Translations under genes and position numbers: made by a program
Shown: positions 1 through 36,707 of the stretch, one piece after another
How the letters are laid out: every line of letters begins with the position of its first letter
How positions within the stretch are numbered: position 1 is the stretch's first letter
NCBI GenBank assembly: GCA_021205455.1
Contig: JAJPXL010000071.1
Location: forward strand, 1 to 36,707
Length of the DNA stretch: 36,707 nucleotides
Direction: 5' to 3'
Source: Clostridiales bacterium
GTDB taxonomy: Bacteria > Bacillota > Clostridia > Oscillospirales > Oscillospiraceae
Notes under the pieces: model-generated
What the model was told of the DNA's origin: nothing
The model's input: the letters and a program-made list of their open reading frames with translations, nothing else
Databases searched by the model: none

Positions 1-243
1 ATACATCAGCTCGCACTGACCCACGGCGGCGGTGGCCTGCTTGGTGGGCATATCCTGGGGCCGCTCCAGCAGGGGCAGCTTCCCCATCCCCATGGCGATG
101 GCGCCGGAGGACACCAGAATCACCTCATGCCCGGCGTTTTTTATATCGCTGAGCACCTTGCACATCTTCTCCACCTGGCGGATGTTCAAGCATCCGGACG
201 GGTGGGCCAGCGTGGACGTGCCCACCTTCACAACTACCCGCAT
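1..243 (-). CDS. proB: Glutamate 5-kinase, N-terminal part (cut by window start)
   Basis: The minus-strand frame opens at the ATG at 243-241 and runs off the left edge, giving the first 81 residues. It starts MRVVVKVGTSTL, the phosphate-binding start of the amino acid kinase fold. It continues with GCLNIRQVEKM, then EVILVSSGAIAMGMGKL, then MPTKQATAAVGQ, which together are typical of glutamate 5-kinase. The enzyme phosphorylates glutamate with ATP as the first step of proline synthesis, in the cytoplasm. A GAGGAG ribosome site lies 6-7 bases before the ATG, and a strong promoter sits directly upstream. The C-terminal kinase lobe and any PUA domain are outside the window, so completeness cannot be judged. 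Identity rests on recognised motifs, not on alignment. Confidence 0.9.
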   Translation of the reverse strand, partial: MRVVVKVGTSTLAHPSGCLNIRQVEKMCKVLSDIKNAGHEVILVSSGAIAMGMGKLPLLERPQDMPTKQATAAVGQCELMY

Positions 244-268
244 TACGCTCTCCTCACTTTCACGCTTC

Positions 269-297
269 ATCATACCCTACTTTTTTTCCACTGTCAA
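269..297 (-). promoter_or_regulatory. Vegetative promoter of proB
   Basis: On the minus strand, TTGACA (297-292) and TATGAT (274-269) are separated by 17 bases. The transcript would start about 20 bases before the proB ATG. This close match to the housekeeping sigma consensus suggests proB is transcribed separately from the transporter gene behind it. Confidence 0.85.
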
Positions 298-305
298 GGC
301 ACGAA

Positions 306-338
306 CGGCTGCAACCCGGAGAATTGGGGTCGCAGCCG
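306..338 (-). terminator. Hairpin downstream of the first GPH transporter gene
   Basis: Twelve-base arms (306-317 and 327-338) pair with one G-U in RNA around a 9-base loop. It lies 12 bases past the stop of the minus-strand transporter gene. No clear U run follows, so it may be a weak terminator or a 3'-end stabilising hairpin. One arm shares the 11-mer CGGCTGCAACC with the terminator at 1858-1889. Confidence 0.5.
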
Positions 339-350
339 CTTCCACGCCCG

Positions 351-1748
351 TCAGTTCTTCGCCTCCCGCCGGTGGGCCAGCTCCGCCGCGTTCTCCGCCA
401 CACGCCGCCTGTCCAGGGGGTAGAGGAACAGGAGGACCAGCCCCACGCAGGTCAGCCCGACGATGGGGACGATGCAGGAGATGCGGAAGATGCCCTCGGT
501 GACGGCGGGATCAAACTGGGTGGCCTCCGTGTAGCCGATGACAGTCAGCAGCCCGCCCACCATGCCGGAGGAGAAGCCCTGCCCCAGCTTCCGGGCAAAG
601 GAGTACACTGAGTAAATCGCGCCGTCCTCCCGGACGCCGCTGCGCACCTCTGCATCGTCAATGACGTCGGTGATCATGGCCCAAATGACCGTGTTAAAGA
701 AACCCAGCCCCACAAAGGCCAGGGTGTAAAACGCCACATAGACATAGGCGTTCTCCGGGCGGAGCAGGAGGCAGACCAGATAGACCAGCGCCCCAAAGAG
801 GCAGGACACGGCGGACAGCTCCTTCTTGCCGAACCGCTCCGCCAGCCGGGTGGCCAGCGGGGCGCAAATCACCAGCACCGCCAGCGACCCGGTCAGGGAG
901 GCCACAGACTGGGCCCGGGTGCTGCGGTAGAAGTTGGGGAACACGTACCCCGCCATCCCCTGCATACTCAGCATGGCCAGCAGCAGGAGGATGGCGGCGG
1001 CGATGATACCCAGCAGCGCCCGGTTGGTGGCGAGGCTCCGCAGCATTTTGGGGATGTCCAGCTTCTCCCGGTTGGCGGGCACCTCCACCCGCTCCCGCAC
1101 CAGATGGAAGCACAGCAGATGGCACACCACAGCCAGGACGCTGAACACCCCGGCGATGGCGGTCATGCGGCTGCCGGACATCACCGGGTTGCCGTCCACG
1201 GTGACGTAGGCCGCCAGCGGAACGCCTACGCCGATCACCAGCCCCGCCAGGGTGGAGCCCACCGTGCGCCAGGTGGAGAGGTCGGCCCTGTCTCTGGGCT
1301 GGGGGGAGATGGCGGAGGCCATGGAGCCGTAGGGGATGTTGATGGCGGTGTAAAAGAAGGAGCCCCACAGCAGATAGGTGAAGAACATCCAGAATACCCG
1401 GAAGGGATAGGGGGCCCCGGCGAAGCCGGACTGATAAATCAGGAAGGAGGACACCGCCACCGGCCCGCACATCCGGCGAATCCAGGGGCGGAACTTGCCG
1501 TTTCTGGTGGGGTGGGAGCGGTCCACGATTTGCCCCATAGTCACGTCGGTGAAGGCGTCCAGGAAGCGGGCCAGCATCATCAGGGTACCCACCAGACCGG
1601 GGGAAATGTCCATAATATCCGTATAATATTTCAGCATGAAGGATGAGGACAGGAGGAAGGTGAAGTCGTTGCCGAAGTCACCGAACATATAGCCCACCTT
1701 GTCCGCCATGCCGAAGGGGCGAGGGGTAGCCGGTCTGCTGCGTGCCAT
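351..1748 (-). CDS. MFS sugar:cation symporter, GPH family
   Basis: This 465-residue protein has about twelve hydrophobic segments. The signature loop between helices 2 and 3, FTDVTMGQIVDRSHPTRNGK followed by FRPW (about residues 66-90), is typical of the glycoside-pentoside-hexuronide:cation symporter family (MelB, XynP relatives). A second family-type stretch, VIWAMITDVIDDAEVRSG followed by GAIYS, lies near residues 355-380. The role is import of a glycoside or oligosaccharide with Na+ or H+ across the cytoplasmic membrane; the substrate cannot be read from sequence. AAAAAGGAGC lies about 8 bases before the ATG. It is a different branch from the two transporters at 2371-3873 and 28640-30220, which resemble each other more. 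The terminator at 1845-1889 separates it from the gene upstream, so it probably has its own promoter; none was clear. Confidence 0.85.
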   Translation of the reverse strand: MARSRPATPRPFGMADKVGYMFGDFGNDFTFLLSSSFMLKYYTDIMDISPGLVGTLMMLARFLDAFTDVTMGQIVDRSHPTRNGKFRPWIRRMCGPVAVSSFLIYQSGFAGAPYPFRVFWMFFTYLLWGSFFYTAINIPYGSMASAISPQPRDRADLSTWRTVGSTLAGLVIGVGVPLAAYVTVDGNPVMSGSRMTAIAGVFSVLAVVCHLLCFHLVRERVEVPANREKLDIPKMLRSLATNRALLGIIAAAILLLLAMLSMQGMAGYVFPNFYRSTRAQSVASLTGSLAVLVICAPLATRLAERFGKKELSAVSCLFGALVYLVCLLLRPENAYVYVAFYTLAFVGLGFFNTVIWAMITDVIDDAEVRSGVREDGAIYSVYSFARKLGQGFSSGMVGGLLTVIGYTEATQFDPAVTEGIFRISCIVPIVGLTCVGLVLLFLYPLDRRRVAENAAELAHRREAKN

Positions 1749-1844
1749 GTGGTTTGCTCCTTTTTCTGCCGATTTGCAAGGGTTAGTCTGCCCGGTTTGA
1801 CGGAAAAGGCGGCAGAGCGGTCGCTGTTATTTGTTTCCAGCTTT

Positions 1845-1889
1845 AGAGAAAAGAAAACGGCTGCAACCGTTTTTACACGGTTGCAGCCG
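1845..1889 (-). terminator. Rho-independent terminator after the TM2 protein gene
   Basis: A perfect 13-bp stem (1858-1870 with 1877-1889) with a 6-base loop is followed on the minus strand by TTTTCTTTTCTC. It ends the transcript of the symporter and TM2 genes, 17 bases past the TM2 stop codon. Confidence 0.88.
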
Positions 1890-1905
1890 CTTGAAAGCTG
1901 TTTGG

Positions 1906-2325
1906 TCAGATGGTAATCATACCGTTCTCGTCCTTTTTCATAGGAATCACGACCATCAGGTCAATGACACTCATAGCCATGGAGAAGCCCGTCCAACAGA
2001 GCGCCAGGTAGAGAATGGCGGTAGGCCACATCTTCACATAGAAGCGATGCCCTCCGGCCCAGCCGGTGAAAATCAGGAGCAGGATATAGTTCCTCTTGGA
2101 AACCGTCACCTTCACCCGCTTGTCCTGATGGTCAAAGTACATGGCGATGGGATTCCTGCGCTTTTTCCGGCGGTTGCCATGCCGGTCGATGTAGTAATCG
2201 TCCTTAATGCCATACTCCGCCTTGACCTGCTTCAGTTCTTCCTCGGCGGCGGCCATCTCAGCAAAGCTGACACGGTTTGCCTCGCGCTGTTCGCGCTCCT
2301 GCTTTCTGCGTTCTGAACGTTTCAC
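1906..2325 (-). CDS. TM2-domain membrane protein
   Basis: This 139-residue protein starts at a GTG, with AGAGGT about 10 bases upstream. The N-terminal 45 residues are highly charged and probably helical (MKRSERRKQEREQREANR, then AAAEEELKQVKAEYG). A basic patch NRRKKRRNP follows. The C-terminal part holds two hydrophobic segments around GGHRFYVKMWPTAILYLAL and MAMSVIDLMVVI, which matches the TM2 domain pattern (GxHRFY, a short turn, then a helix ending in xDLxxI). TM2 proteins have no single known role in bacteria. It lies 45 bases behind the GPH symporter gene and shares its terminator, so the two are probably co-transcribed. The basic N-terminus suggests a cytoplasmic tail. A functional link to the transporter is inference only. 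Confidence 0.75.
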   Translation of the reverse strand: MKRSERRKQEREQREANRVSFAEMAAAEEELKQVKAEYGIKDDYYIDRHGNRRKKRRNPIAMYFDHQDKRVKVTVSKRNYILLLIFTGWAGGHRFYVKMWPTAILYLALCWTGFSMAMSVIDLMVVIPMKKDENGMITI

Positions 2326-2370
2326 TGGTAGGATTACCTCTTTCCGGGATTAGGGATGCTTGGGATGGAA

Positions 2371-3873
2371 TCAGGCTTCCTCTGCGGCTGCCTCCGCCTT
2401 GATGCGGGCCACCTCGCCCTGAATCTCCGCCATTCTCTCCTTGGTCAGGGGGTAGAAGTGGAGGGCGATGATGTTGGCAATCAGGCCGCAGATGAGCAGG
2501 CCATAGGCCAGGAAGGCCACGCCGACGCGCAGGCCCCAGGTGACGGTGTCACCCATGACGGGGTTGTGATCGGAGAAGCCGACGGCGGCGAAGACCACAC
2601 CGGCAATCAGGGGAGCCAGGGAGGAGACGAGCTTATCCACGAAGGAGAACAGGGTGCCCATCAGGCCGGGGACGTACTTGCCGGTACGATAGACCTCGTA
2701 GTCAGCGCAGTCAGCGGTCATGGGGATGACCAGGTTGCCGGAAATGCCCTGGAAGCCGGACTGCAACACGGTCAGCACACAGTACAGAATCAGGAAGTAA
2801 CCCCAGTGCATGGCGCCGGTCTCCGGATTGGAGGTCATGGTCGTCGGGTCGCCGACCAGCCACAGCACAATCAACAGGGCATTGACCACAATGCCGCCAT
2901 AGGAGCCGAAGAGCATGGCCTCCTTCTGGCCCATACGGGGCGCCAAGAGGGAGACGGCGGCAAATGCGATAATTGCGTTAGGAACCGTCAGGATACCTGT
3001 GACATTGGATTGCAGCAGCGTAGACCCGGCGATACAGGCGAACATGGCCACGGTCACGGCGCTGGTCTTAGCAGAGGAGCCAAGCTTATCCGTAGAGGCG
3101 GAAACCACCAGCATCTGAATGGCGCGGTTGCCTTTCAGGGTCTCCCAGTAATCCCGCAGGCCCACCTTGACGGGCTTGCCGGTGCCGAAGAACTCCGTCC
3201 GATCCTTGGGGGCGATGGAGATAACGGCAATGATGGTGAAGATTCCGGCGCAGATAGCGGTGATCATCCACAGAGTATGGAAGAACTGAGTGGAGCTGTA
3301 TCCGCCGTAATCCGCATAGTTGTTGGCGATGATGGGGGTCAGGATGCCGAAGCCTGCGAACAGGATGACGTTGAACGCCGCGTCGAAGGCGGAGAACAGC
3401 GGGCGCTGCTTCGGATCATTGGTCAGGCAGGACTGGGCGGACTTGGTGCAGACGCACTGGCAGGTGTAGCCCAGATAGTAGACAGCGGAGACAAGGATGA
3501 AGAACACCAGCCGGATGATGGTATTCTCCGGCAGCAGATGGGTCACATGGAACAGGATAAAGCTGGCCACGCACAGGATGACCTGACCGATCACCATGAA
3601 GGGACGGTTCTTGCCGAACTTGCCGTTGGTCTTGTCCACCATGAAGCCGACGAAGGGGTCGGTCACGCCGTCCCAGACACGCATAATCGTGGAAAAGCTG
3701 GAGGCCAACACCATGCCGACGCCGACGAAGCCCATCAGATAGTAGCTGACGTAGTTCATCATGAACAGATAGGTGTTGGTGGCGGTATTGTTCAGGCAGA
3801 AGCCGCAGATACGCCACACAGGTACGCGGTGGATACCGTTTTCACCCATGTACTTTGAAGGATCACTACTCAT
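2371..3873 (-). CDS. MFS sugar:cation symporter, GPH family
   Basis: This is a 500-residue, twelve-helix transporter. GPH signatures are visible: VWDGVTDPFVGFMVDKTNGK followed by FGKNRPF near residues 65-92, and ADCADYEVYRTGKYVPGLMG near residue 390. It should import a glycoside or oligosaccharide with a cation. Long shared motifs (LTNDPxQRPLF; DCxDYExYRxGKYxPGxMGTLFS; VDKLVSSLA) make it a clear paralogue of the symporter at 28640-30220 in the glycan operon. The start ATG (3873-3871) is preceded by AGGAGAGG and overlaps the stop of an 18-codon upstream ORF in an ATGA arrangement, so translation may be coupled. The next gene on the same strand is the TM2 protein. Substrate unknown. Confidence 0.88.
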   Translation of the reverse strand: MSSDPSKYMGENGIHRVPVWRICGFCLNNTATNTYLFMMNYVSYYLMGFVGVGMVLASSFSTIMRVWDGVTDPFVGFMVDKTNGKFGKNRPFMVIGQVILCVASFILFHVTHLLPENTIIRLVFFILVSAVYYLGYTCQCVCTKSAQSCLTNDPKQRPLFSAFDAAFNVILFAGFGILTPIIANNYADYGGYSSTQFFHTLWMITAICAGIFTIIAVISIAPKDRTEFFGTGKPVKVGLRDYWETLKGNRAIQMLVVSASTDKLGSSAKTSAVTVAMFACIAGSTLLQSNVTGILTVPNAIIAFAAVSLLAPRMGQKEAMLFGSYGGIVVNALLIVLWLVGDPTTMTSNPETGAMHWGYFLILYCVLTVLQSGFQGISGNLVIPMTADCADYEVYRTGKYVPGLMGTLFSFVDKLVSSLAPLIAGVVFAAVGFSDHNPVMGDTVTWGLRVGVAFLAYGLLICGLIANIIALHFYPLTKERMAEIQGEVARIKAEAAAEEA

Positions 3874-3926
3874 TGATTAACCTCTCCTTTCTCACTAGCG
3901 CAGTTTCCCAAGGGTTTTTTTGCCAT
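3870..3926 (-). CDS. Short upstream ORF (18 codons) overlapping the symporter start
   Basis: On the minus strand an ATG at 3926-3924, with GAAAGGAG about 9 bases before it, opens a reading frame of 18 codons: MAKKPLGNCASEKGEVNQ. Its TGA (3872-3870) overlaps the ATG of the GPH symporter as ATGA. The second ribosome site, for the transporter, lies inside this ORF. The layout is that of a translated leader or coupling peptide. The peptide has no recognised domain and no run of a single amino acid that would suggest classical attenuation. Confidence 0.5.
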   Translation of the reverse strand: MAKKPLGNCASEKGEVNQ

Positions 3927-4377
3927 ACTAGAAATCTCCTTTCAATTTGGACATCCGCACCATAAGCGTGCGCGAAATTCGCTATGGCGCTGACATTTCT
4001 TATGCTGCAATACCCCCTTTTTTCCCATTTTTATATTACACGAGTTGGCTCACGTGAAATATACGATTTCCCCTGTGGCGGAATATACCACGTTTTAAAC
4101 TTATTTTATCTACTTTACTGATTTTACCCCATTTCCATGAAAAAATCAACAAAGGATTCTAGGACATTCCGCTCATGTTTTTGTAATTTTGTCCGTATTT
4201 AGTAAAATGCTTCTTTTCATGTTTGATAAAAGCACGGGAACTGCCCCCAAATCGGCCATCATTTTCCTTCATTTTTGCCATTTTTCGGAGGAAAACAGCG
4301 GCAAAGCCGTCTCCGGTCCCGCCGCTGAGCGCAGCGCTTCCCCACCCGCCTGGGGCGGCGGGTGAAAAAGCCATATT
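3927..4377. other. Gene-free, AT-rich promoter region of the symporter operon
   Basis: No convincing gene was seen here. The stretch 3990-4220 is much richer in A and T than its neighbours. It holds an imperfect inverted repeat near 3959-3986 (CCATAAGCG with CGCTATGG), a candidate operator at 4056-4088 and possible -10 elements. Near 4340-4365 is a short CACCCGCC/GGCGGGTG hairpin that lacks a U run in the direction of the lipoprotein gene. A 71-codon frame on the minus strand is low in coding character and was not called. Confidence 0.6.
4031..4088 (-). promoter_or_regulatory. Candidate activator site and weak promoter of the symporter operon
   Basis: On the minus strand GTATATTCC (4088-4080) and GTATATTTC (4064-4056) form direct repeats 24 bp apart, just upstream of a poor -35 and an AT-rich -10 (ATATAA, 4036-4031). 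CACG and CGTG half-sites flank the region. The layout fits an AraC-type activator that helps a weak promoter, but no regulator gene lies nearby in the window. Confidence 0.35.
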
Positions 4378-5052
4378 TTATTCCACGAACTGAAAGAGCT
4401 GCCGCATCAGCCGCAGCCGGGGCAGGAGGAAGGTACTGCCGCTGTCGGTATAGCACAGCTCCATCCGGAACGGCTCCCCCTCCCCGTTTTCAAACACAAA
4501 GACCACCACATGGTAGCCCCGCTGGCTGTCCGTATATTGCAGCTTGGTGGCGGCGTACTCCGCCTGGCCCACGGTGGCCTCCTCGGTGGACACCTCCGCG
4601 TCCCCGGCATCGGCCCGCACCGCCTCCACGGTGGCCTCCACCGTCTCCTCCCCTCTGGACACGGTCAGCACACCCTGGGCCACGCCGTCCTCGTCCGTCA
4701 GGTCGGAGGTGAACACCGCCGACTGGCTCTCCTCATCCCAGGTGCAGCGGAACGTCTCATAGGGGTACTCCATGGTGAAGCCCAGGCTGCACTGGAAGGT
4801 AAAGAGGGTGACCTCCACCTCCTCATCGTTGACCGTGATGGTCTCCGTCCGCTCCGCGGTGCTGTCCACCCCGTTGGGCAGGGTACTCTCGGCCTCCTCC
4901 TCGGGGGCCAGGTCCGCGCTGCTCTCCTCCTCCGATGTACTCTGCTCCGCCGCCAGGACCGAGGTCGGCTCGGAGAACTCCACCTGGCAGGCCGTCAGGG
5001 GCAGGACGCACAAGCAGGCCAATACCAGCGGCAGTATGGTTCGCTTTTTCAT
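4378..5052 (-). CDS. Putative lipoprotein of unknown function
   Basis: This 224-residue protein begins MKKRTILPLVLACLCVLPL and then TAC, a basic start, hydrophobic core and lipobox (LTAC, Cys22) for lipid attachment and export. Residues 25-65 are acidic and rich in Ser and Glu, a likely flexible linker. The rest (about 70-224) appears to be a compact beta-rich domain with alternating hydrophobic residues (EVEVTLFTFQCSLGFTMEYP; YHVVVFVF; FRMELCYTDSGSTFL). I do not recognise a named family. It should sit on the outer face of the cytoplasmic membrane. A ribosome site (AGGAG) lies 8-9 bases upstream and a good promoter sits at 5074-5102. The gene follows the YtvI-like gene on the same strand, but the promoter suggests separate expression. 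Confidence 0.75.
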   Translation of the reverse strand: MKKRTILPLVLACLCVLPLTACQVEFSEPTSVLAAEQSTSEEESSADLAPEEEAESTLPNGVDSTAERTETITVNDEEVEVTLFTFQCSLGFTMEYPYETFRCTWDEESQSAVFTSDLTDEDGVAQGVLTVSRGEETVEATVEAVRADAGDAEVSTEEATVGQAEYAATKLQYTDSQRGYHVVVFVFENGEGEPFRMELCYTDSGSTFLLPRLRLMRQLFQFVE

Positions 5053-5073
5053 AGCATCAACTCCTATGGCACC

Positions 5074-5102
5074 ATCTTACCGGATTTCCCCTCATTTGGC
5101 AA
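5074..5102 (-). promoter_or_regulatory. Promoter of the lipoprotein gene
   Basis: On the minus strand TTGCCA (5102-5097) and TAAGAT (5079-5074) are 17 bases apart, about 20 bases before the start codon. A TTTCCCCT/AGGGGAAA inverted repeat (5085-5092 and 5102-5109) overlaps the spacer and could be an operator. Confidence 0.6.
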
Positions 5103-5139
5103 GGGGAAACAGGGGACAATTGGCTGGAAATGGCCCAAC

Positions 5140-6165
5140 TTATCCCCCTCCGTCTGTCTGGCCGCCCCCGCTCCGCAGCAGCTCCGCCGCTGCCGCCAGC
5201 AGGATGGGCGCGCCGATCAGCCCCGCCAGCCCTAGCGCCCGCGCCCCCAGGTAGGCAGCCAGCAGCGTCCACACCGGGCTGACCCCCACCCGCTGCCCCA
5301 TGAGCCTTGGCTCCAGCAGCGTCCGGCACAGCCAGACCGTCAGCCACAGGGCCAGCAGCCCCAGCGCCTTGCCGCCGTTCCCCTCCAGCAGGGTCAGCAG
5401 CGCCCAGGGGAGCAGCGCTGTGCCGCAGCCCAGCAGGGGCAGCGCATCCAGGAGGGCAATCAGAGCGGCCTTCAGCAGGAAGCCCTCCTCCCGCAGCAGG
5501 GCCAGCCCCGCCGCCAGCAGGGCGAACTGCACCAGGAGCAGTCGCCCCTGGACAGCGAGCCACCCCGCCGCGCCGCTTTTCAGGTGCCCCAGCACCGCCC
5601 TGCCCCGGGCCTGCCAGGGCTCCGGCAGCAGGCGGGACAAATCCCCGGTCACCCGCCGCCAGTCCGTCACGGCGTAGAACGCCGCGAACACCGTCACCGC
5701 CCCGGTGAACAGCATCCCCGGCAGTTTGGCGGCCAGCGCCGCCGTCTGCTCCGCCAGCCACGTCCCGGCCCTGGCCCACAGGCCGTCGCCCTCCGCCGTC
5801 AGCCAGCGCAGCCCCTGCCGGGCCAGGTCGGACAGGGGCGCGGGCAGCAGGGTCAGCAGCGGCTGCAAGGCGCCGCTGACCCTGGTCAAAAGGCCGCCGG
5901 CCGTGAGGGCGGCAATGCCCTTGCAGCCCTCCGTGGCGCACAGCAGGAGCAGCGCCGCCAGAACGACGGCCCCGCCTGCCAGAATCGCCGCCGCGCCCCA
6001 GCCCCGCCGCAGTCCCCGCCGCTCCAGGGCGGTGACCGGCACGTTCAGCGCCGCCGCCAGCAGCAGGGCCGCCCCGGCCACCAGAGCCGTCCTCCGCAGC
6101 ACCGGCACCAGCAGCACGGCCCCGCCCGCCAGGGCCAGGCCCAGCTTTTTCCAGTTCCGTTCCAT
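5140..6165 (-). CDS. AI-2E family (PF01594) membrane protein, YtvI-like
   Basis: This 341-residue protein is very rich in Ala and Leu, with about seven or eight membrane segments. The C-terminal third carries the family pattern: DALPLLGCGTALLPWALLTL, then LCRTLLEPRLMGQRVGVSP, then a helix of the type LLAAYLGARALGLAGLIGAP. These fit the AI-2E transporter / former UPF0118 family and especially the sporulation membrane protein YtvI. The exact role of YtvI is not established. The start ATG at 6165 has GGAGGG 6 bases upstream. It is transcribed away from the pheB-hom-lysC operon. The spoIIA operon elsewhere in the window agrees with a sporulating host. The extreme GC content of this gene gives long open frames on the other strand, which are not genes. 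Confidence 0.78.
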   Translation of the reverse strand: MERNWKKLGLALAGGAVLLVPVLRRTALVAGAALLLAAALNVPVTALERRGLRRGWGAAAILAGGAVVLAALLLLCATEGCKGIAALTAGGLLTRVSGALQPLLTLLPAPLSDLARQGLRWLTAEGDGLWARAGTWLAEQTAALAAKLPGMLFTGAVTVFAAFYAVTDWRRVTGDLSRLLPEPWQARGRAVLGHLKSGAAGWLAVQGRLLLVQFALLAAGLALLREEGFLLKAALIALLDALPLLGCGTALLPWALLTLLEGNGGKALGLLALWLTVWLCRTLLEPRLMGQRVGVSPVWTLLAAYLGARALGLAGLIGAPILLAAAAELLRSGGGQTDGGG

Positions 6166-6239
6166 AGGCGACCCTCCGAGCTCCGCCCCTTTGTCAAAGG
6201 CGGTATGGGAAATAATGAGAATTTTGGAAGAAAAAACGG

Positions 6240-6268
6240 TTGTAAATGGGGGACAGGTATGCTAGAAT
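6240..6268 (+). promoter_or_regulatory. Promoter of the pheB-hom-lysC operon
   Basis: TTGTAA (6240-6245) and TAGAAT (6263-6268) are 17 bases apart. The 5' leader to the pheB ATG at 6396 would be about 120 bases; no T-box or riboswitch pattern was recognised in it. Confidence 0.65.
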
Positions 6269-6395
6269 AGTCGGTGCACGAGTATGAATGGCCACCGTGT
6301 GCGGACATATGGCCGTGAAGCAAAGCATTCCCCTCCGGCTTCCCCCCGTTTTCCGCCCTGCTCGGCTGGCCAAACGGGAGAAAGGCAGGGCTGCT

Positions 6396-6836
6396 ATGTC
6401 TCAGGAATCAAAGTACTATATCGTAGAGGCGTCCGCCCTGCCGGAGATCATTTTAAAGGTGGCCCGGGCCAAGCAGGCCCTGGAGTGGAAGGAGGCCGCC
6501 ACCGTCAACGAGGCCACCCGCCTTGTGGGCATCAGCCGCAGCGCGTTCTACAAGTACAGGGACGCGGTGCATCCCCTGAGCGACATGATGCGGGGCCACA
6601 TCGTCACCATTCAGGCCATGCTGAAGGATGAGCCCGGGGTGCTGTCCTCTATCCTGAATATTTTTGCCGCTTCCGGCGGGAATATTCTCACCATCAACCA
6701 ATCCATCCCCACCGGCGGCATCGCCGCCGTCACCTTGTCCACCGAGACCTCCGGGCTGGTCATGCCCCTGGAGGAGCTGATACACAGGGCGTCCTCCATC
6801 GAGGGCGTTTTAAAGTTTGAAATTCTGGCCGGTTAA
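6396..6836 (+). CDS. pheB: ACT-domain protein, PheB / UPF0735 family
   Basis: The product has 146 residues, close to the usual length of this family. Residues 1-65 (MSQESKYYIVEASALPEIIL and on, with ATRLVGISRSAFYKYRDAV) are the typical N-terminal part, which looks like a helix-turn-helix. Residues 70-146 form an ACT domain (IVTIQAMLKDEPGVLSSILN; GNILTINQSI; LEELIHRASSIEGVLKFEIL). ACT domains bind amino acids and usually regulate linked enzymes. Start choice: the ATG at 6396 follows GGGAGAAAGGCAGGG; a longer in-frame extension to 6288 lacks a ribosome site and does not match the family. It sits 59 bases before hom, and members of this family are often beside homoserine dehydrogenase or prephenate dehydratase genes. 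A role as a regulator of Hom is inference. Confidence 0.85.
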   Translation: MSQESKYYIVEASALPEIILKVARAKQALEWKEAATVNEATRLVGISRSAFYKYRDAVHPLSDMMRGHIVTIQAMLKDEPGVLSSILNIFAASGGNILTINQSIPTGGIAAVTLSTETSGLVMPLEELIHRASSIEGVLKFEILAG

Positions 6837-6895
6837 TGAATCGGCTGGCAGCCGCGGGGCAGCCGTTCGCGGCAATATAGAGTGAGGTGTCATTT

Positions 6896-8092
6896 ATGGT
6901 AAATGTAGCAATTCTGGGTTACGGCACTGTTGGCAGCGGTGTTGGCGAGATTTTTTACAAAAACGGGCAGCATATTTCCGAGCGCGTTGCCAACGAGGTC
7001 AATCTGAAATACATCCTGGACCTGCGGGAGTTTCCGGAGGACCCCTACGCCGACCGGGTGATTCACGACTTCTCCATCATTGAAAACGACCCGGAGGTGG
7101 CCGTAGTGGTGGAGACGATGGGCGGCGTGGGCTTCGCCTATGACTGCACCAAGCGGGCCCTGTCCAGGGGCAAGAGCGTCGTCACCTCCAACAAGGAGCT
7201 GGTGGCCACCCACGGCTATGAGCTGCTGCAGCTGGCCAAGGCCAACGGCTGCTCCTACCTGTTCGAGGCCTCTGTGGGCGGCGGCATCCCCATTCTGCGG
7301 CCCATGAGCAACTGCCTGGCCGCCAATGAATTACAGGAAATCGTCGGCATCCTGAACGGCACCACCAACTATATCCTGACCCGTATGATCCGGGCGGGCC
7401 TGTCCTTTGACGCGGCGCTGAAGGAGGCCCAGGATAACGGTTATGCCGAGAAGGACCCCACCGCCGACATCGAGGGCCACGACGCCTGCCGGAAGATCTG
7501 CATCCTGTCCTCTCTGGGCTACGGACGGCACATCTACCCGGAGCAGGTACCCACAGAGGGCATCTCCAACATCACCCTGTCCGACGTGGCCTACGCCCGC
7601 AGCGGCGGCTACCGCATCAAGCTGTTTGGCCGCTCCATCCGCCGGGAGAGCGACGGCAAGGTCTGCGCCTATGTGGCCCCCCATCTGGTGGACGAGGAGT
7701 CCCCCCTGGCCAACGTGGAGGACGTGTTCAACGCCATCCTCGTCACCGGCGACTCCATCGGCGATGTTATGTTCTACGGCCGCGGGGCCGGCAAAATGCC
7801 CACCGCCTCCGCCGTGGTGGCCGACGTGATGGACATCGTCCGTGCCAAGGGCAAAAAGCTCATCACCTGGGAGGAGGGCGGCAGCGACACCACCTATCCC
7901 GTGGATGAGGTGGCCAACCGCTGGTACCTCCGGGTGGCGGGCGACCTGTTCGTGGACGGGGCCAAGCGGCTCCGCAACGGCGACGCCAAGGACGGGGAGA
8001 GCGCCTTCATCACCGACCAGGCCATGACGCCTCCCCAGCTGCGGGCCTGGGCCGGGGATCTGGAGATCCGCGCCCTGTACCGGGTGCTGTAA
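6896..8092 (+). CDS. hom: Homoserine dehydrogenase
   Basis: This 398-residue enzyme reduces aspartate semialdehyde to homoserine with NAD(P)H, a step toward threonine and methionine. The nucleotide-binding loop is GYGTVGSGVGE (residues 8-18). NKEL sits at 99-102, the homoserine-binding GILNGTTNYI at 151-160, and the catalytic block GYAEKDPTADIEGHDACRK at 182-200, with Asp196 and Lys200 as likely catalytic residues. I chose the ATG at 6896 because GAGGTG lies 6 bases upstream; a GTG at 6887 would fall inside that ribosome site. The C-terminal ACT region is short: after NRWYLRVAGDL only about 48 residues remain and the usual PGVLAxI helix is missing. Feedback control may therefore be weak or supplied by the ACT protein encoded upstream. 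lysC follows after 97 bases. Confidence 0.93.
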   Translation: MVNVAILGYGTVGSGVGEIFYKNGQHISERVANEVNLKYILDLREFPEDPYADRVIHDFSIIENDPEVAVVVETMGGVGFAYDCTKRALSRGKSVVTSNKELVATHGYELLQLAKANGCSYLFEASVGGGIPILRPMSNCLAANELQEIVGILNGTTNYILTRMIRAGLSFDAALKEAQDNGYAEKDPTADIEGHDACRKICILSSLGYGRHIYPEQVPTEGISNITLSDVAYARSGGYRIKLFGRSIRRESDGKVCAYVAPHLVDEESPLANVEDVFNAILVTGDSIGDVMFYGRGAGKMPTASAVVADVMDIVRAKGKKLITWEEGGSDTTYPVDEVANRWYLRVAGDLFVDGAKRLRNGDAKDGESAFITDQAMTPPQLRAWAGDLEIRALYRVL

Positions 8093-8189
8093 CCCCTGCG
8101 CCCCTTCGGGGGCAGGTGCATAAACTGAGTGTAAGCCGGAGGCGCAGTCTGCCTTCCGGCAGGTCATATAAGGGAGGTCCTTTTTCACA

Positions 8190-9413
8190 ATGGCTCTGAT
8201 CGTGCAAAAGTTTGGCGGCTCCTCCGTTGCAAACCTGGAACGGGTGCAGCACGTCGCCAAAATCATCACCGATACCTATCGGGCGGGGAATGACGTGGTG
8301 GTCGTCCTGTCCGCCCAGGGCAAAACCACCGACCACCTGATTGCAATGGCAAAGGAGTATAACCCCCGGGCGTCCAAGCGGGAGCTGGACCAGTTGCTGA
8401 CCATCGGTGAGCAGCAGTCCGTGGCCCTGTGCGCCATGGTGATCGAGGGGATGGGGTATCCCGTCATCTCTCTGAACGCCTGGCAGGTGGGCTTCCGGAC
8501 CAACCGGGTCTACGGCGACGCCCGCATCAAGCGCATCGACACGGAACGCCTCCAGGCGGAGCTGGATTCTCACAAAATCGTCATCTTCACCGGCTTCCAG
8601 GGCGTCAACCGGTATGACGATGTCACCACCCTGGGCCGGGGTGGCAGCGACACCTCTGCCGTGGCGCTGGCCGCCGTCCTCCAGGCGGACAAATGCCAGA
8701 TCTTCACCGATGTGGACGGCGTCTACACGGCGGACCCCAACAAGGTGGAAGGGGCCAGGAAAATCGACGAAATCACCTATGACGAAATGCTGGAAATGGC
8801 CACCCTGGGGGCCAAGGTGCTGCACAACCGCAGCGTGGAGATGGCAAAGCGGTACAACGTCAACCTGGAAGTGCTGTCCAGCTTCACCGGAAATCCGGGT
8901 ACGATTGTTAAGGAGGTCGTGAAACAGATGGAAAATTCTCATGTCAGCGGTGTCGCAAAGGATAAAAACATTGCCCGCCTGGCGCTGGTGGGCCTGAAAA
9001 ACGAGCCCGGCGTGGCGTTTAAGGTATTCTCCCTGCTGGCCAGGAACAACGTCAACGTGGACGTGATTTTGCAGTCCATCGGCCGCGGTGACGAGAAGGA
9101 CATCTCCTTCACCGTAGCCCGCAGCGATACGGAGCTGTGCAAGCAGCTGCTGGACGAGCGCAAGGAGAGCCTGGGCTTTGAGGACATCTCCATCAACGAC
9201 CATATCGCCAAGGTCTCCATCGTGGGGGCCGGCATGATCGGCAACCCCGGCGTAGCCGCCGCCATGTTCGAGGCCCTGTACGCCGCCGGCATCAACATCA
9301 ACATGATCTCCACCAGTGAAATCAAGGTCTCCGTCCTGGTGGACGAGGCGGACGCCGACCGGGCGGTGCAGGTGGTGCATGACAAGTTCTTCCGGGGCTT
9401 CGGCCGGTCCTGA
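8190..9413 (+). CDS. lysC: Aspartate kinase (alpha subunit), with internal start for beta subunit
   Basis: This 407-residue enzyme phosphorylates aspartate, the entry to lysine, threonine and methionine synthesis. The N-terminal kinase domain starts MALIVQKFGGSSVANLERV (KFGGSS at 7-12). It has TIGEQQSVAL, GFQGVNRYDDVTTLGRGGSD and FTDVDGVYTADPNKV in order. Two ACT domains follow from about residue 258 (KNEPGVAFKVFSLLARNNVN; IVGAGMIGNPGVAAAMFEAL). Length and layout match the Bacillus LysC type. A strong ribosome site and an in-frame ATG at codon 247 would yield a 161-residue regulatory subunit, as known for B. subtilis aspartokinase II. GGGAGGT precedes the main ATG. A terminator follows at 9434, so lysC ends the pheB-hom-lysC unit. 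No lysine riboswitch was recognised in the 97 bases upstream. Confidence 0.95.
   Translation: MALIVQKFGGSSVANLERVQHVAKIITDTYRAGNDVVVVLSAQGKTTDHLIAMAKEYNPRASKRELDQLLTIGEQQSVALCAMVIEGMGYPVISLNAWQVGFRTNRVYGDARIKRIDTERLQAELDSHKIVIFTGFQGVNRYDDVTTLGRGGSDTSAVALAAVLQADKCQIFTDVDGVYTADPNKVEGARKIDEITYDEMLEMATLGAKVLHNRSVEMAKRYNVNLEVLSSFTGNPGTIVKEVVKQMENSHVSGVAKDKNIARLALVGLKNEPGVAFKVFSLLARNNVNVDVILQSIGRGDEKDISFTVARSDTELCKQLLDERKESLGFEDISINDHIAKVSIVGAGMIGNPGVAAAMFEALYAAGININMISTSEIKVSVLVDEADADRAVQVVHDKFFRGFGRS
8910..8930 (+). promoter_or_regulatory. Internal ribosome site and start of the LysC beta subunit
   Basis: AAGGAGG at 8910-8916 lies inside lysC, 11 bases before the in-frame ATG at 8928-8930 (codon 247). 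The resulting protein would begin MENSHVSGVAKDKN and contain both ACT domains. A GTG at 8919 is too close to the site to be used. Two-subunit aspartokinases made this way are established for Bacillus. Confidence 0.8.
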
Positions 9414-9433
9414 GCGTCTCAGAGAACCATTAC

Positions 9434-9471
9434 GGTCGGGGCGGAAGGCTATGCCTCCGCCCCGACCTTTT
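9434..9471 (+). terminator. Terminator of the pheB-hom-lysC operon
   Basis: A 12-bp stem (9434-9445 with 9456-9467), extended in the loop by GGC/GCC, is followed by TTTT. It lies 20 bases past the lysC stop and ends just at the stop codon of the convergent small gene. Confidence 0.88.
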
Positions 9472-9673
9472 ACTGCGTCAGGAGGGCCTCGCTCTCCCCG
9501 TCGCCGCTGGGCAGCTGAACTGCGTACAGCGCCAGATTGTCCGCCAGCGATGTGAGAAAGAGGGACAGCAGCTCCAGCTGCTCCTGGCTGCGCCCTTCGG
9601 CAATGACCAGCGCCATGGCTGCCGCCGCTGTCACCAATGCGCCCCCTGACGGCCCTTGTACTGCGTTTGACAT
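9470..9673 (-). CDS. Small hypothetical protein (67 residues), possibly DUF6774-like
   Basis: The ORF starts at an ATG with GGAGGAGCGG directly upstream, a very good ribosome site, and runs convergent to lysC. The protein has an Ala-rich hydrophobic stretch (GGALVTAAAAMALVIAEG, residues 10-27). An amphipathic stretch SQEQLELLSLFLTSLADNLA (29-48) follows, then an acidic tail. The pattern resembles small clostridial proteins grouped as DUF6774, but I cannot confirm this. No function is known. The good ribosome site and amphipathic pattern argue for a real gene. Confidence 0.6.
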   Translation of the reverse strand: MSNAVQGPSGGALVTAAAAMALVIAEGRSQEQLELLSLFLTSLADNLALYAVQLPSGDGESEALLTQ

Positions 9674-9793
9674 ATCCGCTCCTCCGCCTGTGCAGGCCGG
9701 TCAAAAGCCGCCGTTTCTCCCCTATTTTATGCGCTGTCCGCCGCAAGGTTGCGTCCCTTCGGCAAGGCAGCCCAAGCCAGAAAGGACATTGCC

Positions 9794-10186
9794 ATGCTGC
9801 TCCCCTATCAGCCGCTGACCGCGCCCCTCCCCCAGGAGGAGTGGCAGCGGGACTTCCGCCAGGCCCGCCGCATCAAGGGCGTCCGATTCGGGGCGGAGTG
9901 CCTCTACCTGAGCCGCTTCGCCGGACTGGGCGGGCGCTACATCCCCTATCGGGACATTGCCCGCTGGTACATCCAGCTGAAGGAGGCCACCGGCGGGGAG
10001 GCCACCTTCCACAGCTACCGCCTTGTGGTGAACTATGGGGCGGAGGGGGAGTGGTCCGCCTCCCTGGGGGAGTACAGCGCCAACCTGAACGAGCGGACGC
10101 CGGAAGCCGAGGTGCGCGCCCTGATGGCCCAACACCCGGAGATCCCCCTGGGCCGCGACCCCCAGCGCAAAACCAGGTTCCGCTGA
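9794..10186 (+). CDS. Hypothetical protein (130 residues)
   Basis: It starts MLLPYQPLTAPLPQEEWQRD. The ATG at 9794 has AGAAAGGA at a suitable distance; a longer frame from a TTG at 9749 lacks one. The protein is soluble, with alternating hydrophobic stretches (GVRFGAECLYLSRFAGLG, YIPYRDIARWYIQLKEATGG, SYRLVVNYGAEGEW) that suggest a beta-rich fold, perhaps like a small PH-type domain. The end is basic (RKTRFR). I do not recognise a family. A strong terminator follows 15 bases after the stop, so it is an independent transcription unit or the end of one. No clear promoter was found. Confidence 0.7.
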   Translation: MLLPYQPLTAPLPQEEWQRDFRQARRIKGVRFGAECLYLSRFAGLGGRYIPYRDIARWYIQLKEATGGEATFHSYRLVVNYGAEGEWSASLGEYSANLNERTPEAEVRALMAQHPEIPLGRDPQRKTRFR

Positions 10187-10201
10187 CCCCTATGCAGAGC
10201 T

Positions 10202-10247
10202 GCGCCGTACCGAAGCAGATTCTTCGGTACGGCGCTTTGTTTTTTAT
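10202..10247 (+). terminator. Terminator after the 130-residue hypothetical gene
   Basis: A perfect 14-bp stem (10202-10215 with 10222-10235) with a 6-base loop is followed by TTTGTTTTTT. It also separates this gene from the convergent hydrolase gene. Confidence 0.92.
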
Positions 10248-10254
10248 TGATGAG

Positions 10255-11199
10255 TTATTTGTACTCCTGCAGGACGTGGCTCTCAATCCAGCCCAGCAGC
10301 CAGCCGTAGATGTCCTCCCGGTCGGCTTCGTTCAGCAGTTCGTGCCGGTCGTCCTTCCACAGCTTGTAGGTGACATCCGTCACACCCCACTTCTGGTAGA
10401 GCTGGGCCAGCTTGGGAATGTCCTTCCCCATATGCCCCACCGGGTCCTTTTCGCCGGAAATCAGCACCATGGGAATCCGTGCGCTGATTTGCTCAAAGTC
10501 CTCCTCCCTGGCCAGGCAGGCTGCCAGCTTAAAATAGTCCCGATATCCCCCAACGGTGAAGCAGATGCCGCACAGCGGGTCCTGGAGATACCGGTCCACA
10601 TTCTCCACATCCCGGCTGAGCCAGTCGCAACGGGTCCTGGTGGGGGCGAACTGCCGGTTGAAGCGCCCCACCACACGGTTCTCCAGCCACTTGCTGCGAT
10701 AGGTGGCCCCCCGAATCATGCACAGCAGGTTGGCAACCCCGCCGGCGGCCTTGGCCGCGTTCTCAGACACGATGCCGGTGCCCATCAGAATGACGCCTCT
10801 GGCCTTACCGGTGTACTGGGTGATATAGCGCCGCGCCACAAAAGAGCCCATGCTGTGGGCCATCAGCACCAGCGGCGCAAAGGGGAAGCACCCCTGGGCC
10901 CGGAGGGCCACGCTCTCCACGTCGTCCACAATGACCTGGTCGCCGTCCTGCTCGGTGAAGAAGCCCATCTCCTTCGGCTCCCGCACGCTCTGGCCGTGGC
11001 CCAGCATATCGTGGCCGATCACCGCAATACCGTGGCCGGTCAGGTAGATGGCGAAGTCCTCATAGCGCTCCACATACTCCTCCATACCGTGCACGATCTG
11101 CACCACAGCCCGCACTTGGCCGCTGTCCGGCTGCCACAGGACACAGTGCAGGCTGCGCTTGCCATCCCGGGAGGGCATCCACATCTGCTCTTTCTTCAT
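10255..11199 (-). CDS. Alpha/beta hydrolase, monoglyceride-lipase-like
   Basis: This 314-residue protein belongs to the serine hydrolase family that includes monoacylglycerol lipase and lysophospholipase (Hydrolase_4 type). The oxyanion region is VVQIVHGMEEYVERYEDFA (33-51), followed by GHDMLGHGQS. The nucleophile elbow is AHSMGSF with Ser116. The acid is likely the Asp in ISGEKDPVG and the catalytic His that in DDRHELLNE. There is no signal peptide, so it acts in the cytoplasm or at the inner membrane face. I chose the ATG at 11199 because AAAGGAG lies 9 bases upstream. It lies only 34 bases behind the phosphatidyltransferase/PLD gene on the same strand, so a role in membrane lipid turnover is a reasonable inference. 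The substrate is not proven. Confidence 0.85.
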   Translation of the reverse strand: MKKEQMWMPSRDGKRSLHCVLWQPDSGQVRAVVQIVHGMEEYVERYEDFAIYLTGHGIAVIGHDMLGHGQSVREPKEMGFFTEQDGDQVIVDDVESVALRAQGCFPFAPLVLMAHSMGSFVARRYITQYTGKARGVILMGTGIVSENAAKAAGGVANLLCMIRGATYRSKWLENRVVGRFNRQFAPTRTRCDWLSRDVENVDRYLQDPLCGICFTVGGYRDYFKLAACLAREEDFEQISARIPMVLISGEKDPVGHMGKDIPKLAQLYQKWGVTDVTYKLWKDDRHELLNEADREDIYGWLLGWIESHVLQEYK

Positions 11200-11233
11200 A
11201 GGGTGTACTCCTTTCTGCGGCTGCTGCGCCACA

Positions 11234-13264
11234 TCACATCAGGAATTTCGCCCAGCCCAGCAGCAGGCGGATGCCGCTGAGCACCACCTGCCGGATGGGA
11301 GATACGGACTGGTCCACCGTTTCCCCGCTGGGGAGTACAGTGGTGTCCTCGTCCACCACGGTGGCGGCTTTCGCCTCGTAGGCCGCCATATCCTCCCGCA
11401 GCATGGCGTTGAGGTCCTCACTGTCCACCACAAGCATCAGCTCCGTGTCCAGGTAGACGCTGCGCATATCGAAGTTGAAGGAGCCCACCAGGGACAGGTC
11501 GTCGTCAATGGCAATCACCTTGCCGTGGTAAGAGTAATCCCCGTGGTATTCCAGCAGGGTGACCCCCTGTTCCAGCACCTTGAGCCGGTCCGCCTGGTAG
11601 TAGGCCGCGCCAAAGGGGTTGCTGTTGTTGGCCGGGGAATTGGTCATCAGCTGCACCGTGGGTACCAGGCTGGTCAGGGTGCCAAACTCCTCCATCATCG
11701 CATCGTTGCAGATGACGTAGGGGGTGTGGATGCTGACATTTTCCGTGGCGTTCTCCATCAGCTGACAGATGGCGTAGTATACCTTCGGCTCCTTGGAGAA
11801 AATCGTGGTGTCTCCGGAGAGCAGGGTGACTTTGTCCGTCTCCACCGTGTTGGCCTCGTAGTCATACTCGGCGAACAGCTCCGGCTGTTCCTCCTGAAGC
11901 GTCTGGTACACCTTCTCCAGCTCGGCGGCGGCCCGCTTCACACTGATAATATTGGCCAGGCGGGCGCTGTTATGGAACACGGTACAGTTCTCCGAATCCC
12001 AAACGGTCTCGAAATACTCGTCCAGCTGCTCCATCGAGCCTTCCCCCTGGCCAGTATAGTACACCAGCACGTCCCAGTCAAAGTTTCGCCAACCCTCGGT
12101 ATCACCGAGGAAATAGTCGAAGGTATTCCGCCCTCCCAGGAGGTACAGATCATCATCCACGATGATATACTTATCGTGAAGGCGCCCCATGATTGTCCAG
12201 GGGCGCAGGAGGTTGATTTGATTGTAGATGCGAATCTCCACATTCTCATGGCTGGACAGGGCATAGAAGTAGGGGTTGCCCTCCATATTGGTCAGGGAGC
12301 GCATCCCGTCCGCCAGCACCTTCACCTCCACCCCCCGCTCTGCGGCGGCGTAGAGGGCGGCCAGCACCTGCATCCCCGCATCATCGGAGCGAATATCAAA
12401 GGTGGACAGGATGATGCGCTCCTGGGCGGCCGCGATCATGCGGATGCGGCTCTCCAGCGCCTCCTCATTGTCCATCAGCAGAGTGGCCCGGTCGCCGGAG
12501 ACTTCATCGCTGTAAAATTCGTCCACGGAGAAGGAGGACTGATACTCCTCACTGACCTCCTTCTGTTTGGTCACCGGCAGGATGGCCCCCACCAGTACAT
12601 AAATCAGGAACAGCACCAGCACCCCCGCGCCGCTGAGGATGCCAATGCGCCAACGGCGCTTCTTCCCCTTTTCCAGCTCAATGTCCAGCCACATACGGCG
12701 GTAGACCAGTGCATAGCCCACCAGCGCGTAAAGGGAGGCCGCCATGCAGATATAAATCAGCAGGTTCGCTGTGCTGTAGCTGATGCCGGGCAGCAGCAGC
12801 AGGATGACCAGCGAGCAGTCCAAAATCACAGTGGACACCTTGCCGCACCACTGTGCGCCGTCCATTTTCTTCCCCATGTGCAGGAAGACCGCCCCCAGCA
12901 CCGCCAGCACCAACTCCTTGCACAGCAGCAGCGCGGCCAGCCAGACCATCAGCGGGTACCGGGTGGTCAGGCACAGGGCGGTGACGCATTGGGTGATCTT
13001 ATCCGCCAGGGGGTCGATAAACTTACCCCACTCCGTCACCATATTGAATCGGCGGGCGATTTTCCCGTCAAAGCAGTCCGTCAGCGCCGAGACGCCCAGC
13101 ACCAGGGCAGCCACCAGGTAATCCCGGGCGGTCTCCGCCCGCAGATAAAGGACTGCAAACACCGGAACCAGCAGGATGCGGAAGTATCCCATTAAATTAG
13201 GAATGGAAAAATATTCCCGCTTCCAGTTCTCTTTCCCGCCGGAGCCGGCCAATTTATTTACCAT
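11234..13264 (-). CDS. Fusion of CDP-alcohol phosphatidyltransferase and PLD-type cardiolipin synthase
   Basis: This 676-residue protein has two lipid-synthesis modules. Residues 20-190 are a membrane CDP-alcohol phosphatidyltransferase with the full catalytic pattern: Asp63, Asp66-Gly67, Ala70-Arg71, Gly80, Asp84, Asp88. This is the PgsA/Crd1 type that joins CDP-diacylglycerol to an alcohol. A basic stretch and a further helix (about 206-229) follow. Residues 260-620 hold two phospholipase D motifs, HDKYIIVD (His363, Lys365, Asp370) and HGKVIAID (His580, Lys582, Asp587), as in bacterial cardiolipin synthases. A single protein could thus make phosphatidylglycerol(-phosphate) and join products to cardiolipin. 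Each half keeps its key residues. GAAAGGAAG precedes the ATG. The hydrolase gene follows. Alternative view: the first half uses phosphatidylglycerol plus CDP-diacylglycerol directly. Confidence 0.88.
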   Translation of the reverse strand: MVNKLAGSGGKENWKREYFSIPNLMGYFRILLVPVFAVLYLRAETARDYLVAALVLGVSALTDCFDGKIARRFNMVTEWGKFIDPLADKITQCVTALCLTTRYPLMVWLAALLLCKELVLAVLGAVFLHMGKKMDGAQWCGKVSTVILDCSLVILLLLPGISYSTANLLIYICMAASLYALVGYALVYRRMWLDIELEKGKKRRWRIGILSGAGVLVLFLIYVLVGAILPVTKQKEVSEEYQSSFSVDEFYSDEVSGDRATLLMDNEEALESRIRMIAAAQERIILSTFDIRSDDAGMQVLAALYAAAERGVEVKVLADGMRSLTNMEGNPYFYALSSHENVEIRIYNQINLLRPWTIMGRLHDKYIIVDDDLYLLGGRNTFDYFLGDTEGWRNFDWDVLVYYTGQGEGSMEQLDEYFETVWDSENCTVFHNSARLANIISVKRAAAELEKVYQTLQEEQPELFAEYDYEANTVETDKVTLLSGDTTIFSKEPKVYYAICQLMENATENVSIHTPYVICNDAMMEEFGTLTSLVPTVQLMTNSPANNSNPFGAAYYQADRLKVLEQGVTLLEYHGDYSYHGKVIAIDDDLSLVGSFNFDMRSVYLDTELMLVVDSEDLNAMLREDMAAYEAKAATVVDEDTTVLPSGETVDQSVSPIRQVVLSGIRLLLGWAKFLM

Positions 13265-13617
13265 AGTTGAAGCTTCCTTTCAGGGTAACCGCGGGAGTGC
13301 CTCCCGTCTCCGCTCTATACACTCTGATTTCTATTGTATCACATTCCCCCGCAACTTCACAGCTTTTTTTAAGAAATTTTTAATGTTGTGGGACAGCTCC
13401 GCCTCTTTGGTCAATATCATCCCAAAACTGGCTAATAACCCCCCTGGAAATCCGCTCCGAACTGTTTTATCATATAGATGCTGAAGGGAGAGGACAGCCG
13501 CCCAAAGCCATCCGCTGCCGGCTTTGCCCCCGGTCATGGCCCCTCCGTCCGGGCCCGTCCCCCTTCGGCGCTGAAACCAATCCATGTTTCTATTTCTTTG
13601 AATGAAAGGTGATTATG
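13265..13617. other. Gene-free divergent promoter region
   Basis: This 353-bp stretch separates the lipid operon (minus) from a 52-residue gene (plus). On the minus strand an extended -10, TGATACAAT, lies at 13341-13333 with no good -35, and is a candidate promoter for the lipid operon. A short GGGAG...CTCCC hairpin lies near 13290-13310. No clear promoter was found for the plus-strand gene. Confidence 0.45.
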
Positions 13618-13776
13618 ATGAAAACTTCTAATTCCTTCTCCCATAATAAGTCCGTAAGAAAGCACAACACCAACCTCTTTGACCGTATGCGTTATCTGAA
13701 CGGCGGCATCAACAGCCCGGAGTACTTCACCGGCGCGCTGGAGGAGCAGAAGGACGGCTCCTCCCTGGGCCTGTAA
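13618..13776 (+). CDS. Small unknown protein (52 residues)
   Basis: The ATG at 13618 (or 13615, one codon earlier) follows AAAGGTG at a normal distance and opens a 52-residue frame ending at TAA 13774-13776. The protein starts MKTSNSFSHNKSVRKHNTN, continues LFDRMRYLNGGINSPEYFTG and ends in ALEEQKDGSSLGL. The first half is basic and polar with His and Asn; the second half is mildly acidic with a Gly/Ser end. There is no signal peptide, membrane segment or Cys. A strong terminator follows 67 bases later, which supports a real, separately expressed gene. I do not recognise it. A peptide precursor is possible, but no modifying enzyme lies nearby. Confidence 0.55.
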   Translation: MKTSNSFSHNKSVRKHNTNLFDRMRYLNGGINSPEYFTGALEEQKDGSSLGL

Positions 13777-13843
13777 TGGGGCCTGACCTGTGACGGGGCA
13801 GCGGAACTCGCGGGGCTGCGCACCCTGCGCGGTCCCGCAAAAG

Positions 13844-13906
13844 AACGCCTGACTTTGGCTGAATGGCCGCCGTCAGGCGTTTTCTGTTTCTGTTTCTGTT
13901 TCTGTT
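13844..13906 (+). terminator. Terminator with TTTCTG repeat tail (probably bidirectional)
   Basis: A 10-bp stem (13844-13853 with 13872-13881) with an inner GGC/GCC pair is followed on the plus strand by four copies of TTTCTG and a final T run. On the minus strand TTCTTTT follows the same stem, so it may also end the marR transcript, whose stop is at 13908. Confidence 0.82.
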
Positions 13907-13907
13907 T

Positions 13908-14441
13908 TTACTCTGCCTCTTCGCCGTCCGGGGCGTGGTGGCCGTGACCCTTTCGGGGGGTGCGCTTCCACTGTCCCTCCCAGCTTTCCAGCAGGCGGCT
14001 CAGCAGCGCATCCAGCTGGCGCTGCTCCTCCTCCGTCAGCACATCGAACATCTGGCTCTCCCGTTTCCTGGCCTCCCCGTACCGGGCCACATCCGCCCGG
14101 CCCTCGTCCGTGATGGTCAGCAGGATGCGGCGCTTGTCAGAGTCGTCCTTGGTGCGGGTGATCAGCCCCTTGCCCTCCAGCTTTGCGGCGATCTCACTCA
14201 TGGAGCCGGCCTGGATGTCCAGCTTGTCCTGCAGCTCCTTCTGAGTCATGGGGCCGCTGACCGACAGGATTTTCAGGATCTTACCCTGGCCCCGGCCGCC
14301 GCTGTGCTGCCGGTGATAGAGGAAATGGGCGCAGCGGTCCAGCTTCGCCCCCAGGCTCTCCTGCGTTCTGTCCTCCCGGGAATGCCCTCTGTGCTCATGC
14401 TCATGCCCCGCCCCTGGCAGGCGTTCCGCTTCCTCTTTCAT
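13908..14441 (-). CDS. MarR family transcriptional regulator with His-rich ends
   Basis: The product has 177 residues. The central region (about 33-150) is a MarR winged helix: GQGKILKILSVSGPMTQKEL, then a recognition-helix region with GSMSEIAAKLEGKGLI, then the wing TRTKDDSDKRRILLTITDEG. It should bind DNA as a dimer. Unusual are the ends: the N-terminus contains GAGHEHEHRGH (residues 10-20) and the C-terminus KGHGHHAPDGEEAE, which could bind metal ions. The ATG at 14441 has AAAGGAG 10 bases upstream. A consensus promoter and a 10-bp palindrome lie just upstream, so autorepression is likely. The divergent neighbour is a PfkB-family kinase gene. No transporter gene is adjacent, so the regulon is unknown. 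Confidence 0.88.
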   Translation of the reverse strand: MKEEAERLPGAGHEHEHRGHSREDRTQESLGAKLDRCAHFLYHRQHSGGRGQGKILKILSVSGPMTQKELQDKLDIQAGSMSEIAAKLEGKGLITRTKDDSDKRRILLTITDEGRADVARYGEARKRESQMFDVLTEEEQRQLDALLSRLLESWEGQWKRTPRKGHGHHAPDGEEAE

Positions 14442-14459
14442 ACAGGTGTGGCTCCTTTC

Positions 14460-14506
14460 GGTAATTACCTTTGCTATATTATACCAAACCCGTTTCTGGT
14501 TGTCAA
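14460..14506 (-). promoter_or_regulatory. marR-type gene promoter and candidate operator
   Basis: On the minus strand TTGACA (14506-14501) and TATAAT (14483-14478) are 17 bases apart, a perfect consensus. The palindrome GGTAATTACC (14469-14460) lies just after the likely transcription start and is a plausible binding site for the MarR protein itself. Confidence 0.85.
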
Positions 14507-14560
14507 GGTACCAGACTTTTAAAATTCCCTGTAAGTTCCACAGAAAACCGCAATTTGAAA

Positions 14561-14589
14561 TTGACTTTTTCTTGTAAAACAGTTACAAT
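14561..14589 (+). promoter_or_regulatory. Promoter of the PfkB-family kinase gene
   Basis: TTGACT (14561-14566) and TACAAT (14584-14589) are 17 bases apart. It is divergent from the marR promoter, with 54 bases between the two -35 elements, so one regulator could affect both. The leader to the GTG at 14729 is about 130 bases, with no recognised riboswitch. Confidence 0.75.
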
Positions 14590-14728
14590 TAAATGTGCCG
14601 GACGATACGCTGTTCCCCTTTCCGGAACGCCAGTATATAGATGGAGATAGAGAGAGAAGATCCGCCCAGGGTTGCCGCCTTTCCACGCAGGCCGTCTTCC
14701 CGCCGTTTGAAAGCGAGGCTACAGGCTC

Positions 14729-15862
14729 GTGCATAAAGTGATTTCTGCGGGACAGATCTGTATGGATATTTGTCCCGTCTTTTCCCCTCTGACAACCTAT
14801 GCCCACCCCAGCGACCTGCTTGACCCCGGGAAGATCGTTCAGGTGAAGCGCGCCGCCGTCCACACCGGCGGCAGCGTCGGCAATACCGGCCTTGCCCTGA
14901 AGCTGCTGGGCAACGATGTGCAGCTCATCGGGAAAATCGGCTCCGACGCCTTCGGCAGCATTGTCCAAAGCGACCTGCAGCAGGCCGAGGCGGCCGACCA
15001 CCTGATCGTCGATAAGAACAACTCCACCGCCTATTCCATCTTCATCTCCGTCCCCGGCACCGCCCCCTTCATCCTGCACAACGCCGGAGCCAACGAATTC
15101 TTCATGAACACCGATGTGCCGGACAGCGCGCTGCTGAACGCGGAGCTGTTTCACTTCGGCTATCCGCCCATCATGCGGGGGATGTACCAGGATGACGGCA
15201 TCGAGCTGGCCACCCTGTTCCGGCGGGCAAAGACGTTCGGCTGCATCACCAGCATGGACTTCTCCTCCCTGGACCCGGATTCCGACGGCGGGATGACGGA
15301 TTGGCCCACCATCCTGAAGGGGGTGCTGCCCTATGTGGACTTCTTCATCCCCCGCTTTGCAGACCTGTGCTGGGTTTTGGACCGGGATCGGTACTACGCC
15401 CTGCTGGGCGATGCGACCCCCTCGGACATCACCGACCATGTGGTGCTCCGCCGGGACGCCGCCCCTCTGGCCAAATGGGCGCTGGAGCAGGGCTGCGGTG
15501 CTGTCTTGGTCAAAAGCGGCACCACCGGCCTCTACCTGCGCACCAGCTGCCAGGAGCGGGTCTCCCGGTTTTGTGACGGCCACGGTCTGAACACCCGCCT
15601 GTGGGCCAATCGGGAGCTGGTGCAGCCCAGCTTCAAGGCGGACTCCTTCCTCTCTGACACCGGCGCGGGCGAGGTCTGCGTTGCCGCCTTCCTGACCGCC
15701 CTTTTGGACGGGGAGCGGCCGGATGCCTGCGTCTCCCTGGCTGCGGCGGAGGGCGCCAGCTGCGTCTCCAGCTCTGAGGTGCTGGGCGGGCTGCTGACCA
15801 TCCCCCAGCTGAAGCGGCTCATCCTCGCCGGGTGGGAGTATAACACCCCGGCGGATGCTTGA
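14729..15862 (+). CDS. PfkB-family carbohydrate kinase with variant GAGE motif
   Basis: This 377-residue protein has the ribokinase/PfkB layout. The N-terminal strand is MHKVISAGQICMDICPV, followed by the Gly-rich sugar-binding region HTGGSVGNTGLALKLLG (about 46-61) and IGKIGSDAFGSIV. The middle contains FHFGYPPIMRGMY and SMDFSSLDPDSDGG. The C-terminal region AVLVKSGTTGLYLR leads to DTGAGEVCVAAFLTALL near residue 310. In this family the last motif is normally GAGD, with Asp as catalytic base; here it is GAGE (Glu315). Activity or substrate may differ. The start is a GTG at 14729 with a modest GAGG upstream; an in-frame stop at 14708 rules out a much longer protein. A strong terminator follows, so it is a single-gene unit. 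The sugar or nucleoside substrate is unknown. Confidence 0.83.
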   Translation: MHKVISAGQICMDICPVFSPLTTYAHPSDLLDPGKIVQVKRAAVHTGGSVGNTGLALKLLGNDVQLIGKIGSDAFGSIVQSDLQQAEAADHLIVDKNNSTAYSIFISVPGTAPFILHNAGANEFFMNTDVPDSALLNAELFHFGYPPIMRGMYQDDGIELATLFRRAKTFGCITSMDFSSLDPDSDGGMTDWPTILKGVLPYVDFFIPRFADLCWVLDRDRYYALLGDATPSDITDHVVLRRDAAPLAKWALEQGCGAVLVKSGTTGLYLRTSCQERVSRFCDGHGLNTRLWANRELVQPSFKADSFLSDTGAGEVCVAAFLTALLDGERPDACVSLAAAEGASCVSSSEVLGGLLTIPQLKRLILAGWEYNTPADA

Positions 15863-15885
15863 CAGCTTCTCTCACATCTGACTTG

Positions 15886-15943
15886 ACAGCCCTCTGGGAG
15901 GCGCCGAATCGGCAAGCCTCCCAGAGGGCTGTTTTGGTTTTTT
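15886..15943 (+). terminator. Terminator of the PfkB-family kinase gene
   Basis: A perfect 17-bp stem (15886-15902 with 15916-15932) with a 13-base loop is followed by TTTTGGTTTTTT. It is the longest perfect terminator stem I found in the window. Confidence 0.93.
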
Positions 15944-15976
15944 CGCTCAGGATAGCGCTTTCCCGCCGTCCGGCGG

Positions 15977-16016
15977 CAGCCCCGCGCCCTCCCTGTATAC
16001 AGCAGGGGCGCGGCTG
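15977..16016 (-). terminator. GC-rich hairpin after the 140-residue unknown gene
   Basis: CAGCCCCGCGCC (15977-15988) pairs with GGGGCGCGGCTG (16005-16016), with one offset base. It lies about 20 bases past the stop at 16037 on the minus strand. There is no U run, so termination is uncertain. Confidence 0.35.
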
Positions 16017-16036
16017 TCAGCGGGTCAGGCGCGGCA

Positions 16037-16459
16037 TTATGCGGTGCCCTTCAAATCGTCCTCAGGCGTCCACGAGGAGATGGTGGGAGCCTTGTACTTC
16101 CTCCTGGCGCGCTGGTCCGGGTACTCCAGCGTAATGCGGAGCTTCTGGACGGTGATACCCTTCGCGTCCACCAGGAGCTTCAGCTCGGCCCAGTTGCCGG
16201 GCAGCTCCATGTTCCCGGCGGACACGACGCACACCAGGCGCTTGGCCCTGCCCTTGCCGGAGCTCAGCCGCATCTCATAGCTCGCGGGGACCAGCCTCCT
16301 GAGGAGCTTGTCGTTCCGCTTCAGGTACCGCTGCACAGCGTACTTTGCGGTGGAAACGCTCAGAGGCTCCGGTACGTCTCTCGTATCGAGACGGAACTCC
16401 TTTGCGAAGGAAAGCTCGTAGCCGATGGAGCAGAGTTTGTTGTTTTCGTAGATGTCCAT
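16037..16459 (-). CDS. Hypothetical protein (140 residues) behind an attenuator-like leader
   Basis: The ATG at 16459 has GGAGG 8 bases upstream; a longer frame starting at 16510 would begin within the leader hairpins and lacks a ribosome site. The protein starts MDIYENNKLCSIGYELSFAK. It is soluble and basic in the middle (YAVQRYLKRNDKLLRRLVPA, then RLSSGKGRAKRLVCVVSAGN). The C-terminal half alternates strand-like segments (AELKLLVDAKGITVQKLRIT) and ends in SSWTPEDDLKGTA. I recognise no family. It is expressed from a consensus promoter through a leader with two terminator-like hairpins, divergent from the trp operon. No partner gene lies on the same strand nearby. The regulated leader suggests a conditional role, but none can be named. 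Confidence 0.72.
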   Translation of the reverse strand: MDIYENNKLCSIGYELSFAKEFRLDTRDVPEPLSVSTAKYAVQRYLKRNDKLLRRLVPASYEMRLSSGKGRAKRLVCVVSAGNMELPGNWAELKLLVDAKGITVQKLRITLEYPDQRARRKYKAPTISSWTPEDDLKGTA

Positions 16460-16506
16460 GTCACATACCTCCAAAAAAATCAGTGGGTGGTTTGATTGGA
16501 GCAAGT

Positions 16507-16613
16507 GCAAAAGAAACGCACTATGCCCTGATGGTGGGTCAACAGGGCATAGTGCGAAGCAAAAAGAGAAACACTATCCCCACTGACTCATCCATTCAAT
16601 AGCAATAGTGTTT
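16507..16613 (-). promoter_or_regulatory. Leader with two tandem terminator-like hairpins (candidate attenuator)
   Basis: In transcript order, the first hairpin pairs 16613-16605 with 16577-16569 (AAACACTAT/ATAGTGTTT, 9 bp) and is followed by CTCTTTTTGC. The second pairs 16556-16543 with 16530-16517 (14 bp, perfect) and is followed by TTTCTTTTGC. The 3' arm of the first (GGGGATAGTG) can also pair with the 5' arm of the second (CACTATGCCC) at 9 of 10 positions. Four segments with 1:2, 3:4 and alternative 2:3 pairing form the classic attenuator layout. The sensed signal is unknown. Confidence 0.6.
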
Positions 16614-16637
16614 TGCGTTCCTCCTGGAACTGTGTAT

Positions 16638-16666
16638 ATCATAACACAGGGCGCGCCGTTTGTCAA
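16638..16666 (-). promoter_or_regulatory. Promoter of the 140-residue unknown gene
   Basis: On the minus strand TTGACA (16666-16661) and TATGAT (16643-16638) are 17 bases apart. Transcription starts about 170 bases before the start codon, leaving room for the hairpin leader. Confidence 0.85.
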
Positions 16667-16775
16667 CCTCTTTTTCATATGATTAAAAAAAACGTTACCG
16701 GATGGGCAGTGGGAACGAGCTGCCGCCCAATCCTGGGTACGGAGAAAGTTTCCACGCTTTCTTGTTAAAATGAAG

Positions 16776-16804
16776 TTGACAAACACGTCCAACGGGGATA
16801 TAAT
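16776..16804 (+). promoter_or_regulatory. Promoter of the trp operon
   Basis: TTGACA (16776-16781) and TATAAT (16799-16804) are exactly consensus with a 17-base spacer. It drives the T-box leader and the six-gene trp operon. Confidence 0.92.
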
Positions 16805-16814
16805 AATTATATCA

Positions 16815-17095
16815 ATTTGAATATCGTCCATGAAACCGTTGAGGTGGAAGTAAAGGCGCGAGAGGTACTCACAGAGAGTCGGCAGGGCTGGGAAGCCGGC
16901 AGTGGCTGCGCGTCACAATGGTCCACTGAGGGCGCGGGGAACGGAGCGGGAACGCTCTCAGTATGCCGCGACGTTCGGCTCGCGTCAGCAGCCGGAGATA
17001 TGCTGGTATCTCAAAAGTGCGTGGGTCTCCCACGAAGCAAGGTGGCACCGCGGAGCAATCCGTCCTTGAGAAGTTCTTCTCATGGGCGGTTTTTT
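16815..17095 (+). ncRNA. T-box leader of the trp operon (tryptophan)
   Basis: The T-box core AAGGTGGCACCGCGG lies at 17039-17053. It is followed by the terminator stem CCGTCC (17060-17065) with GGGCGG (17084-17089), an inner TGAGAAG/CTTCTCA helix, and a T6 run at 17090-17095. Stem I features include AGAGAG (16873-16878) and the distal GGGCTGGGAAGCC. A hairpin GTGGG/CCCAC (17021-17033) precedes the core. The likely specifier is TGG at 16919-16921 (in ACAATGGTCC), matching Trp. Uncharged tRNA-Trp would favour the antiterminator and so operon expression. The specifier choice also relies on the genes downstream. Confidence 0.92.
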
Positions 17096-17122
17096 CATGT
17101 CACAAAAAGGAGCGACGACACC

Positions 17123-18598
17123 ATGAGCATCACCTACCTGCCCACCCTGGAGGAGGCCAGGGGCTACCGGGACAGCTATCGCTGCGTCCCCGTCAGCCGC
17201 ACCATCCTCTCCGACTGCCGCACGCCGGTGGAGCTGCTGCGGATTCTGAAATCCGTCAGCCGCCACTGTTTCCTGCTGGAATCCGCCGAGCAGCAGCAGA
17301 CCTGGGGACGCTACACCTTTCTGGGCTACGACCCCAAGCTGGAGCTGACCTGCCAGAGCGGAACGCTGAAAATCACCTCCGGCTTCACCATGACGGTGGA
17401 GACGAAGGACCCCGCCCAGTATATCCGCCAAATCGTGGACGACAACCGCGCCCCCCGCATCGAGGGGCTGCCCCCCTTCACCGGCGGGCTGATGGGCTAC
17501 TTCTCCTATGACTATATCAAGTACGCCGAGCCCAGCCTGAACCTGGACGCGGAGGACGTGGAGCGGTTCAACGATGTGGATTTGATGCTGTTTGACAAGC
17601 TGATCTGTTTTGACAACTATAAGCAGACCATCACCGTCATTGTCAACATCAAGACCGATGAGCTGGAGGAGAACTACGGCAAGGCCCTGCTGGAGCTGGA
17701 CCAGATGGTGCAGCTCATCCAGCACGGCACCCCAAAGCAGAATAAGCCTCTGGTGCTGAAAAGCGACTTCCGCCCCCTCTTTGACCGGGACGCCTACTGC
17801 GCCATGGTGGAGCAGGCCCGGCACTACATCTATGAGGGGGACATCTTCCAGGTGGTGCTGTCCAACCGGCTGGAGGCGGAGGCGGAGGGCAGCCTGTTTG
17901 ACACCTACCGGCTCCTCCGGGCCAGCAACCCCTCCCCCTATATGTTCTACATGGTGTCGGACGACATCGAGATGGCCGGGGCCTCCCCGGAGACGCTGGT
18001 GAAGCTCCAGGACGGCATCCTCCACACCTTCCCCCTGGCGGGTACCCGCCCCAGAGGCGCCACCGAGCAGGAGGACAGGGCCCTGGAGGAAGGGCTTCTG
18101 GCCGACCCCAAGGAGTGCAGCGAGCATAATATGCTGGTGGACCTGGGCCGGAACGACATCGGCCGCCTGTCCAAATTCGGCACGGTGGAGGTGGAGCAGT
18201 ACATGGAGGTGCTGCGCTACTCCCACGTCATGCACATCGGCTCCACCGTCCGGGGGGAGATTCGGGAGGACTGCGATGCGCTGGACGCCATAGGCTGCGT
18301 CCTCCCGGCGGGCACCCTGTCCGGCGCGCCCAAGATTCGCGCCTGCGAAATCATCAACGAGCTGGAGAACAACAAGCGGGGCATCTACGGCGGGGCCATC
18401 GGCTATATCGACTTCACCGGCAACATGGATACCTGCATCGCTATCCGGCTGGCCTTCAAGAAGAACGGCAAGGTCTTTGTCCGCTCCGGGGCGGGCATTG
18501 TGGCCGACTCCGTGCCGGAGAAAGAATACCAGGAGTGCATCAACAAGGCGGCGGCCTGCGTCAACGCCGTCCGCGCCAGCGAAGGGGGCATTGACTGA
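17123..18598 (+). CDS. trpE: Anthranilate synthase component I
   Basis: This 491-residue enzyme makes anthranilate from chorismate with ammonia supplied by TrpG. The tryptophan feedback-site motif LLES is at residues 51-54. The catalytic chorismate-binding domain occupies the C-terminal half, with DIFQVVLSNRLEAEAEGSLF, then FPLAGTRPRGAT, LVDLGRNDIGR, PAGTLSGAPK and YGGAIGYIDFTGNMDTCIAI in the normal order. The ATG at 17123 has AAAAGGAG about 10 bases upstream and is the first start after the T-box terminator; a longer open frame upstream runs through the leader RNA and is not coding. The stop TGA is one base before the trpGD ATG, so translation is probably coupled. Expression depends on the T-box leader. 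Confidence 0.96.
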   Translation: MSITYLPTLEEARGYRDSYRCVPVSRTILSDCRTPVELLRILKSVSRHCFLLESAEQQQTWGRYTFLGYDPKLELTCQSGTLKITSGFTMTVETKDPAQYIRQIVDDNRAPRIEGLPPFTGGLMGYFSYDYIKYAEPSLNLDAEDVERFNDVDLMLFDKLICFDNYKQTITVIVNIKTDELEENYGKALLELDQMVQLIQHGTPKQNKPLVLKSDFRPLFDRDAYCAMVEQARHYIYEGDIFQVVLSNRLEAEAEGSLFDTYRLLRASNPSPYMFYMVSDDIEMAGASPETLVKLQDGILHTFPLAGTRPRGATEQEDRALEEGLLADPKECSEHNMLVDLGRNDIGRLSKFGTVEVEQYMEVLRYSHVMHIGSTVRGEIREDCDALDAIGCVLPAGTLSGAPKIRACEIINELENNKRGIYGGAIGYIDFTGNMDTCIAIRLAFKKNGKVFVRSGAGIVADSVPEKEYQECINKAAACVNAVRASEGGID

Positions 18599-18599
18599 C

Positions 18600-20186
18600 A
18601 TGATTCTCCTGATCGACAACTACGACAGCTTTTCCTACAACCTGTACCAGCTCATCGGCAGCATCGACCCCGACATTCGGGTGGTGCGGAACGACCAAAT
18701 TTCCCTTGAGGAAATCGCCGCCCTGGCCCCTACCCACATCGTCCTGTCCCCCGGCCCCGGACGGCCCAGGGACGCGGGCATCTGCGAGGAGGTGGTCCTC
18801 CGCTTCGCCGGGAAAATCCCCATCCTGGGGGTCTGTCTGGGCCATCAGGCCATCTGCGAAGCCTACGGCGCTACGGTCAGCTATGCGAAAAAGCTGATGC
18901 ACGGGAAGCAGAGCAACGTCACCTTAGATTGCAGCGTCCCTCTGTTTTACGGCCTGCCCAAGGTGATTCCCTGCGCCCGGTACCATTCCCTGGCCGCCGT
19001 GGCGGATACCATCCCGCCCTGTCTTAAAGTGATTGCCACCTCTGACGACGGCGAAGTGATGGCGGTGAAGCACAAGGACTACCCGGTTTACGGGCTGCAA
19101 TTCCACCCAGAGTCCATTATGACCCCAGAGGGGCATAACATATTAGTCAATTTTTTAGCAGGAGGAGACAAAAAAATGATTAAAGAAGCCATTATTAAGC
19201 TGAGCGACAGAAACGACCTGAGCTATGACGAGACGGTAGCCTGCGTCAACGAGATTATGGACGGCAACACCACCCAGGTGGAGACTGCCGGCTTCCTGAT
19301 GGGGCTTTCCGTCAAGGGGGAGACCACCGACGAGATTGCCGCCGCCGCCCGGGCCATGCGGGACCACGCCACCCCCATGCCCCACGAGGGCGAGGTGCTG
19401 GAAATCGTGGGCACCGGCGGCGACCGCTCCAACACCATCAACGTCTCCACCACGGCGGCCCTGGTGATCGCCGCCGGCGGCGTGCAGGTGGCAAAGCACG
19501 GCAACACCGCCGCCTCTTCCAAGTGCGGCGCAGCGGACTGCCTGGAGGCGTTGGGGGTCGATACAAAGCTGGCCCCGGAGAAGATGGCGAAGGTGCTGGC
19601 GGACACCGGTATGTGCTTTATGCACGCCCAGGTCTACCACAGCGCCATGAAGTACGTCGGCCCTGTCCGCAAGGCGCTGGGCTGCCACACCGTGTTCAAC
19701 GTCCTGGGCCCCCTGACCAACCCCGCCTCCAACACCATGCAGGTCATGGGCGTCTACAAGGAGGAGCTGGTGAAGCCCATGGCAGACGTCCTCTCCCGGT
19801 TGGGGGTGAGACGGGGCGTAGTGGTCTACGGTCAGGACGTGATGGATGAGGTGTCCATCTCCGCCCCCACCTCCATCTGCGAGTTCAACGGGGATGAGCG
19901 GCTGTACTACGTCATCACCCCGGAGGACTGCGGCCTGACCCGTGCCCAGAAGTCCGATGTTGTGGGCGGCGACCCCGCCTATAACGCCCAGGTCGCCCGG
20001 GACATCCTCTCCGGCAAGGAGCGCGGCCCGAAGCGTGACATCGTGCTGATGAACGCCGGCTGCGGCCTGTATATCGCAGACAAAGCGCCCTCCATCCCCG
20101 ACGGCGTGAAGCTGGCGGCGGAGCTGATCGACAGCGGCAAGGCCATCGCCAAGCTGGACGAATTTATCGCCGCCTGCCGCGCATAA
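18600..20186 (+). CDS. trpGD: Fused anthranilate synthase component II / anthranilate phosphoribosyltransferase
   Basis: This single frame of 528 residues joins two enzymes. Residues 1-187 are the TrpG glutaminase: nucleophile Cys79 in GVCLGHQA and partners His169 and Glu171 in FHPES. Residues 193-528 are TrpD, which adds phosphoribose to anthranilate: MIKEAIIKLSDRNDLSYDET, then IVGTGGDRSNTINVSTTAA, then VAKHGNTAASSKCGAADCLE. At the junction lie AGGAGGAGA (19160-19168), a run of seven A (19170-19176) and ATG at 19176, so TrpD also has its own ribosome site and start. One extra A, or a -1 slip, would end TrpG at TAA 19181-19183, overlapping the trpD start. The fusion may thus be natural, partial, or an indel error. 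Confidence 0.92.
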   Translation: MILLIDNYDSFSYNLYQLIGSIDPDIRVVRNDQISLEEIAALAPTHIVLSPGPGRPRDAGICEEVVLRFAGKIPILGVCLGHQAICEAYGATVSYAKKLMHGKQSNVTLDCSVPLFYGLPKVIPCARYHSLAAVADTIPPCLKVIATSDDGEVMAVKHKDYPVYGLQFHPESIMTPEGHNILVNFLAGGDKKMIKEAIIKLSDRNDLSYDETVACVNEIMDGNTTQVETAGFLMGLSVKGETTDEIAAAARAMRDHATPMPHEGEVLEIVGTGGDRSNTINVSTTAALVIAAGGVQVAKHGNTAASSKCGAADCLEALGVDTKLAPEKMAKVLADTGMCFMHAQVYHSAMKYVGPVRKALGCHTVFNVLGPLTNPASNTMQVMGVYKEELVKPMADVLSRLGVRRGVVVYGQDVMDEVSISAPTSICEFNGDERLYYVITPEDCGLTRAQKSDVVGGDPAYNAQVARDILSGKERGPKRDIVLMNAGCGLYIADKAPSIPDGVKLAAELIDSGKAIAKLDEFIAACRA

Positions 20187-20208
20187 CACAGGACAGAGAG
20201 GAACCGAC

Positions 20209-20994
20209 ATGGCTACGATTTTAGACGCCCTGGCGGACTACGCCCGGGAGCGGGTGCTGCGCGACAGCGAGGAGACCTCTCTGGACGTGATGCAGGAGCT
20301 GGCCCAGCAGGGCGGCCTGGCCAACGGCGCAGCCTTTGACGCCGCTCTGCGGAAGGAGGGGATGAGCTTCCTCTGCGAGGTGAAAAAAGCCTCCCCCTCC
20401 AAGGGCATCATCGCCCGGGACTTCCCCTATCTGGACATCGCCAGGGACTATGAGGCGGCGGGGGCAGACTGCATCTCCTGCCTGACCGAGCCCAAGTGGT
20501 TCCTTGGCTCTGACCAAATCTTCACGGAGATTCGCGCCGCCGTCTCCATCCCCATGCTCCGCAAGGACTTCGTGGTGGACGAATATCAAATCTACCAGGC
20601 TAAGGTTATGGGAGCCAACTGCGTGCTGCTGATTTGCACCCTGCTGGACACCCCCACCCTGGCCCGGTACTTGGAGCTGTGCCACCGGCTGGGGCTGGCC
20701 GCCCTGGTGGAGACCCACGACGCCAGGGAAATCGCCTCTGCCGTGGAGGTGGGGGCGACCATCATCGGGGTGAATAACCGGAATTTGAAGGACTTTTCGG
20801 TGGACTTCTCCAACGCCGCACGGCTGCGGGACCTGATTCCCCCTACCGCCCTCTATGTGGCGGAGTCCGGGGTGAAGAACGCCGGTGACGTGGCCGCCCT
20901 CCGCGCTATCGGTGCGGACGCTGTGCTGATTGGGGAGGCGCTGATGCGGGCCGCCGACAAAAAGCGGATGCTGGACAGCCTGAAAGGGGGCTGA
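20209..20994 (+). CDS. trpC: Indole-3-glycerol phosphate synthase
   Basis: The 261-residue TIM-barrel enzyme converts carboxyphenylamino-deoxyribulose phosphate to indole-3-glycerol phosphate. Recognised blocks are FLCEVKKASPSKGIIARDF (residues 53-71), with the catalytic Lys of the KASPSKG loop. Then come AISCLTEPKWFLGS-type sequence (here CISCLTEPKWFLGS), LRKDFVVDEYQIYQAKVMGA, GVNNRNLKDFSVD and VAESGVKNAGDV. Length is normal. GAGAGGAACC precedes the ATG. It is a separate gene, not fused to trpF as in enteric bacteria, and lies 22 bases after trpGD. Confidence 0.97.
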   Translation: MATILDALADYARERVLRDSEETSLDVMQELAQQGGLANGAAFDAALRKEGMSFLCEVKKASPSKGIIARDFPYLDIARDYEAAGADCISCLTEPKWFLGSDQIFTEIRAAVSIPMLRKDFVVDEYQIYQAKVMGANCVLLICTLLDTPTLARYLELCHRLGLAALVETHDAREIASAVEVGATIIGVNNRNLKDFSVDFSNAARLRDLIPPTALYVAESGVKNAGDVAALRAIGADAVLIGEALMRAADKKRMLDSLKGG

Positions 20995-20997
20995 CCC

Positions 20998-21606
20998 ATG
21001 ACGAAAATCAAGCTCTGCGGCCTGCGGCGGCTGGAGGACATCGCCGCCGTCAATGCGGTGCAGCCGGACTACGCCGGGGTGATTCTGGCCCGGAACCCGA
21101 AGTTCTGGCGGGCCATCTCCCCGGAGCAGGCCGGACGGATGCGGGAGGCGCTGGACAGCGCCATCCCCCTGGTGGGGGTGTTTGTGGACGACGACCCGGC
21201 CTATATGGAGGGGCTGCTCCGGGCCGGTATCATCGACATCGCCCAGCTCCACGGCCACGAGACGGCGGATACCGTCCGCGCCCTGGCTGACGCTGCGGGG
21301 AAACCCGTCTGGAAGGCGTTCCAGGTGAAAACCCCGGCGGACGTGGCTGCCGCCGTCCAGACTCCGGCGGCCATGCCCCTCTTAGACAGCGGCGCCGGCT
21401 GTGGCGTCACCTTTGACTGGAGCCTGGTGGCGGGGGTATCCCGCCCCTTCCTGCTGGCGGGTGGGCTGACCCCGGAGAACCTGTCCGCCGCCATCGCCCA
21501 GGTGCATCCCTGGGGAGTGGACATCTCTAGCGGCATCGAGACGGACCGCCTCAAGGACCCGGACAAGATGCGCCGGGCGGTGGCCGCCGTCCGCACCCTC
21601 CCCTGA
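20998..21606 (+). CDS. trpF: Phosphoribosylanthranilate isomerase
   Basis: The 202-residue product isomerises phosphoribosylanthranilate. It starts MTKIKLCGLRRLEDIAAVNA, where KLCG holds the catalytic Cys of the KxCG motif. It then has GVFVDDDPAYMEGLL, DIAQLHGHET, PLLDSGAGCGVTFDWSLVAG with the catalytic Asp, and LLAGGLTPENL before GVDISSGIET near the end. Length and order fit the family. It starts 3 bases after the trpC stop with AAAGGGGG as ribosome site, so the two are tightly linked. Confidence 0.96.
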   Translation: MTKIKLCGLRRLEDIAAVNAVQPDYAGVILARNPKFWRAISPEQAGRMREALDSAIPLVGVFVDDDPAYMEGLLRAGIIDIAQLHGHETADTVRALADAAGKPVWKAFQVKTPADVAAAVQTPAAMPLLDSGAGCGVTFDWSLVAGVSRPFLLAGGLTPENLSAAIAQVHPWGVDISSGIETDRLKDPDKMRRAVAAVRTLP

Positions 21607-21639
21607 GGGGCTATTCTACAAGTAAAGGAGCAATTCCCC

Positions 21640-22827
21640 ATGTCAAACGGAAAATTTGGCATTCACGGCGGGCAGTATATCCCGGAGACGCTGATGAATG
21701 CGGTGATTGAGCTGGAAACGGCCTACAATCAATATAAGGACGACCCGGACTTCCAGGCCGAACTGACTACCCTCTTGAATAACTACGCTGGCCGCCCCTC
21801 CCTGCTGTACTATGCGGAGCGGATGACCAACGACCTGGGCGGTGCGAAAATCTACCTGAAGCGGGAGGATTTGAACCACACCGGGGCGCACAAAATCAAC
21901 AACGCCCTGGGCCAGGCCCTTTTAGCCAAGAAGATGGGCAAGACCCGCCTGATTGCCGAGACCGGCGCGGGCCAGCACGGCGTAGCCACCGCCACGGTGG
22001 CGGCTTACCTGGGCATGGAGTGCGACATCTACATGGGCAAGGTGGACATGGAGCGCCAGGCACTGAACGTCTACCGGATGCGGCTCATGGGGGCGCGGGT
22101 GCATGGGGTGGAGTCCGGCACCGCCACCCTGAAGGACGCCTGCTCCGCCTGCTTCCGGGAGTGGACCAGCCGCATTGACGATACCCATTACCTCCTGGGC
22201 TCCTGCATGGGGCCCCACCCCTTCCCCACCATCGTCCGGGACTTCCAGGCCGTTATCTCCAAAGAAATCAAGGCCCAAATCCTGGAGGCCGAGGGGCGGC
22301 TGCCTGACGTGGTGGTGGCCTGCGTGGGCGGCGGCTCCAACGCCATCGGCACCTTCTACAACTTCCTGGAGGACAAGGACGTGCGGCTCATCGGCTGCGA
22401 GGCCGCCGGTCGCGGCATCGACACCAAGGAGACCGCCGCCACCATCAACACCGGCTCCCTGGGCATTTTCCACGGCATGAAGAGCTACTTCTGCCAGGAC
22501 GAGTACGGGCAAATCGCCCCGGTGTACTCCATCTCCGCCGGGCTGGACTACCCCGGCATCGGCCCGGAGCACGCCTGGCTCCACGACATCGGCCGGGCGG
22601 AGTACGTCAGCATCACCGACGAGGAGGCCGTCTGCGCCTTTGAGTACCTGAGCCGCACCGAGGGCATCATTCCCGCCATTGAGTCCGCCCATGCCGTGGC
22701 CCAGGCCATCAAGCTGGCCCCCACCATGGGCAAGGACAAGCTGATGGTCATCACCCTGTCCGGACGGGGCGACAAGGACTGCGCCGCCATGGCACGCTAC
22801 AGAGGGGAGAATTTGTACGATGATTAA
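21640..22827 (+). CDS. trpB: Tryptophan synthase beta chain
   Basis: This 395-residue PLP enzyme joins indole and serine to form tryptophan. The start [20 protein letters not shown] is typical. The PLP lysine lies in [20 protein letters not shown] (near residue 86). [20 protein letters not shown] follows, and then the phosphate-binding loop [30 protein letters not shown] and [14 protein letters not shown] also match classical TrpB (TrpB1). AAAGGAG lies 8 bases before the ATG. Its stop overlaps the trpA start by 8 bases, as expected for subunits made in equal amounts. Confidence 0.97.
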
Positions 22828-23596
22828 GATTGCTGACGCATTTCAAAACGGGAAGGCGTTCATCCCCTTCCTGACCTGCGGCGACCCGGATTTGGCCACC
22901 ACGGAAAAGCTGGTCTGCGCCATGGCGGAGCGCGGCGCGGATTTGATCGAGCTGGGCATCCCCTTCTCCGACCCCACCGCCGAAGGCCCCGTCATTCAGG
23001 AGGCCAATGAGCGGGCGCTGAGCAAGGGCTGCACCACCGACGATGTGTTTGCCCTGTTGAAGCGCCTCCGCACCGTGGACGGCATCACCATTCCGCTGGT
23101 GTTCATGACCTACGCCAACGTGGTGTTCCACTACGGCAGCGAGCGCTTCCTCCGCAACGCTGCGGAGGCGGGGGTGCAGGGGCTGATTCTCCCCGACGTG
23201 CCCTATGAGGAGAAGGAGGAGTTTGACGGGGCCTGCACCGCCGCCGGGCTGGAGCTCATCAGCATGATCGCCCCCACCTCCCACGATAGGATTCGGATGA
23301 TTGCCTCCGAAGCGAAGGGCTTCCTCTACTGCGTGTCCTCCCTGGGGGTCACCGGCGTCCGCTCCAACATCACCACCGACATCGGCGCCATGATTCGGCT
23401 GGTGAAGGAGGCCAGCGACATCCCCGCCGCCGTGGGCTTCGGCGTCTCCACGCCGGAGCAGGCGAAGGCCATGTGCGAAAGCGCCGACGGCGTCATCGTC
23501 GGCTCCGCCATCGTGAAGCTCATCGCGCAGTACGGCACGGACGCCGTTGCCCCCGTGGCGGAGTATGTGAAATCCATGAAGGACGCCATTCGGTGA
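22820..23596 (+). CDS. trpA: Tryptophan synthase alpha chain
   Basis: This 258-residue TIM-barrel subunit cleaves indole-3-glycerol phosphate and passes indole to TrpB. Typical blocks are [19 protein letters not shown], then [20 protein letters not shown], which holds the catalytic Glu (in ELGIPFSDP) and Asp residues. [37 protein letters not shown] and [12 protein letters not shown] follow. It overlaps trpB by 8 bases; AGAGGGGAGA inside trpB is its ribosome site. It is the last gene of the operon, and a terminator hairpin follows within 45 bases. Confidence 0.97.
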
Positions 23597-23636
23597 GTCG
23601 CCGGTACAAGTACACTATATTATAATTATAATAAGC

Positions 23637-23686
23637 AGCCGCGCTCCGGCGGAGGAATATCCTCCACCTGGAGCGCGGCTTGTTTG
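23637..23686 (+). terminator. Terminator of the trp operon
   Basis: An 11-bp stem (23637-23647 with 23670-23680) contains a second inner helix GGAGG/CCTCC and is followed by TTGTTT. It also separates trpA from the convergent sigF gene and may act in both directions, since an AT-rich stretch follows on the minus strand. Confidence 0.8.
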
Positions 23687-23740
23687 CGCCAAATTGCTAT
23701 AAACGGGTTATCGTTCTCCACAATCCGCTCTTGCCCCGCC

Positions 23741-24451
23741 TTACTCCTCCTGGAGCAGCTTCCGCAGCCGCTCCACCGCCCGGCGCTCGATGCGGCTGAT
23801 TTGCACCTGGCTGACCCCTACCACCCTGGCGGCCCGCTGCTGGGTGTAGCCCTTATAGTAGCGCAGGAGGATAACGGTGCGCTCCCGCTCCGGCAGCTGG
23901 GCCACGGCCTCCCGCAGGGCCAGATGCTCCAGCAGGCTGTCCTCCATGCCCTCGTCCCCCAGGGTGGTCTCCAGGGTCAGGCCGTCCTCGTTCTCCGCCT
24001 GGAGGGAGGAGACGGCGGAGGTGGCGGTCTCCGTGGCGGCAATCTCCTCCGGCGTCAGGCCGGTGGCGGCGGCCAGCTCGCTGACCGTTGGCTCCCGGCG
24101 GAGCTGCTCCCGCAGGGCCTCCGCCTCCAGGTAGATGCGGGCCGCCTGCTCCTTCACCGTCCGGCTGACCTTCACCGCGCCGTCGTCCCGGAGGAACCGG
24201 CGTATCTCCCCGGCGATTTTGGGTACCGCGTAGGTGGAGAACTGGGTGCCATAGGCCGGGTCGTACCCCTGCAGCGCCTTGAGGAAGCCGATGCACCCCA
24301 GCTGGAACAGGTCCTCCGTCTCCACCCCCCGGCCCGTGTACCGCCGGACGATGGCCCAGACCAGCCGCTCATTCTCCTCCAGGATTTGGGCGCAGGCGTC
24401 CCGGTCGCCGTTCCGGGCGGCGTCCAGCAGCGCGCCCTGCTCTACCGTCAC
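23741..24451 (-). CDS. sigF: RNA polymerase sporulation sigma factor F
   Basis: The 236-residue product (SpoIIAC) directs early forespore transcription. Region 2 spans about residues 24-95 (NERLVWAIVRRYTGRGVETE, then DLFQLGCIGFLKALQGYDPA, then FSTYAVPKIAGEIRRFLRDD). Region 3 is near 95-150 and region 4 near 180-236 (LPERERTVILLRYYKGYTQQ, then the helix-turn-helix VVGVSQVQISRIERRAVERL). Identity as SigF rather than SigG rests mainly on its place behind spoIIAA and spoIIAB. Its start overlaps the end of spoIIAB by 4 bases. Confidence 0.95.
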   Translation of the reverse strand: MTVEQGALLDAARNGDRDACAQILEENERLVWAIVRRYTGRGVETEDLFQLGCIGFLKALQGYDPAYGTQFSTYAVPKIAGEIRRFLRDDGAVKVSRTVKEQAARIYLEAEALREQLRREPTVSELAAATGLTPEEIAATETATSAVSSLQAENEDGLTLETTLGDEGMEDSLLEHLALREAVAQLPERERTVILLRYYKGYTQQRAARVVGVSQVQISRIERRAVERLRKLLQEE

Positions 24452-24897
24452 ACGGCTCCCTCCTGCGCCCGCTGGGCGATGCGCTTCGTCAGCGTCACCG
24501 TGGTCCCCTTGCCGATGGCGGAGCGGACCCGCACGGCGTCGGTGAAGCTCTCCATAATGGTGAAGCCCATGCCGCTGCGCTCCTCCCCGCCGGTGGTGTA
24601 CAGGGGGGTTCTGGCCCTGGGGATGTCCGGGATACCGACGCCCCAGTCCCGCACCTGCACCTCCACCACGCCGTCGGCGAAGAGCCGCAGCCGCATGGAC
24701 ACCCGCCCCAGCTCGTTGGGGTAGGCGTGTACGATGGCGTTGGTGACGGCCTCGGAGACGGCGGTCTTGAAATCGTTCAGCTCGTCCAATGTGGGGTCCA
24801 GCTGGGCGGCGAAGCAGGCCGCGCTGGCCCGGGCGAAGCCCTCGTTGACGCTTCTGCTCATAAACTCCAGCTTCACCTGGTTGATTGGCTTCCTCAT
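24448..24897 (-). CDS. spoIIAB: Anti-sigma F factor, serine kinase SpoIIAB
   Basis: The 149-residue protein belongs to the GHKL ATPase fold. It binds and silences SigF and phosphorylates SpoIIAA. The N box is DFKTAVSEAVTNAIVHAYPN (about 41-60), the next ATP motif is VRDWGVGIPDIPRART, and the G2-type loop is ERSGMGFTIMESFTDAVRV. Length is normal. Its ATG overlaps the end of spoIIAA, and its stop overlaps the sigF start, both by 4 bases, so the three proteins are translationally coupled. Confidence 0.96.
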   Translation of the reverse strand: MRKPINQVKLEFMSRSVNEGFARASAACFAAQLDPTLDELNDFKTAVSEAVTNAIVHAYPNELGRVSMRLRLFADGVVEVQVRDWGVGIPDIPRARTPLYTTGGEERSGMGFTIMESFTDAVRVRSAIGKGTTVTLTKRIAQRAQEGAV

Positions 24898-25232
24898 GTA
24901 GCGCTCTCCTCCTTCGGTCCCTGCTGATATGTGACGGACACCATCCGCTCCACCCCGGCGGCCTTCAGCACCTTCCCCGCCTGGGGCGGCACCTCCACCG
25001 CCCGCAGGCTGCCGCCGGACTCCTGCATCCTGCGGCAGGTGCGCAGGACGATGGCAATGCCGGAGGAGTCCATAAAGGTGACGCCGCTGAAATCCAGCAC
25101 CGTCTCGCTGGGGAAGCGGGACTCTATCTCCCGGTCCAGCTCCAGCATGATGGTCCGGGCGGCGTGGTGGTCGATCTCCCCGGACAGGGCCGCGTAGAGG
25201 ACGCGGCCTTCCTCCCTACATACTACAGACAT
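24894..25232 (-). CDS. spoIIAA: Anti-anti-sigma F factor SpoIIAA
   Basis: The 112-residue STAS-domain protein releases SigF from SpoIIAB when it is unphosphorylated. The phosphorylated serine lies in DFSGVTFMDSSGIAIVLRTC, at the MDSSGI stretch near residues 54-59. GEIDHHAARTIMLELDREIE near residue 18 is also typical. AAAGGAGG lies 7 bases before the ATG. The space to the valS terminator is only 38 bases, so any promoter specific to spoIIA must overlap or precede that terminator; no sigma-H type promoter was clear. Confidence 0.95.
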   Translation of the reverse strand: MSVVCREEGRVLYAALSGEIDHHAARTIMLELDREIESRFPSETVLDFSGVTFMDSSGIAIVLRTCRRMQESGGSLRAVEVPPQAGKVLKAAGVERMVSVTYQQGPKEESAT

Positions 25233-25270
25233 GGTCTGCCTCCTTTGTATTCCGCCGCGCCGACGGCGCG

Positions 25271-25311
25271 AAAAAAATCACCCTGCACGGGTTTCCCCGT
25301 ACAAGGTGATT
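25271..25311 (-). terminator. Terminator after valS
   Basis: AATCACCTTGTACGGG (25311-25296) pairs with CCCGTGCAGGGTGATT (25291-25276), with a mismatch and wobble near the middle. Seven U residues follow (25277-25271). It should end the valS transcript before spoIIAA. Confidence 0.88.
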
Positions 25312-25380
25312 ATAGTCGTTATGCTGTGATTATTTTGTCAAATCCCGGCGTCCCGGGGAAAAATCCGCACATTTTTCGGG

Positions 25381-28080
25381 TCAGCCCAGGGCGCGCAGGG
25401 ACTCCTCCAGCTGGGCAATCTCCCGGGCGGTCTTGTCCAGGTTGTCCCGCTGCTGCTGGATGACGTTGGCCGGGGCCTTGGAGACGAACTTCTCATTGGA
25501 GAGCTTTGCCTGGATACCGGCCAGGTACTTCCGCTTCTTCTCCAGCTCTTTGGAGATGCGCCCCCGCTCCGCGCCCAGGTCCACCAGCTCCGCCAGGGGC
25601 ATGAACAGCTTGGCGTCCGCCGTCACCACGCTGACCAGCCCCTCCACAGAGGCGGGGGCGTCGGCGGTGACGGCGACCTCCGCGCCGGAGGCCAGCCGCT
25701 TCAGGAAGGGCACGCTGAGGGCGAACACCTCCGGCTGGTTGGTGGCGATGCGGATATCCGCCTTCCGGGAGGGGGGCACGTTCATCTCCGACCGGCGGGT
25801 GCGGACGGCCTTGATGGCGTCCATGATCTTCTCCATGGCGGCGGCGTCCTCCGGGAAGTCGAACTCCGCCCGGTACTCCGGCCACTGCTGGAGCATCAGG
25901 AAGTCGCCCTCGTGGGGCAGGGCCTGCCAGACCTCCTCCGTGATGAAGGGCATGAAGGGGTGCAGCAGCTTCAGCGTCTCGGTCAGCACATAGCACAGCA
26001 CCTGCTGGGCCTGAATCTTGGCCCCCCCGTCCGCCCCGGTGAGGCGGGCCTTGGTCAGCTCGATATACCAGTCGCAGAAGCTGTCCCACATGAAGTCGTA
26101 GACCTTCTGGGCCGCCACGCCCAGCTCGAACTTCTCCAGGTTGGCGGTGGTCTCCGCAATGCAGGTGTTCAGCTTGGAGAGAATCCACTTGTCCTCCAGC
26201 TCCAGCTGCTCCGGCAGGCTGCACTCGTCGATGGTCAGGTTCATCAGCACGAAGCGGCTGGCGTTCCAAATCTTGTTGCAGAAGTTGCGCATGGCAGTGA
26301 CCTTTTCCTCACTGTAGCGCATATCGTTGCCGGGGGTGCTGCCCTGAATCAGCATGAAGCGCAGGGCGTCCGCGCCGTACTGGTCGATGACCTCCAGGGG
26401 GTCGATGCCGTTGCCCAGGCTCTTGGACATCTTCCGGCCCTGGCTGTCCCGGACGATGCCGTGAATCACCACCGTGTCAAAGGGGGCCTTGCCGGTGTAG
26501 GCCAGGCCGGAGAAAATCATCCGGGAGACCCAGAAGCCGATGATGTCGTACCCGGTGACCAGGGTGTTGGTGGGGTAGAAGTATTGATAATCCGCACTGT
26601 CCTCATCCGGCCAGCCCAGGGTGGAGAAGGGCCACAGGGCGGAGGAGAACCAGGTGTCCAGGCTGTCCGGGTCCTGGGTCAGCTTCGTGGAGCCGCACTT
26701 GGGGCAGGCGCAGGGAGCCGTCTTTGCCACCACGGTCTCGCCGCAGTCCTCGCAGTACCAGGCGGGGATTTGGTGGCCCCACCACAGCTGGCGGGAGATG
26801 CACCAGTCCCGGGTGTTGTTCATCCAGTTCAGGTAGATTTTGGTGAAGCGCTCCGGGACGAATTTGATTTCCCCCTTCTGCACCGCCTCGATGGCAGGCT
26901 CGGCCAGGGGCTTCATCCGCACGAACCACTGCTTGGACACCATGGGCTCGATGGAGGTGTGGCAGCGGTAGCAGGTGCCCACATCGTGCTTCAGCGGCTC
27001 CACGGATTTCAGCGCGCCGCAGGCCTCCAAATCGGCCAGGATGGCCTTCCGGGCCTCCTGGGTGGTCATGCCGGCGTACTTGCCGCAGTCCAGCACCTCC
27101 GGCTCGTTCTCCGCCACGCGGCCGCTGGCCAGCAGCTCCTGCCAGGCCGCCACATCCGCCGGGCCGGTCATATGGCCGTCGTAGGTGAAGCAGCGGACGA
27201 TGGGCAGGTTGTGGCGCTGGCCCACCTCAAAGTCGTTGGGGTCGTGGGCGGGGGTGATCTTCACCACGCCGGTGCCCTTGGTCATGTCGGCGTGTTCGTC
27301 GCAGACGATGGGCAGCTCCTTATTCAGCAGGGGCAGGATGACGTGGCAGCCGTGGAGGTGGGCATAGCGGGGGTCTGCCTCGTTGACGGCCACGGCAGTA
27401 TCGCCCAGCATGGTCTCCGGGCGGGTGGTGGCCAGCTCCAGGTATTCGCCGGTCTCCTTCACCTGGTAGAGCAGGTGCCAGAAGTGGCCGTCCTGCTCCT
27501 CATACTCCACCTCCGCGTCGGAGATGGAGGTGTTGCAGTGGGGGCACCAGTTCACCATCCGGTTGCCCCGGTAAATCAGGCCCTGGTCGTACAGCCGGAC
27601 AAAGACCTCCTTCACCGCGTCGGAGCATTGCTCGTCCATGGTGAAGCACTCCCGTTCCCAGTCGCAGGAGGAACCCAGGGTGCGCAGCTGCTTGTCAATG
27701 CGGCCGCCGTATTTCTCCTTCCAGGCCCAGGCCCGCTCCAGGAACTTCTCCCGGCCCAGGTCCTCCTTGGTCAGGCCCTCCTTGCGCATATCCTCCACCA
27801 CCTTGGCCTCGGTGGCGATGGCGGCGTGGTCGGTGCCCGGCACCCACAGGGCGGCGTAGCCCTGCATCCGCTTGAAGCGGATGAGGATGTCCTGCATGGT
27901 GTTGTCCATGGCGTGGCCCATGTGCAGCTGGCCCGTCACGTTGGGGGGCGGCATGACGATGGTATAGGGCTTCTTGTCCGGGTCGCGGTGGCCCCGGAAG
28001 CAGCCGCTGGATTCCCAGGTCTCATAAATGCGGCGTTCGACCTCTTTCGGGTCGTACACCTTTGGCAGTTCTTTTGCCAT
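25381..28080 (-). CDS. valS: Valyl-tRNA synthetase
   Basis: This 899-residue class I synthetase charges tRNA-Val. The HIGH-type motif is PPPNVTGQLHMGHAMDNTMQ (HMGH near residue 50) and the second ATP loop is KMSKSLGNGIDP. The editing domain lies between, with TTRPETMLGDTAVAVNE. A CPxCG-type zinc knuckle pair is visible (CEDCGETVV; CPKCGSTKL). The C-terminal end is a charged coiled coil (AERGRISKELEKKRKYLAGI and on), as in other bacterial ValRS. The ATG at 28080 has AAGGAG 10 bases upstream; a longer frame to 28236 runs through the T-box leader and is not coding. Promoter, T-box and terminator form a single-gene unit. Confidence 0.96.
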   Translation of the reverse strand: MAKELPKVYDPKEVERRIYETWESSGCFRGHRDPDKKPYTIVMPPPNVTGQLHMGHAMDNTMQDILIRFKRMQGYAALWVPGTDHAAIATEAKVVEDMRKEGLTKEDLGREKFLERAWAWKEKYGGRIDKQLRTLGSSCDWERECFTMDEQCSDAVKEVFVRLYDQGLIYRGNRMVNWCPHCNTSISDAEVEYEEQDGHFWHLLYQVKETGEYLELATTRPETMLGDTAVAVNEADPRYAHLHGCHVILPLLNKELPIVCDEHADMTKGTGVVKITPAHDPNDFEVGQRHNLPIVRCFTYDGHMTGPADVAAWQELLASGRVAENEPEVLDCGKYAGMTTQEARKAILADLEACGALKSVEPLKHDVGTCYRCHTSIEPMVSKQWFVRMKPLAEPAIEAVQKGEIKFVPERFTKIYLNWMNNTRDWCISRQLWWGHQIPAWYCEDCGETVVAKTAPCACPKCGSTKLTQDPDSLDTWFSSALWPFSTLGWPDEDSADYQYFYPTNTLVTGYDIIGFWVSRMIFSGLAYTGKAPFDTVVIHGIVRDSQGRKMSKSLGNGIDPLEVIDQYGADALRFMLIQGSTPGNDMRYSEEKVTAMRNFCNKIWNASRFVLMNLTIDECSLPEQLELEDKWILSKLNTCIAETTANLEKFELGVAAQKVYDFMWDSFCDWYIELTKARLTGADGGAKIQAQQVLCYVLTETLKLLHPFMPFITEEVWQALPHEGDFLMLQQWPEYRAEFDFPEDAAAMEKIMDAIKAVRTRRSEMNVPPSRKADIRIATNQPEVFALSVPFLKRLASGAEVAVTADAPASVEGLVSVVTADAKLFMPLAELVDLGAERGRISKELEKKRKYLAGIQAKLSNEKFVSKAPANVIQQQRDNLDKTAREIAQLEESLRALG

Positions 28081-28140
28081 GTTGTATTTACTCCTTCCTC
28101 TCGGTGGCGGCGCGCCTCCGACTGTCCGCGGGGCCGCGCC

Positions 28141-28407
28141 GCAAAAAGAAAACGCCCTGAACTCTCGGTTCAGGGCGAAAACGGGCGCATTTTCCGCGGT
28201 ACCACCTGAATTTCCCCACCCGGCGGGCGAGGACACTCAACTCCCGGTAACGGGGGACACCGCCGCAGCCTAGTGGGCAGGTTTGCCGTTCAGCCGCGGA
28301 ACTCCGGGGCGACCTTTCTGCGCACCTCCGCCAGGGCTTACACCAGCCGCCCTGTCTCTTCGCCTTTGGAAGCGCATACTTCTCCCCATCAACGTTTTCC
28401 AATATAC
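28141..28407 (-). ncRNA. T-box leader of valS (valine)
   Basis: On the minus strand the T-box core TCAGGTGGTACCGCGGA spans 28209-28193. A terminator follows: GTTCAGGGCG/CGCCCTGAAC-type arms (28177-28168 with 28162-28153), a 5-base loop, then TTTTCTTTTT (28152-28143). Upstream is a stem I region with AGAGAC and the distal loop GGGCGGCTGGTGTAAGCCC. Uncharged tRNA-Val should promote readthrough. I could not place the Val specifier codon with confidence (GTT and GTC candidates exist near 28320). Confidence 0.93.
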
Positions 28408-28413
28408 ACGCCT

Positions 28414-28442
28414 ATTATAATGAGTTTCCCCCGGCCTGTCAA
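28414..28442 (-). promoter_or_regulatory. Promoter of the valS T-box transcript
   Basis: On the minus strand TTGACA (28442-28437) and TATAAT (28419-28414) are exactly 17 bases apart, a perfect consensus promoter directly before the T-box leader. Confidence 0.92.
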
Positions 28443-28490
28443 GGATTTTTCGCAATTTTTTCAGGAAACGGAACGGTTTGCGAAGCAGAC

Positions 28491-28530
28491 GGAAACAAAA
28501 GCATCCCGAACGCCGGGGCGTTCGGGATGC
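28491..28530 (-). terminator. Terminator of the GH2-GH3-symporter operon
   Basis: A perfect 14-bp stem (28530-28517 with 28514-28501) with a tight loop is followed on the minus strand by TTTTGTTT. It lies about 110 bases after the symporter stop codon. A second small hairpin (CCGATGGCG/CGCCATTGG) lies near 28589-28609, between stop and terminator. Confidence 0.88.
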
Positions 28531-28639
28531 CTGATGATATAATGCTTATGCCACAGAAGGGGGCCGTTCCGGCCGGGCTGCTGTCAAACCGATGGCGAAA
28601 CGCCATTGGAACTCTGCCCGACCTTTCGCGGGAAATGGC

Positions 28640-30220
28640 TTAATCCTCGCCGGGCCACTTCTTCATGGCATCTTCCAGGCTCATGCCGTTGGCAACTTCT
28701 TCCTTGCGCTTGGCGTTGACGGCCTGGATTTCCTTCATCTTCGGGCCGCTCAGGGAGTAGCCGTGCATCGCCCAAAGGGTGGCCGCCCAGGCCAGCATCG
28801 GGATGACGCAGAACATGACGATGACCGCCACCTTAATGCCGCCGGAATAGGGAGTCGCGTCAGTGGGCAGCTCGCTGAGCCCGGCGCAAATCAGGAAGAT
28901 AATCGACACCAGGGTCTGGGCCAGAGAGGACACCAGCTTGTCCACCAGGGAGAACAGCGTACCCATAATGCCGGGGATGTACTTGCCGGAACGATAGGTC
29001 TCGTAGTCGGAGCAATCCGCCACCATGGGGATGGGCATATCCGCCGTGGCGTAATAGGCGCCGTAGCCGATACCGAAGCAGATGATGAACAGGATGGTAT
29101 ACAGATTGATAGAACCGCCGCCGTTGTACGGGAAGGACAGGGTCAGGGCGCTGCCGCTGGTGTGGTCGCACAGCAGCAGGAGGGCCAGCACGCCGACGTA
29201 GCAGATGAGCGCCACGGAGACGTAGCGGGTCAGGGATGCCTTCTGCCCCAGCTTCTGGGAGGTGCGGGCAGACATCAGGAAGAAGGGCACCGCGCAGACA
29301 TAGCCCAGAACCATCATGGGCAGATACAGGCTGTCGTAGTTGCCCATCATAATGCCGTAGAGGGCCAGCAGAACGGTGGTGTTGGTGGCGATGGACAGGG
29401 CCAGCTTGCAGCCTGCGCCGGCCACCATCAGCCGCTGCATGGGTTTGTTGTTCTTGATGATCTCCACATACTCGGAGACCTTGACCTTCTCCTGCTTGCC
29501 GCCGCCGATGCCGTAGAACTCGGGGCGGTCCTTCCCGGCGATGCCGATGATAGCCAGGATGGTCAGGCAGACGGACACCACAATGCCCACCGGCGCAATA
29601 ATGCGGTACAGCTCCGGACGAGCGTAGCCGGAGGTAATCAGGTTGCCGGCATCGTCATAGACGTTGTACATATTCTTGACGATGGGGATCATGAACTGCA
29701 TAACACCCATACCCAGCAGGGAGCCGATGGTGTTGAAAATGGTAAACAGGGGCCGCTGGTTGGGGTCGTTGGTCAGCACGGTCTGCCCGGCACGAGTGCA
29801 GGAAGTCTGGAAGGTGTAGCCGATCACCCAGATGAAGTAGACCACCACGAAGCCGATGTACCGCAGGGGCATCATGCTCTCCGGGATGAAGGGCAGCAGA
29901 ACGTACATAAGAATGACGCTGACAGCCATGATAGCGCTGCCAAGGATCATAAAGGGACGGAATTTGCCAATCCTGGTGCTGGTGCGGTCCATCACCGCGC
30001 CAATGATAGGGTCGGTGATGGCATCGGTCACACGCATGACCGTCACCATGATGGATGCGAACATCCCCAGCTGCAAGACGCTGGAACCAAACTGAGCCAC
30101 ATAGGACAGCACCAGAACGAAATAGACGTTCGTGGCCCCGTTGTTCATGGGGAACAGCACCAGCTGGTACATTTTTGCGCGGTTTACACCGGCAGGCGCT
30201 GTTTCAGTTTTTTCACTCAT
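28640..30220 (-). CDS. MFS sugar:cation symporter, GPH family, in glycan operon
   Basis: This 526-residue transporter has about twelve hydrophobic segments. GPH signatures are VMRVTDAITDPIIGAVMDRT followed by RIGKFRPFM (about residues 60-88), and VADCSDYETYRSGKYIPGIM near residue 390. It should import an oligosaccharide or glycoside with a cation. It is a clear paralogue of the symporter at 2371-3873. I chose the ATG at 30220 (MSEKTETAPAGVNRAKMYQL) because GAGGTGA lies 5 bases upstream; a GTG three codons earlier falls in that ribosome site. It is the last gene behind GH2 and GH3 on the same strand. The C-terminal tail (KMKEIQAVNAKRKEEVANGM) is cytoplasmic and charged. The substrate is probably a product of the GH3 enzyme (inference). 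Confidence 0.88.
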   Translation of the reverse strand: MSEKTETAPAGVNRAKMYQLVLFPMNNGATNVYFVLVLSYVAQFGSSVLQLGMFASIMVTVMRVTDAITDPIIGAVMDRTSTRIGKFRPFMILGSAIMAVSVILMYVLLPFIPESMMPLRYIGFVVVYFIWVIGYTFQTSCTRAGQTVLTNDPNQRPLFTIFNTIGSLLGMGVMQFMIPIVKNMYNVYDDAGNLITSGYARPELYRIIAPVGIVVSVCLTILAIIGIAGKDRPEFYGIGGGKQEKVKVSEYVEIIKNNKPMQRLMVAGAGCKLALSIATNTTVLLALYGIMMGNYDSLYLPMMVLGYVCAVPFFLMSARTSQKLGQKASLTRYVSVALICYVGVLALLLLCDHTSGSALTLSFPYNGGGSINLYTILFIICFGIGYGAYYATADMPIPMVADCSDYETYRSGKYIPGIMGTLFSLVDKLVSSLAQTLVSIIFLICAGLSELPTDATPYSGGIKVAVIVMFCVIPMLAWAATLWAMHGYSLSGPKMKEIQAVNAKRKEEVANGMSLEDAMKKWPGED

Positions 30221-30256
30221 AGGATTCACCTCAAAACAGTCTGAATGTGGGCGGTC

Positions 30257-30281
30257 CCCGCCCCTCCGAGGAGGGGCAGGG
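30257..30281 (-). other. Intercistronic hairpin between GH3 and symporter genes
   Basis: GCCCCTCC (30260-30267) pairs with GGAGGGGC (30270-30277), with CCC/GGG extending past a bulged A. There is no U run, so it may be an RNA processing or stability element that changes the ratio of the two gene products. Confidence 0.5.
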
Positions 30282-30304
30282 ATTGAAAGGAGATTTCGGC
30301 GTAG

Positions 30305-33295
30305 TTAGGTGTTGGCGGCTCTCTTCCTGCGGATTGCCAGAACCAGCATTACCGCACAGGCAATGGTGCCCACGATGCCGACCACGATGATCGCATAGAC
30401 GGCAATCTGCCACCAGGGAGTGACGGTCTTGATGTACGTATCCTCATCCCAGCCGTTCATGGCGTTGGAGTTGGCCACGGTATACAAGATACGGTGCATG
30501 GCCTCCTTCATCTCAGCAATCATGTAGGGGTCGTTCTCGTCATAGGCAGCTGCATAGGCGTCTGCGGTGTGAATCATAGTGGACGGGCTGTCATAGATGT
30601 CAGTGCCGCCGATCAGTGCGTCGGGCAGATCCATGTAGTGGCTATAGCCGGAGAAGTCGGTCAGAGACATGCCCTGCAGGCCCAGCTCATCCCGGAGGTA
30701 AGCGGTCTGGAGGTTGTAGTACTCACCGCACCAGTAAGCGCCCCAGCGGTTGAAGCCGGACATGACGCACCAGGCGCCGCCGTCTACGATGGCCTTGTCA
30801 GCCACTTCCAGATAAATCTCACGGGCAGCCTGCTCGTTAATCCAGGTGCTGACGCCCTCACGGCTGGTCTCGGAGTCGTTCAGAGCGACGTGCTTCAGAT
30901 AGACATAGACGCCCTTGGACTGGATGCCCTGCACCTCGCTGGCGCAGATGGAGCCGGCGATGAAGGGATCCTCGGAGTAATACTCGAAGTTACGGCCGGA
31001 ATAGGCGGTACGGTGCATATTGATGCCGGGGCCATACAGGCCGGAGTAACCGTGACCCAGGCAGTCCTCGCCGATGCACAGACCCATCTGATAGATCAGA
31101 TCATCGTTGAAGGTGGCTGCCATAATATCTTCAGAGGTGTAGCACATGGCGGAGTCGCCGCCGGTCAGGGAGGCGGTCAGGCCCTGGGGGCCGTTCTCGT
31201 CGCTGGTGGCGGGCTTGGAGACGGAGTTGACCTGCTTGGTGTTGTGGAAGCCCAGGGTGATGGTCTCCACCATTTCCTCATAGGTCAGCTGATCCAGCAG
31301 CAGATCCCAGTCCTCATCGTCATAGTCCTTGCCGATCATGGAGGACAGGTTCAAGCCGTTGTCAGCGCCCAGGGTGGGCATTTCCATCTCCTCAACCTCG
31401 GAGGAGTCGTAACGGGTGGTGGCCAGCTCAGCCGCCAGCTCGTCGTTCATGGTCAGGTCGAAGGTGCCGGTGGGATAGGTGCCCTCCCAGTCGGAGCGGG
31501 ACAGCCAGGTGACCTCACCGGGGCTGTAGGAAACCTTGTTGGGGTCGGCATCATCAAACAGGTTGGTGATGGCGGCGCCGGTGGCTTCGGAGGTGGAGAA
31601 GATCTCAGTGTCCAGGGTGTCCTGGGTCCAGGTGGCGACCAGGTCAGCGTTGCCGTCGGCGGTCATGCTGTCTTCGGTGGTGTAGCCCTTGGCGGCCAGG
31701 ATGTTGTTGATGGCGTCATGGGAGCCGTCGCCGATCGTGAAGTAGTAGTCGCCGGCATCCAGGATGTAGGTCTGAGCGTTGTTGGAGTCATAGGTGCGCA
31801 GCTCGGACTTGTCCACCATAATGGTGACCGTCTCGGACTCGCCGGGGGCCAGGGTATCGGTCTTGGCATAGCCGCACAGCTCTACGCTGGCCTTCTCAAT
31901 GCCATTGGCCTTGTCATAGTCGGTGTAGGGGCTCTGGAAGTAAACCTGAACGGTCTTCTTGCCGGAATAGGTGTCACCGGTGTTGGTGACCGTGACAGAG
32001 ATCTCAAAGCCGTCATCAGTGGCGGTCATGGAATAGTCGCTGTACTCAAAGGTGGTATAGCTGATGCCATAGCCGAAGGCATAGGCCACGGTGGAGGCAT
32101 AGTCGAAGTCACCGACGTTGGCGGTGCCCATGACCACGTCCTCATAGCGGGTCTCCGTGTAACGGTAGCCCAGGTAAATGCCTTCCTGATAGACGCTGTA
32201 CATGGCCTGGTTGCCATAGTCGGCGTCGTCAGAGGAGAAGCCATAGTCGGAAGCGTTGGGATACTCTCTGGCATAGAAGTTGGTCACAGCGGGGTTGGCC
32301 AGGTTGTCATACCAATAGGTATCCACCAGGCTGCCGGAGGGAGACACCGTGCCGGACAGGAGCTGCGCCACACCGTTGGCACCGGTCTGGCCCACGTCGC
32401 CAATCCACATACAGGCATCCACACCGTAATCCACGCCGCAAACGTCGGGGTTCAGGAAGTCAAGCTCGATGGCGTTGGAGGTGTTGAGCAGGACGATGAT
32501 GGACTTGAACACGCCCTCATCCTTCAGCTCCTTCAGGCCGGCCAGCAGCTCCAGCTCCTCAGCGGAGAGGGCCAGATAGTTGCCGTCGCCCTCGGTGCCG
32601 GAGCTGTACCACAGGTCAGAGCCGGTGTCGCCGGCGGGCAGGTCAGCGCCCTCACCGCCGGAGCGGGAGAACACCACGATAGCGGCATCGCCATACTCGG
32701 CGAAGGAGTCGCCGGCGCCAGCCTCGACCTCAGACCAGGGAGCCTCGTTGACGGCATACTGGGTGTTGGCCTCCAGCACGTCGGAGATGGCATCGGGGGT
32801 CACGCGGCTGTAGCTGTCCGAGACGGACTCATACCAATCCCACAGGGTCTGGTTGACCTCGATGCCGTAATCGGTCAGGGCCTCCAGCAGCGTGGGGGCG
32901 GCACTGGTGTCAACGGAACCGGAGCCGGTGCCGCCATACATCAGGTCCACGGAGCCGCGGGCGAACAGGCTGACCTTCGCCCCGGACGCCAGAGGCAGGG
33001 CATTGTTTTCATTGGTCAGCAGGGCCGCACCTTCAGCTTCCACTGTGGCGCAAAGCTCTGCCTCGTAGGCCTCCAGCTCTTCCTGGCTGGAGAAGTCGCT
33101 GGTGTAGTACACGGCGTCGTCATTGCCGTTAACTACTTTGTAGGTGGAAGTGCCAAGGTAAATATTCACCGTGGTCGCATAAACGCCGCCAAAATAGTTA
33201 CCGACAAAGCCGGCAATCATGATGATTGCCATCACTGCGGTCAACACGGACCACTTGACTACGCCAGTACCTTTCTTCTTTTCTTTTTTTGCCAT
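30305..33295 (-). CDS. Membrane-anchored glycoside hydrolase family 3 enzyme with swapped domain order
   Basis: This 996-residue protein has a membrane helix near each end (about 14-36 and 961-987, the latter followed by RRKRAANT), so the enzyme should sit outside the cell, anchored twice. After the first helix comes the GH3 'C-terminal' alpha/beta sandwich (EGAALLTNENNALPLASGAK, then YGGTGSGSVD). A fibronectin-III-like part follows (KKTVQVYFQSPYTDYDKANG; TLAPGESETVTIMV). The GH3 TIM barrel is last (GPGINMHRTAYSGRNFEYYS, YLKHVALNDSE, and GLQGMSLTDF with the likely nucleophile Asp880). This is the reverse of the common GH3 order; reversed forms are known from rumen bacteria such as Butyrivibrio and Ruminococcus. 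Likely a beta-glycosidase. It is rich in Asp and Glu. GGAGG precedes the ATG by 10 bases. Confidence 0.9.
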   Translation of the reverse strand: MAKKEKKKGTGVVKWSVLTAVMAIIMIAGFVGNYFGGVYATTVNIYLGTSTYKVVNGNDDAVYYTSDFSSQEELEAYEAELCATVEAEGAALLTNENNALPLASGAKVSLFARGSVDLMYGGTGSGSVDTSAAPTLLEALTDYGIEVNQTLWDWYESVSDSYSRVTPDAISDVLEANTQYAVNEAPWSEVEAGAGDSFAEYGDAAIVVFSRSGGEGADLPAGDTGSDLWYSSGTEGDGNYLALSAEELELLAGLKELKDEGVFKSIIVLLNTSNAIELDFLNPDVCGVDYGVDACMWIGDVGQTGANGVAQLLSGTVSPSGSLVDTYWYDNLANPAVTNFYAREYPNASDYGFSSDDADYGNQAMYSVYQEGIYLGYRYTETRYEDVVMGTANVGDFDYASTVAYAFGYGISYTTFEYSDYSMTATDDGFEISVTVTNTGDTYSGKKTVQVYFQSPYTDYDKANGIEKASVELCGYAKTDTLAPGESETVTIMVDKSELRTYDSNNAQTYILDAGDYYFTIGDGSHDAINNILAAKGYTTEDSMTADGNADLVATWTQDTLDTEIFSTSEATGAAITNLFDDADPNKVSYSPGEVTWLSRSDWEGTYPTGTFDLTMNDELAAELATTRYDSSEVEEMEMPTLGADNGLNLSSMIGKDYDDEDWDLLLDQLTYEEMVETITLGFHNTKQVNSVSKPATSDENGPQGLTASLTGGDSAMCYTSEDIMAATFNDDLIYQMGLCIGEDCLGHGYSGLYGPGINMHRTAYSGRNFEYYSEDPFIAGSICASEVQGIQSKGVYVYLKHVALNDSETSREGVSTWINEQAAREIYLEVADKAIVDGGAWCVMSGFNRWGAYWCGEYYNLQTAYLRDELGLQGMSLTDFSGYSHYMDLPDALIGGTDIYDSPSTMIHTADAYAAAYDENDPYMIAEMKEAMHRILYTVANSNAMNGWDEDTYIKTVTPWWQIAVYAIIVVGIVGTIACAVMLVLAIRRKRAANT

Positions 33296-33375
33296 TTTGG
33301 ATTTCCTCCAATTCTCGTATAGTTGTTAGATTCACCTATGTTTCCCCGGGGAACAATCCTCCTTTCTTATGCTGC

Positions 33376-33410
33376 GCGACGGCCTCCGCCCCGTATACAG
33401 AGGCCGTCGC
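33376..33410. other. Intercistronic hairpin between GH2 and GH3 genes
   Basis: A perfect 11-bp stem (33376-33386 with 33400-33410) with a 13-base loop lies in the 183-base gap between GH2 and GH3. T-rich sequence (TTTCTATT) follows only in the plus direction, so it is not a normal terminator for this operon. It may be a processing or 3'-stability hairpin. Confidence 0.5.
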
Positions 33411-33478
33411 TTTCTATTCACACGCGCCGAAACAACCCTGAAACAGCACGCAAAATAGACGTTCCGATTGGGCGCCTG

Positions 33479-35401
33479 TTACACCCAGTTCCCGCCGTTG
33501 CCGTCCCCGGCCCGGAGCTTGTACTGGGGGTTGGGGGTGTCCACCTTATGGAAGGAGGCGGTATCCTCGCACGGCCCTGCCACTACGCGGACGGCAACGT
33601 CGCCCTCCATCGGCACAGTGAAGCGGAAGATTTTGTCGCCCTGGGCCTCGGAAACCTGCTTGTCACCCACATAGAGGGTGACCCTCGGCTGATTGGAGTA
33701 GACCTTCAGCTCGATTTGCGTGCCGACCCGGTCCTCCTGCCGCTTGCCGCAGATGTGGACGAAGGGCTCGTCGCTCCAATAGGCTTTGTAGAGGTAGAAG
33801 CTGTCCTTCCTCGTCTTGCGGTCAAAGGTGACGAGGCCCTTGTGGTTCATCCCCGCTTCGCCGCCCTGGTCACGGGCGTCCGCCGCGAAGTCGAACATAT
33901 TCCAGACGTGGGTGGCCCACATGAAGGGCCGCTTCTCGAAGCATTTCAGCATATACTCGTGGTAAACGGCCTGGTATTCCTCAGACTGGTCGCCACGCTT
34001 GGGCTGGTCGCTGTGGAGGTTGGGCATGGCCTCGCAGCCATACTCCGAATAGCCCAGGCAGCGGTTGGGATACTTCCAGTGGAAGAAGTCGATCCACAAA
34101 TCGTTCAGGAACATTCCCGGCACATACCAGCCCAGATACAGGTTCCAGCTGACCACATCGGTGATATGGGCCACCTTGTTGAACGGCCCACACATGGCGT
34201 AGCAGGCCAGGGTGGTGAACCGGGTGGGGTCCATCTTGTGGCACAGGTCGTTCAGGACGTGGTGGTTGTCCAGCATATCCGCCTTGTCCTTGGTGCTGAT
34301 GGTGATCTCATTGGAGACGCCCCAGCATACGATGCACGGATGGTTGTAGTTCTGCACAATCAACTCGGTCATCTGGCTGATGGTGTTGGCCCGGCCATTG
34401 GGCATATGCTCCGAGATGTAGGGGATCTCCGCCCAAACCACCATGCCGTACTGGTCGCACAGGTCATAGAAGTATTGGTCGTGCTGATAGTGGGCCAGGC
34501 GGATGGTGTTGGCGCCCACCTCACGGATGATGGCAATGTCAGTCTCGTGATGCTCCTTCGTCAGGGCGTTGCCCAGGCCCTTCCAGTCCTGGTGGCGGCT
34601 GACGCCCCGGAGGGGATAGGATTTGCCGTTCAGGAAGAAGCCCTTCTGGGGGTCTACCCGACAGGTGCGCACGCCGAACCGGGCGCTGACCTCATCCACG
34701 GCCTCGCCGCCCACCGTCAGGGTGGCCACCGCCGTATAGAGGTAGGGGTCCTTGACCCCGTTCCACAGGTGGACGGAGGGGATGGTCAGGGTCACGTCGT
34801 CACCTTCGCCGGAGGCCACCTCGGCCCCTTCCCCGTCCAGCAGCCGGACGGATACGGCGGCGTCTGTCCCGTTGTGCCACGTCTTGACCTGCACCTTGCC
34901 GTCAGCGCCCTCTACCTTGGGGGTGACCTGAAGCCCTTCCCCGCCGAAGTAGTCCAGGTCGAAGTGAACCTTGTTCACCACCCGCAGCAGCACATCCCGG
35001 TAGATGCCGCCGTAAAAGGTGAAGTCCGCCTTCTGGGGATAAACCCGATCGTTGACGCCGTTGTCCGCCTTGACGGTCAGGGCATTGTCCGCCTTCAGCA
35101 CATCGGTGACATCCGCCCGGAAGGTGGAGTAGCCGCCATCATGGGTCATCACGGTCTCCCCGTTCAGGATGACCTCCGCCGAGGCATTGACCCCCCGGAA
35201 CTCCAGATAGACCCGCTCGGTCTCCGGGTCAAAGTCCGGCTTGGGGAAGTTCTTCTCATAGACGCAGGTGCCGCGGTAATAGTCATTGCCGCCGTCCTGC
35301 CCGTCGACATTGTTCCAGGTATGGGGAACGTCCACCGAAACGGTCACGCCGTCCTTCCCGGTGAACTGCCAGGATTGATTCATATTGATGCTTCTTTTCA
35401 T
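33479..35401 (-). CDS. Glycoside hydrolase family 2 enzyme (beta-galactosidase or beta-glucuronidase type)
   Basis: This 640-residue protein has the GH2 layout. Residues 10-140 are the sugar-binding jelly roll (PHTWNNVDGQDGGNDYYRGT; RVYLEFRGVNASAEVILNGE). Residues 145-245 are an immunoglobulin-like domain and residues 250-560 a TIM barrel. The acid/base Glu365 lies in CWGVSNEITIST and the nucleophile Glu453 in GYSEYGCEAMP. RGVSRHQDWKGLGNAL and ANTIRLAHYQHDQYFYDLCD are typical. The last 60 residues (LYVGDKQVSEAQGDKIFRFT) form a further beta domain. There is no signal peptide, so it acts in the cytoplasm on imported sugars. It is shorter than LacZ. The exact sugar is not readable from motifs. 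GGGAGAG lies before the ATG. It is the first gene after the promoter at 35468. Confidence 0.9.
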   Translation of the reverse strand: MKRSINMNQSWQFTGKDGVTVSVDVPHTWNNVDGQDGGNDYYRGTCVYEKNFPKPDFDPETERVYLEFRGVNASAEVILNGETVMTHDGGYSTFRADVTDVLKADNALTVKADNGVNDRVYPQKADFTFYGGIYRDVLLRVVNKVHFDLDYFGGEGLQVTPKVEGADGKVQVKTWHNGTDAAVSVRLLDGEGAEVASGEGDDVTLTIPSVHLWNGVKDPYLYTAVATLTVGGEAVDEVSARFGVRTCRVDPQKGFFLNGKSYPLRGVSRHQDWKGLGNALTKEHHETDIAIIREVGANTIRLAHYQHDQYFYDLCDQYGMVVWAEIPYISEHMPNGRANTISQMTELIVQNYNHPCIVCWGVSNEITISTKDKADMLDNHHVLNDLCHKMDPTRFTTLACYAMCGPFNKVAHITDVVSWNLYLGWYVPGMFLNDLWIDFFHWKYPNRCLGYSEYGCEAMPNLHSDQPKRGDQSEEYQAVYHEYMLKCFEKRPFMWATHVWNMFDFAADARDQGGEAGMNHKGLVTFDRKTRKDSFYLYKAYWSDEPFVHICGKRQEDRVGTQIELKVYSNQPRVTLYVGDKQVSEAQGDKIFRFTVPMEGDVAVRVVAGPCEDTASFHKVDTPNPQYKLRAGDGNGGNWV

Positions 35402-35467
35402 ATCGTCTCTCCCATCCTTTTTTCTGATACTCCGCCTCGCAATCGCACTCGGGGCTTTTATAAAAAA

Positions 35468-35496
35468 ATTATACCTTTTTCCTTAAATTTTTTCAA
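35468..35496 (-). promoter_or_regulatory. Promoter of the GH2-GH3-symporter operon
   Basis: On the minus strand TTGAAA (35496-35491) and TATAAT (35473-35468) are 17 bases apart. The transcript starts about 60 bases before the GH2 ATG. Confidence 0.85.
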
Positions 35497-35508
35497 GGTC
35501 GCTGCCCG

Positions 35509-35539
35509 AAGTGGTCGTTTTTGCGGCGTAAGTGGTCGT
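35509..35539 (-). promoter_or_regulatory. Paired direct repeats upstream of the -35: candidate LytTR regulator site
   Basis: The 10-mer ACGACCACTT (minus strand) occurs at 35539-35530 and again at 35518-35509, 21 bp start to start. The nearer copy ends 12 bp before the -35 element. Paired direct repeats about two helical turns apart just upstream of a promoter are the usual site for AgrA/LytR-type (LytTR) regulators. The adjacent GHKL kinase is the usual partner of such regulators. The regulator gene itself is not in the window. Confidence 0.65.
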
Positions 35540-35546
35540 AATGCAC

Positions 35547-35586
35547 AAAAAAAGCCGGTAAGAAAGCAAAGAATTCTTCCTTACCG
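35547..35586 (-). terminator. Terminator after the GHKL sensor kinase gene
   Basis: On the minus strand CGGTAAG (35586-35580) pairs with CTTACCG (35562-35556), with partial inner pairing, followed by C/G and seven U residues (35553-35547). It separates the kinase transcript from the GH2 operon. Confidence 0.83.
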
Positions 35587-35608
35587 ACAATGGGGCGAAT
35601 CGTTCCTA

Positions 35609-36707
35609 TCAATCCTGCTTCTCTTCCGGCAGCGGGATGGTGATGCTCAGGGAAAAGAAGCCGTCCTTTGTGTCAATGGTCGTTTCGCCGCCGTACTTTT
35701 GCACGGTGGAGCGGATGCTGCGGATGCCGAAGCCGTGGTAGCCGTTCTGCTCCTTGGTGGAGACCGGCAGCCCATCCTCGAAGCTGGGCTCCTCCTTCAT
35801 GGGGTTGGTGATGCTGATGACCAGAAACCGCTGCCGGACATGAACCAGCACGTCGATGATGCGCAGGTGCGGCCGGTCGAACTTGGAGACGGCCTCCATC
35901 GCGTTGTCTATCGCGTTGCCCATGATGGTGTACAGGTCCACAGGGTCCATGAAGTCCACGCTGGCCCCGTCTACGACGCAGTTCACCGTGATGCCCTTGC
36001 GGTCACACTCCAGCTGCTTTTCCGTCAGGACGGTGTTCAGCGTCTCATTGTTGGTGTTGACGTTCAGGTCGTAGTCGTGGACGGAGTCCTCAATCTCCTG
36101 AAGGGCGCGGCGCTGGCGGTCGCTGCTCTCCATATTGCGGACGGCTGCCAGCATATGCTTTAAATCGTGGTATTTTTGGTTCACCCGGGCAATGCTTTCC
36201 TTGGAGAACTCGTATTGCCGCTTCTGCTGCTGCCACAGCAGGTTCAGGGTGTTCACCTCCTGCTGGAGGGCGCTCTTTTTGAACAGCGCCGTTTGCAGGT
36301 ACAGCAGCGTGATGCAATACGCCTGCCCCATCAGGACCAGTATGCTGGTGAGCGTCAGCTCCATATGGGCGTAGAATACGAACAGCAGCACCATGAAAAT
36401 CATGTAGAGCATGACGGCGGAGGTCAGCTGCCTCGGCCCCACATGGTCGCTGCCGTACACCGGCAGCCATTTCCGCTCCGTCATCGCCAGCGCCGCGCCG
36501 GCGATGCAGACCACAGCCATCAGGATGCCCCCTCTGTACAGCGGCCTGTCCAGCACCGGAAATTGCAAATGAAGGTAGGGCAGGTCGTACAGCTCCTGGA
36601 GCAGGGAAACGCACAGCGTGGACCAAATGCCAAAGTACAGGGCAATGCTGGTTTTCACCTTGCAGCAAACCTTTACCATAACGAAGGCGATCGCCAGCTG
36701 GCACAGC
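35609..36707 (-). CDS. GHKL-type sensor histidine kinase (5' end outside window)
   Basis: The visible part has 365 codons and stays open to the right edge. The first internal ATG (36679) has no ribosome site and is preceded in frame by hydrophobic residues (LCQLAIAFV), so the true start lies further upstream. About four or five membrane segments cover roughly the first 130 visible residues. A helical stretch leads to the phosphoacceptor motif KYHDLKHMLAAVRN. The ATP-binding GHKL domain follows, with N box GNAIDNAMEAVSKF and NGYHGFGIRSIRSTVQKYGG. This is the AgrC/ComD-like type that usually phosphorylates LytTR-domain regulators. The signal is unknown. It lies just upstream of the GH2 operon on the same strand, with a terminator between. 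Control of that operon through its direct repeats is inference. Confidence 0.87.
   Translation of the reverse strand, partial: LCQLAIAFVMVKVCCKVKTSIALYFGIWSTLCVSLLQELYDLPYLHLQFPVLDRPLYRGGILMAVVCIAGAALAMTERKWLPVYGSDHVGPRQLTSAVMLYMIFMVLLFVFYAHMELTLTSILVLMGQAYCITLLYLQTALFKKSALQQEVNTLNLLWQQQKRQYEFSKESIARVNQKYHDLKHMLAAVRNMESSDRQRRALQEIEDSVHDYDLNVNTNNETLNTVLTEKQLECDRKGITVNCVVDGASVDFMDPVDLYTIMGNAIDNAMEAVSKFDRPHLRIIDVLVHVRQRFLVISITNPMKEEPSFEDGLPVSTKEQNGYHGFGIRSIRSTVQKYGGETTIDTKDGFFSLSITIPLPEEKQD

Follow-up and report, generated by a model that had tools for sequence, protein, structure and literature searches.

The minus strand of the window (the whole stretch of 36,707 nucleotides that was analysed, contig JAJPXL010000071.1 of a Clostridiales bacterium) raises the question of how a small gene is controlled when terminator-like hairpins stand between its promoter and its start codon. 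An earlier note on this DNA had proposed a conditional RNA switch, a four-segment attenuator in which the hairpins 1:2 (T1) and 3:4 (T2) compete with a 2:3 pairing. The features concerned are the following.

16666-16638, minus strand: near-consensus sigma-70 promoter, with TTGACA (16666-16661), a 17-bp spacer and TATGAT (16643-16638); 11/12 matches
near 16631, minus strand: predicted transcription start
16630-16617, minus strand: 5'-terminal stem-loop GTTCC-AGGA-GGAAC, where the RNA is predicted to begin
16614-16561, minus strand: T1, terminator-like hairpin (16614-16569, AAACACTATT...GGATAGTGTTT) with U tail TTTCTCTTTTT to 16561
16556-16509, minus strand: T2, terminator-like hairpin with a 14-bp outer stem (16556-16517, CGCACTATGCCCTG...CAGGGCATAGTGCG) and U tail TTTCTTTT to 16509
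16472-16468, minus strand: Shine-Dalgarno sequence GGAGG
16459-16037, minus strand: 140-residue gene, ATG at 16459, stop codon at 16039-16037
16830-17070, plus strand: T-box leader of the trp operon, the divergent neighbour, outside the element (RF00230, 80.7 bits, gathering score 93, E = 1.3e-17)

The near-consensus promoter and the two successive U-tailed hairpins ahead of the gene are thus present as the note had described them, and the folded leader (-68.3 kcal/mol, z = -4.96) was matched in stability by 0/200 shuffled sequences. A simple terminator scan flagged neither T1 nor T2; the hairpins probably have loops and bulges beyond its limits. The short transcripts, which had been expected to end at 16557 and 16507, are instead predicted to have their 3' ends within the U tracts, at about 16565-16561 and 16511-16509. 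When Rfam covariance models were run against the minus strand, the leader gave nothing but chance microRNA matches far below gathering scores, in agreement with the claim that it follows no riboswitch or T-box pattern. Only two Rfam matches in the window are real, both of them T-boxes: the divergent trp leader and a second one at 28178-28401 on the minus strand (108 bits), which lies ahead of a gene reading as valyl-tRNA synthetase. The explanation that we prefer, with a probability of roughly 55%, is a leader controlled by read-through, in which repeated terminators are acted on by a trans-acting factor and there is no alternative-pairing switch.

Comparison with relatives supports this explanation in several respects. 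First, the architecture is constant: the order promoter, 5' stem-loop, terminator(s) and gene was found in all 11 distinct loci compared, the window included, and TTGACA or a near-TTGACA sequence lies upstream of every homologue. Homologous genes lacking the hairpins, which were to count against the earlier proposal, did not turn up; at least one terminator precedes the gene in 11/11 loci. The 5' stem-loop is likewise present in 11/11 loci, each time exceeding about 97-100% of shuffles in stability, with a clade-specific stem (GTTCC/GGAAC, GTTCT/AGGAC or GACACAG/CTGTGTC) and loops such as AGGA, AAGA, GGAG and others. T1 with its tail is the best preserved part of the leader, and a U tract follows it in all alignable loci, while loops and single-stranded parts vary among loci. 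Second, the leader and the gene travel together. Related genes are rare: 9/32 genomes of the genus carry one, and outside it two cases were found, L025 from a different genus and L026 from a different family. They were absent from the other sampled genomes of the class and from further genomes related to these two outliers. A covariance model of the 5' stem-loop and T1 gave strong matches only in the nine gene-carrying genomes of the genus (E 3e-14 to 5e-6), against a best E of 0.07 in the remaining 23/32; because these loci served to build the model, its matches there arise by construction and the absence elsewhere is the informative part. Those weak matches in genomes without the gene that were read proved to be ordinary terminators at the 3' ends of genes. 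Leader and gene strictly co-occur in the 32 genomes of the genus. Third, the number of terminators is not fixed, with two in eight loci, three in G006 (L009/L010), and one each in L025 and L026. The three hairpins of G006 share TTCGG...CCGGGCATRGTGTTT or parts thereof, as duplication would produce, and in at least some lineages the terminators appear to be duplicated copies of one another. The gene itself appears to stand alone, and its neighbours, named from reading translations and not by family search, vary by clade: the window, L003 and L004 have the trp leader and a sugar-kinase-like gene, L006-L008 a downstream transcription-regulator-like gene, and L025 rimP/nusA-like and cysS-like genes.

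The proposed four-segment switch can be judged from the evolution of its helices, which we counted on hand-registered arms in a small sample of three clades. The note had looked to compensating base changes for support, and these are evident for 3:4, where both sides have changed at 6/9 pairs and only 1/81 cells is unpaired, but hardly for 2:3, where both-sided changes occur at only two pairs, 10/90 cells are unpaired and the same central mismatch is shared throughout the window's clade (5/5 loci). The 1:2 stem is kept in 10/10 alignable loci (3/70 cells unpaired) with few changes. It is true that the 2:3 complementarity of 9/10 in the window is as had been stated, that it amounts to 8-9/10 in each of the nine loci having at least two terminators, and that the predicted duplexes are of -10.9 to -16.7 kcal/mol. 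However, this complementarity exists because both hairpins share the stem CACTAT/ATAGTG. When arms from the same species were compared with arms mixed between clades, the mean energies were -24.1 versus -13.7 kcal/mol for 3:4, -16.1 versus -13.1 kcal/mol for 1:2 and -17.3 versus -14.4 kcal/mol for 2:3, so that the own-species gain is about 10 kcal/mol for 3:4 and about 3 for 2:3; T1 arms of L006-L008 even pair with T2 arms of the window's clade about as well as with their own, or better. The gain for 2:3 is non-zero, yet a pair of similar hairpins is expected to show as much even if 2:3 pairing is not selected. Moreover, L025 and L026 have one terminator, so a 2:3 helix is impossible there. 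The first hairpin of a four-segment attenuator is no terminator. Here T1 carries its own conserved U tract, and a polymerase that reaches segment 3 has already escaped from T1, so that 2:3 pairing could affect T2 only. For these reasons we abandon the 1:2 / 2:3 / 3:4 arrangement, and an attenuator with a competing 2:3 helix appears very improbable. Of the broader claim that the gene is governed by a conditional RNA switch, the conserved leader with premature terminators stands and the alternative pairing does not.

Other ways of controlling the terminators within the leader were also considered. No antiterminator strand was found upstream of T1, where duplex energies were no better than with shuffled upstream sequence. 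Sequestration of the Shine-Dalgarno sequence looked convincing in single folds, but the pairing was as in shuffles in 10/10 loci tested, and pairing of GGAGG with an upstream GCTCC was not above chance. An 8-nt match across the window's leader (TCAGTGGG / CCCACTGA) is absent in relatives. Attenuation by a ribosome translating a leader peptide, for example one sensing an antibiotic or tryptophan, would suit a gene that adjoins the trp operon in the window, and a tiny frame with a Trp codon does occur within T1 of the window (MSQWG), L002 (MHQWE), L003 (MSQWG) and L004 (MNQWE). However, a Shine-Dalgarno sequence at a sensible distance is missing, the frame overlaps the paired apical stem, it is absent from L005 and L010, and the frames of L007 and L008 are unrelated. 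The peptide MSQWG was accordingly rejected as not conserved, the leaders of the relatives share no short frame that has a ribosome site, and we regard this mechanism as the least probable of those weighed here.

As judged from comparison of the loci, the layout is conserved, the T2 stem is under selection and the leader is linked to the gene. In the read-through explanation, the strong and apparently constitutive promoter would give high initiation, most polymerases would stop at the terminators and leave RNAs of about 70 and about 120 nt, and the small basic protein would be made only when the terminators are read through. Read-through would be conditional, set by a trans-acting factor and not by alternative pairing within the leader. 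It could be an elongation factor; alternatively, an RNA-binding protein could work via the 5' stem-loop or the terminator hairpins. The 5' stem-loop could also merely stabilise the RNA. A trans-acting RNA-binding factor seems the most economical form of control because the leader and the gene always occur together and the product is small and basic, and antitermination of the CspD kind provides a precedent; perhaps the basic gene product is itself this factor. A further step, which we consider rather unlikely, is that the protein belongs to a new family of small antiterminators that sense their own level, with the repeated terminators as the sensor; it would bind the 5' stem-loop or the hairpins and set the read-through that its own gene receives, and perhaps that of other genes.

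The main rival is a fixed brake without regulation, in which a strong promoter and strong terminators merely hold expression at a steady low level and the copies drift in number. This is unlikely in our judgement, though less so than the other alternatives: the terminator number does range from one to three, and a sensor, a leader peptide, an Rfam family and an antiterminator were all looked for and none was found. Nevertheless, the same brake could be had more simply with a weak promoter, and the 5' stem-loop and the U-tailed T1 are preserved in several genomic neighbourhoods. The preservation of T1 and its tail, and the typical small-RNA shape of a 5' stem-loop followed by a terminator, could also mean that the promoter mainly serves to make the short terminated RNA, which would be a small regulatory RNA sharing this promoter with the downstream gene. 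Against this, variation is seen in the loops and unpaired stretches, which is where a seed for target binding would be expected, the RNA is never found without the gene in the 32 genomes, and the second and third terminators would be superfluous; the small-RNA explanation is improbable.

The gene is real, as judged from the purifying selection on it (dN/dS 0.16-0.42 between relatives). The window protein is basic (pI 9.66), and 11/11 proteins of the loci compared, itself included, are basic (pI 9.5-10.4); such a pI supports RNA binding only weakly. As the note had stated, it belongs to no recognised family: no Pfam or NCBIfam family matched at cut-off and PHROGs gave nothing, and we conclude that this is an undescribed family of small basic proteins. 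Its structure was poorly predicted without an alignment (pLDDT 61.7) and with moderate confidence from the 11 sequences (pLDDT 76.7); a fold search with the latter model gave no PDB or viral match, and no RNA-binding relative was found by it. Several identities were considered and rejected. A paralogue of ribosomal protein L16 was suggested by weak profile matches far below the cut-offs (TIGR01164, E = 2e-4, 21.5 versus 76.85 bits; Pfam, E = 0.003, 17.8 versus 27.9 bits), but the weak match occurs in at most 2/11 relatives and L16 is not among the best fold matches, so it is probably due to chance. An IS200/IS605-type transposase with its hairpins is not indicated, as the HUH motif is absent and the window protein contains no histidine. 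A phage or plasmid gene is not indicated either: searches of viral contigs, phages and plasmids gave no match, and the T1 pattern was not found in viral contigs.

Compared with known systems, the leader has both familiar and distinct features. Like other premature-terminator (5' UTR) leaders, including the rimP-leader, which has tandem terminators in some Gammaproteobacteria (PMC2965389), it carries intrinsic terminators, sometimes in tandem, between its own promoter and the start codon, and each stem with its U tract is placed and conserved as in that class. It differs from these leaders in the gene controlled, in the 5'-terminal stem-loop, in having one to three terminator copies and in that no anti-terminator structure was found. 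The dfn and mln leaders on which LoaP acts also combine a small RNA hairpin with intrinsic terminators, and LoaP control requires a hairpin with a UNCG loop and the NusG paralogue LoaP (PMC12691694). Here LoaP control was rejected: the 5' loop is not UNCG, the draft genome (98.9% complete) has one NusG-domain protein only, and the target is one small gene and not a polyketide cluster. The cold-shock protein CspD, and also CspA, CspC and CspE, are small RNA-binding proteins that lower intrinsic termination (PMC9765468), and they illustrate how a small basic product could exert control, although autoregulation is here only proposed and no relation in sequence or fold to the window protein was found. 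With a trp-type four-segment attenuator the leader shares a terminator upstream of the gene and arms able to pair across hairpins, but it differs in the absent leader peptide, in a first hairpin that is a terminator, and in a 2:3 helix that hardly co-evolves and is missing in some homologues. The conserved premature-terminator leader is thus of a known kind, and what is undescribed is the small protein family behind it.

The importance of the locus depends on which explanation holds. If read-through is regulated, this would be an attenuation leader that has no alternative structure and that acquires and loses terminator copies while control of the gene is kept, and it would offer a natural test case in Clostridia for trans-acting control of intrinsic termination. 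The undescribed family could be one of RNA-binding regulators. Should the leader be no more than a fixed brake, it would be a minor curiosity. The importance is modest, except if the product turns out to be an antiterminator.

Individual loci gave some minor observations. In L010, three successive similar terminator-like hairpins stand ahead of one gene at about 1150-1320, and contigs C32 and C33 of G006 (L009/L010) are identical over the 3.3 kb compared, which reflects either a duplication or an assembly artefact. In L025, on the minus strand, GGTCATTTCC before T1 is the exact complement of GGAAATGACC at the ribosome site; the 10-bp helix would enclose the terminator and is absent from other loci. 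In the leader of L026, some 280 bases ahead of the gene, the 5' stem-loop has a loop, GGCCCCGC, whose perfect complement, GCGGGGCC, follows the terminator; the two could form a long-range pair, which was seen in this locus only.
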